Program-made: the position numbers and the translations under genes
The notes under the pieces: model-generated
Told to the model about the DNA's origin: nothing
What the model saw: only the letters and a program-made list of their open reading frames with translations
Databases searched by the model: none
Shown here: piece after piece, positions 1 through 64,000 of the stretch
How positions within the stretch are numbered: position 1 is the stretch's first letter
How the letters are laid out: every line of letters starts with the position of its first letter
Origin: Bacillota bacterium
GTDB lineage: Bacteria; Bacillota; Clostridia; Lachnospirales; Anaerotignaceae
Length of the DNA stretch: 64,000 bases
Direction of reading: 5' to 3'
Assembly (NCBI GenBank): GCA_021768705.1
Contig: JAETUG010000005.1
Coordinates: 1 to 64,000, forward strand

Positions 1-1669
1 TGGGCCTGGTGGACTGTCCCGCAGGGTCATAGGTGATGTCGTCAAATTCCGCATAAATATTGCTGCCATTTTTTGTGTAGTACGGCAGGGCGATAGTGAC
101 TTTCAGCTCCTTGAAGAACTGGGGCATATTGATGTAGTCCTTGTCCGGGTTTATCCAGATTTGCCGCAGGGCAAAGGGCTGGTTCGCCGCTGTGGGCACG
201 CCAGTCTTGACGCCAACCCGTGACAGTCTGGGGCCGGTCTGGATGGCTCTGTCGTCATCAACTGCATCATTGTATTTGCCCGTAATCTTGGGAATAGCGG
301 AGATTGTCTGATATGTTTGAGCGTCTGTGTAGACTTCGATTTTGAGCGGATCCTTAAGTGCCTGCTCCGAACTTCTGTTCCAAAGAACGGTGTCCGGCTG
401 CAGAATAATATTAAAGCTGTTCTCCTCCGCCGTATTTTTGAGGGAATAGGTGATGGTGCCGTTCTGAGGGCAGTAACCGCCGTAGTTGTTCCCACTGTGC
501 AGCTCGTCAATGCTTTCGGGCGTTACGCTTTCTGCCATACCGCCCCGCTCAGGAATTGGATATTCCACCACGGTCAGCCCGTCGGGCACGGCGATCTCCA
601 CCTTTTTGTTCGCCATATTCAGTGTACTCTTTACCACAATGTGCAGGGTAAACTGCTTGGAGAAATCGACATTAAAAGTGTTGTTGCTTTTCAAATCTTG
701 CTCAGGCTCGCCCTCCGCCCTGATCACAGCAGTCTCGATCTCCATTTTGGCATCTTCATCGACTAGAGTCTGGATAGCCATTGTCTCTAAAACCATTACG
801 ATCATGTCGATCTTGTCTGCGTCGATCTGTGCCTGTTCTTTCCATTCCAGTCGCTCGAATGCCCGCTTGGCAGCAAGTGCCTGTTCAAAAAGGCTCAACG
901 TGCCTTCTTCGTCCAGTTCTTCCGGATTCACCTGCTCCAGCTGTGCAAGGAAATCATCGATCTGCCGCTCTACCGGGCAGATAGGACAGTCATCCTCTGT
1001 ATCATGTTCGCAGAATTCCTCATCGGATGTGTCAGGCATTTCGTTTGTTTCTTCCTGCTGTTCTTCCTGAGGTTCTTCTTGCTGTTCTTCCTGAGGTTCT
1101 TCTTGCTGTTCTTCCTGAGGCTCTTCTTGCTGTTCTTCCTGAGGTTCTTCTTTCAAAACAGCGAAAAGCGTGTCCGCATCGGTAATTTTCTCCTGTTCCT
1201 CCTGGGTAAGGGCTTGATATTCTTCATAGGCGGCACGCACATCGTCATAAAACTGCTCCGTTTCCGCTTCGTCAAGCTCCCTTGCTTCCTGTAGGGCAAG
1301 GAGATCGTCGATCTGCTCCTGCAGTGGGCAGATCACGCAGACAAACGTACACACAGGGTCTTCCTCTGTGTAGCCGCACGCTTCGTCATGCTCCCGATGA
1401 TGCTTGCAGAGTCCCTCATCGGATGTTTCCGTTTTCTCCTGTTCCTCAGCGAATTCGTCCAAAAATTGATTCGAATTCTCAATATCTTGCTCGTCCCCCT
1501 GCAGGAAAGGGATTTCTGACGTACCTGTATCAAGTGCCAATGCCCCCACGATATTCGTACTGAGTAACACAGTGCAGAGCATCGCAACAGCAGATTTTAG
1601 CATTTTTTTCCATTTATGTTTTTTTCTGCATAAATCTTCTGATGATTTATATCTTTTTTCCCGCTTCAT
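1..1669 (-). CDS. Secreted repeat-bearing surface protein, C-terminus beyond window
   Basis: An open frame of about 556 codons runs without a stop from an ATG at 1669 (GAGG ribosome site just upstream) to the window edge. A basic N-terminus is followed by a hydrophobic segment at about residues 26-45, read as a signal peptide. Two related modules follow. Each has a Cys/His-rich motif (C88, H90, H91, H94, C98, C107, C111, C114-P; then a CxH...C..C-P version near residue 217) and an acidic helical stretch with Q-I-D-D. Between them lie four PQEEQQEE-type repeats (about residues 173-206). From about residue 310 the protein is beta-rich and adhesin-like. Function is not recognised. A cell-surface role is inferred from the signal peptide and repeats. 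Any sorting signal would lie outside the window. Confidence 0.8.
   Translation of the reverse strand, partial: MKREKRYKSSEDLCRKKHKWKKMLKSAVAMLCTVLLSTNIVGALALDTGTSEIPFLQGDEQDIENSNQFLDEFAEEQEKTETSDEGLCKHHREHDEACGYTEEDPVCTFVCVICPLQEQIDDLLALQEARELDEAETEQFYDDVRAAYEEYQALTQEEQEKITDADTLFAVLKEEPQEEQQEEPQEEQQEEPQEEQQEEPQEEQQEETNEMPDTSDEEFCEHDTEDDCPICPVERQIDDFLAQLEQVNPEELDEEGTLSLFEQALAAKRAFERLEWKEQAQIDADKIDMIVMVLETMAIQTLVDEDAKMEIETAVIRAEGEPEQDLKSNNTFNVDFSKQFTLHIVVKSTLNMANKKVEIAVPDGLTVVEYPIPERGGMAESVTPESIDELHSGNNYGGYCPQNGTITYSLKNTAEENSFNIILQPDTVLWNRSSEQALKDPLKIEVYTDAQTYQTISAIPKITGKYNDAVDDDRAIQTGPRLSRVGVKTGVPTAANQPFALRQIWINPDKDYINMPQFFKELKVTIALPYYTKNGSNIYAEFDDITYDPAGQSTRP
1051..1151. repeat. 24-bp tandem repeat coding for PQEEQQEE
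   Basis: About four in-frame copies of a 24-bp unit (ttcttgctgttcttcctgag on the plus strand) code on the minus strand for the acidic octapeptide PQEEQQEE. The copies are nearly identical at DNA level, differing by single bases such as ggt/gct, which suggests recent slippage or recombination. They form a linker between the two Cys/His modules of the surface protein. Confidence 0.9.
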
Positions 1670-1755
1670 ACTTCCCGCCTCACTTATTTCTCATTTCGCT
1701 TTTGCCTACATAGTCAGAGTTTCTCGGACTCTTTTCTGCCATAGATTTTAGGGTA

Positions 1756-1801
1756 TTTTTTTGCATTTTTTACCTCTTAAATCGCAAAAAAATGCAAAAA
1801 A
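1756..1801. repeat. AT-rich inverted repeat between deoB and the surface protein gene
   Basis: Fifteen-base complementary arms (TTTTTTGCATTTTTT and its complement) are separated by about 14 nt. It sits in the 244-bp gap downstream of deoB and upstream of the surface protein gene. There is no GC stem followed by a T-tract, so it is not a typical intrinsic terminator. It could still stop transcription or act as a binding site. The rest of the gap shows no clear feature. Confidence 0.45.
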
Positions 1802-1913
1802 TCACTCGCTAACAGTATAACATGTAAGAACGAAAAAGTCTATATTTTCCCTCCGGATAACCTGACATATTTTTCCATTATCCAGATGGATAGTATGACC
1901 GAAAAAAACCGTT

Positions 1914-3101
1914 TTATCCCTCTTTCAGAATATCCTGCAAAAAGCTTTCCGCTTCAAAATTCGCCCCCAAGCCCAGATAATCCGAAACGGTCTGCCCCAG
2001 GTCCGCAAAGGTCTTTCTTACACCCAGGTCAACACCCTCCTTGATCGGCTTACCATACACCAACAGAGGAACATATTCTCTGGAATGGTCTGTGCTGGGG
2101 GTAGTGGGGTCGCAGCCATGATCTGCCGTGATGAACAGGATATCTTCCCCCTTCATCTGGGCCATGATCTCCGGCAGTTTGCCGTCGAAATATTCCAGTG
2201 CGGCTGCATAGCCCTCCACATCGTTCCGATGACCATAGATCATATCTGTATCCACTAAATTGGTGAACAAAATGCCTGCAAATTCCTCTTTGGCATACTG
2301 GATCGTCTTTTCGATACCATCATTGTTGTTTGTCGTATGGTCGGTGCGGGTCATACCACGGTGTTCGAAGATATCCTCGATCTTGCCCACTGCCGTCACG
2401 TTCATTCCCTTTTCCTTCGCCAGATCCAGAATGGTCACACCGGTGGGCTCCAAGGAAAAGTCCCTTCTGTTTTTGGTGCGGGTAAATTCGCCGTTTTTGC
2501 TGCCGATAAAGGGTCTGGCGATGACACGGGCCACACCATGTTCCCCCGTTAAAATCTTTCTTGCCTTTTGGCAGATTTCATACAGCTTTTCCACAGGAAT
2601 GATCTTCTCATGGGCTGCGATCTGGAACACACTGTCCGCAGAGGTATATACGATGGGATAGCCCGTTTTCATGTGTTCCTCCCCCAGAACATTGATGATC
2701 TCTGTGCCCGATGCGGAATAGTTGCCCAGTGTTTTTGTGCCGATGGCTGCTTCAAAGGCATCCATCACTTCTTTGGGAAAGCCCTTTTCCGTATAGGTAG
2801 GGAAGGGCTTTGCCGTGATGATGCCTGCCATTTCCCAATGTCCTGTGGTGGTATCCTTCCCGATAGATCTTTCCCCCATTTTGCCAAAGGCTCCCTTGGG
2901 CGCATCCACCTTGCCCAGCAGTTCAATATCCTTTCCTTGAATGTTACCCAAGCCAAGGGCGCAGAGGTTTTTCAAATCGGTCTGAGGTCTTGCTTTTTTG
3001 ATGTTTACCAGCGTATTGCTGCCAACATCACCGAAATTCGCCGCATCAGGCAACTCCCCGATGCCTACGCTGTCCAGCACGATTATGATCGCTCGTTTCA
3101 T
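1914..3101 (-). CDS. deoB: Phosphopentomutase
   Basis: DeoB interconverts ribose 1-phosphate or deoxyribose 1-phosphate with the 5-phosphates, linking nucleoside breakdown to the pentose phosphate pathway and deoxyribose aldolase. The 395-residue length is normal. The N-terminal metal site ([16 protein letters not shown]), the phospho-acceptor Thr region ([13 protein letters not shown]) and the C-terminal alkaline-phosphatase-type metal motif ([19 protein letters not shown]) are all present. AGGAGG precedes the ATG. It lies 4 nt after the pyrimidine-nucleoside phosphorylase gene on the same strand, so the two are almost surely one catabolic operon. The protein is cytosolic and Mn-dependent by family knowledge. 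Confidence 0.97.
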
Positions 3102-3105
3102 ATGC

Positions 3106-4422
3106 TCAATCCTCCTGTCTGATGATTTTCCAAATCAGCGGCGGCTGTTTTGCCGCCTGTTTTTCCTCGATGGTGATTGCTTTTTTCAAGATATCCGCAG
3201 CGGAACGGCATTTTTCCTCACTTTCACTATACACGATGGCAAAAGTCTCCCCTGTTGCAATTGCATCACCTGCTCGTTTTTTCATCACAATGCCTGCACC
3301 AAAATCCAAAGGCTGCCCCTTGAACATGCGCCCTGCTCCCGTTTCCTGGGAAGCTCTGCCGATGCGTGCTGTATCCATATGGGTGATGTACCCGTCTTTT
3401 TCCGCCTTTACTTCCAATTTCGCAGGGGACAAAGGCAGCAGATCGTAGTTGTCAATCACATGCACATTGCCGCCCTGCTGTACCAGCAATTCTCTGAATT
3501 TGGCAAGTCCCTTTCCATTTTTGATCTGCTCCAGCAAAAGAGCTTTGCCTTCTTCTTCCGTTTCCACTCTTCCTGCCAACAGCAGCATATTCGCCCCCAA
3601 GATCAGGGAAACCTCCAGCAGATCGCCGCCAACATTGCCCTTCAGCACCTCCATCGCTTCCATCACTTCCAGGCTGTTGCCAATATACATGCCCAAGGGC
3701 TGATCCATGCCGCTGATGACTGCCGTCACCTTTCTGCCCACGTGTCTGCCCATATCCGCCATGGTGGTCGCCAGTTTTTCGGCACTTTCCAGATCCTTCA
3801 TGAACGCACCGCTGCCGCATTTCACATCCAGCACGATACCATCTGCCCCCGCTGCGATTTTTTTGGACATGATGCTTGCCGCAATCAGTGGGATACTATC
3901 CACCGTCCCTGTTACGTCCCGCAAAGCGTAAAGCTTCTTATCCGCAGGGGTCAGGTCGTCGGTCTGGCTCATCAGCACAATGCCGCTTTTCCTGCCAAAG
4001 CGCAGCGCTTCTTCCTCCGTCACATCCACCCGAAAACCGGGAATGGATTCCAGCTTATCGATGGTACCGCCGGAAAAGCCAAGGCCCCGTCCGCTCATTT
4101 TTACCACCGGCACCCCTACGGAAGCCACCAACGGAGCCAAAATCAGGGTCGTCGTATCCGCCACGCCGCCGGTGCTGTGCTTATCCACCTTGAACCCCTC
4201 CACCGAGGACAGGTCGAACATATCGCCGGAATGGGCCATTTCCATAGTCAGATGGGCAGTTTCCTCCGCATCCATGCCATTGAGCAGAATCGCCATCAGC
4301 AGGGAGGAAATCTGATAATCGGGCAAAGAACCGTCTGTCACGCCGTTTACGAAAAAAGCGATCTCTTTCTTTGTCAATTTTTTGCCGTCTCTTTTTTTGA
4401 TGATGATATCCACGAAATTCAT
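3106..4422 (-). CDS. pdp: Pyrimidine-nucleoside phosphorylase
   Basis: Cleaves thymidine and uridine with phosphate to give the base and (deoxy)ribose 1-phosphate, the substrate of the DeoB encoded next. At 438 residues it is a full-length member of the thymidine/pyrimidine phosphorylase family, with the N-terminal helical domain, the KHSTGG phosphate-binding loop, [18 protein letters not shown] and a C-terminal domain. Two positions differ from the usual motif: GGVGD reads GGVAD, and the common LGHTGGT reads LGFSGGT. The start has AGGAGG 7 nt upstream. First gene of the pdp-deoB pair. Whether it is strictly Pdp or DeoA cannot be settled by eye. Confidence 0.93.
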
Positions 4423-4515
4423 GAGTCATCCTCCTTTCGCAGAATCGTATTTACATAATAATCGATTTACGAGTTTAGTCTACCACAAAAACAGTAAAAT
4501 TACGATAGCTTTCCC

Positions 4516-4554
4516 AAAAAGAAAAACGCCGATATCACATAGGATATCAGCGCC
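4516..4554 (-). terminator. Terminator of the C_GCAxxG_C_C gene
   Basis: On the minus strand GCGCTGATATC pairs with GATATCGGCG around a 6-nt loop (4527-4554) and is followed by TTTTTCTTTTT. It separates the C_GCAxxG_C_C gene from the pdp-deoB operon. Confidence 0.85.
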
Positions 4555-4560
4555 ATTTTC

Positions 4561-4974
4561 TTATTTCTTTTCCTGTAGCAGGTGCTTTTCGATGATCTCC
4601 GCCGCATCCTGCATACAGCCGGGGCAGCTTCGCAGCACCACACCGGTATCCACGCCCTTCAGGGTGCGGCATTCCATAGACTGGTTCTTGGTGATAAATT
4701 CATCTGTCATGGGTTTCAGGGTATTGTAACAGTCCAGCTTTGTCTTGGGATGTTCCAGGTCAGCATCAGAAACCTTCAGCCCCACCAGATAAGCCATGGC
4801 AGAAACTGCACCGCAGGTCCCCATGGTTGCCATGCCCCTGCCGAAGCATTCTGTGGCACGAAAGGCCTCTTTTTCCTCTACGCCAAACAAGTCGCTGTAG
4901 GCACAAGCCACCGCTTGGGCGCAGTTATAGCCTTTCTGGTGTTTTTCCATTACTTTATCGTATCTCTCTGTCAT
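4561..4974 (-). CDS. C_GCAxxG_C_C family redox protein
   Basis: A 137-residue protein with the family's signature cysteines: YNCAQA near residue 17, ECFGRGMATMGTCGAVSAMA near 43-62, and later single Cys and CPGC motifs near residues 81, 102 and 117-120. Family members are small redox-active or cofactor-binding proteins, and some are annotated as split Cys-cluster proteins; the exact role is unknown. GGAGG precedes the ATG. It is a single-gene unit with its own terminator, between rpsT and the nucleoside operon on the same strand. Confidence 0.85.
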   Translation of the reverse strand: MTERYDKVMEKHQKGYNCAQAVACAYSDLFGVEEKEAFRATECFGRGMATMGTCGAVSAMAYLVGLKVSDADLEHPKTKLDCYNTLKPMTDEFITKNQSMECRTLKGVDTGVVLRSCPGCMQDAAEIIEKHLLQEKK

Positions 4975-5017
4975 TTTACCATTCCTCCGTAAATGTTCCT
5001 GTGGGCTTTAGTATCTC

Positions 5018-5053
5018 AAAAGAAAGAAAAGGATATTCCGATTTGGAATATCC
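5018..5053 (-). terminator. Terminator of rpsT
   Basis: On the minus strand GGATATTCC and GGAATATCC form a 9-bp hairpin (5031-5053) with a 5-nt loop, followed by TTTTCTTTCTTTT. It lies directly after the S20 stop codon. Confidence 0.88.
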
Positions 5054-5071
5054 TCTTTTGTCTGCTTTCAA

Positions 5072-5332
5072 TTACAGGCTGTTTACCAGTCTTGTCAGGG
5101 AAGATTTTTTTCTAGCCACTGCGTTTTTGTGGTAGATGCCTTTGATGTATGCTCTGTCGATTGCGGATACAGCGTTTTTCAGAGCTACTGCAGCTGTTTC
5201 TTTGTCACCGGCGTTTACAGCAACGATCACTTTCTTCATAGCTGTTTTTACCTGAGATTTGATCATTTTGTTTCTCAGTGTTTTTTTGTTGATTACTTTG
5301 ATTCTTTTCTTAGCAGATTTAATATTAGCCAA
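5072..5332 (-). CDS. rpsT: 30S ribosomal protein S20
   Basis: An 86-residue, Lys/Ala-rich helical protein beginning MANIKSAKKRIKVINKKTLRNK, the standard S20 start, that binds 16S rRNA in the body of the small subunit. The start codon is TTG, preceded by AGGAGG with a 9-nt spacer. A UUG start is also known for E. coli rpsT, where it takes part in feedback control. The gene is monocistronic with a consensus promoter, an approximately 160-nt structured leader and its own terminator. Confidence 0.97.
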   Translation of the reverse strand: MANIKSAKKRIKVINKKTLRNKMIKSQVKTAMKKVIVAVNAGDKETAAVALKNAVSAIDRAYIKGIYHKNAVARKKSSLTRLVNSL

Positions 5333-5493
5333 TGTAATTTCCTCCTAAAAATACTTAAAATGTGGTTTTCTCTGTCGATATTGGGGAATATCGCTCTTTC
5401 ATCTAACTATTAACCACCTTTGAGGGCTTCTCCCTCCGACACGGTTTGGGGCATTTTTTCACACTCTCTCGAGCACCCCGTGGTTAACTCAAC
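5333..5493 (-). ncRNA. Structured 5' leader of rpsT, possible autoregulatory element
   Basis: The predicted transcript begins near 5493 and reads into TTAACCAC, which pairs over about 60 nt with GTGGTTAA (5480-5487 with 5410-5417). Inside lie a GGGG/CCCC pairing and a small GAGGG/CCCTC hairpin, together making a plausible three-way junction. Position upstream of a ribosomal protein gene with a UUG start suggests feedback by S20. This is inference from pairing only; I do not recognise a named Rfam class. Confidence 0.5.
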
Positions 5494-5499
5494 GGATAT

Positions 5500-5528
5500 A
5501 TTTTACCCTATGAACGGGAATAAGTCAA
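5500..5528 (-). promoter_or_regulatory. Sigma-A promoter of rpsT
   Basis: On the minus strand TTGACT (5528-5523), a 17-nt spacer and TAAAAT (5505-5500). This near-consensus promoter places the start of transcription about 160 nt before the TTG codon. Confidence 0.85.
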
Positions 5529-5585
5529 TGAATACTTTTCAAAACTACGAAAAAAATAAGCAAAAAGCAGAAAGGCTGTGAATTC

Positions 5586-6599
5586 ATGAAGCAGAAAAAA
5601 GAAAATCCGGCGAAACTCTCCTTCTCTGTTCGAACAGACCTTGCCATCGAAGCCCGAGAGCTGGCGCAGCGTGAAGCCGCCAAAGCCGATGAAGTGGAAG
5701 GCGTAGAGGTAGAAACAGAGGAACAACCGGAATATTCCCTCACCCATGTACGCATCGTTTCCGAACAAGGCAGCCAGCGCATGGGCAAGCCTATCGGTAA
5801 TTATATCACATTGGAATCAGAAAAGCTAAAGGAAAATGATGTGGAATGTCATGAAAGGCTCATCGCCATTCTGGCAGAAAATATCCGTTCTCTGGCAAAG
5901 CTGAAGGAAGATGACTGCATCCTGGTGGCAGGCTTGGGCAACTGGAACATCACCCCCGATGCGCTGGGGCCCAAGGTGGTCGCCAAAATTTTAGTAACCC
6001 GCCACCTGCAGGGCACTTTGCCGGAGGAGATCGAGCAGACAGTGCGCCCTGTTGCCGCCATCAGTCCCGGCGTCATGGGTATCACCGGCATCGAGACCGG
6101 CGAGATCATCAAGGGGATCGTAGATAAACTGCACCCTTCCCTGCTCATCGCCATCGATGCCCTAGCTGCCCGCCATTCCAAACGCATCAACGCCGCCATC
6201 CAGATGAGCGATACCGGCGTTGCCCCCGGTGCAGGGGTCGGCAATCGGCGGATGATGCTGGATGAAGAAAGTCTCGGCATCCCCGTCATTGCCATTGGCG
6301 TGCCAACGGTGGTGGATGCTGCTACCCTTGTCAACGATACCATGGATCGCATCTTAGGGGAAATGATTCAGCAGACAGAAAAGGGCAGCGAATTTTATCA
6401 GACCCTCCGTTCTCTGGAGCAGGAAGAAAAATACCAGATGATCGCTGAAATTTTAGGCCCCTATACGGGAAATATGTTCGTCACCCCCAAGGAGGTGGAT
6501 GCCGTAGTGGATCGTCTGGCAAATATCATCGCCAACAGCATCAACATTGCCCTCCACCCCGGCATCACCATGGAAGATATCAATAAATATAATTCCTAA
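5586..6599 (+). CDS. gpr: Germination protease GPR
   Basis: GPR degrades small acid-soluble spore proteins during germination. It is made as a zymogen that loses an N-terminal propeptide. The sequence SVRTDLAIEARE near residues 14-25 matches the self-cleavage site (after D18), which itself mimics the SASP cut site. The protein is 337 residues, somewhat short of Bacillus forms but otherwise full. It shows the conserved GLGNWNITPDALGP and GAGVGNRR regions. Its presence marks the organism as a spore former. A weak GAATA-like box lies upstream, but no convincing sigma-G promoter was found. Confidence 0.96.
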   Translation: MKQKKENPAKLSFSVRTDLAIEARELAQREAAKADEVEGVEVETEEQPEYSLTHVRIVSEQGSQRMGKPIGNYITLESEKLKENDVECHERLIAILAENIRSLAKLKEDDCILVAGLGNWNITPDALGPKVVAKILVTRHLQGTLPEEIEQTVRPVAAISPGVMGITGIETGEIIKGIVDKLHPSLLIAIDALAARHSKRINAAIQMSDTGVAPGAGVGNRRMMLDEESLGIPVIAIGVPTVVDAATLVNDTMDRILGEMIQQTEKGSEFYQTLRSLEQEEKYQMIAEILGPYTGNMFVTPKEVDAVVDRLANIIANSINIALHPGITMEDINKYNS

Positions 6600-6606
6600 A
6601 AAGAAA

Positions 6607-6631
6607 AGCCCGGACAAAAGTCCGGGTTTTT
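6607..6631. terminator. Bidirectional terminator between gpr and pncB
   Basis: CCCGGAC and GTCCGGG form a stem around AAAA (about 6609-6626). A T-run follows on the plus strand and CTTTTCTTTTT on the minus strand, so it serves both convergent genes. Confidence 0.9.
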
Positions 6632-6656
6632 ATCATATCAAAATCAGGGATTCCAA

Positions 6657-8114
6657 TTACATCCCGCTCATGGTCTCGATCAGCTTCAGCTTCATAGCAC
6701 TCAGCTTATCGGAAAGGTCAACAGGAACGATATCGGGGTTTTTCAGACGTTTCTGTTCATCCCACAAGGTATCCTTTTCCTTGCTGCAGTAAGCCTGAAT
6801 ATCCATAGTCTCAGGGCATTCATAAACCTGTTTGCCATCCACGATCACGGGAACCAGCAGTTCTCTCAGAGTATAGGTGCCTGTAGGCAGCTGCATACTC
6901 TTCCATTTTGCATTGGTGTCATAGATATACAGATCCATATCTTCTGTGAAAACTTCCTCTTCCAGTGCCAGCAGGTCAGCTTTGATCTTACCTGTCTGCT
7001 TATCATAGATACGGATGATCTTCTTGATGCCGGGGTTTGTTACCTTTTCCACGTTATTGGACAGTTTGATCTTCGGTTCGAAATCGCCATCCTCTGTTTC
7101 TTCCGCTGCCAGCTTATAAACGCCGCCAAAAGCAGGACAGTCATCAGAGGTGATCAGCTTTGTACCAACGCCCCACAGGCTGATGGTAGAACCCTGCAGC
7201 TTCAGGCTGGTGATCAGGTTTTCATCCAGGTCGCTGGAAGCAGAGATGATGGCATCGGGATAGCCCGCTTCATCCAGCATCTGTCTTGCACGTTTGGACA
7301 GATATGCCAGGTCGCCGCTGTCCAGGCGGATGCCATAGCCTTTTTCAGGCAGTGTGCCTGCGGCTTTCATTTCGTCAAATACACGGATTGCATTGGGTAC
7401 GCCGCTCTTCAGGGTATTATATGTGTCCACCAACAGGATACATGCGTTGGGGAACAGGTTGGCATAGGTGCGGAATGCTGTCAGTTCGTCAGGGAAGCTC
7501 ATCACCCAGCTATGGGCATGGGTCCCCTTGACAGGAACATTATACAGCTTGCCTGTCAGCACATTGCTTGTTGCAGCGCAACCGGCGATCACAGCCGCTC
7601 TGGCACCCAGTGTGCCTGCATCGGGACCTTGGGCACGGCGCAGACCAAATTCCAAAACAGGGTCGCCCTTGGCAGCATGTACCACACGGGATGCTTTTGT
7701 AGCGATCAAGCTCTGGTGATTGATGATATTCAGCAGTGCAGGTTCGATCAGCTGTGCTTCGATGATGGGTGCTTTGATCCGCATCAGGGGTTCATGAGGG
7801 AATACCACTGTGCCTTCGGGAATGGCATATACCTCCCCTGTAAAGCGGAAATCCTTCAAATATGCAATAAAGCCTTCGGTAAAAATATGCAGGCTTTCCA
7901 AATATGCGATATCTTCTTCTGTAAAGTGCAGTTCATTCAGGTATTCAATGGCCTGCTGCAGCCCTGCCATAATGGCAAAACCGTTCCCGCTGGGGTTTTT
8001 TCTGTAGAATAGATCGAATACGACCTGTCTTTTATATGCGCCGGTTTCATAGTAGCCCTGCATCATGGTCAGCTCATATAAGTCTGTCAGCAGTGCAAAG
8101 TCTCTACCTTTCAT
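6657..8114 (-). CDS. pncB: Nicotinate phosphoribosyltransferase
   Basis: Converts nicotinate and PRPP to nicotinate mononucleotide in NAD salvage. The 485-residue protein begins MKGRDFALLTDLYELTMMQGYY, the usual start of the long Firmicute form, and contains VKGTHAHSWVMSF, the region of the conserved catalytic His. The ATG at 8114 is chosen over an in-frame upstream one because AAGGAG sits 8 nt before it and the family start is matched. The gene is monocistronic, with a good promoter flanked by an inverted repeat that could bind a niacin-responsive repressor. Confidence 0.95.
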   Translation of the reverse strand: MKGRDFALLTDLYELTMMQGYYETGAYKRQVVFDLFYRKNPSGNGFAIMAGLQQAIEYLNELHFTEEDIAYLESLHIFTEGFIAYLKDFRFTGEVYAIPEGTVVFPHEPLMRIKAPIIEAQLIEPALLNIINHQSLIATKASRVVHAAKGDPVLEFGLRRAQGPDAGTLGARAAVIAGCAATSNVLTGKLYNVPVKGTHAHSWVMSFPDELTAFRTYANLFPNACILLVDTYNTLKSGVPNAIRVFDEMKAAGTLPEKGYGIRLDSGDLAYLSKRARQMLDEAGYPDAIISASSDLDENLITSLKLQGSTISLWGVGTKLITSDDCPAFGGVYKLAAEETEDGDFEPKIKLSNNVEKVTNPGIKKIIRIYDKQTGKIKADLLALEEEVFTEDMDLYIYDTNAKWKSMQLPTGTYTLRELLVPVIVDGKQVYECPETMDIQAYCSKEKDTLWDEQKRLKNPDIVPVDLSDKLSAMKLKLIETMSGM

Positions 8115-8137
8115 TTTCAAATCTCCTTTTTTCTGGG

Positions 8138-8181
8138 TTGACAGGGTGATGTGAGTATACTTTTTGAACACATCCTGTCAA
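8138..8181 (-). promoter_or_regulatory. pncB promoter flanked by an inverted TTGACAGG repeat
   Basis: The -35 box TTGACA (8181-8176), 16-nt spacer and -10 box TATACT (8159-8154) form a sigma-A promoter on the minus strand. TTGACAGG is repeated in inverse orientation at 8138-8145, so two perfect 8-bp half-sites bracket the -10 and start site. This is the layout expected for a looping or dimeric repressor such as NiaR; the regulator itself is not in the window. Confidence 0.6.
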
Positions 8182-8336
8182 AACTTAATATTACCACAAA
8201 AAGTATATCGTATTAATTATACATATTTTTTACAAGAAAATCAATTTTTTCAGGCGTCTTTACACAAGAATTTACATAGTATCCCCTAACATAGCCATTT
8301 CTATCCTCATTTTTACCATATTTCTCCAGAAACAGC

Positions 8337-8373
8337 AGTATGTTGTATACAGTAGTCCTGCATACAACATACT
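8337..8373. repeat. 12-bp inverted repeat between pncB and ileS
   Basis: AGTATGTTGTAT and ATACAACATACT are perfect complements around a 13-nt centre. The element sits in an otherwise featureless AT-rich stretch (8182-8395) between the divergent pncB and ileS promoters. It could be a regulator site or the hairpin of an unidentified short transcript; TTTTGTTTT follows on the plus side. Confidence 0.5.
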
Positions 8374-8395
8374 TTTGTTTTCCGCAAAAAAAGGC

Positions 8396-8424
8396 TTTAC
8401 AACCCATTTTACAAATTGTATAAT
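8396..8424 (+). promoter_or_regulatory. Sigma-A promoter of the ileS T-box transcript
   Basis: TTTACA (8396-8401), 17-nt spacer, TATAAT (8419-8424). The predicted start near 8431 gives a leader of about 540 nt. Confidence 0.85.
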
Positions 8425-8430
8425 ACACAG

Positions 8431-8707
8431 GTAAATACGTTAAAAACACTGTGAAGGAGACAGTATGTATCCTCAGCCTGAGCGCAGAGAGATGGGAAAA
8501 GGTGCGATCCCGTCCTTGGGGAAGATACAGAAAATCACTCCGGAGTGGCAGACCGAACAGCTTCGCTCAGTAGGCTCTGTCGTTGCCCGCGTTAAGGGAA
8601 AGCATCATGATGGTGATGTGTCTAAGCTGGGCGGCGTTTTTATGCCGTCAAATCAGGTGGTACCGCGAGCTCTTTCGTCCTGTGTGGATGAAAGAGCCTT
8701 TTTATTG
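8431..8707 (+). ncRNA. T-box riboswitch (isoleucine) upstream of ileS
   Basis: A T-box leader senses uncharged tRNA by codon-anticodon pairing in stem I and NCCA pairing in the antiterminator. The T-box core AGGTGGTACCGCG is at 8655-8667, and its UGGU fits an ACCA tRNA end. The competing terminator GCTCTTTC/GAAAGAGC (8669-8697) is followed by CTTTTTATT. The likely specifier is ATC (8534-8536), an isoleucine codon in the same local context as the ATG specifier of the metY leader in this window. Open frames across this region are not genes. Confidence 0.92.
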
Positions 8708-8968
8708 AAAGGCGGAGAAAGCAAAGCATGGATATCGTTTCAGAAGCTTGCTTATTTAAAACGATATCATGATTTATTTGCGGAGCAAAGATACCGAAAA
8801 TCCAAAGGATTTGAGGCATCTCCGACTTTCCTGATATCAAAACAAAAGTGGAAAAACCGCACCATCATACATACAAAAGAAAAAAATATACAAAAGAAAA
8901 AACCGTCAAAATACAAAAGAACACTTGATCTTGAAAAGTATCTACTATCATTTTAAGGAGGAATTCAA
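8708..8968 (+). other. A-rich spacer between T-box terminator and ileS, with an extra hairpin
   Basis: About 260 nt separate the T-box terminator from the ileS start. GATATCGTTT and AAAACGATATC (8731-8768) form a 10-bp hairpin with a 17-nt loop. The rest is A-rich and carries no coding signal. Post-terminator spacers in T-box genes are often short, so this length is unusual. An RNA-processing or stability role is possible but unsupported. Confidence 0.5.
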
Positions 8969-11900
8969 ATGTACGACAAAGTCCCCAATAACATGAACTT
9001 CGTCGAAAGAGAAGTACAGGTTGAAAAGTATTGGAAAGACAATGACATCTTTGGCAAAAGTATCAAAGCAAGAGAAGGCGCACCCGTATTCACATTCTAC
9101 GATGGCCCTCCCACAGCCAACGGCAAACCCCATATCGGTCACATCATCACTCGTGCCGTAAAAGACCTGATCCCCCGCTACAAAACCATGAAGGGCTACA
9201 AAGTCCTGAGAAAAGCCGGCTGGGATACCCACGGTCTGCCCGTTGAACTGGAAGTAGAAAAAACACTGGGTCTGGACGGCAAAGACCAGATCGAAGGTTA
9301 CGGCGTAGAGCCCTTCATCGGCAAATGTAAAGAAAGCGTATGGACATACGAACAGGAATGGCGCTCCATGAGTGACCGTGTCGGCTTCTGGGCTGATATG
9401 GACCATCCCTATGTCACATACCATAATGAATATATCGAATCCGAATGGTGGGCACTGAAACAGATCTGGGACAAAGGTCTGCTGTATAAAGGCCACAAGG
9501 TTGTTCCCTACTGCCCTCGCTGCGGCACAGCCCTTTCCTCTCACGAAGTAGCGCAGGGCTATAAGGATGTAAAAGAAACCTCCGCCATCGCAAAATTCAA
9601 AATGGAAGGCACAGAAAACACATATTTCCTGGCTTGGACAACAACCCCCTGGACACTGCCCTCCAACGTTATCCTGTCTGTAAATGCGAAAGAAACTTAT
9701 GCAAAAGCAAAATATGAAGATTACTATGTCATCATGGCAGAAGCCCTGATGGACACCGTTTTGGGCGAAGGCAAATACGAAATCGTCGAAAGAATGAAGG
9801 GTGCCGATCTGGAATATGTGAAGTATGAACCCCTGTTCTCCTTCCAGCCAAACGGCGAAGATTTCAAAGGCTATTTCGTAACCTGCGATGATTATGTAAC
9901 ACTGACAGATGGTACCGGTATCGTTCATACAGCATACGCTTATGGTGAAGATGACTACCGTGTATGTAAAAAATACGACGTTACTTTCTATCAGAATGTA
10001 GATACCACAGGTCACCTGACTGCTCTGGCCGGTCCCTTTGAAGGCCTGTTCGTCAAGGATGCTGACCCCGTTGTTCTGAAATATATGGAAGAAAACGGCA
10101 CACTGTTTGCCGCTCTGCCCTTCGAACATAACTATCCTTTCTGCTGGAGATGCGACACACCTCTGCTGTACTACGCAAGAAGCACATGGTTCATCAAAAT
10201 GACAGCATTGAGAGATAACCTGGTTCGCAACAACAGAACCATCAACTGGTATCCCGACAACATCAAAGAAGGCCGTTTCGGCAACTTCCTGGAAAATGTT
10301 ATCGACTGGGGTCTGTCCCGTGAAAGATATTGGGGTACACCACTGCCCATCTGGGAATGTGAATGCGGTCACAGACACACCATCGGCAGCATCGCCGAAC
10401 TGAAGGAAATGTCTCCCGACTGCCCCGAAGATATCGAACTGCACAAACCCTTCATCGATGCGGTACACATCACATGCCCCCAGTGCGGCAAGCTGATGAC
10501 CCGTGTTCCCGAAGTCATCGACTGCTGGTTCGACAGTGGCTCCATGCCCTTCGCCCAGTGGCACTATCCTTTTGAAAACAAAGAGATCTTCGATGAAAAC
10601 TTCCCTGCAGACTTCATTTCCGAAGCTGTTGACCAGACCCGCGGCTGGTTCTACACCCTGCTGGCAGTCAGCACATTGATCTTCGACTGCGCACCCTTCA
10701 AGAACTGTATCGTTCTGGGTCACGTACAGGATAAGGACGGTCAGAAGATGTCCAAACACAAAGGCAATGTTGTAAACCCTTGGGATGCACTGAATAAACA
10801 GGGCGCCGATGCCGTTCGTTGGTACTTCTACGCAAACTCTGCTCCTTGGCTGCCTTCTCGTTACTATGACGAAGCAGTATCCGAAATGCAGAGAAAATTC
10901 ATGGGTACCCTGTGGAACACCTATGCATTCTATATCCTGTATGCGGAGATCGATCAATTCGATCCTACAAAATATACACTGGAATACGATAAGCTGTCTC
11001 CTATGGATAAATGGATTCTCTCTAAGCTGCAGACACTGAATAAATTCGTGGATGAATCTCTGGAAGGCTATAAGCTGACAGAACCTGCCCGTGCTATGGT
11101 AGATTTCCTGGACGATCTGTCCAACTGGTATGTAAGAAGAAGCCGTGAACGTTTCTGGGCTGCAGGCATGGAACAGGATAAGGTCAATGCTTACATGACT
11201 CTGTACACCGTTCTGGAAACTATGGTAAAACTGGCTGCGCCTTTCACACCTTTCATCACAGAAGAAATCTACAGCAACCTGGTGAAGAAGGTAGACGCAA
11301 ATGCGCCCGAATCCGTTCACCTGTGCGATTGGCCCGCATATCGTGAAGAATGGGTAGACGCTGATCTGGAAGCAAATATGGACTTCGTACTGAAAGTAGT
11401 CGTAGAAGGCCGTGCAGCTAGAAACGCCAGCGCAATGAAAAACAGACAGCCTCTGGCTATGATGTATGTAAAAGCAGAGCAGACACTGCCCGAAGCATTC
11501 TGCGATATCATCAAAGAAGAGCTGAATGTAAAAGCAGTTACTTTCACAGACGATGTAGAAGCTTTCACAACTTATACCTTCAAACCTCAGCTGAGAACAC
11601 TGGGTAAGAAATACGGCAAGCTGGTACCTGCCATCGGCGCATACCTGAAAGAAGTAGACGGCTCCGCATTTATGGCAACGCTCCGTGCAGATGGCAAAGC
11701 TTCCTTTACTGTAGATGGCAGCGAAGTTGTTCTGGAAATGGATGACGTACTGATCGATACAGCAGAAAAAGGCGGCTTCGTATCCTCCGGTGATAACAGC
11801 CTGACCGTTGTTCTGGATACAAACCTGACACCTGAATTGGTAGAAGAAGGTTTCGTTCGTGAAATCGTCTCCAAGGTTCAGACCATGCGTAAAGAAGCTG

Positions 11901-12088
11901 ACTTCAACGTAACAGACCGTATCCGTGTTTACCACGACGGCAATGCGAAGATTGCAGATATCCTGGCTGCAAACGACATCAAAGCTGACGTTCTGGCAGA
12001 AGAAGTTGTTGCAGGCAAGGGCGGCGAGCTGAGCAAAGAATGGAATATCAATGGTGAAAAAGTAACTCTGGGCGTCGCTAGAGTGTAA
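8969..12088 (+). CDS. ileS: Isoleucyl-tRNA synthetase, type 2
   Basis: Class I synthetase that charges tRNA-Ile. HIGH is at residues 55-58 (GKPHIGH) and the KMSKHKGN loop near residue 593. A CP1 editing domain lies between them, with paired Cys near CPRCG and CECG/CPQCG. At 1039 residues, and with the PPTANGKPHIGH/KMSKHKGN pattern, it resembles the longer eukaryote-like IleRS2 group rather than the roughly 930-residue bacterial IleRS1. IleRS2 enzymes are often insensitive to mupirocin; that property is inferred here. AAGGAGG precedes the ATG. Expression is controlled by the T-box leader upstream. Confidence 0.96.
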   Translation: MYDKVPNNMNFVEREVQVEKYWKDNDIFGKSIKAREGAPVFTFYDGPPTANGKPHIGHIITRAVKDLIPRYKTMKGYKVLRKAGWDTHGLPVELEVEKTLGLDGKDQIEGYGVEPFIGKCKESVWTYEQEWRSMSDRVGFWADMDHPYVTYHNEYIESEWWALKQIWDKGLLYKGHKVVPYCPRCGTALSSHEVAQGYKDVKETSAIAKFKMEGTENTYFLAWTTTPWTLPSNVILSVNAKETYAKAKYEDYYVIMAEALMDTVLGEGKYEIVERMKGADLEYVKYEPLFSFQPNGEDFKGYFVTCDDYVTLTDGTGIVHTAYAYGEDDYRVCKKYDVTFYQNVDTTGHLTALAGPFEGLFVKDADPVVLKYMEENGTLFAALPFEHNYPFCWRCDTPLLYYARSTWFIKMTALRDNLVRNNRTINWYPDNIKEGRFGNFLENVIDWGLSRERYWGTPLPIWECECGHRHTIGSIAELKEMSPDCPEDIELHKPFIDAVHITCPQCGKLMTRVPEVIDCWFDSGSMPFAQWHYPFENKEIFDENFPADFISEAVDQTRGWFYTLLAVSTLIFDCAPFKNCIVLGHVQDKDGQKMSKHKGNVVNPWDALNKQGADAVRWYFYANSAPWLPSRYYDEAVSEMQRKFMGTLWNTYAFYILYAEIDQFDPTKYTLEYDKLSPMDKWILSKLQTLNKFVDESLEGYKLTEPARAMVDFLDDLSNWYVRRSRERFWAAGMEQDKVNAYMTLYTVLETMVKLAAPFTPFITEEIYSNLVKKVDANAPESVHLCDWPAYREEWVDADLEANMDFVLKVVVEGRAARNASAMKNRQPLAMMYVKAEQTLPEAFCDIIKEELNVKAVTFTDDVEAFTTYTFKPQLRTLGKKYGKLVPAIGAYLKEVDGSAFMATLRADGKASFTVDGSEVVLEMDDVLIDTAEKGGFVSSGDNSLTVVLDTNLTPELVEEGFVREIVSKVQTMRKEADFNVTDRIRVYHDGNAKIADILAANDIKADVLAEEVVAGKGGELSKEWNINGEKVTLGVARV

Positions 12089-12109
12089 TCTTTCAAACCA
12101 AATAAAATA

Positions 12110-12142
12110 ATCCCGAAGGAAAATTTCCTTCGGGATTTCTTT
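12110..12142. terminator. Terminator between ileS and the aldo/keto reductase
   Basis: ATCCCGAAGGAAA pairs with TTTCCTTCGGGAT (12110-12136), followed by TTCTTTTTTT on the plus strand. The minus side has a looser TTATTTTATTT tail, so it may work in both directions. Confidence 0.92.
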
Positions 12143-12168
12143 TTTTCAGGGACGGCGTCCCTCGAATA

Positions 12169-13176
12169 TTATTCGCCAAATTTCTGTGCCGCATCCTTCA
12201 GCATTTCTCTGATGGGCAAATTATAAGGACATCTCTTTTCACACGCCCCACAGCCGATACACGCACTTGCCTTCACCGCCATAGAAGCATATCTGTCTTT
12301 CGCCCAGTCGCCCAGACCGTATCTGTCCAGATATCCCTGGAACAGGAATACATTGGGGATACTGATACCGACAGTACAAGGAGCGCAGTAATTGCATCTG
12401 CGGCAGAAATTATTCCCCAGCTGGCTTCTGATTTCCTCCATCTTCGCCAGTTCTGCTTCGCTGAGGGGTGTTTTATCCTCGCAAGCCGCCAGATTCTGAT
12501 CGATTTCTTTCAAGTCAAACATGCCGGGGATCACAACAGTCACATCGGGGTTTGCACAGATAAAACGCATCGCCAATGTGGCATCTTCGATGGCGCCGCC
12601 TGCCAAAGGTTTCATAGTGATGAAGCCAATGTTCTTTTCGGTGCATTTTTTGATCAGTTCCACCGCCTGTGTTTCCACGATATTGTAAGGGAACATGATG
12701 GTTTCTACCCAATCCAGTTCCAGTGCCTTTTCGAATACTTCCAGAGAATGGGCAGTCAAACCGATATGACCGATCTTGCCGGCTGCCTTTGCCTCCTGCA
12801 ACGCTTCCAGGGCACCGCCTGCTGCAATGACCTGTTCCAGCTGTTCCATATTGGGGTTATGTACCTGATACAGATCGATGTGATCTGTACGCAGATTGCC
12901 TAAGCTGATATCAATGTCTTTCGCCATGGCTTCCTTTGTACGGGACATACTCTTTGTTGCCAGCACGAATTTGTCACGCAGACCTTCCAGTGCTTCCCCC
13001 AGATAAGCTTCGCTGACGGTATAGCCTCTGGCAGTATCAATATAATTGATACCTTTTTCCGCCATAGCCTTCACCAGTTCTCTTGTCACAGAAGCATCTA
13101 CCCTCTGGATGGGGATGCCGCCAAAGCCCATGCGGGAAATTTTCAAACCTGTTTTACCAAGGGTTACATATTCCAT
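12169..13176 (-). CDS. Aldo/keto reductase with C-terminal 4Fe-4S domain
   Basis: NAD(P)H-dependent oxidoreductase of unknown substrate. The N-terminal TIM barrel (about residues 1-265) has the AKR tetrad: Asp and Tyr in IDTARGYTVSEAYLG, Lys in VLATKS and His in YQVHNP. The C-terminal part holds CRRCNYCAPC and a ferredoxin-like CIGCGACEKRCP, as in Fe-S-containing AKRs of anaerobes. The 335-residue length fits this subfamily. AGGAGG precedes the ATG. It is monocistronic, between the ileS terminator and the LysR gene on the same strand; there is no direct hint of its substrate. Confidence 0.92.
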   Translation of the reverse strand: MEYVTLGKTGLKISRMGFGGIPIQRVDASVTRELVKAMAEKGINYIDTARGYTVSEAYLGEALEGLRDKFVLATKSMSRTKEAMAKDIDISLGNLRTDHIDLYQVHNPNMEQLEQVIAAGGALEALQEAKAAGKIGHIGLTAHSLEVFEKALELDWVETIMFPYNIVETQAVELIKKCTEKNIGFITMKPLAGGAIEDATLAMRFICANPDVTVVIPGMFDLKEIDQNLAACEDKTPLSEAELAKMEEIRSQLGNNFCRRCNYCAPCTVGISIPNVFLFQGYLDRYGLGDWAKDRYASMAVKASACIGCGACEKRCPYNLPIREMLKDAAQKFGE

Positions 13177-13222
13177 TCAAACTCCTCCTTATATGTAAAA
13201 AATCTCATAATCCTCTATCGTA

Positions 13223-13251
13223 AGAATAGCACGAAAATAAAAACAGAGCAA
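13223..13251 (-). promoter_or_regulatory. Sigma-A promoter of the aldo/keto reductase gene
   Basis: On the minus strand TTGCTC (13251-13246), 17-nt spacer, TATTCT (13228-13223). Confidence 0.75.
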
Positions 13252-13266
13252 CACTCATCTTTCTAT

Positions 13267-13289
13267 AAAAAAGCCCGCACCGGGCGGGC
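13267..13289 (-). terminator. Terminator of the LysR-family gene
   Basis: On the minus strand GCCCGC and GCGGGC form a tight GC hairpin with a short CCGGT loop (13273-13289), followed by TTTTTTAT. It starts 2 nt after the stop codon. Confidence 0.88.
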
Positions 13290-13291
13290 TG

Positions 13292-14179
13292 TTATTCACC
13301 GACTTCTCTTGCAAAGTCGATCAGTTTTTTATATTTTTCTTCGAACAGGCTATTCTTCATATAAACGTAATTGAATTCCCGATAAATTTCAAAATCCTCG
13401 ATATTCAGCTCCACAAGGCTGCCTTCCTCCAACTCCCGTTTTACCATGGGGTAATAGGAAAAGGTGATACCCAAATTTGCCTTTACCAGTTCCTTGATCG
13501 CAATAAAGTTGCTGATCACCTGCACAGAAGGGAAGCTGCCAATGGTGAAATTATTTTCTTTCAAAATTTCTTCCAAAATCTCACGGGTGCCGGAACCTTC
13601 TTCCCGCAGTACAAGCCCTTCCGTTCGGATATCCCCCAGCTTCAGCTTTCTCCCAGCCAGCTTACATTCCTTGCAGCAGGTGCCCACAAAGCGTTCCTTG
13701 CGGTAAAGCTGATAGGCATATTTTTCCTTGTCAAAAAAGCCTTCCAGAATCGTAAAATCCAAATCCCCTTTTTCCAGCATACGCAGCAGATTTTTGGTAT
13801 TATCCACATGCAGGTGCAGGCGATACTGGGGATTTTCCCGCAGGAATCGGCTCATAATGGAAGGAAAAACAAATTCCCCAATGGTTTTTGTGGCGCCGAT
13901 CCGCAGGTGGATTTCCTCCTCCTCCGTTCGTGCCATCTCCTTCTGGATCCCGATCTCATTGGCGACCATTTCCGATGCCAGACAGCGCAGCAATTCTCCC
14001 TTTTCTGTCAGCTTCAGCAATTTTCCCGTATAGGAAAACAGGCGGCAGCCGTAATGCTCCTCCAGGAAACGGATATGCTGGGTCACCGCAGGCTGGGTGA
14101 TATGCAGCTCCTCCGCCGTTTTGGTATAATTCATTTTTTCACATAATTTTAAAAATGTCAGGATGCGATTATCCAGCAT
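13292..14179 (-). CDS. LysR-family transcriptional regulator
   Basis: A 295-residue regulator. The winged helix-turn-helix at residues 1-60 contains the typical NYTKTAEELHITQPAVTQHI recognition region. A linker helix and a two-lobed effector-binding domain follow, with the EEGSGTRE segment seen in CysL/CbbR-like members. LysR regulators usually control a divergent neighbour, but here both flanking genes point the same way, so the target is unclear. The adjacent aldo/keto reductase or a distant locus are possible targets. Confidence 0.92.
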   Translation of the reverse strand: MLDNRILTFLKLCEKMNYTKTAEELHITQPAVTQHIRFLEEHYGCRLFSYTGKLLKLTEKGELLRCLASEMVANEIGIQKEMARTEEEEIHLRIGATKTIGEFVFPSIMSRFLRENPQYRLHLHVDNTKNLLRMLEKGDLDFTILEGFFDKEKYAYQLYRKERFVGTCCKECKLAGRKLKLGDIRTEGLVLREEGSGTREILEEILKENNFTIGSFPSVQVISNFIAIKELVKANLGITFSYYPMVKRELEEGSLVELNIEDFEIYREFNYVYMKNSLFEEKYKKLIDFAREVGE

Positions 14180-14223
14180 CAGTTCCCCTTCTTTCTAAAA
14201 CAACCCCGTCTTTCAGCGGCTTC

Positions 14224-14451
14224 TTACCCCGCCAAATTCAATACTTTTGCGTTCTTTGCTTCCGCAGGGATCGTGATTTCCCCTACAGCATTGAAGTCAC
14301 TGCATACCATGGAAATATTAGCCATTGCAATAGAAAGGGTATCGTCTGTTTCCGTTTCGCCCACAGCCCCCATAGCTATATTCACGATCTTCTGCATCAT
14401 TTCTGTCAGATCCATTTCATATTTCAGCACATAGCCCTCTGCATTCTTCAT
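14224..14451 (-). pseudogene. Short lipoprotein-like C-terminal fragment
   Basis: About 75 residues from an ATG at 14451 (an in-frame TTG at 14469 would add six). There is no signal peptide and no strong ribosome site. The end, with DFNAVGEITIPAEAKNA, resembles the C-terminus of LolA-like or DUF6612-type lipoproteins, where a 'sdYnavgeItiPaea' ending is common. The start of such a protein is absent. I read it as a remnant of a larger lipoprotein gene. It could be a real short gene, since it lies 38 nt downstream of nth on the same strand. Confidence 0.45.
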
Positions 14452-14489
14452 TTTACCATATTCTCTCAAATTTATCTTTTATGAACTGC

Positions 14490-15152
14490 TTAAGATTTTA
14501 CTTTTTTTGCCTTTTCCTTCATATTTTTCTGTCCGCCGGTGCAGTAAGGGAAGAGGAAACATTCCTCACATTTGGGTCTGCGGGCGATACAGATTTTTCT
14601 GCCGTGGGCGATCATCTGGGTATTGATATCAATCCATTTTTCCTTTGGAACGATCTTCATTAAATCAAATTCGATCTTCACAGGGTCTTCATTTTTCGTT
14701 AGTCCCAAAAGATTGGAGACTCGCTTCACATGAGTATCTACCACCACACTGGGGATGCCGTACCAGTTGCCCCGTACCACATTGGCTGTCTTTCTACCTA
14801 CCCCTGCAAGGCTTGTCAGGGCATCAATATCGGAGGGTACTTCCCCACCATATTCCGAAAGGAGCTTCTGACAGCAAGCAATAATATTTTTCGCCTTATT
14901 ATGGTAAAAGCCTGTGGAATGGATGTCCTGTTCCAATTCCTTCAGGTCTGCTTCTGCAAAATCCTGTATGGATGTATATTTCTGAAACAAATCTTTGGTT
15001 ACAAGATTCACTCTGTCATCAGTGCATTGGGCAGACAGCATGGTGGCGATCAAAAGCTGCCAGGGATTTTCGTGATTCAGATAGCATTTTGTAGGGCCGT
15101 AATGCTCCTGCAGCAATTCCAAAATGATGGTTACTTTCTCTTTTTTTGTCAT
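14490..15152 (-). CDS. nth: Endonuclease III
   Basis: DNA glycosylase/AP lyase that removes oxidised pyrimidines in base excision repair. The 220-residue protein has the helix-hairpin-helix LAGVGRKTANVV with the catalytic Lys, the GPD-region Asp in VVDTHVKRVSN, and a complete 4Fe-4S loop CIARRPKCEECFLFPYC with C-x6-C-x2-C-x5-C spacing. The usual LPGVG reads LAGVG. The ATG at 15152 is preferred over an in-frame TTG three codons earlier because AAGGAG directly abuts that TTG. Confidence 0.95.
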   Translation of the reverse strand: MTKKEKVTIILELLQEHYGPTKCYLNHENPWQLLIATMLSAQCTDDRVNLVTKDLFQKYTSIQDFAEADLKELEQDIHSTGFYHNKAKNIIACCQKLLSEYGGEVPSDIDALTSLAGVGRKTANVVRGNWYGIPSVVVDTHVKRVSNLLGLTKNEDPVKIEFDLMKIVPKEKWIDINTQMIAHGRKICIARRPKCEECFLFPYCTGGQKNMKEKAKKVKS

Positions 15153-15255
15153 ACTTTCCAACTCCTTCCCGAAGGGAGACTATTTCCCGAAATTTCCCGA
15201 GAAATATTTCCCTTTATCCGATCTGCCGTAGAAACCGGTTATGTTTCTGCATTAT

Positions 15256-15783
15256 TTAATCATATATTATATAAGAATTTCCTTCTGCGTCATATCCTGT
15301 CATAGAAGTACGGTACATCGTAATCCCCTGATCCAGCTTCATCGCCGCAATATTCTTTTCAGCAAAAGAAACCGTTCCTGTCTGTAAAATTTCATCTGTA
15401 TATATGTCTCTCAGCACAACATCGACATACTGCAACTCTTTTTCATCATTTACATAAACTTCATACTGGTCTTCTCCAATGGTTTTGGATTCAAGTACAA
15501 ACCAATCTTTTGGCATCAAAGTCCCACCGTCACAGACATATTTCCTTGCTCCCATAGGTTTAAATGCCGCAATACCATGTTGTTCTTCTGTTTCAATTTC
15601 ACAAAAAATATAATCTTCTACTTCTATTTCAGAAATGATCCTTGCATCCATATACTGTTCTGCTACAGCCTCTTGTCTGCCAGCAGGTGTTCCCATTTGC
15701 TTCAGAAGCCTATTTTCCCATACGCTTTGTCCGATCCCTATCGCCAACAACGGTAAAAGTACAATCCAAAAGTTCTTTTTCAT
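15256..15783 (-). CDS. Small membrane-anchored protein of unknown function
   Basis: A 175-residue protein starting MKKNFWIVLLPLLAIGIGQSVWENR, with one N-terminal hydrophobic segment (about residues 4-19) acting as anchor or signal. The remainder looks extracellular and beta-rich. No lipobox and no recognised motif. GGAGGGGAGAT precedes the ATG at 15783, which makes this start clear even though the frame extends further upstream. It is divergent from the Fur-family gene and about 100 nt upstream of nth on the same strand. No function is proposed. Confidence 0.7.
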   Translation of the reverse strand: MKKNFWIVLLPLLAIGIGQSVWENRLLKQMGTPAGRQEAVAEQYMDARIISEIEVEDYIFCEIETEEQHGIAAFKPMGARKYVCDGGTLMPKDWFVLESKTIGEDQYEVYVNDEKELQYVDVVLRDIYTDEILQTGTVSFAEKNIAAMKLDQGITMYRTSMTGYDAEGNSYIIYD

Positions 15784-15871
15784 ATCTCCCCTCCTTCTTC
15801 CACAATATCCGCTCCTTTCCTTCCATCCTACCAAACCTTCTCCCCTTTTGCAATACGAGGTTTTTCCTTCA

Positions 15872-15900
15872 TTGACAAACACCTTTTCCTATACTATCAT
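15872..15900 (+). promoter_or_regulatory. Sigma-A promoter of the Fur-family gene
   Basis: TTGACA (15872-15877), 17-nt spacer, TATCAT (15895-15900), 31 nt before the ATG. Confidence 0.85.
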
Positions 15901-15930
15901 GGAAAAAGACAAAGAAAGGGGGAGTCAGAA

Positions 15931-16356
15931 ATGGAACAAAACATCTTAAAAAAGGCCGCATTGAAATCCACAAAAAAACGCCAGATGCTGCTGTTCCTGT
16001 TGGAAAAACAGGCCCACCCCATGACCGCAGAGGAGCTGCACGATGCAGCCAATGTGATCCTGCCCATGAATGTTTCCACTGTTTATCGCACCCTGAACAC
16101 GCTGACAGAAAAGGGCTTTCTCATCCGTTCCGTGCGTCAAGATGGCAAGGCTTATTATTCCCTGCCGAAAAAAGATCACTACCATCGTCTGGTCTGCGAT
16201 CTTTGCGGTAAGGTCATCCCCATTGACACCTGCCCCCTCAGCGAACTGGAGGAAACTCTGCAGGAAAAAACAGGCTTCCGCATCACCGGTCATTCCCTGG
16301 AATTTACCGGTCTTTGCCCCTGCTGTGCAGAAAAAGCAGAAGAAACAGAACCATAA
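15931..16356 (+). CDS. Fur-family metal or peroxide regulator
   Basis: A 141-residue regulator. The winged helix (about residues 10-80) has NVSTVYRTLNTLTEKG, the Fur recognition helix. The C-terminal dimerisation domain has HYHRLVCDLCGKV and a late CPCC pair, forming the structural zinc site C-x2-C...C-x2-C. It could be Fur, Zur or PerR; the sequence alone does not decide. GGGGGAG precedes the ATG. Monocistronic, closed by a bidirectional terminator shared with the fatty acid operon. Confidence 0.92.
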   Translation: MEQNILKKAALKSTKKRQMLLFLLEKQAHPMTAEELHDAANVILPMNVSTVYRTLNTLTEKGFLIRSVRQDGKAYYSLPKKDHYHRLVCDLCGKVIPIDTCPLSELEETLQEKTGFRITGHSLEFTGLCPCCAEKAEETEP

Positions 16357-16365
16357 AAGCAAAAA

Positions 16366-16412
16366 AAACGGAATAAATCCTGAAACTATGGATTTATCCC
16401 GTTTCTTTTTTT
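16366..16412. terminator. Bidirectional terminator between the Fur-family gene and accA
   Basis: AAACGGAATAAATCC pairs with GGATTTATCCCGTTT (16366-16404; one mismatch), with CTTTTTTT on the plus side and A/T-rich sequence on the minus side. It ends the eleven-gene fatty acid operon as well as the Fur-family gene. Confidence 0.9.
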
Positions 16413-17196
16413 ATTCCGCCCAGCGTCCCAATTTGCGGAACCGCTGATACCGTTCTGTGGAAAGGGTCTTTCCGTCCTTTTTGGAATACCCCTTCAGATC
16501 CAGAATCAATTTTTCCTTCATACCTTCGCACATGGTGCCAAAGTGCTTGAAATCCTCTTGTATGATTTCCTCCGCAACACCGAATTCCACCATATCCTCC
16601 GCCGTAATGTGCAGACATTCCGCCGCATCGGGAGCCAGCTTGGCATCCTCCCATAAAATGCTGGCACAGCCCTCGGGGGAAATGACAGAAAATACGGCGT
16701 TTTCCAGCATATACAGCTTATTCGCCACAGAAAGCCCCAAGGCGCCGCCGCTGCCGCCTTCCCCAATGACAATGGTGATCACAGGGGTTTCCAGAGCCAT
16801 CATCTGCATCAGATTGTCGGCAATCGCCTGACCCTGCCCCCGTTCTTCCGCTTCTTCGCCGCAGAAGGCTCCGGAAGTATCCACAAAACAGATGATGGGG
16901 CGATGAAATTTTTCTGCCTGCTTCATCAGCCGCAATGCCTTCCGATAGCCTTCCGGCATAGGGCAGCCGAAGTTGCATTTGATGCGTTCCTCCAAATTAC
17001 GTCCTCTTTCAATGCCAATGAATGTGGCAGGAATCTCTCCCAGCATACCGATACCGCCGATGATAGCCGCATCATCGGCATATTTTCTGTCACCATGCAG
17101 CTCTGTCCGTTCCGTGAACAGTTTTTCGATATAGGAACGAGCCGTAGGACGGTTCTGGGCACGGGCTGTCTGCAATCTCTGATATGCGCTTATCAT
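16411..17196 (-). CDS. accA: Acetyl-CoA carboxylase carboxyltransferase subunit alpha
   Basis: With AccD, transfers the carboxyl group from carboxybiotin to acetyl-CoA, giving malonyl-CoA. The 261-residue protein has the crotonase-fold AccA features GGIGMLGEIPATFIG, CFVDTSGAFCGEEAEERGQ and GEGGSGGALG. The start is taken at the ATG at 17196, which overlaps the accD stop in an ATGA junction and has AAGGGG 8 nt upstream; an in-frame GTG three codons earlier is possible. Last gene of the fab/acc operon; no biotin-control element was seen. Confidence 0.95.
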   Translation of the reverse strand: MISAYQRLQTARAQNRPTARSYIEKLFTERTELHGDRKYADDAAIIGGIGMLGEIPATFIGIERGRNLEERIKCNFGCPMPEGYRKALRLMKQAEKFHRPIICFVDTSGAFCGEEAEERGQGQAIADNLMQMMALETPVITIVIGEGGSGGALGLSVANKLYMLENAVFSVISPEGCASILWEDAKLAPDAAECLHITAEDMVEFGVAEEIIQEDFKHFGTMCEGMKEKLILDLKGYSKKDGKTLSTERYQRFRKLGRWAE

Positions 17197-18053
17197 TCCA
17201 GACACCCCTTTCTATTATGCTGTCTTAAAATTTTTTCCAAAGTACCCCGCAGCTCCGTTCTGGGAACGATGGCATCCACGAAGCCATGCTCCAGCAGGAA
17301 TTCCGCCTTCTGGAAATCATCGGGCAGCTTTTTCTTTGTCGTCTGCTCAATGACCCTGCGCCCTGCAAAGCCGATGGTGGCATTGGGCTCGGAAAGGATG
17401 ATATCCCCCAGCATAGCAAAGCTGGCTGTGACGCCACCGGTGGTCGGGTCTGTCAGTACGGTGATATAAAGACCGCCCCGCTTGCTGTGGTAATCCACTG
17501 CGCCGCTGGTCTTTGCCATCTGCATCAGGGAAAGGATCCCCTCCTGCATACGGGCGCCGCCGGAAGCCGTAAAGCCCACCACGGGCAATTCCTGTTCCGC
17601 CGCATATTCAAACAGTCTGGCAATCTTTTCGCCTACCACAGAACCCATGCTTCCCATCATAAAGCCTGGCTCCATGACGAAAATGGCACAGGGCTGGCGG
17701 CGAATGGTAGCTGTACCGCAGATCACGCCTTCCTCTTCCCCACAGGTCGCACTGCCCCTGTCCATCTTATCCTGATAGCCGGGAAATTCCAAAGGATCGA
17801 CGGTTTCAATATTCAGAAACAGTTCCTGAAAGCTGTCCTTATCAAACAGCGCTTTGATCCTTGTTCTTGCGCCGATGCGGAAGTGATGTCCGCAATGGGG
17901 ACATACCGCTTTATTCTTTGCGATGGCCCGCTTCGTTTCATAGGATTTACAAGCGGGACAGCGTACTTTTTCATCAAATGTTGATTTTGGCGTAATACCG
18001 CCTTTTTCCAATGTATTTTTGGACTTGCGAAAGTAACCCGTGATGTTACTCAT
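17193..18053 (-). CDS. accD: Acetyl-CoA carboxylase carboxyltransferase subunit beta
   Basis: Beta subunit of the carboxyltransferase. An N-terminal zinc ribbon (CPACKSYETKRAIAKNKAVC then PHCGHHF, about residues 33-57) precedes a crotonase-fold domain with GFTASGGARMQEG and the TDPTTGGVTASFAMLGD region. The 286-residue length is normal. The start codon follows the accC stop with no gap, and the end overlaps accA by 4 nt. Such tight linkage implies translational coupling of the AccC, AccD and AccA subunits. Confidence 0.96.
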   Translation of the reverse strand: MSNITGYFRKSKNTLEKGGITPKSTFDEKVRCPACKSYETKRAIAKNKAVCPHCGHHFRIGARTRIKALFDKDSFQELFLNIETVDPLEFPGYQDKMDRGSATCGEEEGVICGTATIRRQPCAIFVMEPGFMMGSMGSVVGEKIARLFEYAAEQELPVVGFTASGGARMQEGILSLMQMAKTSGAVDYHSKRGGLYITVLTDPTTGGVTASFAMLGDIILSEPNATIGFAGRRVIEQTTKKKLPDDFQKAEFLLEHGFVDAIVPRTELRGTLEKILRQHNRKGCLE

Positions 18054-19379
18054 TTACCTCACGTCCTTTTCCAAGATTTTGGGCAAAATCAAAGTATCAT
18101 ACTCACCCTTTTGGAATGCCTTGCTGCGTACCAGCCGCAGCTGATCTTCAATATTCGTATCCACACCAACGATGACCATTTCGCAAAGGGCCGCTTCCAT
18201 CTTGCGAATGGCTTCTTCACGGGTATTTGCATGAACGATGAGTTTCCCCAGCATAGCGTCATAATAAGGCACGACTTCACAATCCTGCATCAATGCTGTA
18301 TCAAAATGTACTCTGCCTCCGCCGGGAATATGCAGAAAATCTACCTTCCCCGTAGAACGGGCATTGATCCGGCATTCCATGGCATGCCCCTGCAGGTGAA
18401 TTTCTTCCTGCGTCATATCCAAAGGCACCTGACAGGCAATACGGATCTGCCATTTTACAATATCCACGCCGCTGATCTCCTCCGTGATGGGGTGTTCCAC
18501 CTGCAGACGGGTATTCATTTCAATAAAATAGAACTGTCCGTCGGGTGCCAGCAGAAATTCTACTGTCCCCGCGTTGGTATAGTTTGCCGCCTTTGCCGCC
18601 AAAACCGCCGCATCCATCATCTTTTGACGGATTTCCTCTGTCATCACAGGGGAAGGGGTCTCCTCCAGCACCTTCTGTTTATTCAGCTGCAACGAGCAGT
18701 CTCTTTCTCCCAAGCAAAGGATATTTCCTTCGTGGTCTGCCAGCACCTGCATTTCCACATGGCGCACAGCAGTCAAATATTTTTCCAGGAAAACGTCCCC
18801 GTTCCCAAAGGCACTTTCCGCCTCTCTAGATGCGGTGTAAAAAGCATCCTCCAGTTCTTCTTCCTTCCGAACCACACGGATGCCTTTGCCGCCGCCGCCT
18901 GCTGTGGCTTTCACCAACAGGGGATAGCCAATATCCTTGGCAAGGCGTTTTGCTTCTGCCGCATCCTGTAAGATTTCTGTACCGGGCACTACGGGCACGC
19001 CCACCTGCTGCATCAGCTGGCGGGAAGCATCCTTATCCCCCATGGCGGAAATCACTTCACTTTTGGGGCCGATGAACGTGATCCCATTTTCTTCGCACAG
19101 CTTGGCAAATTCTGCATTTTCGGAAAGGAAGCCATATCCGGGGTGGATGGCTTCTGCATGGGTCGCCAAGGCTGCACTGATGATGTTTTTCTGATTTAAG
19201 TAACTGTCCGCCGCCGCATTTCCGCCAATGCAAATGCGTTCATCGGCTAAAGCAACGGGCAGGGAATTTTTATCCGCCTCAGAGTAGACAGCCACGGTCT
19301 CGATGCCCATTTCCTTGCAGGCACGGATGATACGGACTGCCACTTCCCCTCTGTTGGCAACGAGAATTTTAGAAAACAT
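18054..19379 (-). CDS. accC: Biotin carboxylase
   Basis: ATP-grasp enzyme that carboxylates the biotin on AccB. The 441-residue sequence begins MFSKILVANRGEVAVRIIRA and has the glycine-rich ATP loop KATAGGGGKGIRVV, EKYLTAVRHVEMQVLADH and the MNTRLQVEHPITEEISGVD active-site motif. AAGGAG from the end of fabZ serves as its ribosome site, 6 nt after the fabZ stop. Cytosolic subunit of acetyl-CoA carboxylase. Confidence 0.97.
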   Translation of the reverse strand: MFSKILVANRGEVAVRIIRACKEMGIETVAVYSEADKNSLPVALADERICIGGNAAADSYLNQKNIISAALATHAEAIHPGYGFLSENAEFAKLCEENGITFIGPKSEVISAMGDKDASRQLMQQVGVPVVPGTEILQDAAEAKRLAKDIGYPLLVKATAGGGGKGIRVVRKEEELEDAFYTASREAESAFGNGDVFLEKYLTAVRHVEMQVLADHEGNILCLGERDCSLQLNKQKVLEETPSPVMTEEIRQKMMDAAVLAAKAANYTNAGTVEFLLAPDGQFYFIEMNTRLQVEHPITEEISGVDIVKWQIRIACQVPLDMTQEEIHLQGHAMECRINARSTGKVDFLHIPGGGRVHFDTALMQDCEVVPYYDAMLGKLIVHANTREEAIRKMEAALCEMVIVGVDTNIEDQLRLVRSKAFQKGEYDTLILPKILEKDVR

Positions 19380-19385
19380 ACGCCA

Positions 19386-19799
19386 TTACTCCTTGATCAG
19401 TGCGAAAGAAAATTCTGCACTGACACATAATTTACCGTCTACATAGCCTTTGCCTTCTGCCCAGTAAAAGGGACCTTTATGCTTCAGCAAAGTACATTCT
19501 GTTTCAAACACATCCCCGGGACGTACGCTGTTTTTGAAGCGCACTTTATCCAGACCTGTGAAAAAGGGCGTAATGCCCTCCGCTTCGCCGGAAAGCAGCA
19601 CACAGGCAGACTGACCGAGAATTTCGCAAAGGATCACACCGGGCACAATGGGGTTCCCGGGGAAATGCCCCTGCAGGAAAAACTCGTCGCCACGGATGGT
19701 CTTTTTGCCGTAAGCCTTGCCCTCCCGCAGTTCCGCTTCATCGATAAGAAGCATATGGTCTCTGTGGGGCAAAAGCTTTTTGATTTCTTCCTGATTCAT
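19386..19799 (-). CDS. fabZ: 3-hydroxyacyl-ACP dehydratase
   Basis: Removes water from 3-hydroxyacyl-ACP in each elongation cycle. The 137-residue hot-dog-fold protein has the catalytic motif QGHFPGNPIVPGVILCEI with the active His, and the start MNQEEIKKLLPHRDHMLLID. No FabM or FabA isomerase is encoded nearby, so the source of unsaturated fatty acids is not shown by this operon. GGAGG precedes the ATG. Confidence 0.96.
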   Translation of the reverse strand: MNQEEIKKLLPHRDHMLLIDEAELREGKAYGKKTIRGDEFFLQGHFPGNPIVPGVILCEILGQSACVLLSGEAEGITPFFTGLDKVRFKNSVRPGDVFETECTLLKHKGPFYWAEGKGYVDGKLCVSAEFSFALIKE

Positions 19800-19814
19800 C
19801 CTTTCTTCCTCCTT

Positions 19815-20261
19815 TTATACAGGCAGGATACGGAACAGGGGCTGACCGAATTCCACGATCTGCCCATTATCCACGCAGACCGCTTCGATGGTGCCTTCCA
19901 GCTCCGCTTCGATGTTATTGAACATCTTCATGGATTCCACGATGCAAAGGACGTCCCCCTTTTCCACCTTGTCGCCCACTTTGACAAAGGGCTCTGCGCC
20001 CGCCTGGGGTGCCAGATAAACAGTACCTACCAGAGGGGATTTCTGATCCACACCATCGGTCGTTTCTGTTTTTTCAGGGACTGTTTCCACAGGCAATTCC
20101 GCCGCCGTTTCCACAGGAACCAAAACAGGTGCTTCCGCCGCCACAGGTCTACCGCCTGCCGCTTCCAGCACAATGCGGGTATCGCCTTCTGTCAGGTCTA
20201 GCTTTGTCAGCTGATTCTGGCGCAGAATCTTCGCCAGTTCATTGATTTTATTTGTATCCAT
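19815..20261 (-). CDS. accB: Biotin carboxyl carrier protein
   Basis: Carries biotin between AccC and AccDA. The 148-residue protein has an N-terminal domain, an Ala/Pro/Val/Glu-rich linker (about residues 38-70) and a C-terminal biotinyl domain with CIVESMKMFN, where K112 is the biotinylated lysine. The start at 20261 matches the family start MDTNKINELAKIL; the frame extends upstream into the fabF junction but without a family match. BirA, which would attach the biotin, is encoded at 37156-38133 in this window. Confidence 0.95.
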   Translation of the reverse strand: MDTNKINELAKILRQNQLTKLDLTEGDTRIVLEAAGGRPVAAEAPVLVPVETAAELPVETVPEKTETTDGVDQKSPLVGTVYLAPQAGAEPFVKVGDKVEKGDVLCIVESMKMFNNIEAELEGTIEAVCVDNGQIVEFGQPLFRILPV

Positions 20262-20277
20262 AAATGTATCAATCCTT

Positions 20278-21507
20278 TTAGATTTTTCTGAATGCCACAC
20301 AAGCGTTATGACCGCCAAAGCCAAGGGAAGTAGACATTGCCCCTTCCACCCTTGTCTGTACCGCTTGATTGGGGGTATAATCCAAATCGCAGTCAGGGTC
20401 GGCCTCCATCAGGTTGATGGTAGGAGGGATGATATCCTCCTGCACCGCCATAATCGCCGCAATGGCTTCAACTGCCCCTGCCGCCCCCAGCATATGACCT
20501 GTCATGGATTTTGTAGAGCTGATGTGTACCTTTCTCGCATCTTCTTTGCCAAAGGCGTTTTTGATGGCTCTTGTTTCTGTTTTGTCATTCAGGGATGTGC
20601 CTGTGCCATGGGCATTGATATAGATGGCTTCGGGAGCGATACTCGCAAAGCCTTCTGCGGCAATCTTGATCGCTTTCCCGCTGGCAACAGCTTCTTCCGC
20701 AGGAGCCGTAACATGATGTGCGTCACAAGTGGAGCCGTATCCGACCACTTCCGCATAAATTTTTGCGCCACGGGCCTTTGCGTGTTCATATTCCTCCAAG
20801 ATCACTGCGCCTGCGCCTTCGCCCATCACAAAGCCGCCACGGCGTTTATCAAAGGGCAGAGATGCTGCGTTGGGGTCCTGGGAAGGGCTCAATGCCATGC
20901 AGCTGCCAAAGCCTGCCACTGCCAAAGGTGTAATGGCTGCTTCACTGCCGCCGCAGATGGCTGCTGTGGCATAGCCATGCAGGATAGCTCTGTAGCCCTC
21001 GCCAATGGCTGTTGTACCTGTAGCACAGGCTGTGGAAACAGACACACAGGCGTTCATTGCCTGATAGCGGATGGCGATATTGCCTGCCGCAATATTACTG
21101 ATCATTTTGGGAATAAACAGGGGAGAAACCCTTCTGGGCCCTTTTTCCCGCAGCATTTCATGGCTTTCGCAGAAGGTTTCAAAGCCGCCGATGCCGCTGC
21201 CAAAATATACCGCCAAATCCTCTTTCTCAATATTTCCTTCCAGTTGGCTGTCTGTCATCGCCTCTCCGGCCGCCGCCATGGCGAACTGACTGAAGCGATC
21301 CAGTTTTTTTGCCGCCAGTTTTTCCATATATATTGTCGGGTCGAAGTCCTTCACCTCTGCCGCCAGCTTGAATTTGCTTTCGCCGACGTCATAGCGGGTG
21401 ATGGGACCAATACCGTTTTTGCCGTTTTTCAAAGCTTCCCAGAAATCGGGTACGTTATTGCCTACAGGAGTTACCGCACCGATCCCTGTTACTACTACTC
21501 TTCTCAT
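20278..21507 (-). CDS. fabF: Beta-ketoacyl-ACP synthase II
   Basis: Elongating condensing enzyme. The 409-residue thiolase-fold protein has the Cys-His-His triad in STACATGT, NAHGTGTSLND and KSMTGHMLGAAG. The start at 21507 (MRRVVVTGIGAVTPVGNN) fits the family and has AGAGAGG 8 nt upstream; a longer frame from 21528 would overlap fabG. It is the only elongating KAS visible here, as FabH is the initiating one. Confidence 0.96.
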   Translation of the reverse strand: MRRVVVTGIGAVTPVGNNVPDFWEALKNGKNGIGPITRYDVGESKFKLAAEVKDFDPTIYMEKLAAKKLDRFSQFAMAAAGEAMTDSQLEGNIEKEDLAVYFGSGIGGFETFCESHEMLREKGPRRVSPLFIPKMISNIAAGNIAIRYQAMNACVSVSTACATGTTAIGEGYRAILHGYATAAICGGSEAAITPLAVAGFGSCMALSPSQDPNAASLPFDKRRGGFVMGEGAGAVILEEYEHAKARGAKIYAEVVGYGSTCDAHHVTAPAEEAVASGKAIKIAAEGFASIAPEAIYINAHGTGTSLNDKTETRAIKNAFGKEDARKVHISSTKSMTGHMLGAAGAVEAIAAIMAVQEDIIPPTINLMEADPDCDLDYTPNQAVQTRVEGAMSTSLGFGGHNACVAFRKI

Positions 21508-21521
21508 AAGTTCAACCTCTC

Positions 21522-22253
21522 TTAGCACGCTAAGCCACCGTCGATACGGATGACTTCGCCTGTAATGTAGTCAGACTGTTCTGACGCCAAAAACAATGCC
21601 AGTTTTGCCACTTCCTCCGCTTCACCGAAGCGTTTCATAGGAATGGCTTCTTTCAATGCATCATTTTCCAGAGCTTCTGTCATTTCTGTTGCAATGAAGC
21701 CGGGGGCGATGGCGTTACAGCAAACCCCTCTGGATGCCAGCTCCTTGGCAACGGATTTTGTCAGACCGACCACCCCTGCCTTGGATGCGGAATAGTTCGC
21801 CTGACCGGGGTTGCCTGTCAAACCGGAAACAGAGCTGATATTGATGATCTTGCCGCCCTTCTGTTTCAGGAACAGGGGATATACCCCTTTGATCATATAA
21901 AATACGCCTTTCAGGTTCGTATCGATGACTGCGTCGAAATCTGCCGCTTTCATCATAGGAACCAGCTTATCTTTTGTGATGCCTGCGTTATTTACCAGAA
22001 TCTGGATACCGCCGAAATCCTTCACGATCTCTTTCACCACTGCCGCCGCTGCATCCGCATCGGCAACGTTGCACTGATATGCCTTGGCTTTTACGCCCAA
22101 GGCCTCCAATTCTTTCAATGTTTCTTCTGCTTTTACCGTATTGCCTGCGTAAAGGAAAGCGATATCCGCTCCATTTTCCGCAAATTTCAGGCAAATGGCT
22201 TTCCCAATGCCACGGGAACCGCCGGTCACCACTGCTGTCTTGCCTTTCAGCAT
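21522..22253 (-). CDS. fabG: 3-oxoacyl-ACP reductase
   Basis: NADPH-dependent short-chain dehydrogenase that reduces beta-ketoacyl-ACP. The 243 residues include the cofactor loop TGGSRGIG, the NNAG motif in LVNNAGIT and the catalytic Ser-Tyr-Lys (NISSVSGLTGNPGQANYSASK). It overlaps the end of fabD by 7 nt, and its ribosome site GGAGGAG lies inside fabD, so translation is probably coupled. Confidence 0.96.
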   Translation of the reverse strand: MLKGKTAVVTGGSRGIGKAICLKFAENGADIAFLYAGNTVKAEETLKELEALGVKAKAYQCNVADADAAAAVVKEIVKDFGGIQILVNNAGITKDKLVPMMKAADFDAVIDTNLKGVFYMIKGVYPLFLKQKGGKIINISSVSGLTGNPGQANYSASKAGVVGLTKSVAKELASRGVCCNAIAPGFIATEMTEALENDALKEAIPMKRFGEAEEVAKLALFLASEQSDYITGEVIRIDGGLAC

Positions 22254-23161
22254 CCCATCTCCTCCTTTACCTTTGCAACGTCCTCCATATTGGAAACAGC
22301 ATAAACCTTTGCCTCAGGCAGGATACGCTTGATGAGCTTTTTCAGCGTATCGCCAACCCCCACCTCGATGAAGGTATCGAAACCATCGGCCGCCATGCGT
22401 TCGATGCTTTCCTGCCAACGTAGGCTATGGTTGATCTGCTGCTCCATCAGTTCTCTGACATTTTCCGTATAAGGCTCTGTTGTGAAGTTAGAATAAACGG
22501 TGATGGCAGGCTTTTTCAAATCAAAGCCCTTTGCCGCTGCCCCAAATTCCTTGCTGGCTTCATCCATAAAAGGAGAGTGGAAGCCGCCGCCAACGGCTAC
22601 AGGCAACCCTCTGCCACCGGCTTCACGGACTGCTTTGGAAAAAGCGTCCATTTCTTCTTTTGCGCCGGCCACCACCAGCTGACCGGGTGCGTTATAGTTG
22701 ACAGGGTAAACCTGTTTGAACTGCTTACAAACCTCTTCTACCTTGCTGTTTTCCAGCTTCATCACCGCCAGCATGGAAGCAGGATGCTCTGCCGCCGCTT
22801 TTGCCATGGCTTTCCCTCTGGCACAGGCCAACTGAAAGCCGTCTAAGTGGCTGTATGCACCGGCAAAGGCCAATGCAGGCAGCTCACCCAAAGAGAAGCC
22901 TGCTACCCCTTCGGGGGTGATGCCTGCTTCGGATACGGCGATGGCTGCTGCCAGATCCGCCAGATACAGGCAAGGCTGTGTATTCTGTGTTTCCTTCAAT
23001 TCTTCCGCTGTGCCCTCGAAGCACTGCTGCAGTGTGCCTGCTCGCAATGCTTCTGCACCATCAAACAATCCATGAACCGTTTCATTGGCTTCATAAAAAG
23101 CTTTGCCCATGCCTGCTTTCTGGGCACCCTGACCGGAAAAAACAAATGCTATTTTACCCAT
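22247..23161 (-). CDS. fabD: Malonyl-CoA:ACP transacylase
   Basis: Loads malonyl groups onto ACP. The 304-residue protein begins MGKIAFVFSGQGAQKAGMGKA and has the catalytic Ser in AGFSLGELPAL (a variant of the usual GHSLGE) and the His in GGGFHSPFM. The start overlaps the end of fabK by 13 nt. Fits between fabK and fabG, as in other Firmicute fab operons. Confidence 0.95.
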   Translation of the reverse strand: MGKIAFVFSGQGAQKAGMGKAFYEANETVHGLFDGAEALRAGTLQQCFEGTAEELKETQNTQPCLYLADLAAAIAVSEAGITPEGVAGFSLGELPALAFAGAYSHLDGFQLACARGKAMAKAAAEHPASMLAVMKLENSKVEEVCKQFKQVYPVNYNAPGQLVVAGAKEEMDAFSKAVREAGGRGLPVAVGGGFHSPFMDEASKEFGAAAKGFDLKKPAITVYSNFTTEPYTENVRELMEQQINHSLRWQESIERMAADGFDTFIEVGVGDTLKKLIKRILPEAKVYAVSNMEDVAKVKEEMGC

Positions 23162-24099
23162 TTTGCCGCTCCTTTCAGCAGAATTTCTGCTTCTTCTGCA
23201 ATTTCGCGGATGATCTCTGCCGCAGGCTGTTCTTTATTTACCATACCGGAAATCTGCCCTGCCATGAAGCAGCCTTCTTTTGTATCGCCTTCCACAGCCG
23301 CCTTTCTCAGTGCGCCTACGCCCAGCTGGTCTACCATTTCGGCAGTGGTTTCAGGGGCATATTCCACCTTCAGGAAGTTGCGGGCAAACTGATTTTTCAT
23401 AACGCGGCAAGTGCTGCCGCCAAAACGTCTGCCTGTTGCTGTTGTGGAAACGTCTGTTGCTTTGCGCACCATGTCTTTATAGTTCTGATGTACGCCGCAT
23501 TCCTCCGCCAGAAGGAAACGGGTACCCATCTGTACGCCCACTGCGCCCAGCATAAACGCCGCCGCCATTCCTCTGCCGTCGCCAATGCCGCCTGCCGCCA
23601 GAACAGGGATATCTACAGCATCTGCCACCTGAGGCACCAAGGGCATGGTGGAAAGCTCACCGATATGACCGCCGGATTCGCCGCCTTCGGCAATGACAGC
23701 ATCCGCACCTGCCCGCGCCATCATCTTTGCCGCCGCCACAGAAGCCGCCACAGGGATCACCTTGATGCCTGCTTCTTTCCACAGGGGGATATATTTTGTG
23801 GGGATGCCTGCACCTGTTGTCACCACCGCTACTTTTTCTTCTGCAACGATTTTTGCCACTTCCTCCACATGAGGGCTCATCAGCATGATGTTTACGCCAA
23901 AGGGCTTATCTGTCAAGCCTCTGGCGATCTTGATCTGCTCCCGCAGATAATCGCCGCCTGCATTCATGGCAGAAATGATGCCAAGGCCGCCTCCATTGGA
24001 AACTGCCGCCGCCAGTTTGCCGTCAGCGATCCACGCCATGCCGCCTTGGAAAATGGGATATTCGATGCCAAGCATCTCACAAATCGGTGAAACGATCAT
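23149..24099 (-). CDS. fabK: Enoyl-ACP reductase II (FMN-dependent)
   Basis: Performs the last reduction of the elongation cycle. It is the flavoprotein type (nitronate-monooxygenase-like TIM barrel), not the triclosan-sensitive FabI. The 316-residue sequence begins MIVSPICEMLGIEYPIFQGGMAWIA and has AEGGESGGHIGELST and GGIGDGRGMAAAFMLGA, the FMN phosphate sites. AAAGGAGG precedes the ATG. It is the only enoyl reductase seen in the window, and FabK enzymes are intrinsically triclosan tolerant by family knowledge. Confidence 0.95.
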   Translation of the reverse strand: MIVSPICEMLGIEYPIFQGGMAWIADGKLAAAVSNGGGLGIISAMNAGGDYLREQIKIARGLTDKPFGVNIMLMSPHVEEVAKIVAEEKVAVVTTGAGIPTKYIPLWKEAGIKVIPVAASVAAAKMMARAGADAVIAEGGESGGHIGELSTMPLVPQVADAVDIPVLAAGGIGDGRGMAAAFMLGAVGVQMGTRFLLAEECGVHQNYKDMVRKATDVSTTATGRRFGGSTCRVMKNQFARNFLKVEYAPETTAEMVDQLGVGALRKAAVEGDTKEGCFMAGQISGMVNKEQPAAEIIREIAEEAEILLKGAAKWVK

Positions 24100-24128
24100 A
24101 TCGTCGTCCTCCTTTACTTACCTGCTTC

Positions 24129-24353
24129 TTACGCTACTTTGCTTTCGATCAGTTTTACCAGATCACCAACTGTATTGATCTTGTTTTCGCCCATTTCGAT
24201 TTCTGTGCCGAATTCTTCTTCCAGATTCATCAGAAGCTCCATAACATCCAGAGAATCGATGCCCAGTGTGCCGAATTCTGTTTCCAGCTTGATGTCTGCT
24301 TCGTCACATTCCAGTTTTTCTGCCAACATTTTTGCGATTTTTTCGAATACCAT
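24129..24353 (-). CDS. acpP: Acyl carrier protein
   Basis: A 74-residue acidic four-helix protein. The phosphopantetheine attachment site is S34 in TLGIDSLDVMELLMNLEEEF. It carries the growing acyl chain between FabH, FabD, FabF and the reductases encoded around it. GGAG lies 9 nt before the ATG. It sits between fabH and fabK, the usual place in this operon type. Confidence 0.96.
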   Translation of the reverse strand: MVFEKIAKMLAEKLECDEADIKLETEFGTLGIDSLDVMELLMNLEEEFGTEIEMGENKINTVGDLVKLIESKVA

Positions 24354-24390
24354 AATTTCATTCTCCTTTTTCTTTCAAATCCTTATTTTT

Positions 24391-25347
24391 TTACCATCTT
24401 AACAGGCAAGCTGCACTTGCCAAACCGCCGCCAAAAGCAGGCAGTAATATCAAATCTCCTCGTTTCAACTTCCCTGCACGGTTCAATTCATCCAGTGCAA
24501 TAGGGATGCTGGCGGAAGAGGTATTGCCATATCTGTCAATATTGACACAGAATTTCTCCTTGGGTACCTTCAGCTTCATGCTGGCGAAATCAATGATACG
24601 CTTATTGGCCTGATGAGGTACGATATAAGCGATATCCTCAAAAGTCAGGTTATTTCTACGCAGCAGCTCTTTGCAGTCCTTGCAGATAGCAGTTACCGCA
24701 AACTTAAAGGTCTCCTGCCCTGCCATATGGATATAAGGCTTTTTCTCCTGCCCTCTTTCATAGAAGGGAGACATCCCTACCGGCTGGGGGATATCGATCA
24801 CACGATCTCCTCCCTTTACATCAAATACCGCATCCATATAACCATCGCCTTCGCCTAAAACAACTGCTCCGGCGCCATCGCCAAAGATAACGCAAGTACT
24901 GCGATCCGTCCAATCCAGCAGACGGCTTAGACGCTCTGCGCCAATGACCAGGACTTTTTTTACCTTTTTTCTGGCAAAGAACCCCGCAGCTGTTTCCAGC
25001 AGAAAATCAAAAGCGGAGCAAGCAGCGTTGATATCCATCGTCATACAGGAAAGCCCCAGCAGATTCTGTATCATGCAGGAAACAGAAGGGGAAATACTTT
25101 CCCCGCTGACGCTGGCTGTCAAGATCAAATCGATCTCTTCTGCCTTCACACCACTGTTTTCCAATGCCGCCAGTGCCGCCTTTGCGCCCATATCCGCCGC
25201 CGTTTCTCTTGTGCTGACATGGCGTTCACGGACACCTACCCGCTGCATGATCCATTCATCATTCGTGTCTATCATTTTTGACAGGTCATCATTGGTGACA
25301 ACCTTGGGTGGGACATACATTCCCGTTCCCAATATGCAAAAACTCAT
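24391..25347 (-). CDS. fabH: Beta-ketoacyl-ACP synthase III
   Basis: Starts fatty acid synthesis by condensing acetyl-CoA (or a branched acyl-CoA) with malonyl-ACP. The 318-residue protein has the triad Cys in DINAACSAFDFLLETA, His in VPHQANKRIID and Asn in YGNTSSASIP. AGGAGG precedes the ATG. It is the first gene of the operon. In many relatives a MarR-type FabT regulator precedes fabH, but no such gene is present here. Confidence 0.96.
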   Translation of the reverse strand: MSFCILGTGMYVPPKVVTNDDLSKMIDTNDEWIMQRVGVRERHVSTRETAADMGAKAALAALENSGVKAEEIDLILTASVSGESISPSVSCMIQNLLGLSCMTMDINAACSAFDFLLETAAGFFARKKVKKVLVIGAERLSRLLDWTDRSTCVIFGDGAGAVVLGEGDGYMDAVFDVKGGDRVIDIPQPVGMSPFYERGQEKKPYIHMAGQETFKFAVTAICKDCKELLRRNNLTFEDIAYIVPHQANKRIIDFASMKLKVPKEKFCVNIDRYGNTSSASIPIALDELNRAGKLKRGDLILLPAFGGGLASAACLLRW

Positions 25348-25420
25348 CTTTTATCCTCCTGCCCCATGATGGGGAATTTTTCCATACTGTATTGTTCTGT
25401 ATTGTTGCCAAAAATCTTCC

Positions 25421-25460
25421 GTACGATAACTTAGTACCCCCAAAAAGAAAAAAGTTACAA
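25421..25460 (-). promoter_or_regulatory. fabH operon promoter with overlapping partial palindrome
   Basis: On the minus strand TTGTAA (25460-25455), an 18-nt spacer and TACTAA (25436-25431). A GTAC-N9-GTAC imperfect palindrome (25421-25437) covers the -10 box, a good position for a repressor such as FapR or FabT. The leader then contains two copies of CTGTATTGTT (plus strand, about 25386-25405). The assignment is tentative. Confidence 0.5.
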
Positions 25461-25483
25461 AAATTTTGAAAAAAATTTTTTCA

Positions 25484-25524
25484 AAAAACAAAAAAACACC
25501 GGGAATCCATTGAATTCTCGGTGT
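25484..25524 (-). terminator. Terminator of the sigma/anti-sigma operon
   Basis: On the minus strand ACACCGAGAATTC pairs with GATTCCCGGTGT (25496-25524), followed by TTTTTTGTTTTTT. It insulates the fabH promoter from the ECF sigma operon upstream. Confidence 0.88.
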
Positions 25525-25562
25525 TTTTCCTTTTTAAATCTTTTTCAGATCCTATGAAAGAA

Positions 25563-25871
25563 TCATCTGTTCTTCTGCATATAATGCAGTGCCAGTGCCC
25601 CTATGGTCGCACACACATAGGAAAAAAATCCCAGAAACAGCAGCAGCCGACGGGTCCTCATCTTTTTTGCCAGCATGGCAAAATTTTCAACATTCCCAGA
25701 AAAAGGCATATCTGATGCCAGATTCTGGACAGGACGATATTTTCTGTAGTTTGCTCTGCATGCGGGGCATTCCCGCAAATGCTCCTGCACCAGCTTCCTG
25801 CTGGCTTTGCTGGCCTCTTTATCATGATACAGAGGCGCTAAATCCGTTACGATATCACATTTCCAACTCAT
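25563..25871 (-). CDS. Anti-sigma factor with zinc-finger (ZAS-like) domain
   Basis: A 102-residue protein. The N-terminal half has H-x3-C-x2-C in HLRECPACR (about residues 31-39), typical of zinc-binding anti-sigma domains. The C-terminal half has one membrane helix (about residues 75-95) before a short basic tail. It would hold the ECF sigma factor at the membrane until a signal arrives. The gene overlaps the sigma gene by 17 nt, so the two are translationally coupled. Confidence 0.88.
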   Translation of the reverse strand: MSWKCDIVTDLAPLYHDKEASKASRKLVQEHLRECPACRANYRKYRPVQNLASDMPFSGNVENFAMLAKKMRTRRLLLFLGFFSYVCATIGALALHYMQKNR

Positions 25872-26361
25872 GCTGCAACACCTCCATCAGCATCTTTTTC
25901 GCTCTGAAATAAATGACCTTGGCGGAACTTTCACTGATCTTCAAAATCAATGCGATCTGAGAAAAGGGCAGCTCCGCATAGATCCGCAGCAAAACCACAT
26001 CCCGATATTTTTTCGGGATATTGTTCACGATTTGCCGCACTGCATCCTCGACATCTTTTTTATGCACATGTTCCTCCGGACTGATTTCCCCTTTCATGTA
26101 GCTCTGGGCCACCAATTCCAGGTTCGTCGCATCCAGACAGAGCTTTTTCTTTTTCAGATACTTAAAATATACATGCTTTCCGATGGCCGCCAGCCAGGTA
26201 AAAACCTCGCAGTTTCCCCGAAAACGGTGGAAAGAGGTATAGGCCTGCAGGAAAGTTTCCTGGGTCAGATCCTCTGCCAGATTGGCATCAGCGCACAGGC
26301 GGTACAGAAAGGCATATACTTTTTGATAATACTCCCGATAAAGGCTCTCAAAGGCTTTCAA
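25855..26361 (-). CDS. ECF-type RNA polymerase sigma factor
   Basis: A 168-residue sigma-70 family protein with region 2 (YREYYQKVYAFLYRLCADANLAEDLTQETF..., core and -10 binding) and region 4 (PKKYRDVVLLRIYAELPFSQIALILKISESSAKV, HTH for -35 recognition). Start codon is TTG with AAGGAAGG upstream. It is 21 nt after the B3/B4 gene on the same strand and overlaps its anti-sigma partner. Target genes are unknown; no autoregulatory AAC-type -35 box was recognised upstream. Confidence 0.93.
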   Translation of the reverse strand: MKAFESLYREYYQKVYAFLYRLCADANLAEDLTQETFLQAYTSFHRFRGNCEVFTWLAAIGKHVYFKYLKKKKLCLDATNLELVAQSYMKGEISPEEHVHKKDVEDAVRQIVNNIPKKYRDVVLLRIYAELPFSQIALILKISESSAKVIYFRAKKMLMEVLQHELEM

Positions 26362-26382
26362 ACGATCACCTTCCTTTTATTC

Positions 26383-27042
26383 TTATTTCAGGATCTTTGT
26401 TTCAAAATCCTTTCCGCCTGCATATTTTTCCAGCAGGTCTCTCGCTTCTTCCAGCAAACCGGGCAGGTCTGCATCCCCATCAAAGGCATAGTATACCAAC
26501 AGCAAATCCTTTGTTTCATCCGTAATCATGGTGCGGTCGTTATCGCTGGTGGGATTGCCGAAGGGGCCTTCCTCATCAAACAAAACAGGCAGGAATTCAA
26601 TATTCAGCACATCCTTGCCGATGCCCCGGTAAGCAGTTCCCTCGGGGGCACGCATCCATGTGATGCCGCCTTTGGTCCGGGCCAGATCGTATGTACCCAT
26701 GGAATAGCCGGATTTGATGGACAGATAGTTATTGATATCCACCACATTGTTAATATAGTACAGCCCTCTTTCCTTGGCGATGCGCCGGCACATGGCTTCC
26801 GCAGAGGAACGATAACGATTGGGTTCTTTTCCTAAAGCTTTGTATGCCTTTCTTGTGGATTGGATCTTATCTCTCTTGTTTGCCTGAGAAAGCTCTACCT
26901 CGGAAAGCTCTGCAATCTTTCCGTTCAGCATCACCAGGAATTCCTCTGGATCGGGCGCAATTGCTACCTGACACTGCAAAAGGCCCAATGCTGCCTCGGG
27001 GCAGCGTTCCTTCAGGCTTTCATCTATTCTTATTGTTACCAT
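26383..27042 (-). CDS. B3/B4 tRNA-binding-domain protein
   Basis: A 219-residue stand-alone B3/B4 domain, the fold found inside the phenylalanyl-tRNA synthetase beta chain, where it edits or binds tRNA/aminoacyl groups. Recognisable segments are STRKAYKALGKEPNRYRSSAEAM, NNVVDINNYLSIKSG and the C-terminal RTMITDETKDLLLVYYA. Free-standing members are common in Firmicutes, and trans-editing of mischarged tRNA has been proposed for them; no function is proven. AAAGGAG precedes the ATG at 27042. It lies just upstream of the sigma gene, so read-through is likely. Confidence 0.85.
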   Translation of the reverse strand: MVTIRIDESLKERCPEAALGLLQCQVAIAPDPEEFLVMLNGKIAELSEVELSQANKRDKIQSTRKAYKALGKEPNRYRSSAEAMCRRIAKERGLYYINNVVDINNYLSIKSGYSMGTYDLARTKGGITWMRAPEGTAYRGIGKDVLNIEFLPVLFDEEGPFGNPTSDNDRTMITDETKDLLLVYYAFDGDADLPGLLEEARDLLEKYAGGKDFETKILK

Positions 27043-27077
27043 AGCGGGTTCTCCTTTCAAAATATCACTTTCTTTTC

Positions 27078-27105
27078 AGGATACCCGAAAAAATCAGAAT
27101 GTCAA
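27078..27105 (-). promoter_or_regulatory. Promoter of the B3/B4 gene
   Basis: On the minus strand TTGACA (27105-27100), 16-nt spacer, TATCCT (27083-27078). It is divergent from the promoter at 27125. Confidence 0.75.
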
Positions 27106-27124
27106 GTTTTCCTTGCGGTGATGG

Positions 27125-27153
27125 TTGAAAATTCGGGGAAAATGCGTTATCAT
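27125..27153 (+). promoter_or_regulatory. Promoter of the 27196 gene
   Basis: TTGAAA (27125-27130), 17-nt spacer, TATCAT (27148-27153). Confidence 0.78.
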
Positions 27154-27195
27154 TTGGAATAGTGGAAAATTTACTTTGATAAAGGAGAGAAAAAA

Positions 27196-27603
27196 ATGGA
27201 TCAGCATACTTTAATTGTTTCCTGCGTAGAATATTACAGCCATCTGAAAAACATCCCCAGCAATAAGGTTTTTGCTACTTTTGAACAGGCAAATTTCATC
27301 GACATGATTCTGGATACCCAGAAGATGGTTCCCGAAATGGGCCCTGATTTTTACATTGGCATGATTGATGGCCTGACATACTTGGAAAGCGATTCCGCAA
27401 CAGAAGATTACAGCCACCACGAAGAACGTACCGCACTGGTTTCAGAAGTGGTTGCTATGCTGCAGAAAAAGCACAAAATGAATGGTTTGGAAGCCTGCCA
27501 TATGTATTACCATTCCAAAACAGCAGAATCTGTCAGCGAAGAAAAGACCGGCTGGTATAAAAAATCCCCCAAAGAAATTTATGATCTGATCGAAGCAGAA
27601 TAA
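27196..27603 (+). CDS. Small hypothetical protein, distantly DUF3791-like
   Basis: A 135-residue soluble, helical protein. The first 60 residues (SCVEYYSHLKNIPSNKVFATFEQANFIDMI) recall DUF3791 proteins, which have an 'E-xY-xxxK-xI..xvf..F' pattern; the match is weak. The middle carries SHHEERTALVSEVV, and the C-terminus a YYHSKTAESVSEEKTGWYKKSP segment. No membrane segment or catalytic motif is visible. AAAGGAG precedes the ATG, and it has its own promoter and terminator, so it is a real gene. Confidence 0.7.
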   Translation: MDQHTLIVSCVEYYSHLKNIPSNKVFATFEQANFIDMILDTQKMVPEMGPDFYIGMIDGLTYLESDSATEDYSHHEERTALVSEVVAMLQKKHKMNGLEACHMYYHSKTAESVSEEKTGWYKKSPKEIYDLIEAE

Positions 27604-27610
27604 AAAAAAG

Positions 27611-27640
27611 AAAGACTGTCTGTAAAAAGACAGTCTTTTT
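27611..27640. terminator. Bidirectional terminator between the 27196 gene and tRNA-Pro
   Basis: AAGACTGTCT and AGACAGTCTT (27612-27637) form a 10-bp stem with T-runs on both sides, ending the small gene on the plus strand and the tRNA on the minus strand. Confidence 0.92.
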
Positions 27641-27643
27641 TTA

Positions 27644-27717
27644 TCGGTGCGACGGGATTTGAACCCACGACCTCAGCGACCCGAACGCTGCGCCCTACCA
27701 AGCTGGGCCACGCACCG
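27644..27717 (-). tRNA. tRNA-Pro (anticodon CGG)
   Basis: A 74-nt cloverleaf: acceptor CGGTGCG/CGCACCG, D-arm with AGCTTGGTA, anticodon stem CAGCG/CGCTG around loop TTCGGGT (anticodon CGG, reading CCG), and T-arm GTGGG-TTCAAAT-CCCGT. The discriminator is A. The CCA end is not encoded and must be added by nucleotidyltransferase. A single tRNA, not in a cluster. Confidence 0.96.
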
Positions 27718-27741
27718 AAAACCTATATATACAACATATAT

Positions 27742-27770
27742 ATTTTCCTCTATTTTTATAAAAATGTCAA
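27742..27770 (-). promoter_or_regulatory. Promoter of tRNA-Pro
   Basis: On the minus strand TTGACA (27770-27765), 17-nt spacer, GAAAAT (27747-27742), about 25 nt before the mature tRNA. The -10 is imperfect, but the region is very AT-rich. Confidence 0.6.
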
Positions 27771-27798
27771 GAACGAATTTTGTCATTGTCTGTCACAA

Positions 27799-27835
27799 AA
27801 AAACAAAGAGTGGGAAGTTAGATAAGTCCCACTCT
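27799..27835 (-). terminator. Terminator of aspS
   Basis: On the minus strand AGAGTGGGA and TCCCACTCT form a 9-bp stem with an 11-nt loop (27807-27835), followed by TTGTTTTTTTG. Confidence 0.88.
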
Positions 27836-27848
27836 TTTTGTTTTCAAA

Positions 27849-29660
27849 TTATTCTGCTGCTGTTTCTTCTGTTTCTACCACTTTGATGGCGATCCCCAGT
27901 TCATCCAGCTGCTTTTCTTCTACCACGCCGGGTGCATCTGTCATCGGGCAGGATGCATCTTTTACCTTAGGGAAGGCGATAACGTCACGGATGCTGCTTG
28001 CGCCGCTCATCAGCATGATGATTCTGTCCAGACCGAAGGCCAGACCACCGTGAGGGGGCACACCATATTTGAAGGCATCCAACAGGAAGCCGAAGCGTTC
28101 CTGGGCATCTTCCTGCGTAAAGCCCAGCAGTTCGAACATTTTCTGCTGAATATCTCTGCGGTGGATTCTGATGGAGCCGCCGCCCAGTTCATAGCCGTTC
28201 AGAACGATATCGTATGCTTTCGCACGTACCGCACCGGGGTTTGTATCGATCAGTTCCAGGTCTTCATCCATAGGCGCTGTGAACGGATGGTGTACGGCAA
28301 CATATCTGTTTTCTTCCTCATCCCATTCCAGCATAGGGAATTCTGTAATCCACAGGAATGCGAAATCGTCGGGTCTTGTCAGCTCCAGCATTCTGGAAAG
28401 CTCCAGACGCAGGGCACCCAAAGAGTCGAATACCACTTTGTCCTTATCCGCACAAATCAGGATCAGGTCGCCGGGTTTGCCTTCCATAGCGTCCACAATC
28501 TCCTGCATTTTTTCAGGGGTAAAGAATTTTGCAATCTGAGATTTCAGGCTGCCATCTTCATTGACAACGATCCAAGCCAGACCTTTTGCTCTGTATGTTT
28601 TTACGAATTCAACCAGAGAGTCGATCTTCTTTCTGGGGAAAGAACCGCAGCCCTTTGCATTAATCGCACGTACGCTGCCGCCGTTTTCCAGAGCGGATTT
28701 GAATACGACAAATTCTGTGCCTGCAACCACATCAGAGATATTTTTCAATTCCATGCCGAAACGTACATCGGGCTTATCGGAACCGAAACGTTCCATCGCT
28801 TCTGCATAGGTCATTCTGGGCAAAGGCAGTTTGATATCCACGTTCAACATATCTTTGAATACCTTCTGCATCATTCTTTCGTTGATATCCATGATATCTT
28901 CGATCTCTACGAAGGACAGTTCCATATCCACCTGTGTAAATTCAGGCTGTCTGTCAGCACGCAGGTCTTCGTCACGGAAGCATTTTGCAATCTGATAATA
29001 TCTGTCCATACCGGAAACCATCAGCAGCTGTTTATACAGCTGAGGGGACTGGGGCAGACCATAGAAATTGCCGGGGTGTACACGGCTGGGTACCAGATAG
29101 TCTCTGGCGCCTTCGGGTGTAGATTTGCCCAGGACAGGTGTTTCAATTTCCAGGAAGTTTTCGCCGTCCAGGAAGTTTCTCATCACCTGTACGACTTTAT
29201 GACGCAATACCAGGTTTTTCAGCTGAGAAGGTCTTCTCAGGTCCAGATAACGATATTTCAGACGCAGGTCGTCTTTTACTGTGATATTGTCTTCAATCTG
29301 GAAAGGTGTTGTTTCGGATTCGGAAAGGATACGCAGTTCCTTTGCGATGATCTCAATCTTACCGGTTTTCATGTTGGGGTTGATATTTCCCTCTGTTCTG
29401 GCAGCAACCAGACCTTTTACTGCCAATACATATTCACTGCGGACTGTTTCCGCTTTTGCAAACAGTTCTTTTTCTGCCGTGTTGCCATCGATGGCGATCT
29501 GTACCAGACCGGTTTTATCTCTCAGTGCAATGAAGATCAGCTGACCCAGGTCACGACGACGCTGAACCCAGCCCATCACTGTCACTTCCTGACCGATCAT
29601 TGCTTCGCTCACGTTGGCACACATGCAGCTTCTTTTCAAACCTGTCAAAGATTCTCCCAT
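27849..29660 (-). CDS. aspS: Aspartyl-tRNA synthetase
   Basis: Class II synthetase of 603 residues, the normal bacterial length. An N-terminal OB-fold anticodon-binding domain (VTVMGWVQRRRDLGQLIFIALRDKTG) leads to motif 2 (CFRDEDLRADRQPEFTQVDME). The bacteria-specific GAD insertion is in the middle, and motif 3 (GLAFGLDRIIMLM) is near the end. AAGGAG precedes the ATG. It is monocistronic with its own promoter and terminator; HisS, often adjacent in Firmicutes, is not present here. No asparagine-specific feature was checked. Confidence 0.97.
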   Translation of the reverse strand: MGESLTGLKRSCMCANVSEAMIGQEVTVMGWVQRRRDLGQLIFIALRDKTGLVQIAIDGNTAEKELFAKAETVRSEYVLAVKGLVAARTEGNINPNMKTGKIEIIAKELRILSESETTPFQIEDNITVKDDLRLKYRYLDLRRPSQLKNLVLRHKVVQVMRNFLDGENFLEIETPVLGKSTPEGARDYLVPSRVHPGNFYGLPQSPQLYKQLLMVSGMDRYYQIAKCFRDEDLRADRQPEFTQVDMELSFVEIEDIMDINERMMQKVFKDMLNVDIKLPLPRMTYAEAMERFGSDKPDVRFGMELKNISDVVAGTEFVVFKSALENGGSVRAINAKGCGSFPRKKIDSLVEFVKTYRAKGLAWIVVNEDGSLKSQIAKFFTPEKMQEIVDAMEGKPGDLILICADKDKVVFDSLGALRLELSRMLELTRPDDFAFLWITEFPMLEWDEEENRYVAVHHPFTAPMDEDLELIDTNPGAVRAKAYDIVLNGYELGGGSIRIHRRDIQQKMFELLGFTQEDAQERFGFLLDAFKYGVPPHGGLAFGLDRIIMLMSGASSIRDVIAFPKVKDASCPMTDAPGVVEEKQLDELGIAIKVVETEETAAE

Positions 29661-29723
29661 GTTCGTATCTCCTTACTTTTATTATCATGTTTCTCATATT
29701 TAAAAATAGTGTCCATCCTTATT

Positions 29724-29751
29724 ATCATATCATTTTTCCCAAAAAAGTAAA
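29724..29751 (-). promoter_or_regulatory. Promoter of aspS
   Basis: On the minus strand TTTACT (29751-29746), 16-nt spacer, TATGAT (29729-29724). There is no T-box core between it and the gene. Confidence 0.65.
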
Positions 29752-29794
29752 GTTTTCAGGGAAAAAAAGCCGTTTTTTTGAAAAAAATCTCTCC

Positions 29795-29823
29795 TTGTCT
29801 CTTTTCTGAAAAAGTACTATAAT
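29795..29823 (+). promoter_or_regulatory. Promoter of the cytidylate-kinase-like gene
   Basis: TTGTCT (29795-29800), 17-nt spacer, perfect TATAAT (29818-29823). Confidence 0.85.
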
Positions 29824-29889
29824 GGATAATTATGAAAATAAAATTTGCAGAAATATCCGAACATTTCTGAAAGATAAGGAGTGGGCGAA

Positions 29890-30492
29890 ATGAACCAACA
29901 TAAAATCATCACCATCAGCCGCCAATACGGCAGCGGCGGGCGTATCGTCGGCAAAAAACTGGCGGATGCCCTTGACATTCCCTTTTATGATAATGAACTG
30001 ATCACTATGGCAGCGGAAAAAACAGGTCTTTCCGCAGAATGTTTCAAAGATGCGGAAAAAACCTCTATCGGCAACCTGTTCTTCTCCCTGACCTCCCTGA
30101 CCCCCAGTCTGGATTCCGTTGGTCTGCCCCTGAATGAAAAAATCTTTCTGGTGCAGTCTCAGGTCATCAAGGAAGTGGCAGAAGAAGGGCCTTGTGTCAT
30201 CGTTGGGCGTTCTGCAAACTATGTGCTCTCCGAAAACCCCAACTGCATCAATATCTTCCTGCAGGCAGATCTGCCCGACCGGGTGGAACGGGCGATTCGC
30301 ACATATCACCAGGATCCCCAGGGGGCAGAAGCCATGGTCATCAAGACAGATAAGCGCCGTGCCAACTATTATAATTACTTCACAGGCGGCAAATGGGGCA
30401 AAGCAGAAAACTATGACCTCATTTTGAATACATCCAGAATGGACCTGGATAAGATCGTGGAAGTCATCAAGACTTATGTTGCTTTGAGATAA
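29890..30492 (+). CDS. Cytidylate-kinase-like protein
   Basis: A 200-residue P-loop kinase. MNQHKIITISRQYGSGGRIVGKKLA carries the Walker A-like RQYGSGGR, followed by a helical lid with RVERAIRTY and DKRRANYYNYFTG. This matches the cytidylate-kinase-like family (PF13189-type) common in Clostridia, which differs from true Cmk, and its substrate is uncertain. The ATG at 29890 is favoured because AAGGAG lies 8 nt upstream; an in-frame GTG at 29881 overlaps that site. Single gene with strong promoter and terminator. Confidence 0.85.
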   Translation: MNQHKIITISRQYGSGGRIVGKKLADALDIPFYDNELITMAAEKTGLSAECFKDAEKTSIGNLFFSLTSLTPSLDSVGLPLNEKIFLVQSQVIKEVAEEGPCVIVGRSANYVLSENPNCINIFLQADLPDRVERAIRTYHQDPQGAEAMVIKTDKRRANYYNYFTGGKWGKAENYDLILNTSRMDLDKIVEVIKTYVALR

Positions 30493-30507
30493 TGAAGATA
30501 ACGATAA

Positions 30508-30536
30508 AAAGCAGACCGTTTTAGGTCTGCTTTTTT
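30508..30536 (+). terminator. Terminator of the cytidylate-kinase-like gene
   Basis: AAAAGCAGACC and GGTCTGCTTTTTT form a strong hairpin (30508-30536) with a 6-nt loop and a T-run. Confidence 0.9.
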
Positions 30537-30552
30537 CCTCCAACAATCTGTT

Positions 30553-30666
30553 CCTTCCCTCTATATCTGCCCCCGCGCAGGTGGTCTGTCGTTGGGAATG
30601 TTGTCATGCCTGACTCTCTTTCCCAACGACACCCACCGAGGGAAGGGGGCGGTTCGAGAACTCGAA
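30553..30666. repeat. GC-rich palindromic element, possible structured RNA or genomic repeat
   Basis: CCTTCCCTC (30553-30561) pairs with GAGGGAAGG (30638-30646). Inside, GTCGTTGGGAA (30588-30598) pairs perfectly with TTCCCAACGAC (30620-30630), and GGTGG with CCACC. A further TTCGAG/CTCGAA palindrome follows at 30653-30666. The element is more GC-rich than nearby intergenic DNA, has no T-tail and no good reading frame. It looks like an interspersed palindromic repeat or an RNA domain between a terminator and the 3' end of the SpoIID-domain gene. Confidence 0.6.
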
Positions 30667-30689
30667 TGGAAAATCTTTTGTCTTTCCTC

Positions 30690-32966
30690 TTACAAAACCT
30701 TCTCCACCCTTGTTCCCGGAAAATAATATTCTATGATCTGAGAGGAACTTTTTCCTTCCTCCGCCAGTCCTTTTGCCCCATATTGGCTCAGACCAACACC
30801 GTGTCCGTTTCCGCCGCCGTAAAGGGCGATCCCCGTTAGTTTTCCTTCCTGATTCCGCATTTCTTTTATGGCAAAAAATCCGCTGGGCAGCATGGTATTT
30901 CCCGTCAGGGAATCGCCGCCTTTTCTTTGCAGATAGATCGGCTCACCGATGGTCAGCTTCGTTGGCGAAAGCACCTTTCGAATGGCATTTTCCGTTTTCA
31001 CCGTTGCCGTTCCTTTCTCAAAGGTCAGCTTCAACTCCATGGCAATGCCCCCTTCGCCCCTTCTTGTCACCGTCATCCCTTGCAGCCTGCCAAGATCGGA
31101 CGGATTTCCTTCCACAATGCAATTGGGTGTGGCTTTCAATGTTTTTTCCAATATCTCCGTCAGCTGTCCACAGCTGAAATAAACCTTCCAACGATACCAA
31201 GGGGAATCCATGTCATAGCCATTCCTTTCCCAATCCTGCCAGAAGACCAGCCATTCCTCCTCCGTCTGCGGTGCTGTAAAATCTCCATAGGCTTGGGCTT
31301 GCAGATAAGATTTTCCTGTGCCGCCAAAAGAACCATCCTTCGACCAGACCTCCTCGCTCCCTGCGCCAAATCCGCAGGAAGTAGAATAAAAATAAGTCTG
31401 AGCCACCGTCCCCTCTTCCGTCACGGCACAAAGCCCTTCCGTTGCCTTTACCGCTGCTTCTGCTGTCTCATTTTTCTCATAGCCCAAATATACCTGACTA
31501 GAGGTAGTATCCGTCACATGGGCACCATAACCACAATAGGTGTTGCCATAAAATTGATTATAGGCATAGCTGCGGGCAGTGATCGCCTGCGCCTCCAATG
31601 CCGTCTGCCCAAAGCCGGTAGGCATTTCATGGGGCACGACCCCCAGAAGATATCGTTCCATGGGCAGCTCATTGATGATAGAAAAGCTGTTTTCGCCCCT
31701 TCGTTCCAATTCTAGAACGCCCTCGTATGCGTAGGAAGTCCCATCTGCAAATGCCAATCGAATGGGCTTTTCTGCCGCCACCGTCAGGATGCCATAGTCA
31801 AACCAAGGCAGATCTGCCGTCAATGTTGCTTTTGCCCCCTCTGGGAATTTCTTTTTCCCGTTCCCATTGGCAAGCGTAAATGCTCCTTCGGACGAGACCG
31901 TCACCGTTTCCTGCTCGGCCCCCTTCAAGAATATTCGCATATTTTCCAACACAGTGTCCTCCTGAATGACCGCCCCACAAATTTCTCCATCTTTTTCAAA
32001 ATATTCCGCCGTATCTGTGCCGCAGATCAAATCAGTGAAATCATCCTCCTTGATCTCTTCCCCTTTGGCATCATAGATACGGGCATCTTCCGCCCAATTT
32101 TTCTTTCCCTTTTCCGCCAGATAGATTTCTTCGCCATTCACCCGCTTCACGGTACATTTCCCCAGCTCTGCCGCAGGCGTTACTTCCGTCACCCTGCCTT
32201 CCTCCAGCTTCACATCACAAATGGCTGTCTCTATTTCTTCCCCATAGGCAAAGGCTGCTCCGCCATCCCCTGTTTCCAGCAGCAGCTTTCCATTCTCCTG
32301 ATGACAATAGATATTTTTCATTACAGGAGACAAGGCTTCCACCGTCAGCAACGCCACGACCTCCCCGTCCTTTTCCAGAAAGGTGATGCGGCTGTATGTA
32401 TAGGGCTGCAAATCCAGCCCTTCTGCCGTGAATTTTCCCGTATCACAAAGACCATCGGCATCCAACACCACGGCATTCTCTGTTTCTATACCGTAGGAAT
32501 ATAGGCTGTCCTCCCCTCGTCGGGCTTTCAGGGCTGTTTCCAACAGCTGCACCCAAAGCTCATAGGACACCGCCATATTTTTATTCTCATCCGTCAATAC
32601 AATGCGGCTGTCATAATCCGGCACCAGCCTGTCCATCAACGCCTGGGCTTCCCAAAGGGTCAGGTCATCCCGTGGGCGAAAGCTGCCCTCCTCGCTGCCT
32701 GCAAAAAAACCCTGTTCCACACAGCCTGCAATATAAGGATAGGCCCAATCCTCCTCTGTTACGTCGGAAAACCCGTCTTCCGGGGAAAGGGCTGCCAATT
32801 CGGCAGGGGAATAAAAAGCGCAGGCGATGGTCTTGGCCGCCATTTCACGGCTGATGGCCATATCTCCGCCAATGTGTCCCGTCTGGGCCCGCTGTGGCCC
32901 ATTCCCTTCTGCTCCGCATCCTGTCAGGAGCAGCGCCGCCGCCCCTGCTAATATCCATTTTTTCAT
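30690..32966 (-). CDS. SpoIID/LytB-domain lipoprotein with N-terminal SLH-like domain
   Basis: A 758-residue exported protein. The start MKKWILAGAAALLLTGCGAEG is a lipoprotein signal with lipobox LTGC, chosen at 32966 where AAGGAGG lies 7 nt upstream. Residues of about 45-130 resemble an S-layer-homology pair (DVTEEDWAYPYIAGCVEQGFFAG then SFRPRDDLTLWEA). A long beta-rich middle follows. The C-terminal half is a SpoIID/LytB domain with NELPMERYLLGVVPHEMP and QAITARSYAYNQ, related to the peptidoglycan lytic transglycosylase SpoIID. A role in cell-wall cleavage or binding is inferred. It is too long and differently built to be SpoIID itself. Confidence 0.87.
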   Translation of the reverse strand: MKKWILAGAAALLLTGCGAEGNGPQRAQTGHIGGDMAISREMAAKTIACAFYSPAELAALSPEDGFSDVTEEDWAYPYIAGCVEQGFFAGSEEGSFRPRDDLTLWEAQALMDRLVPDYDSRIVLTDENKNMAVSYELWVQLLETALKARRGEDSLYSYGIETENAVVLDADGLCDTGKFTAEGLDLQPYTYSRITFLEKDGEVVALLTVEALSPVMKNIYCHQENGKLLLETGDGGAAFAYGEEIETAICDVKLEEGRVTEVTPAAELGKCTVKRVNGEEIYLAEKGKKNWAEDARIYDAKGEEIKEDDFTDLICGTDTAEYFEKDGEICGAVIQEDTVLENMRIFLKGAEQETVTVSSEGAFTLANGNGKKKFPEGAKATLTADLPWFDYGILTVAAEKPIRLAFADGTSYAYEGVLELERRGENSFSIINELPMERYLLGVVPHEMPTGFGQTALEAQAITARSYAYNQFYGNTYCGYGAHVTDTTSSQVYLGYEKNETAEAAVKATEGLCAVTEEGTVAQTYFYSTSCGFGAGSEEVWSKDGSFGGTGKSYLQAQAYGDFTAPQTEEEWLVFWQDWERNGYDMDSPWYRWKVYFSCGQLTEILEKTLKATPNCIVEGNPSDLGRLQGMTVTRRGEGGIAMELKLTFEKGTATVKTENAIRKVLSPTKLTIGEPIYLQRKGGDSLTGNTMLPSGFFAIKEMRNQEGKLTGIALYGGGNGHGVGLSQYGAKGLAEEGKSSSQIIEYYFPGTRVEKVL

Positions 32967-33065
32967 TTTTTCGCCTCCTTGCATGGTACAAGTATATGCC
33001 GAAAGCAAAGAAAAAGAACGGACAAACCCCCGGTTCATCCGTTCCGTTATCGTTCCATATAGAAA

Positions 33066-33256
33066 ATGATCCCGAAATGCCGGTCTTGCCTCTTGACACC
33101 TAGCCTAAGCCAGGTGGGTTTCCGCAACTCCAGACTCTGCCTTCCCCCGCCCAAAGGGAATTATCTTGGGGCCTGACATATCTGTCGTGTATAGGAGTCC
33201 CGAGTCAGTAATGTAGGTTCAAATATGGCAAGTTGTCGAACATTTCAGGATTCTTT
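33066..33256 (-). ncRNA. ssrS: 6S RNA (SsrS)-like
   Basis: 6S RNA binds sigma-A RNA polymerase by mimicking an open promoter. A consensus promoter precedes the element. The predicted 5' part ATCCTGAAATG (33251-33241) pairs with CATTTCGGGAT at the 3' end (33079-33069). CTTGCC/GGCAAG and TTGA-ACCTA/TAGGT-G-TCAA continue the long closing helix on the inner side, and an imperfect inner rod (for example GCCC-AAG/CTT-GGGC) follows. The 3' part also has an alternative CACCT/AGGTG hairpin. Length (about 190 nt), rod shape and the AAACCCACC...AGGTGTCAAG end fit Firmicute 6S RNAs. No covariance search was possible. Confidence 0.75.
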
Positions 33257-33262
33257 ACGTCG

Positions 33263-33291
33263 ATTATACTACAATTGTCCTTACTAGGCAA
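33263..33291 (-). promoter_or_regulatory. Promoter of the 6S-like RNA
   Basis: On the minus strand TTGCCT (33291-33286), 17-nt spacer, perfect TATAAT (33268-33263). It lies in the 333-bp gap between lspA and the lipoprotein gene, which is filled mostly by this RNA. Confidence 0.85.
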
Positions 33292-33299
33292 CATAAAAA

Positions 33300-33758
33300 T
33301 CATTTTTTCTTATTTTTGAAGTAGGGAAGTATTGTCAGCCACGCCGCCCCAAAAACGATGGCAATATCCGCCAGATTGAAAATAGGGGCATTTTTCCCTT
33401 TGATGGGAAAATATAAAAAATCCGTTACCCTTCCCTTTTTCAGCCGCTCCCAAAAATTGGCATAGCCGCCGCCAAGGGTCACCGCCAAGGGCAGTGCCAT
33501 CCGCCGGTCGCCCTTTCCCCTCAGGATGCGGAAGAACAGGCAGCTGTAAACAGCCAGCAGCCCGCCTGTGGAAAGCAGGATACCTTTTCTCCTTCCATCG
33601 AATCTATTATAAGCCATACCGCCATTTTTTATGTGCCAGAAATACAGACGGTTTTTGACAATTTCTTTTTTTCGATTCAAGGGCAGTTTTTGCTCCGCCC
33701 AGTGCTTTGTCCCCAAGTCCAATCCTAAAATGGAAAAAAATGTAACAATCGCTCTCAT
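33300..33758 (-). CDS. lspA: Signal peptidase II-like protease
   Basis: A 152-residue polytopic membrane protein of the LspA family, which cleaves lipoprotein signal peptides. The catalytic aspartates are D113 in GRVTDFLYF and D131 in APIFNLADIAI. LDLGTK near residues 13-18 and NGGMAYNRF near 45-53 match the conserved DxxTK and NxGxAF boxes. The usual GN-x2-DR box reads ANFWERL, with Glu in place of Asp. GGAGG precedes the ATG. The usual partner rluD is not adjacent. It is probably functional but divergent, and a second LspA may exist elsewhere. Confidence 0.82.
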   Translation of the reverse strand: MRAIVTFFSILGLDLGTKHWAEQKLPLNRKKEIVKNRLYFWHIKNGGMAYNRFDGRRKGILLSTGGLLAVYSCLFFRILRGKGDRRMALPLAVTLGGGYANFWERLKKGRVTDFLYFPIKGKNAPIFNLADIAIVFGAAWLTILPYFKNKKK

Positions 33759-33797
33759 TTTTCATCCTCCCATCGAAATCTTTTCCCGGCAAATACC

Positions 33798-33838
33798 TTG
33801 TCACAAATCCGTTGCCGTATTATAATTCTAATATACGG
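33798..33838 (+). promoter_or_regulatory. Promoter of fba with overlapping CCGTAT palindrome
   Basis: TTGTCA (33798-33803), 17-nt spacer, TATAAT (33821-33826). CCGTAT and ATACGG (33815-33838) flank the -10 in inverse orientation, a possible operator. Confidence 0.75.
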
Positions 33839-33884
33839 AAATGCTAAAAGTAAACCCAAAATAATACAAGAGAGGTGTCTTTAT

Positions 33885-34832
33885 ATGGCTTTGGTTACAA
33901 CAAAAAAAATGTTTGAGAAAGCGTTTGAAGGCGGCTATGCCATCGGTGCTTTCAACATCAATAACATGGAGATCATCCAGGGTGTCGTTGCGGCTGCAAA
34001 AGCGCAGAATTCCGCTGTAATCCTGCAGGTTTCCAAATCTGCGCTGAAATATGCCCATCCCAAATATCTGAAAGCAATGGTAGATGCTGCCATCGAAGAA
34101 ACAGGTCTGGATATCGCCCTGCACCTGGATCATGGCTCTGATTTCGAAGTTTGCAAAGACTGTATCGAATACGGCTTCACTTCCGTTATGTTCGACGGTT
34201 CTCATCTGGACTATGAAGAAAACGTTGCCCAGACAAAGAAAATCGTAGAATATGCCCACGAAAGAGGCGTAGTGGTAGAAGCTGAATTGGGCAAGCTGGC
34301 AGGCGTAGAAGACGAAGTGAATGTTGACGCTGCCAACGCAACCTATACAGACCCCGATCAGGCAGTGGATTTTGTAAAACGCACAGGCGTTGACTCTCTG
34401 GCTATCGCCATCGGCACAAGCCACGGCGCATACAAATTCAAAGGCGAAGCAAAGCTGGACTTCGACAGACTGGCGACCATCACAGAAAAACTGGAAGCAG
34501 AAGGGTTCCATCACTTCCCCATCGTTCTGCATGGTGCATCCTCTGTTGACCAGAAATGCGTTGCTATGTGCAATGAATACGGCGGCAATATCGCCGGTGC
34601 AAAGGGCATCCCCGCAGAAATGCTGCGGAAGGCTTCCTCTATGGCAGTCTGCAAGATCAACATGGATACTGACCTGAGACTGGCTCTGACAGCAGCGATC
34701 CGCAAATCCTTCGGTGATGACCCCGCTGCGTTTGACCCTCGCGGCTATCTGGGCGCAGGCAGAAACCTGATCCAGGAGCTGGTAGAGGACAAGATCAAAA
34801 ACGTCATCGGCTCCACAAATTCTATGAACTAA
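33885..34832 (+). CDS. fba: Class II fructose-bisphosphate aldolase
   Basis: Zinc-dependent aldolase that splits fructose 1,6-bisphosphate in glycolysis. The 315-residue TIM-barrel protein has LHLDHGSDFEVCKDCIEYGFTSVMFDGSH (first zinc His and catalytic Asp), EAELGKLAGVED, AIGTSHGAYKFKG, VLHGASSV and the phosphate site KINMDTDLRLALT. The start at 33885 matches the family (MALVTTKKMF) and has AGAGAGG upstream. Monocistronic with strong promoter and terminator, as expected for a highly expressed enzyme. Confidence 0.97.
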   Translation: MALVTTKKMFEKAFEGGYAIGAFNINNMEIIQGVVAAAKAQNSAVILQVSKSALKYAHPKYLKAMVDAAIEETGLDIALHLDHGSDFEVCKDCIEYGFTSVMFDGSHLDYEENVAQTKKIVEYAHERGVVVEAELGKLAGVEDEVNVDAANATYTDPDQAVDFVKRTGVDSLAIAIGTSHGAYKFKGEAKLDFDRLATITEKLEAEGFHHFPIVLHGASSVDQKCVAMCNEYGGNIAGAKGIPAEMLRKASSMAVCKINMDTDLRLALTAAIRKSFGDDPAAFDPRGYLGAGRNLIQELVEDKIKNVIGSTNSMN

Positions 34833-34845
34833 AAACCGAAAGGCC

Positions 34846-34895
34846 AAAGACCTTGAGGGATGTTGGAAGTGCCGAGCATCCCCAAGGTCTTTTTC
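34846..34895 (+). terminator. Terminator of fba
   Basis: AAAGACCTTG-a-GGGATG pairs with CATCCC-CAAGGTCTTT (34846-34892) around a 14-nt loop, followed by TTTTTC. The hairpin ends close to the ribosome site of the next gene, so read-through could be translated. Confidence 0.88.
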
Positions 34896-34912
34896 AAAAG
34901 GAGGTTTTGCCC

Positions 34913-35800
34913 ATGTACGAACTGGTACAGGTAGCAGAAAATACATACTATATCAACTCCCCTTCCAAGATCGGCGTATACCGCGTCAGCGATGACGATG
35001 TCTGGCTCATCGACAGCGGCAACGACAAGGACGCAGGCAGAAAGATCCAGAAGATTCTGGATGCGCAGGGCTGGAAGCTGACCGCCATCATCAACACCCA
35101 CTCCAATGCCGACCACGACGGCGGCAATACCCTGCTGCAGAACCGCCTCGGCTGTGCTGTCTATACGACACCTATGGAACTGGCTGTGGTGGAACATCCT
35201 ATTTTGGAGCCTTCTTTCCTTTATGGCGGCTATCCCTTCAAAAAGCTGCGGAATAAATTCCTCATGGCAACCCCCTCCAAAGGGCAGGATATCGCCGAAG
35301 CAAAGCTGCCCGAAGGCATGGAATATTTCCGCCTGCCCGGTCATTTCTGGGATATGATCGGCGTAAAGACCCCCGATGATGTTTATTTCTTGGCAGACTG
35401 CGTTTTCGGGGAAAATATCATTTCCAAATACCACCTATCCTTCTTCTATGATATTGCGGCTCAGTTCGAAACACTGGATTTTGTGGAAAAACTGGAAGGC
35501 AAGCTATTCATCCCTGCCCATGCAGAAGCCATGGAGGATATTAAGCCTCTGGTGGTGGCAAACCGCAATAAGATGCTGGAAATTCTGGACAAGCTCGTGG
35601 AAATCTGCAAAGAACCTCTGCCGTTCGAATTGATTTTGAAGCGGGTCTTTGAAGTATTCGAACTGACCATGGATTATAACCAGTATGTCCTCATCGGCAG
35701 CACGGTCCGCTCCTATCTTTCCTATCTGGTGGATCAGAATAAAGTAGAAGTGTACGTAGAAGATCATATGCTGCTGTGGAAAACAATAGATGCGGAATAA
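34913..35800 (+). CDS. Metallo-beta-lactamase-fold hydrolase with atypical metal motif
   Basis: A 295-residue MBL-fold protein. The usual HxHxDH signature reads HSNADH (residues 63-68), so the second zinc His is Asn; GG follows as normal. Later ligands are the His in LPGHFWDM, Asp in FLADCVFGEN and His in IPAHAEAM. The C-terminal 90 residues form an extra helical domain with a winged-helix look. The substrate is unknown. AGGAGG in the 3' side of the fba terminator hairpin region serves this ATG. Confidence 0.85.
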   Translation: MYELVQVAENTYYINSPSKIGVYRVSDDDVWLIDSGNDKDAGRKIQKILDAQGWKLTAIINTHSNADHDGGNTLLQNRLGCAVYTTPMELAVVEHPILEPSFLYGGYPFKKLRNKFLMATPSKGQDIAEAKLPEGMEYFRLPGHFWDMIGVKTPDDVYFLADCVFGENIISKYHLSFFYDIAAQFETLDFVEKLEGKLFIPAHAEAMEDIKPLVVANRNKMLEILDKLVEICKEPLPFELILKRVFEVFELTMDYNQYVLIGSTVRSYLSYLVDQNKVEVYVEDHMLLWKTIDAE

Positions 35801-35807
35801 GAAAAAA

Positions 35808-35838
35808 TAAGCACCCGATTCATCATCAGGTGCTTTTT
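35808..35838. terminator. Bidirectional terminator, MBL-fold gene and radical SAM gene
   Basis: AGCACC and GGTGCT form a 6-bp stem around 13 nt, followed by TTTTTATT on the plus strand and TTATTTTTTC on the minus strand. Confidence 0.75.
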
Positions 35839-35844
35839 ATTTGC

Positions 35845-36969
35845 TTAAAAGAACAATTCCCCGGGGCGATAGCCTTCCGGCAGCTCCTCTTCCTCCAGGA
35901 ACTGGAAGCTTTCATCCTGCAAAATAGGCAGGAAAGCTTCAAAGGGAGGTCTGCTGAATTCAGAGCCATAGCCGCTAGCCCCGAACCATCCGCCTTCCTT
36001 GCTCTTCATATTCAGCCCACGGGCAAATTTGGTACGGTTGGAACAGTCATGGACAGCCACATCCCAGCCCTCTTCGTCTGCCATCTTCATCAGCTTGAAG
36101 GTCAGTTCACGGCTCCAAATAGGGGAAACATAGCCATGGCGATACACATACATATTTTCGCCCTCATAATTCCAAATATTGTTGTTATTCAGATGCAGCT
36201 CCGCACAGTTCATAAAATCCACGCCTGTTGCCAGAATCTGATCTTTCTTTTCCATAAATGCTTCGAAATATTCCGGTGTCATAGGCGTTTCGATCCCCAC
36301 ATACTTAATGTATTTTTTCGCCGTTGCAATGGCTTCGATCACCTTGTCGGAGGCATTGGTCGCCCCCAGATTGAAGCGCAGTTCATCCAGGCCCGCTTCT
36401 CCCAGGGCTTTCAGATTTTCTTCCGTTGCCAGGGTGCCATTGGTATACATATGCTGATGAATACCAGCTTCATGGAATTTACGGATAATCCCGTAGTATT
36501 TCTCGATCTCCATAAAGGGTTCCAGATATACATAGGAAATACCTGTGGGCTTTTCCTGAATGGAAAGGAGCAAGTCCAAATCCCTTTCGTAGAATTTCGT
36601 GCCGCCGATCTCCCACATGCCTTCGCCGATAGGCATACAATCCTCCAATTCTCCATAGTTATAGCAGAATTTGCACTGGATATTGCATTGATTCGTTTTG
36701 CGGATCGCAGTCAGACCTGTCCCTGTCATACAGGAACGGCAGCCCTTGGCGAATTTTTCCTCAGGGCCAACAAAATAGGTTCTGCCCTCCACAGATTTCA
36801 GTCCTTTGATCTCCTTCATCAGCTTTTCATTTCTGGCATCAATGGCATCTTCGATCTGGGCAAATGTGGCATAGACCAGCTCCATCTGCTTGGGCATTAG
36901 TTCTTCTTCCTCATCCAGCTGGGCAAAAAAGGAAAACCACATCAGGGCGTCTTTTTTCGAAATTTTCAT
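35845..36969 (-). CDS. Radical SAM protein of unknown function
   Basis: A 374-residue radical SAM enzyme. The 4Fe-4S/SAM motif is CNIQCKFC (C-x3-C-x2-C) near residues 94-101. It is preceded by a CRSCMTGTG motif about 17 residues earlier, and GISYVYLEPFMEIEKYY is the likely SAM-side strand. A C-terminal region with AELHLNNNNIWNYEG and DCSNRTKFARGLN is highly patterned but not familiar. No SPASM-type Cys-rich tail. Substrate unknown. It sits alone between a bidirectional terminator and a promoter with an extended -10. Confidence 0.85.
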   Translation of the reverse strand: MKISKKDALMWFSFFAQLDEEEELMPKQMELVYATFAQIEDAIDARNEKLMKEIKGLKSVEGRTYFVGPEEKFAKGCRSCMTGTGLTAIRKTNQCNIQCKFCYNYGELEDCMPIGEGMWEIGGTKFYERDLDLLLSIQEKPTGISYVYLEPFMEIEKYYGIIRKFHEAGIHQHMYTNGTLATEENLKALGEAGLDELRFNLGATNASDKVIEAIATAKKYIKYVGIETPMTPEYFEAFMEKKDQILATGVDFMNCAELHLNNNNIWNYEGENMYVYRHGYVSPIWSRELTFKLMKMADEEGWDVAVHDCSNRTKFARGLNMKSKEGGWFGASGYGSEFSRPPFEAFLPILQDESFQFLEEEELPEGYRPGELFF

Positions 36970-37029
36970 ATCTCTCTCCTCAATTCATACAGATTTTTCT
37001 TTTCGGCTCTTTTCAAGCATTCTGACTGT

Positions 37030-37058
37030 ATTATAGCATGGGGCTTCATCCTTTTCCA
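37030..37058 (-). promoter_or_regulatory. Extended -10 promoter of the radical SAM gene
   Basis: On the minus strand TGGAAA (37058-37053), 17-nt spacer ending TGC, then TATAAT (37035-37030), giving an extended -10 TGCTATAAT. Confidence 0.72.
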
Positions 37059-37155
37059 TGATTTCCTCTGTGCTGTCAAGCAATCGGTCATAATATTGGG
37101 CAAAAAGGATACCTCTATTTTGGCAGAAATAAGCTACCCAACAAATCCTGCCTCC

Positions 37156-38133
37156 TTATGAAAATCGGATACTGATCTCGCCGGAGGATAACCGCTCTGT
37201 TCTGCCATCCTGATATTGAACGATCAGGCGGCACTCTTCGTCCACATCCAACGCCAGAGCCTTTTCTCCACCAACGGAAGAGAGGACCGTGATTTCTTTT
37301 CCGATCACCAGACTTCTTTCCCGATATTTTTCCACATGATCTTCTATCTTTCCTGCAGTGTAATCATCCATAAAGTGATTCAAAAATGCAGCTGCCAGGC
37401 GATTTTTTCCATCATTCTGCCGTTCCCGGAACACGGCTCCTGCAATCTGGTCAATCTCCTTCGGGAAGCCCTCCGCAGGGGGATAGGCATTGATCCCAAT
37501 GCCCAGCACCACATAATCCAAACTGCCGTCCTCCAGACCAAGGGAGGCTTCCGTAAGGATACCGCTGACTTTTTTCCCATCCATATAGATATCATTGACC
37601 CATTTGATCTGGGCTTGCTTTTTGGAAACCTCTTCAATGGCTTCACAAGCAGCCACAGCGGCCATTGTGGTAAGCTTCACGGCCTGACCGGCGGAAAGCC
37701 CCGCAGGCCGAAGCAAAATGCTCATGTAAATACCCGTATCTACGGGAGAATAGAAGCTGCGCCCCAGCCGTCCTCTGCCTTCAGTCTGAGTATTGGCAAG
37801 GAGCGTGCAGCCCTCCGCTGCGCCGGCGTTGGCTTTTTCCCGCAGCAGTGTATTCGTCGACCCTGTCTCTGACAGCACATGCAATTCCAAGGAGCCACAA
37901 GCCGAATTCAGATATTTTCTGATTCCCTGGGCAGAAAGGATATCTGTTTTCACCGAAAGACTGTATCCCTTGTTTTGGACAGCATCAATCTCATATCCTT
38001 CGTTCCGTAGGCTTTTTACTGCTTTCCATACAGCAGTCCGAGAAACAGAAAGTCTCTCGGCGATCTCCTCACCAGAAAGATATGTCCCTTTCTGCTCTTC
38101 AAATAAAGAGAGAAGTTTTTCCTTTGTTCCCAT
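37156..38133 (-). CDS. birA: Biotin-protein ligase / biotin repressor
   Basis: Attaches biotin to AccB and can repress biotin genes. The 325-residue protein has an N-terminal winged helix (GEEIAERLSVSRTAVWKAVKSLRNEGYEI), so it is the bifunctional class. A central ligase domain carries GRGRLGRSFYSP and IKWVNDIYMDGKKVSGIL, and an SH3-like C-terminal domain follows. The ATG at 38133 has AGGAGG 8 nt upstream. It lies 48 nt after rlmD on the same strand and is likely cotranscribed. Confidence 0.95.
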   Translation of the reverse strand: MGTKEKLLSLFEEQKGTYLSGEEIAERLSVSRTAVWKAVKSLRNEGYEIDAVQNKGYSLSVKTDILSAQGIRKYLNSACGSLELHVLSETGSTNTLLREKANAGAAEGCTLLANTQTEGRGRLGRSFYSPVDTGIYMSILLRPAGLSAGQAVKLTTMAAVAACEAIEEVSKKQAQIKWVNDIYMDGKKVSGILTEASLGLEDGSLDYVVLGIGINAYPPAEGFPKEIDQIAGAVFRERQNDGKNRLAAAFLNHFMDDYTAGKIEDHVEKYRERSLVIGKEITVLSSVGGEKALALDVDEECRLIVQYQDGRTERLSSGEISIRFS

Positions 38134-38181
38134 TCTCTTCACCTCCTTAAAACGGAATGATACCACAGCCCAAAGTTCTGA

Positions 38182-39552
38182 TTATTCTTTATTTTTCAAG
38201 GAAAGTAAGGCTACTGTCTCCACATGCACCGTCCTCGGAAACATATCCATCAGCTTCACTTTTTCCACTTTATAACCTTCCTGCTGGAAAATTTCCAAAT
38301 CTCTTGCCAGAGAAGTAGGCTTACAAGAAACATAAACGATCTCAGGGGCACCAAAGCCGATGATCTTACCGATAGCCTTGGGATGGATCCCATCTCTGGG
38401 AGGGTCTACGATGATCAGGTCAGGTTTATCCTCCAGTTCATCCACCTTCTGCAAAACGTCCCCTGCAATGAAGGTGCAGTTTTCCAGATGATTGCGCTTT
38501 GCATTTTCATTAGCTGCAGCGACAGCTTCTTCGATCAACTCAATCCCCACTACCTTTTGGGAGCCAGCCTCCGCCATGATCTGACCGATGGTGCCTGTGC
38601 CGCAGTAAAGGTCAAAGACCATTTTGTTTTTCACATCCCCGGCAAATTCCTTGACAATGGAATAAAGCTTTTCCGCGCCGGCGGAATTGGTCTGGAAGAA
38701 GGAATATGCAGAAACCTTAAATTCCAGATCGAAGAGCTTTTCCATGAAATAATCTCTGCCGTAGAGCAGATGCATTTCGTCGCTTTTTACCACATCTGCC
38801 AGACCATCGTTCACAGAATGAAGGATGCCACTGATTTTCCCTTCCAAGGGTAATGCCAACAGCATTTCTTTGAATTCCTCCACTGAAAAAGAAATGGCAG
38901 AGGATGTCACCAGATTCACCAAAATCTCCCCCGTTGCCGCACCTTTTCTGACTACCAGATGACGCAGGCAGCCATCATGGCGAGCTTTATGATAGAAAGG
39001 CACCTTTCTTTCCTGGAAAAAAGCCAATGTGCCTTCCAAGATCCTCAAATAGTCTTTGTCGATGATATTGCAGTCTTTCAGCGTTACCACTTCATAATAA
39101 CTCATGCGTTTCCGCATCCCCAAAGCCAATACGCCATCTTTTTCTTCATCCCCGAAAGAAAATTCGCATTTATTGCGATAGCCTGTTTCAGAAGGAGCAG
39201 GCACGATGCCTTCCCAACTGCCGATATTGATATTGGCATTTTCCAAAAGACGCTTCACCTGGCGTTCCTTCAGCTTCAGTTCCTCTTCATGGCACAGGGT
39301 CTGATAGGTGCAGCCGCCGCAAAGCTCGTAATGAGAGCACATACCTTCTGTCCGTTCCAGAGGAGAATGTTCCACGATCTCCTGCAGTCGGGCTTCGACG
39401 CCGCTGGATTTTTTCTTGAATACCTGCGCTTTCACCTTCTGACCGGGTATCGTATTCTTTACGATGACCTTTTCCCCTTCACAGTAGCCATACGCTTTGT
39501 TTGGAAAATTTACATCCTGGATTTCCAGAATGATTTCGTCTTTTTTCTTCAT
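38182..39552 (-). CDS. rlmD: 23S rRNA (uracil-C5)-methyltransferase, RlmD/RumA family
   Basis: SAM-dependent methyltransferase for m5U in 23S rRNA. The 456 residues comprise an N-terminal TRAM domain, a 4Fe-4S motif CSHYELCGGC (C-x5-C-x2-C, with a fourth Cys elsewhere), the SAM-binding FDLYCGTGTIGQIMA, DPPRDGIHP and the catalytic Cys in YVSCKPTSLARDL (usual SCNP reads SCKP). The start at 39552 follows GGAGG; an in-frame ATG at 39564 overlaps that site. Firmicutes often have two paralogues for U747 and U1939; which one this is cannot be told. Confidence 0.93.
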   Translation of the reverse strand: MKKKDEIILEIQDVNFPNKAYGYCEGEKVIVKNTIPGQKVKAQVFKKKSSGVEARLQEIVEHSPLERTEGMCSHYELCGGCTYQTLCHEEELKLKERQVKRLLENANINIGSWEGIVPAPSETGYRNKCEFSFGDEEKDGVLALGMRKRMSYYEVVTLKDCNIIDKDYLRILEGTLAFFQERKVPFYHKARHDGCLRHLVVRKGAATGEILVNLVTSSAISFSVEEFKEMLLALPLEGKISGILHSVNDGLADVVKSDEMHLLYGRDYFMEKLFDLEFKVSAYSFFQTNSAGAEKLYSIVKEFAGDVKNKMVFDLYCGTGTIGQIMAEAGSQKVVGIELIEEAVAAANENAKRNHLENCTFIAGDVLQKVDELEDKPDLIIVDPPRDGIHPKAIGKIIGFGAPEIVYVSCKPTSLARDLEIFQQEGYKVEKVKLMDMFPRTVHVETVALLSLKNKE

Positions 39553-39582
39553 AATTGCCTCCAAAATGTATCTGAATTTTGT

Positions 39583-39611
39583 TTGTATTCCACTCCGTTC
39601 TATGATATACT
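39583..39611 (+). promoter_or_regulatory. Promoter of the S1-domain gene
   Basis: TTGTAT (39583-39588), 17-nt spacer, TATACT (39606-39611). Confidence 0.75.
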
Positions 39612-39695
39612 AAATCAATGAACGCAAAATTGGCACATCTGCTGATTATGCCAAATTTTTAAACCATAACGAATTGAACAGGAGTGTATACAGGA

Positions 39696-40151
39696 ATGTC
39701 TGAAAAATTAGAAGTAGGCAGTATCGTAGAAGGTAAAGTTGTTCGTGTCAAACCCTTTGGTGCCATCGTTTCCCTTGGCAATGTACAGGGTCTGGTGCAT
39801 ATCTCTCAGATAGCCAACAGCTTCGTTCAGGATATCAACGACCATGTAAAAGTTGGCGATATGGTAAAGGTAAAAATCCTTTCCATCGATGAAGAAAACC
39901 ACAAGATCGCCCTTTCCATCAGAGATGCCCTGCCGAAAGAAGAACGCCGCCCCAAGAGCGACAAGCCCTTCAATAAACAGCCCCGCAGACAGCATACAGA
40001 AACAACATCCAACCCCGCTCAGGAATATTTCCGTCCTCAGTCCTCCGTCAATGCTTCTTCCGATTTCGAAGAAAAAATGAAGGAATGGATGAAACAGGCC
40101 AACGACCGTCAGACTAGCCTGAACAAAAGAGCCAACAAACGCTCTTATTGA
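39696..40151 (+). CDS. S1 RNA-binding-domain protein
   Basis: A 151-residue protein. A single S1/OB fold (about residues 1-72; GSIVEGKVVRVKPFGAIVSL, GLVHISQIAN, VKVKILSID) is followed by a basic, Gln/Pro-rich disordered tail. It resembles Firmicute CvfD/YabR ('general stress protein 13') and may bind ribosomes or mRNA. The ATG at 39696 is used rather than a GTG at 39684, as GGAG overlaps that GTG. The next gene follows 84 nt later without a terminator. Confidence 0.88.
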   Translation: MSEKLEVGSIVEGKVVRVKPFGAIVSLGNVQGLVHISQIANSFVQDINDHVKVGDMVKVKILSIDEENHKIALSIRDALPKEERRPKSDKPFNKQPRRQHTETTSNPAQEYFRPQSSVNASSDFEEKMKEWMKQANDRQTSLNKRANKRSY

Positions 40152-40235
40152 TCCCTGCCGCACATCTTTTCAAGTTTACCATGAAACGGGCCCTGTTGCA
40201 AGATTTTGCCCCGTCCGAAAGGAGGAAAGAACGTC

Positions 40236-40532
40236 ATGAGTCTGCTTTTTCTCGCAGGTATTTATTTCTTTGCCAGAGGCGTTTTTGCCCTCTATGGTCA
40301 TACGACATTTTATACCAAGCGCAGTCTGGAAAATATCGATGAAGCAAATCTGCCCGCCTATCTGAAGGAGATCGGCAGGATGCACCTGATCGTCGGTGCC
40401 GTTTTTGTGGCAAAGGCCATTTTGGATGTGCCCTTTCCCGGCAGCCGTCCCCTGCTGTATGGCTTTTTGCTGGTGCTGCTGGTCTGCGTATACTTCTTGT
40501 CTAAGATCGATGGTAAATATAAAAAACAATAA
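40236..40532 (+). CDS. Small integral membrane protein
   Basis: A 98-residue hydrophobic protein with three predicted membrane segments: about residues 1-20, 47-63 and 70-90. The short loops are charged and the tail is basic (KIDGKYKKQ). It has the size and layout of DUF3784-like proteins, but no specific motif. GGAGG precedes the ATG. It is second in the operon with the S1-domain gene and is ended by a strong terminator. Function unknown. Confidence 0.75.
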   Translation: MSLLFLAGIYFFARGVFALYGHTTFYTKRSLENIDEANLPAYLKEIGRMHLIVGAVFVAKAILDVPFPGSRPLLYGFLLVLLVCVYFLSKIDGKYKKQ

Positions 40533-40536
40533 CAAC

Positions 40537-40576
40537 AAAAAAGGTACTCATTTTTGAGTACCTTTCCTTTTTTGTC
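40537..40576 (+). terminator. Terminator of the S1/membrane protein operon
   Basis: AAGGTACTCA and TGAGTACCTT (40541-40564) form a 10-bp stem around TTTT, followed by TCCTTTTTT. Confidence 0.92.
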
Positions 40577-40604
40577 AAAAGAAAAGCGGCGCAAACACGC
40601 CGCT
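40576..40604 (-). terminator. Terminator of purC
   Basis: On the minus strand AGCGGCG and CGCCGCT form a 7-bp GC stem (40585-40604) followed by TTTCTTTTG. It is separate from the adjacent plus-strand terminator. Confidence 0.85.
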
Positions 40605-40622
40605 CTTGTCTTGCTGTTTTTA

Positions 40623-41303
40623 TCAGCCGTTGATGATCTTTGTCAGTGTAACAGGATCAACATATTTGCCATCTTTGTATACACGCATGTTACCGGAAGC
40701 GATTTCATCGATCAGGATAACTTCATCGTTGTTATAGCCGAATTCGAATTTGATATCATACAGATCCAGACCCAATTTTGCCAGTTCTGCTGCAACGATC
40801 TGTGTGATTTTCAGTGTCTGTTCCTTCATGCTGTCGTACATTTCGCCGCTCATGATACCCAGAACGATCAGACCATCTTTTGTTACCAGAGGATCGCCCA
40901 GTGCATCGTTTTTGAATGTTGTTTCAACATAGCCGCCTTCGATGGGTGTGCCATCTTCCATATAATCGCCGTAACGACGGATGAAGCTGCCTGTTGCTTT
41001 CAGTCTGCAGATAACTTCCAGACCTTTGCCGAATACGGTAGCAGGCAGAACTTCCATAGTAGCGTTATCCAAATCAGCGGAAACATAATGTGTCTTGATA
41101 CCAGCATCTTTCAGAATTTCAAAGAATTTGATGGATGTTTCCAGGTTCGCTTTACCGATCCCTTCGATTGTCAGACCAACAGAGTTTTCACCGGGATCGA
41201 ATACGCCGTCTTTGCCTGTGCAGTCATCTTTGAATTTCAGCAGCACATTGCCATTTTCCAGTTTGTAAACATCTTTTGTCTTGCCCTGATAAATCTTTTC
41301 CAT
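40623..41303 (-). CDS. purC: Phosphoribosylaminoimidazole-succinocarboxamide synthase
   Basis: SAICAR synthetase of purine synthesis, joining CAIR and aspartate with ATP. The 226-residue length is typical. It begins [30 protein letters not shown] and has [39 protein letters not shown] and the [11 protein letters not shown] end. It stands alone here with its own promoter and terminator, not in a pur operon. No purine riboswitch was seen in the 280-bp upstream gap. Confidence 0.97.
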
Positions 41304-41370
41304 TATTGTTTCCGTCCTTTCTTATTTCAAAAATACGATTTCAAGAGGATTTCTTTGTCCTAACAAGTTA

Positions 41371-41399
41371 ACTGTACTGCAAAATTTCCTTATGTTCAA
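41371..41399 (-). promoter_or_regulatory. Promoter of purC
   Basis: On the minus strand TTGAAC (41399-41394), 17-nt spacer, TACAGT (41376-41371). Confidence 0.6.
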
Positions 41400-41503
41400 G
41401 TATTTTTTGTGCCCGAAAAAAAATCTTGTCAAATTCAGCAGATGAAGGGTTTCAAGCAAAAAAATTTTTACAAATCGAAATCAAAAAAACGTCATTTTCC
41501 ACG

Positions 41504-41525
41504 AAAAAAGCCCTCTATCAAGGGC
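41504..41525 (-). terminator. Terminator of the yhbY-rsfS operon
   Basis: On the minus strand GCCCT and AGGGC close a hairpin (41510-41525), followed by TTTTTT. Confidence 0.85.
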
Positions 41526-41583
41526 ATTTTTCTGTCGAATTCCAACTATTCGATTTTACTATTTTTGTCATAAAATCCGCTTA

Positions 41584-41916
41584 TTACAGGCTTTTTGCGT
41601 CGCCCCAAACATGATCCAGACCATAGAAATCTCTTTCTTCTCTGTTGAACAGATGCACCAGCAGATTGCCGAAATCCAACAGGATCCATGTGCCGCCGCT
41701 ATAGCCCTCACTATGGTGCAGCTTCACGCCTTCCTTGAACAGCTTCTGTTCCACTTCATCCGCCATAGCTCTCAACTGGTTCACATTTTTCCCGCTGGCG
41801 ATGACAAAGCAATCCGCAATGTTGGACAGACCTCTCAGGTCCAGCACCTTGATATCTTCTCCCAGCTTATCTTCCAAGGCTGCCTGGGCAACCTTTGCAG
41901 CTTCCAATGCGTTCAT
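41584..41916 (-). CDS. rsfS: Ribosomal silencing factor
   Basis: RsfS (YbeB/Iojap) binds uL14 and blocks subunit joining when nutrients are low. The 110-residue protein has LDLRGLSNIADCFVIASG, NVNQLRAMADEVEQKL and the end WILLDFGNLLVHLFNREERDFYGLDHVWGD, all typical. GGAGG precedes the ATG, 15 nt after the nadD-yqeK stop. It is last in the operon, as usual after nadD and yqeK. Confidence 0.96.
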   Translation of the reverse strand: MNALEAAKVAQAALEDKLGEDIKVLDLRGLSNIADCFVIASGKNVNQLRAMADEVEQKLFKEGVKLHHSEGYSGGTWILLDFGNLLVHLFNREERDFYGLDHVWGDAKSL

Positions 41917-41931
41917 TGTATTTCCTCCTTC

Positions 41932-43164
41932 TCAACGATTTTTATAATATTCCAATGCCTCCAGAGAAAGGGGATGCAGCATTCTGCCTCTCGCCTTTAC
42001 ATAAGCAATGGTATTTTCCAGAATGTATTCCATGGCCTGATCCAGATCCAGATAAGCCAGTCTTCTTGCTTCATCCAGACCGCCGAATTTTTCCCGATTA
42101 GGCTCGATATAGTCCGCAATGAAAATGATCTTTTCCAACAGGGACATGCCCGCGCGTCCTGTGGTATGGAAACGGATCGCATTCAGGATATCTTCATCCA
42201 TGACCTGATATTCTCTCTTGGCAACCTCCGCCCCCAGGAAAGGATGGATCAGATCTGTCTGTTTTTCCATAATTTCATCGGTTTTCACCTTATATTCTCT
42301 ACAAAAACGCAGTCTCATGTTGACGGGGTAATCCTTGGCACAGTCATGGAGCAGGCCGGCTACTCTCGCCTTCTGTCGATCTGCTGCAGAACCATAGATC
42401 TCCGCCAGCTTTACCGCTTCCTCCGCCACGCCCATAGTATGGATATAGCGTTTGACGGAAAGGGCAGACTGCAGTTTTTCCTGCATTGTTTCAATCGGCA
42501 GCATAAATTTCACCTCATTTTGCACATCATCCTGATACAATCCAAATTTGTGGATATAATCCTCTACCTCCTGGGGAAGCAGATATTTGATCGGCTCATT
42601 CTTTCTTGCTCTTTCCCGGATATCCGAAGAAGAGATGGCCAGAGCAGGCACTTCCATATAGTGGATACGGCTGGAAAATTTTTCTCTGATCTCGCCAATA
42701 TCCGCAAACAGCTTCGATTTATCATAACCGGGTCTTGTCACCGCCACAAAGTCGCACAGGCTCAGCAGGCGTTCCGGTTCTTTCCAGGTCATGATCTGAT
42801 GGATGGCATCGGCCCCTGTGATAAAATACAAACGCACATCGGGTCTGCATATTTTTTTCAGGGCTTCAATGGTATCAATGGTATAGGTCACCCCGGGGCG
42901 GTCGATCTCGATACGAGAAACCTCAAAGTTTTCATTTCGCATCGTCGCCAGCACCGTCATCAGATAGCGGTGTTCATTATGGGTCACCTTCTTATCGGTC
43001 TTATGGGCAGGCTGCCCCGCAGGCATAAAGATCACCTTATCGACTTTGAATCTGTGGCGCACCGCTTCCGCTGTTACCAAATGTCCGTGATGGATCGGGT
43101 CGAAGGTACCGCCCATAATAGCAATACTCTTGCAATCCTTAAAATTTGCAATTTCATTTCTCAT
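41932..43164 (-). CDS. nadD: Fused nicotinate-nucleotide adenylyltransferase and YqeK HD hydrolase
   Basis: A 410-residue two-domain protein. Residues of about 1-205 are NadD, with the nucleotidyltransferase motif [11 protein letters not shown] and [10 protein letters not shown]; it makes deamido-NAD. Residues of about 225-410 are a YqeK-type HD domain ([39 protein letters not shown]), which in characterised relatives hydrolyses Ap4A. In most Firmicutes these are two adjacent genes, and here one frame covers both. The ATG at 43164 overlaps the DUF2974 stop as ATGA and has AAGGAA upstream. A similar fusion is known in some clostridia. Confidence 0.93.
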
Positions 43165-44285
43165 TTTTCGTTCCTTCTTTCCCAATTGCCCAGCTTGGGC
43201 AGGGTCGTATATTCCCGGGCGGTCTCTATTGCCGCCTGCAGCAGCAGCTTCAAAGAATCCCCGATGATTTTTTTCGTTTCTTCCTCCTCATCGCCCCAGG
43301 TACGCAGTGCCTGCAGTGCGATTTTGGGAGAGAGCTGTATTTCCCCAAAGGCATCCACCGGCAGGATGGAAATGCCTTCATACACCGTATCAACAAATGC
43401 TTCCCGTCGTTTTTCCGGCAGATCGTTCAGCCATGCTTTCACCGTTCGATCCAGCAATCGGCTCTTTTCCGTCAAGGCTTCCAGCCGCACAAAATCCTTC
43501 CCGATAATCTCCCAAGAATAAGGATCATGCTGCATGATGCCCTTTTGACTGCTGCGGATGACTACATATTCTTCTTCATGCTCCAACAGCATCCCGATCA
43601 CAGAAGACTGAGGCACAAAGGTCTGCACCCTTGGCAGAATCGCACGGTAGCCTTCTCTTTCCAGCATCCCTTCCCGAAAGCCGGGACCATCATGGTTATA
43701 CACTGTTGCAATCCGCTCCTGCACCTTTTCGGGGCACATGGCTGCCGCAAAAACTGCCAGATTGCCGCCTTTGGAATGGCCGCCCACCCGCAGCTTTCCT
43801 TTGAAATGCTCTGCTGCTCGGCAAAGATAGATGCCTGCTTCCTGCTGAGAGGGAACTGTATCCATAAAGCTCATGTTGAAATCCTCTTTCCAGCCCACAG
43901 AGGAAGAATCCGTTCCTCGATAGGCTACGAAAGCCATACCATCCCCTGTCAGGATAGTCAGGGCAGAAAACTGTTTTTCCGCCGCAAAATCCAGCTTATT
44001 CACATAGCCGCATAATTCCATTTTGGAAAAGCGTTCGCTTTCCGCCAGATGTTTCAGCAGATCCCAGTCCTCCTCTACTCTGGATTTCCAAACCTCCCGT
44101 GGACGGGCAAAATACAATTCTGCCGCTTGGGCGATGGTAACCGTCTCTTCCATGCTTTCCGACAGGATGCCGTCAAAAAACACATATGCCAATGTGGATA
44201 AAATCAAGGAATCCACATCATGAAAAGGAGACTGGGACAAAGTCAGGTCTCCCCGCCAAGTCAGGTAGTCGAACATATTTGTCAT
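43161..44285 (-). CDS. DUF2974 (Mbeg1-like) alpha/beta-hydrolase
   Basis: A 374-residue protein beginning with the family's N-terminal [33 protein letters not shown]. An alpha/beta-hydrolase core follows, with [16 protein letters not shown] and the nucleophile elbow [14 protein letters not shown] (Ser). Asp and His are in VYNHDGPGF and elsewhere. The substrate is not known, although lipase-like members exist. It lies between yhbY and nadD-yqeK, with a 4-nt ATGA overlap to the latter, an unusual insertion in an otherwise conserved gene order. Confidence 0.88.
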
Positions 44286-44307
44286 AGTCTCCCCCTCTTT
44301 TCCGATT

Positions 44308-44607
44308 TTATTTTTTAACGGCAGGCAATTCGATCACAGGCTTTTTCGCAGGGCGATACAGTACAAATTTGTTGCCGATGACCTGCACCACTTCTGCCCC
44401 TGTTCTGCTCGCCAGCATTTCTGCCGCTTCTCTTGCGCCCAGCATATTATTGTCCAAAACGCTGATTTTTACCAGTTCTCTGGCTTCCAATGCATTGTGT
44501 ACTGTATCTCTCAGTTCAGGTGTCACGCCGTTTTTGCCAACCTGGAAAATCGCGTCGATCCCATTTGCCATCCCACGCAGGAATGCTCTCTGTTTACTTG
44601 TTAACAT
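44308..44607 (-). CDS. yhbY: YhbY-type RNA-binding protein
   Basis: A 99-residue CRM-domain protein that associates with pre-50S particles. It has LTSKQRAFLRGMANGIDAIFQVGKNGVTPE, LEARELVKISVL and the GNKFVLYRP end. The ATG at 44607 has AAGGAG 6 nt upstream; the frame extends further but covers the promoter. First gene of the ribosome/NAD operon. Confidence 0.95.
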   Translation of the reverse strand: MLTSKQRAFLRGMANGIDAIFQVGKNGVTPELRDTVHNALEARELVKISVLDNNMLGAREAAEMLASRTGAEVVQVIGNKFVLYRPAKKPVIELPAVKK

Positions 44608-44650
44608 AATATTCTCCTTTTGTGTATGCTTTCTCAATATAATCTTTCCT

Positions 44651-44679
44651 ATCATAGCATAGAAATCCCCCATTTGCAA
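44651..44679 (-). promoter_or_regulatory. Promoter of the yhbY operon
   Basis: On the minus strand TTGCAA (44679-44674), 17-nt spacer ending TGC, TATGAT (44656-44651), an extended -10 promoter. Confidence 0.8.
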
Positions 44680-44745
44680 CAAAACAGGCAAATCCCCTTC
44701 CTGCTCTCTTCCATTATATGCATCTCTCCTTCACAGAAAAAAGAG

Positions 44746-44790
44746 TTGCTCCTATTTTCCAAAAGTGCTAAAATGAATTGAAATAGATTG
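44746..44790 (+). promoter_or_regulatory. Promoter of the XRE-cupin gene with a possible operator
   Basis: TTGCTC (44746-44751), 17-nt spacer, TAAAAT (44769-44774). The sequence just after, AATGAATTGAAATAGATTG (44772-44790), shares ATAGATT and AATGAATT words with the inverted repeat before the DUF819 gene, a hint at a common binding site. Confidence 0.6.
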
Positions 44791-44816
44791 TATGGAAAAC
44801 AAGGAGGAAAGTTTCT

Positions 44817-45368
44817 ATGGAAATTTTGATCGGCGGAAAATTAAAACAGCTTAGAACAGAAAAAAAACTGAGTATTGCCGAACTTTCCAAGCTTTCCGAT
44901 GTCAGCACAGGTCTAATCAGCCAAATCGAACGGGATCTTGTGGTTCCTTCCGTCACCAGCTTGTGGCGTCTGGCGAAGGCACTGGATACCAATATCAACT
45001 ATTTCTTCCACGAAGAGGCTGCAGAAGAACATTTTGTGACCCGCAAAGGGGAACACCAAACCATTGTGACCCATCATGATAGCAGCTATTATAAGCTGCT
45101 CCATCCCACTCGGTCTGATCGTGCTATGGATATGATGGAGATCACCCTGAAAAGCGGGTATTCCTATGAAAAGAAAGCCCTCAGCCATGAAGGAGAAGAA
45201 TGCGGCTATGTGCTGAAAGGCACTCTCACGGTTTTCCTCAACGGCAAGGACTATATCCTTCAGGAAGGGGACAGTATCTATTTTGACAGTTCCCTGCCCC
45301 ATAAATACATCAATAACGGAGAAGAAGACTGTGTCTCCATCTGGGCCATGACACCCAAGTTCTTCTAA
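44817..45368 (+). CDS. XRE-family regulator with cupin sensor domain
   Basis: A 183-residue regulator. The N-terminal helix-turn-helix (about residues 7-62; KKLSIAELSKLSDVSTGLISQIERDLVVPSVTSL) is followed by a C-terminal cupin barrel (about 105-180; SHEGEECGYVLKGTLTVFLNGKDYILQEGDSIYF, LPHKYINNG). Such SutR/PuuR-like regulators often control neighbouring transport and amino-acid or peptide genes. It converges on the dipeptidase genes, the likely targets. AGGAGG precedes the ATG. Confidence 0.92.
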   Translation: MEILIGGKLKQLRTEKKLSIAELSKLSDVSTGLISQIERDLVVPSVTSLWRLAKALDTNINYFFHEEAAEEHFVTRKGEHQTIVTHHDSSYYKLLHPTRSDRAMDMMEITLKSGYSYEKKALSHEGEECGYVLKGTLTVFLNGKDYILQEGDSIYFDSSLPHKYINNGEEDCVSIWAMTPKFF

Positions 45369-45382
45369 AAAAGGGCACAAGA

Positions 45383-45415
45383 AAACCCGAGGAAATCCTC
45401 GGGTTCTTTTTTTGT
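45383..45415 (+). terminator. Terminator of the XRE-cupin gene
   Basis: AACCCGAGGA and TCCTCGGGTT (45385-45406) form a 10-bp stem around AA, followed by CTTTTTTT. Confidence 0.92.
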
Positions 45416-45420
45416 TTTTT

Positions 45421-46392
45421 TCAGCCCATCACTCTCTGGATCAGATTCAGCCAGTTGCCGCCGCTGATCATTTCCAGATCCTTTTCCGTAAAGCCTGCTT
45501 TTCTCATTTTTTCGATCATAACAGGTACATGGGAGCAATCCTCCATACCTTTCAGGCGGGAATCGTCCTGATCGCTGTAACTTTTCATGGAATCTGCGCT
45601 GATGAATTCAAAGAAATCGAAGCCAAAGCCCAGGTGTTCCACACCAATCTTATCCGCAATATAGGACGCATGGTTTACCAGATGATCCACATCCTGTTCT
45701 GCTTTGTTATCGCTGATAAAATCACCAAAAGAATTCAAACCAACCAAACCGTCTACATCTCTGATGGCTTTCAGCTGATCATCTGTCAGGTTTCTTGCTG
45801 CACCGGCCAAAGCCTTTGCATTGGAATGGGAGGCCAGGATAGGGCCATTGGAAGCATCCATCACATCCCAGAAGGATGTTTCATTCAGGTGGGAAACGTC
45901 CAAAATCATTTTTTTATCCTGAATGATCTTGATGGCTTTTCTGCCCAGATCTGTCACACCTCTGTCAGGATTCCCTTTGACACCTGTTGCCAGAGCGTTT
46001 TCTTCATTCCATGTCAGCATGGCATGGCGTGCGCCGATCTCATACAGTACATCAATCTTGCTCAGGTCCTCGCCAATACCGGCTAAGCCCTCGATGCCCA
46101 GCAGGATGGCAAATTTGCCTGCTTTCTGCGCCGCTTCCGCCTCTGCTCTGTTATGTACCAAAACAAAATCCTTTGTTTCTGCCATTTCTGCCTGTATCGC
46201 TTTCACGATGGCATCCATTTCATCCTTGGGATCAAATCCATTGAAGGTATCTGCCCAGATTACGAAGCAGGCACCACCGATGCCGCCCTTCTGCAGTCTT
46301 TCCAGATGGTGGTTTTTCAGCACCTGTGTTTCGCCTGCTTCTCTTTTATATCTAACATCACTGAAAATATCACTGTGTCCATCAAAAATCAT
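45421..46392 (-). CDS. M19-family dipeptidase, copy 1
   Basis: A 323-residue zinc dipeptidase of the renal (membrane) dipeptidase family. Metal ligands are visible in FDGHSDIF (His, Asp), LLGIEGLAG (Glu), LDVSHLNE (His) and ILASHSNAKAL (His). Family members cleave dipeptides, often accepting a D-residue at the C-terminal position. No signal peptide, so it is cytosolic. It is a close paralogue of the gene at 46512-47483, collinear along its whole length and of the same size. A terminator and a palindrome lie between the two copies, so this copy may have separate control. Confidence 0.93.
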   Translation of the reverse strand: MIFDGHSDIFSDVRYKREAGETQVLKNHHLERLQKGGIGGACFVIWADTFNGFDPKDEMDAIVKAIQAEMAETKDFVLVHNRAEAEAAQKAGKFAILLGIEGLAGIGEDLSKIDVLYEIGARHAMLTWNEENALATGVKGNPDRGVTDLGRKAIKIIQDKKMILDVSHLNETSFWDVMDASNGPILASHSNAKALAGAARNLTDDQLKAIRDVDGLVGLNSFGDFISDNKAEQDVDHLVNHASYIADKIGVEHLGFGFDFFEFISADSMKSYSDQDDSRLKGMEDCSHVPVMIEKMRKAGFTEKDLEMISGGNWLNLIQRVMG

Positions 46393-46413
46393 AATATCCC
46401 TCTTTTCTCTTTT

Positions 46414-46428
46414 GTTTCACTGTGAAAC
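46414..46428. promoter_or_regulatory. Perfect palindrome before dipeptidase copy 1
   Basis: GTTTCAC-t-GTGAAAC is a perfect 15-bp palindrome 22 nt upstream of the start codon, well placed for an operator. It was not found before the XRE-cupin, second dipeptidase or DUF819 genes. Confidence 0.5.
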
Positions 46429-46451
46429 CATTCGTAAGGCTTCGCTTGTAT

Positions 46452-46484
46452 AAAAAAGCCGAGAAACTCAGTCGAGCCTCTCGG
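46452..46484 (-). terminator. Terminator or attenuator between the two dipeptidase genes
   Basis: On the minus strand CCGAGA and TCTCGG close a hairpin with an inner CTC/GAG helix (46459-46484), followed by TTTTTTAT. Confidence 0.78.
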
Positions 46485-46511
46485 TCTTTCTTATCCTTTG
46501 AAAAAGTTCGC

Positions 46512-47483
46512 TTAGCCAATAACTCTCTGAATCAAATTCAGCCAGTTGCCACGAGAAATCATTTCCAGTTCCTTGTCGCTGAAACCGGCTTTCTTCATTT
46601 TTTCTACCATGAAAGGAACATGTGTGCAGTCCTCCAGGCCTACCGTAAAGGTATTTTCCTGATCGCAGAAGGAAGCGTTTGCTTCGTCATCTAGGAATTC
46701 GCAGAAGTCAAAACCAAAGGCCAGATGTTCCACGCCAATCTTGTTTGCAATATAATCCGCATGGCGAATCAAACCATCCACTGTCTGCTCCTTGATATCC
46801 TGATGTACCAGCATATTGAAGGAATTCAGCCCAACAATACCGTTGGTATCTCTGATTTCCAGCAGCTGACAATCTGTCAGGTTTCTCACCACATCTGCCA
46901 AGGCTCTTGCATTGGAATGAGAAGCCATCAGGGGGCCGCCGCCTACCTTTGCCATATCCCAGAAGGTACGTTCATTGGTATGAGAAACATCCACCAGCAT
47001 GTGCTTGTCATGGAGCTTTCTTACCGCTTTCTTGCCCAGCTCTGTCAACCCACGGTTGGGGTCGCCCTTTGTGCCGGTTGCCAGGTCATTCTGTTCATTC
47101 CAGGACAGCATGGCATGGCGGCAGCCAAAGGCATACAGTTCGTCGATCTTATCCACATCCTTGCCAATGCCGGACAGACCTTCCAGACCGGGCAAAATAT
47201 AGAATTTGCCTGCTTTTTTTGCTTCTTCGATTTCTTTGATATTTTTTACGATCACAGCTTCTTCGCATTCCGCCATTTCGTCTTTGATGCACTGCATCAG
47301 TTCGCCCAATCTTTTGGAAGGATCTGCATCATAGGGAGGATCGATCCACAGAACGAAGCAGCTCCCTTCAATATTCCCTTTTCTCAGGCGAGGCAGGTGA
47401 TGATTTTTCAGTACCTGGGTTTCGCCTTTCAATCTACGAACGGTCACGTCCGTAAAAATATCACTATGTCCATCGAAAATCAT
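46512..47483 (-). CDS. M19-family dipeptidase, copy 2
   Basis: A 323-residue paralogue of the previous gene with the same metal ligands: FDGHSDIF, LPGLEGLSG, VDVSHTNE and LMASHSNARAL. It likely cleaves dipeptides brought in by the DUF819 transporter encoded 43 nt upstream, with which it is presumably cotranscribed. The two paralogues differ most in the region after the first ligand (WADTFNGFDPKDE against WIDPPYDADPSKR), which may alter substrate choice. AGAAGG precedes the ATG. Confidence 0.93.
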   Translation of the reverse strand: MIFDGHSDIFTDVTVRRLKGETQVLKNHHLPRLRKGNIEGSCFVLWIDPPYDADPSKRLGELMQCIKDEMAECEEAVIVKNIKEIEEAKKAGKFYILPGLEGLSGIGKDVDKIDELYAFGCRHAMLSWNEQNDLATGTKGDPNRGLTELGKKAVRKLHDKHMLVDVSHTNERTFWDMAKVGGGPLMASHSNARALADVVRNLTDCQLLEIRDTNGIVGLNSFNMLVHQDIKEQTVDGLIRHADYIANKIGVEHLAFGFDFCEFLDDEANASFCDQENTFTVGLEDCTHVPFMVEKMKKAGFSDKELEMISRGNWLNLIQRVIG

Positions 47484-47526
47484 GATTTTTGCCTTCTTTC
47501 TTTTTCAGACCTTCATCAGTCTATGC

Positions 47527-48741
47527 TTACGCACCCAAGAACTGACCTACAAATGTACCGAAATATGTACCTACGACGTAACCCAGTGTACCTACCAGCA
47601 TAATAGGACCAACCAGTTTTACCCAGCCTTTGGAGATCGCCATAGCAGCAGCTGTTGTGGGGCCGCCGATACATGCGTTGGAAGCCAGGATACAGTCTTC
47701 CAGGTCGAATTTCAGCAGTTTGCCGAAGATGAAGCAGAACAGCATATTTACCACTACCATGATTGCACAGAATACCAGCAGCAGAGGTGCATTCATGATG
47801 ATCGCCTTAATGGATGCAGGTGCGCCGATGGCAAAGAAGAACAGGTAGATCAGGTATGTACCGATTTCCTGAGAACCGGACAGACCTTCCAGAGGTTTGG
47901 AGAATACAGTAGCAATGATCATTGTCAATGTTGTCAGGATCAGGTATTTGTTACCAAACAGACCACCGATCAGGTCGGTTACAACGCCGTTGCCGGAAGG
48001 GAATGCCGCAGAAATCACAGACGCAATCGCTGTAGAAACGCAAACGATGATTACGCTGATTGCTACATTGATGGCAATATCCATCAGGGAGATGGGTTTT
48101 TTGCCCCAGTATGCCGCAGCCTGTGTTTTTGCTTCTTCGTCAACCCCTCTTGCGTTTACTTCGTCAATGTGGGGATGTGTAAATTTGTTGTAGAAAAATT
48201 TGATGCTGGGAATTGCGATCAGTACAAAGAAGTACAGAGCCATCAGCAGGTTATCTGCTACAACCGCTGCGGAAGATGTTTCGCCGGGTACTTTAAATGC
48301 GTCTACCATTGCCGCAAAGTTTACTGTACCGCCGATGTAGGAACCTGTCATCATAGCAGCTACGCCTGCCAGATTGTCTACAACGCCGCCCAATGCTTTG
48401 TAGCCCAAAATTGCGCCGATGGTCGTACCAATCGCGCCGATGAAGAACAGGAGCAAGATCTTCCCTGCTTCTCTACCGATCTTGCGGATATCGCAGCTCA
48501 GCAGCAGCAGAGGAATTGCCATGGGTACTACAAACCCCCATATAATGTCGTCAAACCATACGCAGTTTGTAGGGATGATCCCTAAGTTTGTCAGAGCCAA
48601 TGCGCCCAACAGCGCAACGATGGCCCCGGAAACTTTAGATGCCCATTTCCATGTCTGTTCTGCATAAATAGAGAATGCAGCCCAGCCACATGTGATAGCC
48701 ATCAAAGCCCATGTGTTGTCAGCACTAATCAATGTGTTCAT
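47527..48741 (-). CDS. DUF819-family membrane transporter-like protein
   Basis: A 404-residue protein with about 10-12 hydrophobic segments and the DUF819 (YjcL-like) pattern: PMAIPLLLLSCDIRKIGREAGK, MTGSYIGGTVNFAA and ACIGGPTTAAAMAI. The family is uncharacterised, although its fold repeats suggest a secondary transporter. In this locus it precedes two dipeptidases, so transport of a dipeptide or modified amino acid is a reasonable guess. AGGAGGG precedes the ATG. Confidence 0.87.
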   Translation of the reverse strand: MNTLISADNTWALMAITCGWAAFSIYAEQTWKWASKVSGAIVALLGALALTNLGIIPTNCVWFDDIIWGFVVPMAIPLLLLSCDIRKIGREAGKILLLFFIGAIGTTIGAILGYKALGGVVDNLAGVAAMMTGSYIGGTVNFAAMVDAFKVPGETSSAAVVADNLLMALYFFVLIAIPSIKFFYNKFTHPHIDEVNARGVDEEAKTQAAAYWGKKPISLMDIAINVAISVIIVCVSTAIASVISAAFPSGNGVVTDLIGGLFGNKYLILTTLTMIIATVFSKPLEGLSGSQEIGTYLIYLFFFAIGAPASIKAIIMNAPLLLVFCAIMVVVNMLFCFIFGKLLKFDLEDCILASNACIGGPTTAAAMAISKGWVKLVGPIMLVGTLGYVVGTYFGTFVGQFLGA

Positions 48742-48806
48742 AAAATTTCCCTCCTAAATATAAAATTTTTATTGATAAGCCCCGGATATTTTTATAATTG
48801 TGATAG

Positions 48807-48830
48807 ATTCATTAGAATAGATAAATGAAT
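48807..48830. promoter_or_regulatory. Inverted repeat in the DUF819 leader
   Basis: ATTCATT (48807-48813) and AATGAAT (48824-48830) are separated by 10 nt, downstream of the promoter, where a bound regulator would block RNA polymerase. Confidence 0.45.
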
Positions 48831-48855
48831 TCAATATCCTGAACTTATGTCATAT

Positions 48856-48884
48856 ATATTAACATTCTCTTAAGATTTCGTCAA
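48856..48884 (-). promoter_or_regulatory. Promoter of the DUF819-dipeptidase operon
   Basis: On the minus strand TTGACG (48884-48879), 17-nt spacer, TAATAT (48861-48856). The rest of the 354-bp gap (48742-49095) is AT-rich, apart from the pyk terminator and the inverted repeat described separately. Confidence 0.8.
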
Positions 48885-49040
48885 TTCGCCATTTTGACAA
48901 AAAACCTCCCGAATTATGTTGTTTTTGCACAAATATCAGAACAAATCAAACAAAATTTGACCATCTGGCAGAGTCTTTTGTGCTTATTGCACGTACAAAT
49001 CCCATCAACTTTTTCATTCAGTATTTTGAATTTTAATCAT

Positions 49041-49089
49041 ACAAAAAAGCGGTAAGCAACCAGAATGAACAGGTTCTTACCGCTTTCTT
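49041..49089 (-). terminator. Terminator of the dnaE-pyk operon
   Basis: AAAGCGGTAAG and CTTACCGCTTT close a hairpin (49047-49086) with an inner AACC/GGTT pairing; the minus side is followed by TTTTTTG. It lies 10 nt after the pyk stop. Confidence 0.9.
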
Positions 49090-49095
49090 TTTCAT

Positions 49096-50856
49096 TTAAT
49101 CTTCTTTGGGTATCCCTTTATAAACAAAGCCTTTCTCCGCATCCACAGTGATGAGGGAATGGGCAGGAATAAAATCTACTACCTTAGCATTGCAGACGAT
49201 CACAGGGATATCCAAGGCACTGCCAGCGATTTCCGCATGACAATCCACATTCTGATCCATAGGGCCTACCACAATGGCTGCGGCTTTCTGGATATAGGGC
49301 ATAAAGCTACTGTCTGTGGCTGTGGTCACCAGAATATCACCCTTGTGGAAGGTGCGTTCCACACCATCTCGGGTGGTAATGACTCTGGCTGTGCCGCTGA
49401 CTTTCTTTGTGCCAACGCCCTTGCCCTTGCAAAGGACATCTCCCACGATATCCACACGAAGGGTATTGGTTGCACCGCTGAAGCCCAGAGGCATCCCCAG
49501 TGCAGATACGACGGTATCGCCGTTTTTCAGCATACCGCTGCTGACTGCAATCTTCAGAGCCGTATCGAATACGCCGCCCTTGGGCAGCTCCCCATGATAC
49601 AGCAAAGGCTTACAGCCCCAAATCAGGTTCATCTGTCTCCACACCCGTTCATCGGATGTGCTTGCCAGCAGGGGGCAGACAGGACGATGCTTGGAGATCA
49701 TCCTTGCCGTAAAACCGGAACGGGTAATGGTGGAAATTGCCGCTGTGTTCAGCTCTGCCGCCGCATTGCAGGCTGCTCTGCTGATGGCATTGGTGATATT
49801 CACTCTGGCAGGCTCTGTAATGCCCACCATTTTGCTGCCGTAATCGATGCTGCTTTCCGTTTTTTTAGCGATGCGTGCCATGGTTTCCACAGCCTCCAGG
49901 GGATAAGCACCGGCTGCCGTTTCCCCGGAAAGCATGATGGCATCACTGCCGTCAAAAATGGCATTGGCAACGTCGTTGGCCTCTGCTCTGGTGGGTCTGG
50001 GGCTGTGTACCATGCTTTCCAGCATCTGTGTGGCTGTGATGACCGGTTTGCCCCGCATATTGGCTTTGGCAATCAGCCTTTTCTGCACCAGAGGAACTTC
50101 TTCCGGCGGGATTTCTACCCCCAAGTCGCCTCTGGCAACCATGATCCCATCGGAAACCTCCAGAATACTGTCGATATTTTCCACGCCCTCCTGATTTTCA
50201 ATCTTGGAGATGATATGGATATTTCCGCCGCCGTTTTCCTCCAGCACCCTGCGGATATTCACAACATCTGCCGCAGAGCGGATGAAGGATGCCGCTACGA
50301 TATCGAAGCCATTTTCCACGCCAAATTTCAAATCTGAAATATCTTTTTCCATCAAAGAAGGCAGATTCACCTTTACCCCGGGCAGATTCACACCCTTCCG
50401 AGAGCTGACATTGCCGCCGTTGATGACAGTACAGTGGACATCCGTATCTTCAATGCTGTCTACCCTCAATTCGATCAGCCCATCATCAATCAGGACACGG
50501 GAGCCCTTCTGCAGGTCCTTCGGCAAGTCTGCATAGGTCACAGAAACGATCGTTTCATCCCCTTCCACCTCCCTTGTGGTCAGGGTGAACCGTGCATCCT
50601 CTTCCAGTCTTATTTTGCCTTCCTTAAAGGTCTTGATACGGATTTCCGGGCCTTTTGTATCCAAAATCAGAGGGATGGGGGCATTCAGCTCCTCTCTGGC
50701 CTGTTTCAATTTCGCAATGGTTTCTGCATGACTTTCATAGGTTCCATGGGAAAAATTGATTCGTGCGGCATCCAGACCGTTCTCGATCAACTTTTTCATG
50801 ATCTCTACATCATTCGTAGCAGGGCCCAACGTGCAGACGATCTTCGTTCTACGCAT
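49096..50856 (-). CDS. pyk: Pyruvate kinase with C-terminal PEP-utilising domain
   Basis: Converts phosphoenolpyruvate and ADP to pyruvate and ATP. The 586 residues comprise the kinase (MRRTKIVCTLGPATND, DTKGPEIR, ISKIENQEGVENIDSIL, GDLGVEIP, ATQMLESM, GETAAGAYP) to about residue 475. The extra C-terminal domain of about 100 residues resembles the PEP-utilising mobile domain (KVVDFIPAHSLITVD), a feature of Bacillus/Clostridia enzymes. The start at 50856 follows AGGAGG. It lies 31 nt after pfkA and ends the operon. Confidence 0.96.
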   Translation of the reverse strand: MRRTKIVCTLGPATNDVEIMKKLIENGLDAARINFSHGTYESHAETIAKLKQAREELNAPIPLILDTKGPEIRIKTFKEGKIRLEEDARFTLTTREVEGDETIVSVTYADLPKDLQKGSRVLIDDGLIELRVDSIEDTDVHCTVINGGNVSSRKGVNLPGVKVNLPSLMEKDISDLKFGVENGFDIVAASFIRSAADVVNIRRVLEENGGGNIHIISKIENQEGVENIDSILEVSDGIMVARGDLGVEIPPEEVPLVQKRLIAKANMRGKPVITATQMLESMVHSPRPTRAEANDVANAIFDGSDAIMLSGETAAGAYPLEAVETMARIAKKTESSIDYGSKMVGITEPARVNITNAISRAACNAAAELNTAAISTITRSGFTARMISKHRPVCPLLASTSDERVWRQMNLIWGCKPLLYHGELPKGGVFDTALKIAVSSGMLKNGDTVVSALGMPLGFSGATNTLRVDIVGDVLCKGKGVGTKKVSGTARVITTRDGVERTFHKGDILVTTATDSSFMPYIQKAAAIVVGPMDQNVDCHAEIAGSALDIPVIVCNAKVVDFIPAHSLITVDAEKGFVYKGIPKED

Positions 50857-50887
50857 AGCTACCTCCTCTTTTCTTCTGTATCTATCC

Positions 50888-51883
50888 TCAAATTGCCAGG
50901 ATCTTGATGACGTCATAAATTTCCGGATCCAGAGACTTTTTCATTTCCAGGGATTCGAACAGATCCAGAATTTCATATCTGCCCTTATTATATGCAACGG
51001 CAATGTTTTCTTTGCCGTCCAGAATGGCTTTTACGGCATGATAGCCCATCATGGAAGCGTGCATACGGTCTGTTGCTGTGGGGCTGCCGCCTCTTTGCAG
51101 ATGGCCCAAAATGGTGGCTCTGGTCTGGATCCCTGTGATCTCCTGGATATCCTTCGCCAGCTTCTGGGTGCCGCCTACGCCTTCTGCCACTACAATAAGA
51201 TTATGGCGTTTCCCGATGCTTCTATTCTCCAAAACCTGCTGGATAACTCTGTTGCTGTCAATAACTTCCTTTTCTTCGGGGAACATCACTTCCTCCGCGC
51301 CGCCGCACATACCGCACCAAACAGCGATATAGCCCGCATCTCTGCCCATAACTTCTACAACGGAGCAGCGTTCATGGGAGTTGGAAGTATCCCGCAGCTT
51401 ATTCAGGGCATCCATACCGGTATTTACCGCTGTATCGAAACCGATGGTATATTCTGTGCCGCACATATCCAAGTCGATGGTAGCAGGGATGCCAACACCG
51501 TTTACACCACGCTTTACCAGCTCCGCCAGACCACGGTAGGAACCATCGCCGCCGATCACCACCAGTGCATCCAGCCCCAGAATCTTATAGATCGCAGCTG
51601 CTTTATTCAGGCCTTCTTCTGTCATCATTTCAGGGCAGCGTGCCGTATGCAGGATCGTACCGCCCAGATTCATCACGTTGGAAACATCCTTACTGTGCAT
51701 TTCTTTGATCTCGCCGCCGATGAGACCTGCATACCCCTTGCGGATGCCTACCACATCAACGCCATGATATTTTGCTGTTCTAACAACAGCACGGATGGCA
51801 GCATTCATGCCGGGGGCATCGCCGCCGCTGGTCAGTACACCGATTTTTTTGATTTTCTTTGTTTCATTCATTTCTGTCATCAT
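50888..51883 (-). CDS. pfkA: 6-phosphofructokinase
   Basis: Phosphorylates fructose 6-phosphate. The 331-residue protein has the nucleotide loop GVLTSGGDAPGMNAAIRAVV. GGDGS (111-115), with Gly as the fourth residue, indicates ATP rather than pyrophosphate as donor. The catalytic loop reads PATIDLDMCGTEYTIGFDTA, with Asp137 as the base. Here the usual PGTIDND is changed to PATIDLD, removing both Gly and Asn. GHLQRGGSPTATDR is normal. AGGAGG lies 7 nt before the start. Second-to-last gene of the dnaE-mtrB-pfkA-pyk string. Confidence 0.94.
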   Translation of the reverse strand: MMTEMNETKKIKKIGVLTSGGDAPGMNAAIRAVVRTAKYHGVDVVGIRKGYAGLIGGEIKEMHSKDVSNVMNLGGTILHTARCPEMMTEEGLNKAAAIYKILGLDALVVIGGDGSYRGLAELVKRGVNGVGIPATIDLDMCGTEYTIGFDTAVNTGMDALNKLRDTSNSHERCSVVEVMGRDAGYIAVWCGMCGGAEEVMFPEEKEVIDSNRVIQQVLENRSIGKRHNLIVVAEGVGGTQKLAKDIQEITGIQTRATILGHLQRGGSPTATDRMHASMMGYHAVKAILDGKENIAVAYNKGRYEILDLFESLEMKKSLDPEIYDVIKILAI

Positions 51884-51969
51884 TCGAAATCCTCCTCAAT
51901 TTCCCATGAAAAGTGTCTCCTTGAAAAACTTTCTCCGCTTTTCACGAAAATATTTTTACCCCAATATTT

Positions 51970-52218
51970 TTATTTTCTTTCAATATCCACTTTACCGGCA
52001 CGGATCACGCCAAACTGGGTATATACTTCCGCATTGCCCCGAATCTTCATGGCAGAGGTATTTTCTGTAAACTGAGCGATCAATACTTCGCCCCGATCCA
52101 GCTTTTCCGTATGGTGGATCTTTGTCACCTCGCCCCGGGTCACACCGATGATGTTGACTCCCTTTTCCAAGGCTTTCACGCAGATATAGGAAGTATCTGT
52201 CCCTATTTTTTCAGCCAT
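51970..52218 (-). CDS. mtrB: Tryptophan RNA-binding attenuation protein (TRAP)
   Basis: An 82-residue TRAP homologue, which forms an 11-mer ring and binds (G/U)AG repeats when loaded with tryptophan. The core matches Bacillus TRAP: GVNIIGVTRG, HHTEKLDRGEVLIAQFTENTSAMKIRG. RNA-contact residues corresponding to K37, K56 and R58 are K39, K58 and R60. Tryptophan-contact residues Thr27, Gln49, Thr51 and Thr54 are kept. The start at 52218 follows GGAGGAGG. It sits 23 nt after dnaE and 86 nt before pfkA. No anti-TRAP gene or trp gene is in the window. Confidence 0.94.
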   Translation of the reverse strand: MAEKIGTDTSYICVKALEKGVNIIGVTRGEVTKIHHTEKLDRGEVLIAQFTENTSAMKIRGNAEVYTQFGVIRAGKVDIERK

Positions 52219-52241
52219 ACAAATTCCTCCTCCATACGAAT

Positions 52242-55200
52242 TCAATATTTCAACGCAACGTTTTTTTCGCCAAGGAGCAGCCGCAGCTCTTCGCAGAGCT
52301 CCTCTTCCCCTGTGACCCAATTGATGCGGTCTGCCTTCATTTTCTGTTTTGTTTTTTCATCATAGATATATACGGGAACATTCCCATGATAGTTTCTCAA
52401 AATAGCTGTGATCTGCCCAAAGGGCACTTCCTGCCCTGCTGCCAGCTTCAGCCAGACAGATTTGGGCGGTTCTTTTTCTCCCAGTATCAAAGGCTTCACT
52501 TCCTGGGCAATGACCTTTCCTTCCCCATCAGCAGAAACATTGGCTCTGCCTTTGATGAGAAGGACTTCATCCTCCTTCAGAGAAGCAGCGCATTTTTCAT
52601 AAACCTTCGGGAAAATGATGATCTCTATGCTCCCCTGGAAATCTTCCAGCGTCACGAAAGCCATTTTATCGTTGTTTCTAGTATATTTCACAGAAATGCC
52701 TGCCACCATACCACCAACGATGACCTTTGTTTCTTCTTCCACCTGCAGGCGGTCTTCGCCTTCTTCTGCCGGCAAAAAATCCAGACTGCTGTGGCTGATC
52801 TTTTTTCTCAGCTGCTCCTCATATTCCGCCAGCGGATGCCCGCTGACATAAATGCCCAGCACTTCTTTTTCCATAGCCAATTTTTCCCGTAATGGATATT
52901 CCCGGATGGGCGGCAGTTCATCCTGCTGTTGGAAGGATTCATCTCCTCCATCCATGTCGAACAGGTTCAGCTGTCCTTCGATATTATTTTTTCTGGCCTG
53001 ACCAATGCCATCCAGAATACTTTTATAAATCACCATATATTGGCTGCGGAAGCCGCCCAAACTATCCATGGCGCCGCCTTTGATGAGGCTTTCGATGCCC
53101 CGCTTATTCCATTCGCCGCTTTCCATGCGGTTGCAGAAATCCGTCATAGAAGTGAAGGGACCATTTTTTTCCCGTTCCGTTACCAACGCATCCACAGCAC
53201 CTTTGCCGACATTTTTGATGGCCGCCAAAGCGAAACGGATTTTGCCGTCGGATACGGAAAACTGTCTGTAGCCCTCGTTGATATCGGGAGGCAAAAGCTG
53301 GATACCCATTTTTTTACATTCTTCCACATAACCGGAGACCTTCGCCGCATTATCCATGACACTGGTCATCAACGCTGCCATAAATTCCACGGGATAATGG
53401 GCTTTCAGCCATGCTGTTTGATAACCTACCACTGCATAGCAGGCGGCGTGGCTCTTATTAAAAGCGTATTTGGCGAAGTCTGTCATTTCGTCGAAAATTT
53501 TCTCCGCCGCTTCCGCAGGGATGCCGTTTTTCACACAGCCGGGTACATCCTTGCCGTCACCGTATACGAAATTCTTTCGTTCCTCCGCCATAACGGAAGC
53601 CTTTTTCTTACTCATGGCACGGCGCACCAGGTCGCTTCGGCCCAGGCTATAGCCTGCCAAGTCCCGCACGATCTGCATGACCTGTTCCTGATAAACGATG
53701 CAGCCATAGGTATTTTCCAGAATCGGCTCCAGCTTCGGATGGGTATACTGCACATTGCCGCCGGCATTTTTCCCCTTGATGTATTTGGGGATAAAATCCA
53801 TGGGGCCCGGGCGATACAAGGCGATACCGGCGATCATATCTTCCAGGCAACGGGGCTGCAATTCCTTCATAAACTGCTTCATGCCGCCGCTTTCCAGCTG
53901 GAACACGCCCTCCGTTTTCCCCTGACAGATCATGTCATATACCACAGGGTCATTTTCCGGCAGGTGATCCATATCCAGCTTCACACCATGGATACGCTCG
54001 ATCTCCTGCACGGCACTTTGGATGACCGTCAGGGTACGCAGACCCAAAAAGTCCATTTTCAGCAGCCCCAGTTCTTCCAACAGGGTCATGGTATATTGGG
54101 TGTTGACCTGCCCGTCGTTGGCACTGAGGGGCACATATTCCATAACAGGCTCCCGACAGATGACTACCCCTGCCGCATGGGTAGAGGAATGACGGGGCAG
54201 TCCTTCCAAACGCAAAGAGGTGTCAATGAGCCGCTTCGTATCTTCTTCCTCTTCATAAGCCTTTCTCAAGTCTGGGTTCATCTTCAGGGCTTTTTCAATG
54301 GTAATCCCCAATTCTGTGGGGATCATCTTGGAGATACGATCCACATCCGCATAGGGCATTGCCAACGCACGCCCAACGTCCTTGATAGCCGCCCTTGCCG
54401 CCAGCGTACCAAAGGTGATGATCTGGGCAACATTATCCTCCCCATATTTCCGAATGACATAATCAATAACCTCCTGCCGCCGTTCATAGCAGAAGTCGAT
54501 ATCGATATCGGGCATACTCACTCGTTCCGGATTCAAAAACCGCTCGAAGATCAGGTCATATTTCAAAGGATCGATGGTAGTGATGGAAAGGCAGTAGGAA
54601 ACCATACTGCCTGCCGCAGAACCACGCCCCGGCCCAACGATGATGCCGTTGTCTTTGGCATATTTGATAAAATCCCAAACGATAAGGAAATAATCCACAT
54701 ACCCCATATTTTCAATGGTGGAAAGCTCGTATTCCAAGCGTTCCTTCCATTCTTCCTTGGGCTCGGGATATTTTTCCGCAAAGCCTTGATAACAAAGCTC
54801 TCTTAAATATTCCTTTGCTGTTTTCCCGTCCGGCACATCGAAACGGGGCAGCTTCAATTCATGGAAGGTAAAGGTCACATTGCAGCGTTCCGCAATTTTT
54901 GCCGTATTTTCGCAGGCTTCGGGGGCAAAGGAAAACAGATCATACATTTCCTCCGGGCTTTTTACATAAAACTGCCCGCCCTCATAGCGCATCCTGTCCT
55001 CATCCAGCACTGTTTTCCCCGTCTGGATGCACAGCAGGATATCATGGGGCTCTGCGTCCTCCTTATAGATATAATGGCTGTCATTGGTGGCGATCAAGGG
55101 GATACCCGTTTCTTTGCTCATGCGCACCAACGCTTCATTGACGATCTTCTGCTCCCGCATCCCGTGATCCTGCAATTCCAAAAAGTAATTGCCCTCACCG

Positions 55201-55721
55201 AAAATTTCCAAATGCTCCAAGGCCGCTTCCTTGGCCTTTTCATAGGAAACATTCAAAATATTTCTGGGGACTTCCCCTGCAAGGCAGGCACTGGAAGCGA
55301 TAAGCCCCTTGCTATATTTCCGCAAAAGCTCCTTATCCACACGGGGCTTATAATAAAATCCCTCCGTAAAGCCATAAGAAACCAACTTGATCAAGTTATG
55401 ATAGCCTTCGTTATTTTCCGCCAAAAGCACCAGATGATAATAGCCGCCGCCCTTGCCTTCTTTTTTGAACCGAGAACCTTCCGCCACATAAACCTCACAA
55501 CCGATAATAGGCTTAATGCCTGCCTCCAAGGCTGCTTTGTAAAACTCCACCGCGCCATACATGGCACCATGGTCTGTGATGGCGATGCTGTTCATCCCCA
55601 GCTCCTTCACCCGCTGCACCAGTTCCTTGATCTTGGCAGAACCATCCAGCAGGCTATATTCTGTATGGACATGAAGGTGCGTAAAGGGTCTGATTTCCAT
55701 ATTCATTTCATCCTGTTCCAT
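52242..55721 (-). CDS. dnaE: DNA polymerase III subunit alpha
   Basis: Replicative polymerase subunit of 1159 residues. The N-terminal PHP domain starts at FTHLHVHTEYSLLDGSAKI. The catalytic palm has the aspartate pair in MPDIDIDFCYERRQ, and GRGSAAGSMVSY lies just before it. It ends with a fingers region, a helix-hairpin-helix part and a C-terminal OB fold (IVGGMVAGISVKYTRNNDKMAFVTLED). The start at 55721 follows AGGAGG; an upstream in-frame extension lacks family support. First gene of the dnaE-mtrB-pfkA-pyk operon. As this is DnaE, a PolC gene is expected elsewhere. Confidence 0.96.
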   Translation of the reverse strand: MEQDEMNMEIRPFTHLHVHTEYSLLDGSAKIKELVQRVKELGMNSIAITDHGAMYGAVEFYKAALEAGIKPIIGCEVYVAEGSRFKKEGKGGGYYHLVLLAENNEGYHNLIKLVSYGFTEGFYYKPRVDKELLRKYSKGLIASSACLAGEVPRNILNVSYEKAKEAALEHLEIFGEGNYFLELQDHGMREQKIVNEALVRMSKETGIPLIATNDSHYIYKEDAEPHDILLCIQTGKTVLDEDRMRYEGGQFYVKSPEEMYDLFSFAPEACENTAKIAERCNVTFTFHELKLPRFDVPDGKTAKEYLRELCYQGFAEKYPEPKEEWKERLEYELSTIENMGYVDYFLIVWDFIKYAKDNGIIVGPGRGSAAGSMVSYCLSITTIDPLKYDLIFERFLNPERVSMPDIDIDFCYERRQEVIDYVIRKYGEDNVAQIITFGTLAARAAIKDVGRALAMPYADVDRISKMIPTELGITIEKALKMNPDLRKAYEEEEDTKRLIDTSLRLEGLPRHSSTHAAGVVICREPVMEYVPLSANDGQVNTQYTMTLLEELGLLKMDFLGLRTLTVIQSAVQEIERIHGVKLDMDHLPENDPVVYDMICQGKTEGVFQLESGGMKQFMKELQPRCLEDMIAGIALYRPGPMDFIPKYIKGKNAGGNVQYTHPKLEPILENTYGCIVYQEQVMQIVRDLAGYSLGRSDLVRRAMSKKKASVMAEERKNFVYGDGKDVPGCVKNGIPAEAAEKIFDEMTDFAKYAFNKSHAACYAVVGYQTAWLKAHYPVEFMAALMTSVMDNAAKVSGYVEECKKMGIQLLPPDINEGYRQFSVSDGKIRFALAAIKNVGKGAVDALVTEREKNGPFTSMTDFCNRMESGEWNKRGIESLIKGGAMDSLGGFRSQYMVIYKSILDGIGQARKNNIEGQLNLFDMDGGDESFQQQDELPPIREYPLREKLAMEKEVLGIYVSGHPLAEYEEQLRKKISHSSLDFLPAEEGEDRLQVEEETKVIVGGMVAGISVKYTRNNDKMAFVTLEDFQGSIEIIIFPKVYEKCAASLKEDEVLLIKGRANVSADGEGKVIAQEVKPLILGEKEPPKSVWLKLAAGQEVPFGQITAILRNYHGNVPVYIYDEKTKQKMKADRINWVTGEEELCEELRLLLGEKNVALKY

Positions 55722-55772
55722 ATTGCGCACCTCCTGCCATATCCTAAAAATTTCGATTCTACACCACGATTT

Positions 55773-55800
55773 AGTATACCATATTTTCCTTTTCAGCAAA
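55773..55800 (-). promoter_or_regulatory. Promoter of dnaE
   Basis: On the minus strand TTTGCT (55800-55795), 16-nt spacer, TATACT (55778-55773). Confidence 0.65.
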
Positions 55801-55845
55801 ATAACATCCTGCCAAATTCAAGGAAGTAAAACAGAAAATCAACAT

Positions 55846-55897
55846 GAAAAAATCTGCAAATTTTCAGCAAAACGCATAAAAATTGCAGATTTTTTGT
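55846..55897 (-). terminator. Terminator of the efflux operon
   Basis: On the minus strand AAATCTGCAATTTT pairs with AAAATTTGCAGATT (about 55851-55893), followed by TTTT. The stem is AT-rich but long. Confidence 0.75.
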
Positions 55898-55935
55898 CCC
55901 ATCAGGCATATTTTGCCCCATTTATAGTTTTATTT

Positions 55936-57141
55936 TTATTCGTATCGAAGGGCTTCCACAGGGTCTTTCCGTGCGGCCTTTCTGGCAGGATAAAGCCCAA
56001 AGCCAAGTCCAACCACAGCGGAAAAAGCCACCGCCAGCCCAACCACTGAGGGCTTCACCACTGCCCCTACGCCAAAGGCCATACCGGCTATGGATACCAC
56101 AGAAAAGCCCAATGCGGTGCCAATGATGCCGCCTGCCGCAGAAATCGCCGCCGCTTCAATCAAAAATTGAATCAGGATATCCTTCGTCTGGGCACCCAAC
56201 GCTTTTCGAATCCCGATCTCTCTGGTTCGCTCCGTTACGGAAACCAGCATGATGTTCATAATACCGATACCCCCTACCAAAAGGGAAATGGCGGCGATTG
56301 CGCCTACTACCAAAGAGAGAGAGCCGAGCATACTGTCGATCGCATTCATTTCTTCCATGGCTGAGCTGCCCATAATATTATTGATATCACAGTTCTTCAT
56401 TCTTGCTACCAGAGCCTTCACCCGATCCATGGTCTGCGCCATATCTGCTTCCGTATTCACACAGAAATACAGATCCCAACTGCTGCTGTCCTCGTCCCGT
56501 AAAACGCTTTCCGGCACATACGCTGTCCGCATCCCGCCGCCGCCCAAAAGCTTCATCAGGGCAGAATCCGTGTTTTCATAAACACCGATCACCATCAGTT
56601 CCTCTGTCTCCTTTTCGATGGTCACTTTCACGATTCGCCCGACTACGTTTTCGGTACCGAAGATTTCTAATGCTGTATCCTTATCCAACACAACATATTT
56701 CTTCTTTTCCCGAATATCTCTGTCATTCAGCATTCGTCCGTAAATGATTGTCGGGTCCTTTACCGCCGTAGGGTTTTCCGCCAATCCACTCAGAATCAGC
56801 TTCTCTTTCTTCCGTCCGGCTATCATTTCTGTCTGTTCCGATGATTGAAAGCCCACATAGGTCAGATCATCCCCCAACGCTTCCTTCACTCTGTCTGCTT
56901 CTTCTCTGGTAAACAGTTCATTTTCTGTATAGTAGCCGTCCTCTGTAATGATATAGAGATAGGCCAGTCCTGTCCCTACATTCTCATATTCCTGGGCAAA
57001 CATACTCCGCATGGTATCCCCCAGAGAAACGATAGCGATAACAGAGCTGATGCCGATGATCATACCCAGCATCGTCAGGAAGGAACGCATTTTATTGGCA
57101 CGAATAGAGCCCAGTGCCAGCTTGATGTTTTCAAATATCAT
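55936..57141 (-). CDS. MacB-like ABC transporter permease
   Basis: A 401-residue FtsX/MacB-type permease. One N-terminal membrane helix (about 20-40) precedes an extracellular domain of about 220 residues, then three C-terminal helices with LLVGGIGIMNIMLVSVTERTREIGIRKALGA, the family hallmark. PVEALRYE is the usual end. Together with the adapter and ATPase upstream it forms a tripartite-type efflux system in the single membrane of a Gram-positive. The substrate is probably a peptide or drug, unknown. Overlaps the ATPase gene by 4 nt. Confidence 0.94.
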   Translation of the reverse strand: MIFENIKLALGSIRANKMRSFLTMLGMIIGISSVIAIVSLGDTMRSMFAQEYENVGTGLAYLYIITEDGYYTENELFTREEADRVKEALGDDLTYVGFQSSEQTEMIAGRKKEKLILSGLAENPTAVKDPTIIYGRMLNDRDIREKKKYVVLDKDTALEIFGTENVVGRIVKVTIEKETEELMVIGVYENTDSALMKLLGGGGMRTAYVPESVLRDEDSSSWDLYFCVNTEADMAQTMDRVKALVARMKNCDINNIMGSSAMEEMNAIDSMLGSLSLVVGAIAAISLLVGGIGIMNIMLVSVTERTREIGIRKALGAQTKDILIQFLIEAAAISAAGGIIGTALGFSVVSIAGMAFGVGAVVKPSVVGLAVAFSAVVGLGFGLYPARKAARKDPVEALRYE

Positions 57142-57833
57142 CCTTCCTTCACCACCTTCGTATCGCTGATGATCTGTCCATCCTGAAAACGGACGATTCG
57201 TTTCGTATATTGGGCAATGTCCTCCTCATGGGTAACCACAATGACCGTTGCCCCTTCTTCGTTCAGCTTTGTGAAAAATTCCATAATCTCATGGGATGCC
57301 CTTGTGTCCAGATTCCCGGTCGGCTCATCCGCCAGCAGGATTGCAGGGTCATTTGCCAAGGCACGGGCAATGGCTACCCTCTGCTTTTGCCCACCGGAAA
57401 GCTCGTTGGGCATGTGGTGGATACGTTCCCCCAGGCCTACCTTCGTCAGCAGAGCCTCCGCCTTTTGTTTCCGCTTCTCGCCCTTCATGCCTGCGTAAAT
57501 CATGGGAATCTCCACATTTTTCAATGCAGAGGTACGGGGGATCAGCTGGAATGCCTGAAAAACGAAGCCGATCTTTTTATTGCGGATGCGGGAAAGCTCA
57601 TTTTCCCCCTGGTCCTCAATGCTGATGCCATCCAAAAGATAGGTCCCTTCAAACTGCCGGTCCATACATCCTAAAATATTCATCAGCGTAGATTTACCGG
57701 AACCGGATTGTCCCATGATGGCGACATATTCTCCCTCCGTGATGGTCAGGTTCACATCCCTGAGGGCGTGTACCTGCACCGCCCCCGTGTCGTAGGTTTT
57801 ATGTAAATGTTCGATCTTGATGATCTCCTTCAT
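57138..57833 (-). CDS. ABC transporter ATP-binding protein (LolD/MacB type)
   Basis: A 231-residue ATPase with Walker A GQSGSGKST, the Q-loop in FVFQAFQLIPRTSALKNV, signature LSGGQKQRVAIARAL, Walker B ILLADEPTGNLD and the switch His in VVTHEED. This set is typical of the MacB/LolD/YknY group. It sits between adapter and permease genes, 13 nt after the former and overlapping the latter as ATGA, so the three are made together. Confidence 0.96.
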   Translation of the reverse strand: MKEIIKIEHLHKTYDTGAVQVHALRDVNLTITEGEYVAIMGQSGSGKSTLMNILGCMDRQFEGTYLLDGISIEDQGENELSRIRNKKIGFVFQAFQLIPRTSALKNVEIPMIYAGMKGEKRKQKAEALLTKVGLGERIHHMPNELSGGQKQRVAIARALANDPAILLADEPTGNLDTRASHEIMEFFTKLNEEGATVIVVTHEEDIAQYTKRIVRFQDGQIISDTKVVKEG

Positions 57834-57846
57834 ATCCCATCACCCC

Positions 57847-59028
57847 TTACTGCGGTACGACTGCCATACCTTCAGTCAAGGCAAGGCTGGGATTCATTAC
57901 AATGGTCTGTCCTTCCTTCAGTTCGCCGCCTTTGATCTCCACATACAGGTCTGTTTCCAGTCCCAGTTCCACAGGCACGATATGAATGGTGTTGTCCGCA
58001 TTGACTACATAAACCACTGTACTGCCGTCCTCCAGTTCGCCTACGGCTTCATAGGGCACCGTCAATGCCTGTTCCGCTTTGGCAATGTGAATGGTGGCTT
58101 TGGCAGTAATGCCGGCAATCAGCTTTTCATTTTTCTCCGTCACGGAAACATACACAGGAATGACTCTTTCCGATGTGGTACCGTCCTTCAATTCCCCTGT
58201 AGGAGAAATGCGGATAACTTCCCCCTGCACGCTTTCGCCGTTCAAAATATCCGCCGTAATATCTACCTTTTGCCCCACGACGATCTTGGCAATATCATTT
58301 TCGCTGACCATGACCTTCATTTGCAGATTATCCACGTTTTCGATGACGAACATGGGCTTATCATCCTCTGTTTCATCGGCAAACCGCCCTACCTTTGTAT
58401 TCACACGGGTCACTGTCCCATCGATCATACTGCGGATCTGACAATCGCCCATGGTGCTGGCTTGTATACTGATCTCCTGATTGGTATTGGCTAGGGTCTG
58501 CTTTTCTACGGCAGAAAGCACAGCCTTACCGTTTTCCGCAGGGATGGCATCCAGCTTTTCTTTTGCATCATCCAGTTCCGCTTGACTGGCCGCCCCGATA
58601 TCAAACAGCATTTTGGTATCATCATAAGCCTTTTTTGCGTTATCATATTCTACCTGTCTGTCCCGCAGGGTTTCTGCCTGCTGCTTCTGCAATAGGGTCA
58701 GGCTGCCTTTTTTCAGGGACATCTCCTGGGAAAGGTCTGTGCTGTCCAGCACCGCCAGCAGCTGACCTTTCTTCACTCGGTCGCCTTCCTTTACCAAAAG
58801 CTCCTTCACCTCATAATGAAGACGGGAAACTACCTCTGTGCTTTCCGTTCCTTCCAGCACTGCCTTCAGTTTTAATGTCTCCTCCAAATCCTGTTTTTCC
58901 GCCAAAGCAGTACTGACCATTTCCCCTGCAGGCTGGTTATCCCCTCCCAAAGCCAACTTGAGCCCTGCCACAACGACCGCTGCCGCCGCCACAGCAATCA
59001 CGATCTTTTTCTTTTTTGTCAACTTCAT
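57847..59028 (-). CDS. HlyD-family efflux adapter protein
   Basis: A 393-residue protein with a cytosolic basic start, one membrane anchor (about residues 8-28), a short lipoyl/barrel-sandwich half (VVSRLHYEVKELLVKEGDRVKKGQLLAVLDS), a coiled-coil hairpin (about 100-175), the second lipoyl half and beta barrels (TVTRVNTKVGRFADE, VTEKNEKLIAGITAKATIHIAK). First gene of the efflux operon. A perfect -10 (TATAAT, 59069-59064) lies upstream, but a good -35 was not found, so an activator may be needed. Confidence 0.94.
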   Translation of the reverse strand: MKLTKKKKIVIAVAAAAVVVAGLKLALGGDNQPAGEMVSTALAEKQDLEETLKLKAVLEGTESTEVVSRLHYEVKELLVKEGDRVKKGQLLAVLDSTDLSQEMSLKKGSLTLLQKQQAETLRDRQVEYDNAKKAYDDTKMLFDIGAASQAELDDAKEKLDAIPAENGKAVLSAVEKQTLANTNQEISIQASTMGDCQIRSMIDGTVTRVNTKVGRFADETEDDKPMFVIENVDNLQMKVMVSENDIAKIVVGQKVDITADILNGESVQGEVIRISPTGELKDGTTSERVIPVYVSVTEKNEKLIAGITAKATIHIAKAEQALTVPYEAVGELEDGSTVVYVVNADNTIHIVPVELGLETDLYVEIKGGELKEGQTIVMNPSLALTEGMAVVPQ

Positions 59029-59179
59029 AGGTTGATACCTCCTCTTCTATTTTCCATAGGGCTATTATACGGATAAAATTGGAAGAACAGCGATAACCTT
59101 TCTTAATATTATTTTAATTTTTTTCAATATTTTTTGTTCTCGGTTGTATGAACCTGCAAACAAAATCCTCAAAAAATGA

Positions 59180-59207
59180 TTGACAAAATTTTTTTGGATG
59201 TTATAAT
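59180..59207 (+). promoter_or_regulatory. Promoter of the metY T-box transcript
   Basis: Perfect TTGACA (59180-59185), 16-nt spacer, perfect TATAAT (59202-59207). Predicted start near 59214, just before the GTGGAAG/CTTCCAC hairpin. Confidence 0.9.
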
Positions 59208-59394
59208 AATCCCCAATACGGTGGAAGCAGAGGATTCTTCCACTCCTATAAATAAATATGGAAAGGCTATGACGAAGAGGGCTGAGTGCCTGCGTTTTCA
59301 GAGAGTCGGTGGTCGCTGCGAACCGATAACAAATGTACTCAACAGCCTATGGCTTCTGAGCCGGAGGTTCGAAAGTGTGAAACTAGAGCCAAGC

Positions 59395-59455
59395 GGATGT
59401 ATACAAGTGGATATATCGGATGCTTGCATACGAATATACCCACTTGCATACATCC
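59395..59455. repeat. Long imperfect palindrome inside the metY T-box
   Basis: GGATGTATACAAGTGG...TATATCG pairs with CGAATATACCCACTTG...ACATCC: arms of about 25 nt with only a few mismatches around a 12-nt centre. It is enclosed by the AGAGCCAAG/CTTGGCTCT helix. Confidence 0.85.
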
Positions 59456-59471
59456 ATTTGGCGAAAGCCAT

Positions 59472-59502
59472 CATTTGAAAAACACGAAGTGTTTTTCAAA
59501 TG
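59472..59502. repeat. Perfect 14-bp hairpin inside the metY T-box
   Basis: CATTTGAAAAACAC and GTGTTTTTCAAATG are exact complements around GAA. It lies beside the larger palindrome in the same enclosed segment. Confidence 0.9.
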
Positions 59503-59714
59503 TCTTGGCTCTTAAAAATAGTTTCCCACCGGTAGGCTCCTCCCGTGATTGCTGCGTAAAGGCATAGGGCTTGCTGGAGCCCGAAGAGGTGGCATATTTC
59601 AGATATGCAATTTGAGTGGTACCGCGGTTATGATTAGCCGTCTCAAAGGATTTCTTTGAGGCGGCTTTCTTTATTTTCATTTTAAAAATAATATGATCCA
59701 AGGAGGAATTTAAC

Positions 59715-61004
59715 ATGAGTGATTATCGTATCGAAACAAAATGCGTACAGGGCGGCTATACTCCCGGCAACGGCGAACCCAGACAGATCCCCATCATCCA
59801 GAGCACAACATTCAAATACAGCACCAGTGAAGATATGGGCAAACTGTTCGATCTGGAAGCAGATGGCTATTTCTACTCCAGACTGCAGAACCCCACCTGC
59901 GACCATGTAGCCGCAAAGATCTGCGCATTGGAAGGCGGCACTGCCGCTATGCTGACTTCTTCCGGCCAGGCGGCAAATTTCTATGCCGTATTCAATATCG
60001 TGAATTGCGGTGACCACGTGGTTTCCTCTTCCACCATCTACGGCGGTACATACAACCTGTTTGCCGTAACCATGAAGAAAATGGGGATCGATTTCACCTT
60101 CGTTGCTCCCGACTGCTCCGATGAAGAACTGGCAGCGGCTTTCAAGCCCAATACAAAGGCAGTATTCGGCGAAAGCATCGCCAACCCTTCCCTGACTGTG
60201 TTGGATATCGAACGTTTCGCCAAAGCAGCCCACGAACATGGCGTTCCCCTTATCGTGGATAACACCTTCGCAACACCCATCAACTGCCGTCCCTTCCAAT
60301 GGGGCGCAGATATCGTGACCCACTCCACCACAAAATATATGGATGGTCACGGTGCTGCTGTTGGCGGCTGTATCGTAGACAGCGGCAACTTCGACTGGAT
60401 GGCGCATGCGGATAAATTCCCCGGTCTGTGTACCCCCGACGATAGCTACCACGGCATCACATACGCAGAAAAATTCGGCAAAGAAGGCGCATTCATCACA
60501 AAAGCAACGGCACAGCTGATGCGTGATTTTGGTTCCACTCCTTCTCCCCAGTCCGCATTTCTGCTGAATCTTGGTCTGGAAAGCCTGCATGTCCGTGTCC
60601 CCCGTCACTGCGAAAACGGTCTGGCTGTAGCAAAATACCTGAAAGCCCACGATCAGATTGCATGGGTGACATACCCCGGTCTGGAAGGGGACAAATATTA
60701 TGAAGTGGCGCAGAAATATATGCCCAACGGCACCTGCGGCGTTGTCAGCTTCGGCGTAAAGGGCGGCAGAAAGGCTGCGGAAGCCTTCATGGGCCACCTG
60801 AAAACAGCAGCCATTGAAACCCACGTTGCCGATGCCCGCACCTGCTGTCTGCATCCTGCAAGCTCTACCCACAGACAGATGAACGACGCAGAATTGGCCG
60901 CTGCCGGCGTTCCCGGCGATATGGTTCGTCTCTCCTGCGGTCTGGAAAGCGCAGAGGATCTGATCGAGGATATCGCACAGGCTTTGGAAGCCATCAAAGA
61001 ATAA
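59715..61004 (+). CDS. metY: O-acetylhomoserine sulfhydrylase
   Basis: PLP enzyme that makes homocysteine from O-acetylhomoserine and sulfide. The 429-residue length and QSTTFKYSTSEDMGKLFDLE start fit the MetY branch, longer than the cystathionine synthases. The PLP lysine is in THSTTKYMDGHG, and YSRLQNPTCD and SSGQAA are standard. AAGGAGG precedes the ATG. With MetA downstream it forms a two-gene direct-sulfhydrylation route, under control of the Met T-box. Confidence 0.96.
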   Translation: MSDYRIETKCVQGGYTPGNGEPRQIPIIQSTTFKYSTSEDMGKLFDLEADGYFYSRLQNPTCDHVAAKICALEGGTAAMLTSSGQAANFYAVFNIVNCGDHVVSSSTIYGGTYNLFAVTMKKMGIDFTFVAPDCSDEELAAAFKPNTKAVFGESIANPSLTVLDIERFAKAAHEHGVPLIVDNTFATPINCRPFQWGADIVTHSTTKYMDGHGAAVGGCIVDSGNFDWMAHADKFPGLCTPDDSYHGITYAEKFGKEGAFITKATAQLMRDFGSTPSPQSAFLLNLGLESLHVRVPRHCENGLAVAKYLKAHDQIAWVTYPGLEGDKYYEVAQKYMPNGTCGVVSFGVKGGRKAAEAFMGHLKTAAIETHVADARTCCLHPASSTHRQMNDAELAAAGVPGDMVRLSCGLESAEDLIEDIAQALEAIKE

Positions 61005-61030
61005 ACATGTTACGAAAGTGGTGAAAGAAA

Positions 61031-61948
61031 ATGCCCATTAAAATACCCAATGAATTACCCGCAGCCAAGGTGCTGACCGATGAGAATATTTTTATCATGA
61101 CGGAATTCCGTGCCATCACGCAGGATATCCGCCCCCTGAAAATCCTTCTGCTGAACCTGATGCCCACAAAGATCGATACGGAAACGCAGCTTTCCCGTCT
61201 GCTGGGCAATACCGCCCTGCAGATCGAACTGGAATTGATCCATACCAAAAGCCATGAATCCAAAAACACCCCTGAAGATCATCTGCTGTCCTTTTATAAA
61301 ACCTTTGATGAAGTGAAAGACCAAAACTGGGATGGTTTGATCATTACCGGCGCCCCTGTGGAGCAGATGGAATTTGAAGAAGTAGAGTATTGGGACGAAC
61401 TGGTAGAGATCATGGAATGGAGCAAGACCCATGTCCACAGCACCTTCCATATCTGCTGGGGTGCCCAGGCCGGTCTGTATTATCATTATGGTATCCAGAA
61501 ACACATGATGGAAGAAAAGCTGTTTGGCGTATTTCCTCATAAGCTGGATAAAAAGAAATCTATCCTCTTCCGTGGCTCCGATGATGTCTTCTATGTGCCC
61601 CATTCCAGACACACAACCGTATTGAGAGAGGATATCGAAAAGGACCCCCGTCTGAAGATCATCGCTTCTTCCGAGGAAGCAGGCGTTTATGCCATCCATA
61701 ACGACGGCGGCAGCCAAATCTTTATTATGGGACATTCCGAATATGACCCCCACACACTGGAAAAGGAATATCTGCGGGATAAAAACGCCGGCCTGCCCAT
61801 CGAGGTGCCGAAAAACTACTACCCCAATGATGATGATACCCAAGACCCTCTGGTCACATGGAGGGCTCATGCCAACCTGTTGTATTCCAACTGGCTGAAC
61901 TACTTCGTTTACCAGACCACACCCTACGATATCACACAGATCAAATAA
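61031..61948 (+). CDS. metA: Homoserine O-acetyltransferase, MetA type
   Basis: A 305-residue MetA-family acyltransferase. The catalytic Cys is C142 in HICWGAQAG, and the His and Glu are in GHSEYDP. Residue 111 in [10 protein letters not shown] is Glu; in this family Glu111 goes with acetyl-CoA and Gly111 with succinyl-CoA, so the product is predicted to be O-acetylhomoserine, matching MetY. It lies 26 nt after metY. The ribosome site is weak (GGTGAAAG), which may lower its expression relative to MetY. Confidence 0.96.
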
Positions 61949-61949
61949 A

Positions 61950-61977
61950 AAAAGAGTCCATTGGACTCTTTTTTTAT
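61950..61977. terminator. Terminator of the met operon
   Basis: AAGAGTCC and GGACTCTT (61952-61970) form a tight stem with a T-run on the plus strand and a shorter one on the minus strand, shared with the converging barstar gene. Confidence 0.9.
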
Positions 61978-62225
61978 TTGATTTCCAAAATAATATTCTC
62001 TGCATCACGGAATACCCGTAAGAGGTTATCGCCGTATTTTCCCAAAGCCGCTTTCATTTCATCCGTATGCTGAAAGTCTACTTCCATTGCGCCGCCCTCC
62101 GTCAGGCAATCGAACAGCGCATCCAGATTTTTCCCATAATACTCAGGGAAACCAAAGACTTCTTTCAGATATGCGTGGGCTTCCTCCTTAGAAGTCATCC
62201 TGTTTCCATCTAAAACGATCTTCAT
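61974..62225 (-). CDS. Barstar-family ribonuclease inhibitor
   Basis: An 83-residue barstar homologue. FPEYYGKNLDALFDCLTEGG matches the inhibitor helix and loop of barstar, with D35 and D39 in the same positions as the two barstar residues that plug the barnase active site. It lies 12 nt downstream of the barnase gene, so toxin and inhibitor are made together. Cytosolic, as it has no signal. GGGGG lies 6 nt before the ATG. Confidence 0.93.
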   Translation of the reverse strand: MKIVLDGNRMTSKEEAHAYLKEVFGFPEYYGKNLDALFDCLTEGGAMEVDFQHTDEMKAALGKYGDNLLRVFRDAENIILEIK

Positions 62226-62237
62226 GGCAAACCCCCA

Positions 62238-62687
62238 TCAATACAGTTGTTCAAAGCTTTCGTAATGGTCGGCGGTATAATAGATATCGCCATCCTGAGA
62301 ATATACGATACGCTCACCGCCGCGGTAGCCGCCTTCATAGTTTACGTCACATTCGTGATAAGTGTCCTCTTCCGGAAGAATGCCTTCATAATTGCCGAAT
62401 GTATCGCCGCCAATGCTCATGCCTTCTGCCACTTCCCAAAGGTTGCCCTTCTTATTATCCCAGCCCAGAGCCTGCGCCTCTTTTTTGGTAATAAAATTAT
62501 CGGGCAGATCGCCGTAAGTATGCAGATACAGTGCCACATCCTCCGGTGTGGTATAACTGCCGTTTTCCTCAATGGTGCAGGTTTCCGCCTGGCTTTCGCC
62601 GCCTTGCTCTGCTGCGCAGCCGCTGCTGAACAAACTCATGCAAAGCATCAGCATCGCCATCAAAAGGGCTGTCCATTTTTTTTTCAT
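62238..62687 (-). CDS. Barnase-family ribonuclease with lipoprotein signal
   Basis: A 149-residue barnase homologue. All four catalytic positions align with a fixed offset of 39 from barnase: E112, R122, R126 and H141 (barnase E73, R83, R87, H102). Conserved segments are ITKKEAQALGW, GNLWEVAEGMSIGGDTFGN and TADHYESF. The N-terminus (MKKKWTALLMAMLMLCMSLFSSGC) ends in a lipobox with C24, so the enzyme should be lipid-anchored outside the membrane instead of being freely secreted. Upstream of the barstar gene in one operon; AGGAGG before the ATG. Confidence 0.94.
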   Translation of the reverse strand: MKKKWTALLMAMLMLCMSLFSSGCAAEQGGESQAETCTIEENGSYTTPEDVALYLHTYGDLPDNFITKKEAQALGWDNKKGNLWEVAEGMSIGGDTFGNYEGILPEEDTYHECDVNYEGGYRGGERIVYSQDGDIYYTADHYESFEQLY

Positions 62688-62755
62688 ATCGTATTCCTCC
62701 TTTTTCTTTGTTTCATCCTAACAGAAAGCAGCTCTATTTTCTACCTCTTTCTCAT

Positions 62756-62783
62756 AAAAAATAGCGGAACCCGCAGGTTCCGC
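62756..62783 (-). terminator. Terminator of the pyruvate:ferredoxin oxidoreductase gene
   Basis: On the minus strand GCGGAACC and GGTTCCGC form an 8-bp stem (62764-62783), followed by TATTTTTT. Confidence 0.88.
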
Positions 62784-62834
62784 CATTCTTTATGGGCTAA
62801 CGCCCTATTCTTTTATTTGAAAATCCGCAAAGAA

Positions 62835-64000
62835 TTAGCCCTGAGCCAGTTTCTTGTAGCCTTCCAGTCTTTCTTTTGCTGTCTTTTCTGTCTGTTCGAA
62901 CAGTTCTTCAGCAACTTCGGGGAATGTTCTCTGCAGAGAGCTGTAACGAACTTCGCTCAGCAGGAATTCTCTGAAGTCAGCTGTAGGTTCTTTGGAGTCC
63001 AGTGTGAAGGGATTCTGACCTGCTTCTTTCAGTTCAGGGTTGAATCTGTACATCTGCCAGTAACCTGCTTCTACTGCACGTTTGATTTCGTTCTGAGCGC
63101 CGCTCATGCCGCCCTTCAGACCGTGGTTGATACAAGGAGCGTAAGCGATGATCAGGGAAGGACCATGGTATTTTTCAGCTTCTGTCAAAGCTTTTACCAG
63201 CTGGTTCTTATCTGCGCCCATAGCTACCTGTGCAACGTATACATAGCCATAGCTCATAGCCATCATGCCCAGGTCTTTTTTCTTTACTCTCTTACCGGAA
63301 GCAGCGAACTGAGCAACTGCACCGATAGGTGTGGATTTGGATGCCTGACCGCCTGTGTTGGAGTAAACTTCTGTATCGAATACCAGAACGTTTACATCTT
63401 CGCCGGAAGCCAGTACGTGATCCAGACCGCCGTAGCCGATATCGTAAGCCCAGCCGTCACCACCGAAGATCCACTGGGATTTCTTAACCAGCTGATCTTT
63501 GTTTGTCAGAACATAATCTACGATGTTCTTAGCTTCTGCGTTTGCGCCAGCGTAAGCTTCCAGAGCAGCTACCAGAGCGTCGGATGCTTCTCTGGATTTT
63601 TCGCCGTCAAACATTGTTTCTACCCAAGCATCAACAACACCTGCGAAGGAAGCGTCGATTGCTTTCAGGTTTTCCAGTTTATCTTTCAGACCGTTTCTCA
63701 TGTGTTTTACTGCGGAAGCCATACCCAGACCATATTCTGCGTTGTCTTCGAACAGGGAGTTTGCCCAAGCGGGGCCACGGCCGTCTTTATTTACTGTGTA
63801 AGGCATAGAAGGTGCGGAACCACCCCAGATGGAGGAGCAGCCTGTTGCGTTTGCAACGTACATTCTATCACCAAACAGCTGAGTTACCAGTTTTGCATAA
63901 GGTGTTTCACCACAACCTGCACAAGCACCGGAGAACTCAAGCAGAGGCTGTTCAAACTGAGAACCTTTTACGGATGCTTTGCTCATAGGGTTAGCCTTAG
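62835..64000 (-). CDS. nifJ: Pyruvate:ferredoxin oxidoreductase, C-terminal part
   Basis: Splits pyruvate into acetyl-CoA and CO2, passing electrons to ferredoxin. The visible 388 residues form the thiamine-pyrophosphate-binding end: KGSQFEQPLLEFSGACAGCGETPYAKL with a cluster Cys pair, WIFGGDGWAYDIGYGGLDH (TPP/Mg GDG motif), FDTEVYSNTGGQASKSTPIGA and APCINHGLKGG. The frame is open to the right edge (reads K-A-N-P-M-S-K), so the N-terminal part and start lie beyond the window. The codon choice suggests high expression. Central to anaerobic energy metabolism. Confidence 0.97.
   Translation of the reverse strand, partial: KANPMSKASVKGSQFEQPLLEFSGACAGCGETPYAKLVTQLFGDRMYVANATGCSSIWGGSAPSMPYTVNKDGRGPAWANSLFEDNAEYGLGMASAVKHMRNGLKDKLENLKAIDASFAGVVDAWVETMFDGEKSREASDALVAALEAYAGANAEAKNIVDYVLTNKDQLVKKSQWIFGGDGWAYDIGYGGLDHVLASGEDVNVLVFDTEVYSNTGGQASKSTPIGAVAQFAASGKRVKKKDLGMMAMSYGYVYVAQVAMGADKNQLVKALTEAEKYHGPSLIIAYAPCINHGLKGGMSGAQNEIKRAVEAGYWQMYRFNPELKEAGQNPFTLDSKEPTADFREFLLSEVRYSSLQRTFPEVAEELFEQTEKTAKERLEGYKKLAQG

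What the first reader, a model, noticed from the sequence alone, without database searches (positions are those of the whole stretch)
59214..59670. Methionine T-box with two very large palindromic hairpins inside it
Seen: between stem I and the antiterminator, an AGAGCCAAG/CTTGGCTCT helix (59385-59512) encloses a palindrome with arms of about 25 nt and a perfect 14-bp hairpin. Known: T-boxes have variable stem II/IIA-B elements, but far smaller. Inferred: the segment could be an inserted palindromic repeat tolerated within stem II, or a new functional domain. An extra 7-bp hairpin also precedes stem I.
Basis: partly seen in the sequence, partly recalled or inferred. Interest (0 to 1): 0.72.

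Follow-up and report, generated by a model that had tools for sequence, protein, structure and literature searches.

The report
Mobile hairpin element inside a T-box
A bacterial RNA switch that likely senses methionine tRNA carries, in the loop of one of its arms, a 128-letter folded element of a family scattered through genomes of related bacteria; it likely jumped in, is predicted to fold by itself and leave the switch working, and relatives of it that a database files as a small RNA look like mobile DNA.

Summary
Window 59260-59648 is a T-box (RF00230) upstream of metY-metA, and 59385-59512 folds into a closing helix with three hairpins, far beyond chance (z -11). It is not an ordinary enlarged stem II. 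Of five genomes of the genus with this leader, two carry the segment and three have a short stem II loop; seven more distant metY T-boxes also lack it. A covariance model of the segment finds homologs at unrelated loci in other genera, with 43 of 50 pairs showing compensatory changes. Weaker cross-matches tie the family to Rfam's Clostridiales-1 RNA (RF01699). In one relative, 20 fetched RF01699 copies are nearly identical, have unrelated flanks, and 17 show 5-6 bp target duplications, as MITEs do. The window holds a second copy (8717-8831) in the ileS T-box leader, absent from two congeners. Between the two species that carry it, the insert differs at 8/128 sites against 63/205 four-fold sites, so selection likely keeps it. 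Best reading: a palindromic, likely mobile element landed in the tolerant stem II loop, folds alone, and leaves tRNA sensing intact. The inserting enzyme and any added function are unknown.

The parts
59180..59207 (+). likely promoter: TTGACA (59180-59185), 16-nt spacer, TATAAT (59202-59207)
   Evidence: read; both boxes invariant in the 5-leader alignment; no transcription data
59221..59243 (+). 7-bp hairpin near the 5' end of the predicted transcript, GTGGAAG/CTTCCAC
   Evidence: read; the aligned G007 stretch reads as a different hairpin, the three leaders without the insert have a gap there
59260..59648 (+). T-box leader (RF00230), likely methionine-specific
   Evidence: 71.8 bits, E 1.7e-15
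59265..59362 (+). stem I with AGAGAG distal motif
59349..59351 (+). inferred specifier codon ATG
   Evidence: CTATGGCT invariant in 10 of 10 leaders; function inferred
59363..59543 (+). stem II, whose apical loop holds the insert
   Evidence: pair probabilities 0.84 (basal helix) and 0.92-0.98 (distal helix), about 0.4 for two pairs between them; short loop in relatives
59385..59512 (+). inserted element: closing helix P1 (59385-59393/59504-59512) enclosing three hairpins
59395..59455 (+). hairpin P2, with GCTTGC at the tip
59459..59470 (+). hairpin P3, TGGCGAAAGCCA
59472..59502 (+). hairpin P4, 14 bp with GAA loop
59617..59623 (+). T-box bulge TGGTACC in the antiterminator
   Evidence: invariant
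59636..59678 (+). predicted intrinsic terminator hairpin (59636-59666) with T-rich tail
   Evidence: pair probabilities 0.62-1.0; tail read
59715..61004 (+). metY, O-acetylhomoserine aminocarboxypropyltransferase
   Evidence: TIGR01326 565.1 bits over cut-off 495.1
61031..61948 (+). metA, homoserine O-acetyltransferase
   Evidence: NF047918 497.7 bits over cut-off 460.5
8442..8685 (+). T-box leader of ileS
   Evidence: RF00230 109.5 bits; ileS model TIGR00392 is the best match of the first 400 aa, a partial protein below the whole-protein cut-off
8717..8831 (+). second copy of the element, between the ileS T-box and ileS
   Evidence: model R3, E 5.6e-8 and 6.7e-9; absent in G002 and G001

Best explanation
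The 128-nt segment at 59385-59512 matches a family of dispersed palindromic elements and lies in the apical loop of stem II of a T-box leader, where it likely inserted in a common ancestor of this species and one congener and is predicted to fold on its own without disturbing the tRNA switch. Shown: the family, its covariation, and presence in two leaders of the genus against absence in three. Predicted: P1 (AGAGCCAAG/CTTGGCTCT) closes the element and sits on the distal helix of stem II, so stem I, stem II, stem III and terminator pair as they do without it. Inferred: uncharged tRNA-Met is sensed as usual and the element is carried as a passive extra arm, which would also lengthen the time RNA polymerase needs between stem I and the antiterminator. 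Inferred: it arrived by transposition, because related RF01699 copies elsewhere have MITE hallmarks; the enzyme is unknown. Its low divergence suggests selection now keeps it folded.
For: Family: model R1, built from the two inserts, matches 14 further genomes among 295 of the order at E <= 0.1, twelve of them at E <= 2.4e-8. The 18-sequence alignment has 43 of 50 pairs with changes on both sides and 89.4% of cells paired, against 63.5% in shuffles and 32.5-45.0% in slid controls (the alignment was fitted to the model). Model R3 matches 28 of 391 class genomes at E <= 0.001 and all 9 genus genomes at E <= 0.01. Presence/absence: G000 and G007 carry it, G001, G002 and G004 do not; seven more distant metY T-boxes lack it. 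Second site: the ileS leader copy is in G000 and G007 but not in G002 or G001. Mobility of relatives: 20 of the 53 RF01699 matches in G295, chosen for near-equal scores, are 98.7-100% identical with unrelated flanks, and 17 of 20 have 5-6 bp direct repeats. Modularity: 0.46 expected insert-outside pairs; T-box pair probabilities change by at most about 0.02 when the insert is left out. Constraint: insert 8/128 differences, T-box core 16/252, linker just 3' of the insert 8/18, metY four-fold sites 63/205; Fisher P 3.7e-8 against four-fold sites. The ileS copy differs at 3/140 against 31/194 four-fold sites.
Against: No target duplication is visible at either window site. The window insert does not match RF01699 directly, even at E <= 10; the link runs through intermediates, and most copies tested give no cross-match: 8 of 27 R3-type elements match RF01699 at E <= 0.01 and 8 of 22 RF01699-matching elements match R3 at E <= 0.1. 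No partner transposase was found. Only two species carry the insert, so compensatory evidence at this site is one pair changed on both sides, and shuffles reach that in 244 of 500. No expression or activity data.
Confidence: 0.75

Rival explanations
1. The inserted element has been taken over as a functional domain: it binds a protein, a metabolite or another part of the tRNA, and so adds an input to the methionine T-box.
For: Insert as conserved as the T-box core (8/128 against 16/252) while the linker beside it differs at 8/18 and metY four-fold sites at 63/205. The ileS leader copy is also constrained (3/140 against 31/194). G007 carries a further copy after the metY terminator. Loops GCTTGC, GGCGA..GCC and CGAAG recur across the family.
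Against: The same loops occur in copies at unrelated loci, in both orientations, so they need not serve the T-box. Three leaders of the genus and seven more distant ones do without it. No ligand or protein is suggested.
Confidence: 0.2
2. The element acts mainly on the RNA's fate: its long duplexes are cut by RNase III or shield the leader, setting mRNA stability for metY-metA.
For: 14-bp and longer imperfect duplexes; copies sit in what read as pre-16S leaders, 0-9 nt after a same-strand stop codon in 11 of 57 examined copies (crude ORF calls) and near promoter-like boxes in G003. RNase III action on Neisseria NEMIS transcripts has been proposed (PMC2229807, passages).
Against: No RNA data; a cut in stem II would separate stem I from the antiterminator and should damage the switch.
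Confidence: 0.12
3. It is only an enlarged stem II that grew in place by duplication and drift, with no insertion.
For: It lies at the length-variable apical part of stem II; stem II regions of up to ~200 nt are known (PMC7583486, passages).
Against: Full-length structural homologs at unrelated loci in other genera at E down to 7e-15 and a second copy in the same window.
Confidence: 0.04
4. The conservation reflects recent shared ancestry of this stretch (recombination) or constraint on the DNA hairpin for mobility, not a role in the leader.
For: Both strands fold well; copies occur in both orientations; only two species compared.
Against: The linker beside the insert and the spacer before metY differ at 8/18 and 23/44 sites, so the stretch was not exchanged as one recent block.
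Confidence: 0.2

Closest known systems
T-box leader (Rfam RF00230)
   Same: Stem I with AGAGA-type distal motif, stem II, stem III, UGGUACC bulge, antiterminator and terminator, upstream of metY-metA
   Different: 128 nt added in the stem II loop; score below the curated cut-off (71.8 against 93) while the insert-free leader of G002 reaches 94.8
Clostridiales-1 RNA (Rfam RF01699; Weinberg et al. 2010, PMC2864571, table row seen)
   Same: Closing helix, long hairpin with GCUUGC tip, middle hairpin, last hairpin (alignments). Cross-matches both ways through intermediates: L288 scores 66.1 bits with RF01699 and E 8.6e-10 with R3; L160 and L159 match RF01699 below its cut-off
   Different: The window insert itself gives no RF01699 match up to E 10; its middle hairpin is much shorter; 19 of 27 R3-type elements scanned give no RF01699 match at E <= 0.01
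BOX repeat between two trp T-boxes of pneumococcus (Croucher et al. 2011, PMC3049150, abstract and passages)
   Same: Small mobile-type folded repeat in a T-box leader; [quoted passage not shown]
   Different: There the repeat lies between two T-boxes; here it lies inside stem II of one. Different host; sequence relation not tested
Neisseria NEMIS/Correia and ERIC MITEs (PMC2229807, passages)
   Same: Under 200 bp, terminal inverted repeats, transcribed hairpins
   Different: Sequence relation not tested; hosts differ; target duplications not seen at the window sites

Membership tests
T-box leader (RF00230) | Covariance-model score at or above the gathering cut-off (93 bits) | tested here: not met
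   71.8 bits, full-length, E 1.7e-15; the insert-free leader of G002 scores 94.8
T-box leader (RF00230) | UGGNACC T-box bulge, antiterminator alternative to a terminator | tested here: met
   sequence and model alignment; terminator pairs predicted
T-box leader (RF00230) | Specifier codon matching the regulated pathway | tested here: met
   ATG at 59349-59351, invariant in 10 of 10 leaders; metY-metA downstream; pairing with tRNA-Met inferred
T-box leader (RF00230) | tRNA-dependent antitermination | not testable with these tools
   needs in vitro transcription or a reporter
Clostridiales-1 RNA (RF01699) | Window insert matches the Rfam model | tested here: not met
   no RF01699 row for the insert at E <= 1 or <= 10
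Clostridiales-1 RNA (RF01699) | Reciprocal matches through intermediate copies of the same family | tested here: met
   8 of 27 R3-type elements match RF01699 at E <= 0.01 on the same coordinates, below its cut-off; 8 of 22 distinct RF01699-matching elements match R3 at E <= 0.1 in overlap, seven of these over the RF01699 cut-off
MITE | Multiple dispersed copies with unrelated flanks | tested here: met
   family level; in this genome 4 R3 matches
MITE | Terminal inverted repeats | tested here: met
   9-bp P1 at the window insert
MITE | Target-site duplication at the window insert | tested here: not met
   none visible; seen in 17 of 20 G295 RF01699 copies
MITE | Empty sites in relatives | tested here: met
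   metY leader: absent in G001, G002, G004; ileS leader: absent in G001, G002
MITE | Partner transposase sharing the ends | tested here: inconclusive
   Y1 transposase neighbours not consistently associated; of 31 end-hairpin sites in G295, 26 adjoin listed RF01699 copies and the other five show no pair of ends around a transposase

The most novel reading that the evidence does not exclude
A transposable RNA-folding element has been domesticated as a working domain of a riboswitch: after landing in stem II of the methionine T-box it has been held by selection as a second input or timing module, and the same element family repeatedly enters T-box leaders (metY, ileS, pheS) and rRNA leaders, so that an orphan Rfam 'small RNA' (Clostridiales-1) is in truth a mobile element that supplies ready-made RNA domains.
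Probability: 0.22. Interest if true: 0.85.

Novelty: new variant of a known kind. Interest (0 to 1): 0.6.

Why it matters
It gives a concrete origin for at least one of the unexplained insertions known in T-box riboswitches: a dispersed palindromic element landing in a tolerant loop. It also suggests that Clostridiales-1, listed in 2010 as probably an RNA, behaves in at least one genome as a mobile DNA element with target duplications, which would change how its copies are annotated. The natural pairs (leader with and without the insert in one genus) make it directly testable whether a riboswitch can gain a domain by transposition.

Tried and rejected
Dispersed repeat found by DNA similarity: only self and short hairpin matches in the own genome and no full copy in 58 genomes of the family other than G000 and G007; the copies diverge too far in sequence, and a structure model was needed. 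A pattern search for the 14-bp hairpin was mis-specified (4-nt instead of 3-nt loop), so its zero says nothing. microRNA matches to the insert, all below their cut-offs, I take as chance matches of AT-rich hairpins. Y1 (IS200-type) transposase as mobiliser: present in 7 of 10 genomes; of 19 such loci scanned with Rfam, one adjoins an RF01699 copy and one holds a weak match, and R3 finds one match in 21 loci. The adjoining case (G159) reads as an element inserted into the gene, between TACTTA repeats; in G295 a cut-off copy lies near another Y1 gene that has its own hairpin. Search for a partner insertion sequence by the G295 end hairpin: 31 sites in G295, none in G159 or G000; 26 of 31 adjoin listed RF01699 copies, and the other five, fetched, show no pair of ends around a transposase (one lies near a contig end). 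I considered a processive antiterminator role because copies sit in rRNA and T-box leaders; copies in both orientations and after stop codons speak against it. Orthologous copies outside T-box leaders, to compare constraint: none among the G000 and G007 loci that I had fetched.

Limits: class and order searches used strict filters and scored only 8-11 candidates per genome, and one search scored at most 150, so counts are lower bounds. R3 was trained on sequences found with R1, and alignment A6 leans towards the structure. ORF calls are crude.

Full report
Observation. The window stretch 59260-59648 matches the T-box model over its full length (71.8 bits, E 1.7e-15) and lies upstream of metY (TIGR01326) and metA (NF047918). 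The gathering-threshold scan misses it; the model has to skip 151 nt in stem II. The segment 59385-59512 folds into a closing helix P1 and hairpins P2, P3 and P4 at -62.3 kcal/mol, z -11.1 against 200 shuffles.

Comparison within the genus. A DNA search of nine genomes of the genus (own included) finds the leader in five. Strong MetY matches (E <= 1e-100) are found in the same five and in none of the other four. G007 carries the segment (92% identity over the matched leader). G001, G002 and G004 have the same T-box with a short stem II hairpin in its place. Of 80 fetched GTDB loci with related MetY, 85% identical or less, a motif scan flagged 11, and Rfam confirmed a T-box upstream of metY in seven: L042, L048, L059, L078, L084, L105, L107. 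None has the segment; the place between CGA and the following GGTAG-like motif is short and variable in all ten insert-free leaders aligned. The simplest reading is a gain in the common ancestor of G000 and G007.

Constraint. Between G000 and G007 the insert differs at 8 of 128 aligned sites. Stem I differs at 8 of 113, the rest of the T-box at 8 of 139, the stretch just 3' of the insert at 8 of 18, and the spacer before metY at 23 of 44 with a large gap. Four-fold sites of metY differ at 63 of 205. The insert is thus as conserved as the T-box core and much more so than four-fold sites (Fisher P 3.7e-8). Of the eight changes, 59399 G/T with 59451 C/A is compensatory, 59403 A/G turns a mismatch into a pair in the G007 fold, 59436, 59443 and 59478 keep a pair through G-U, and 59385 and 59415 each leave a pair unformed in one species. 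With two sequences this is not significant covariation by itself (244 of 500 shuffles reach it).

A dispersed family. Plain DNA search finds no other full copy in 58 genomes of the family. A covariance model of the two inserts (R1) does: 16 of 295 genomes of the order match at E <= 0.1. Two are the sources, twelve others reach E <= 2.4e-8 (two of them, G003 and G006, in the same genus), and two at 0.0078 and 0.084 are weak. I dropped the weak and the antisense matches and aligned 18 sequences. On that alignment 43 of 50 pairs have at least one change on both sides, 89.4% of cells are paired, shuffles give 63.5% and slid structures 32.5-45.0%. The tip of P2 (GCTTGC), the GGC..GCC core of P3 and the CGAAG tip of P4 recur, while P2 and P4 vary almost freely in sequence. 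A second model (R3) matches 19 of 19 chosen genomes at E <= 0.01, including all nine of the genus, with 21 matches in G003 and 4 in the own genome, and 28 of 391 genomes of the class at E <= 0.001.

Where copies sit. Of 65 matches I set aside eight (duplicates, tandem second copies, one antisense) and examined 57. Both orientations occur; 36 of 57 overlap no called ORF of 80 aa or more, and 11 begin 0-9 nt after a stop codon on the same strand (crude ORF calls). Four start 53-68 nt after a T-box bulge motif on the same strand: ileS in this window, metY in G007 (a second copy in the same leader), and pheS in G006 and G008 (pheS for G006, by reading the similar protein for G008). Copies of G245 and G194 lie in what reads as the pre-16S leader (the 16S start is recalled). 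In G003, 8 of 19 fetched copies follow an exact TATAAT that ends 13-17 nt upstream, and several others have a near match. Downstream, 12 of 19 show a start codon with a Shine-Dalgarno-like stretch. Two copies at different places are 98.4% identical.

The second copy in this window. Window 8717-8831 matches R3 (E 5.6e-8 in the genome search). The ileS leader alignment shows it in G000 and G007 and a short spacer in G002 and G001. The stretch 8706-8845 differs at 3 of 140 sites between G000 and G007, against 31 of 194 four-fold sites in the first 1398 nt of ileS and 12 of 109 spacer sites.

Link to a named family. Rfam's Clostridiales-1 RNA (RF01699) matches 6 of 18 R3-type loci on the same coordinates at E <= 0.01 and 2 of 9 further ones, so 8 of 27 in all, each below its cut-off of 48 bits. 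In the other direction 8 of 22 distinct RF01699-matching elements also match R3 at E <= 0.1, the best being L288 (8.6e-10), L289 (2.9e-6) and L247 (1.4e-5), all over the RF01699 cut-off, apart from L293, which is R3-type itself. The other 14 gave no overlapping R3 match at that level. The window insert gives no RF01699 match up to E 10. I therefore call it a relative of, not a member of, Clostridiales-1.

RF01699 as mobile DNA. RF01699 matches 19 of 30 chosen genomes, 15 over cut-off, with 53 matches in G295 and 57 in G159. Twenty G295 copies with near-equal scores were fetched. Cores are 98.7-100% identical and left flanks 25% at the median. Of the 20, 17 have direct repeats of 5-6 bp, all at the same offset, around a unit of about 190 bp; two have no exact repeat and one has Ns beside it. 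These are hallmarks of a MITE. A copy in G159 lies inside a Y1 transposase gene between TACTTA repeats. No partner transposase was found. Text searches for 'Clostridiales-1' and 'RF01699' gave four and three papers. The one on structured RNAs (PMC2864571, passages) has 'y' (probably) in its 'RNA?' column and 'n' in the next two, whose headings I did not see; the others I did not read, and the library lacks most subscription journals.

Effect on the switch. Leaving the insert out of the folded sequence changes T-box pair probabilities by at most about 0.02, and the insert makes 0.46 expected pairs with the rest. This is a thermodynamic prediction without pseudoknots and without tRNA. A review of T-box structure describes the stem II S-turn as contacting the codon-anticodon duplex and reports stem II regions of ~10-200 nt and insertions of unknown function (PMC7583486, passages). 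The pneumococcal case of a BOX repeat between two T-boxes, where the authors judged from RNA-seq that the riboswitches still function (PMC3049150, passages), is the nearest precedent that I found.

Verdict. The feature is real. It is best explained as a palindromic element of a dispersed family, likely mobile, sitting in the loop of stem II, self-folding and tolerated, and now likely under selection. Whether that selection concerns the switch, the RNA's stability or the element itself is open.

Noticed in passing
window 8717-8831 (+): Second copy of the element family, between the ileS T-box and ileS; also in G007, absent in G001 and G002.
   Followed up: yes
L126 1800-1919 (G007): G007 carries a further copy between the metY T-box terminator and metY, absent from the window's species, so one leader holds two copies.
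   Followed up: partly
L137 and L147 (G006, G008): A copy sits just past the T-box of pheS in two congeners.
   Followed up: partly
L263-L282 (G295): Rfam's Clostridiales-1 RNA occurs here as near-identical units of about 190 bp with unrelated flanks and 5-6 bp target duplications in 17 of 20 fetched copies, as a MITE.
   Followed up: partly
L132, L134, L141, L143 (G245, G194): Copies lie in what reads as the pre-16S rRNA leader of these genomes.
   Followed up: no
L182-L200 (G003): Many copies in G003 share an upstream TGGTATAATRTTCACGAAAGCAA-like stretch (extended -10 promoter) and often precede a possible gene start; some have partial tandem copies downstream.
   Followed up: partly
window 59221-59243: 5'-terminal hairpin before stem I; G007 reads as a different-sequence hairpin in the same place, the three insert-free leaders of the genus have a gap.
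   Followed up: no
window 33065-33254 (-): 6S RNA, 54.5 bits.
   Followed up: no
L287 (G159 C29:36200-37363): An RF01699 copy sits inside a Y1 transposase gene, flanked by TACTTA repeats.
   Followed up: partly
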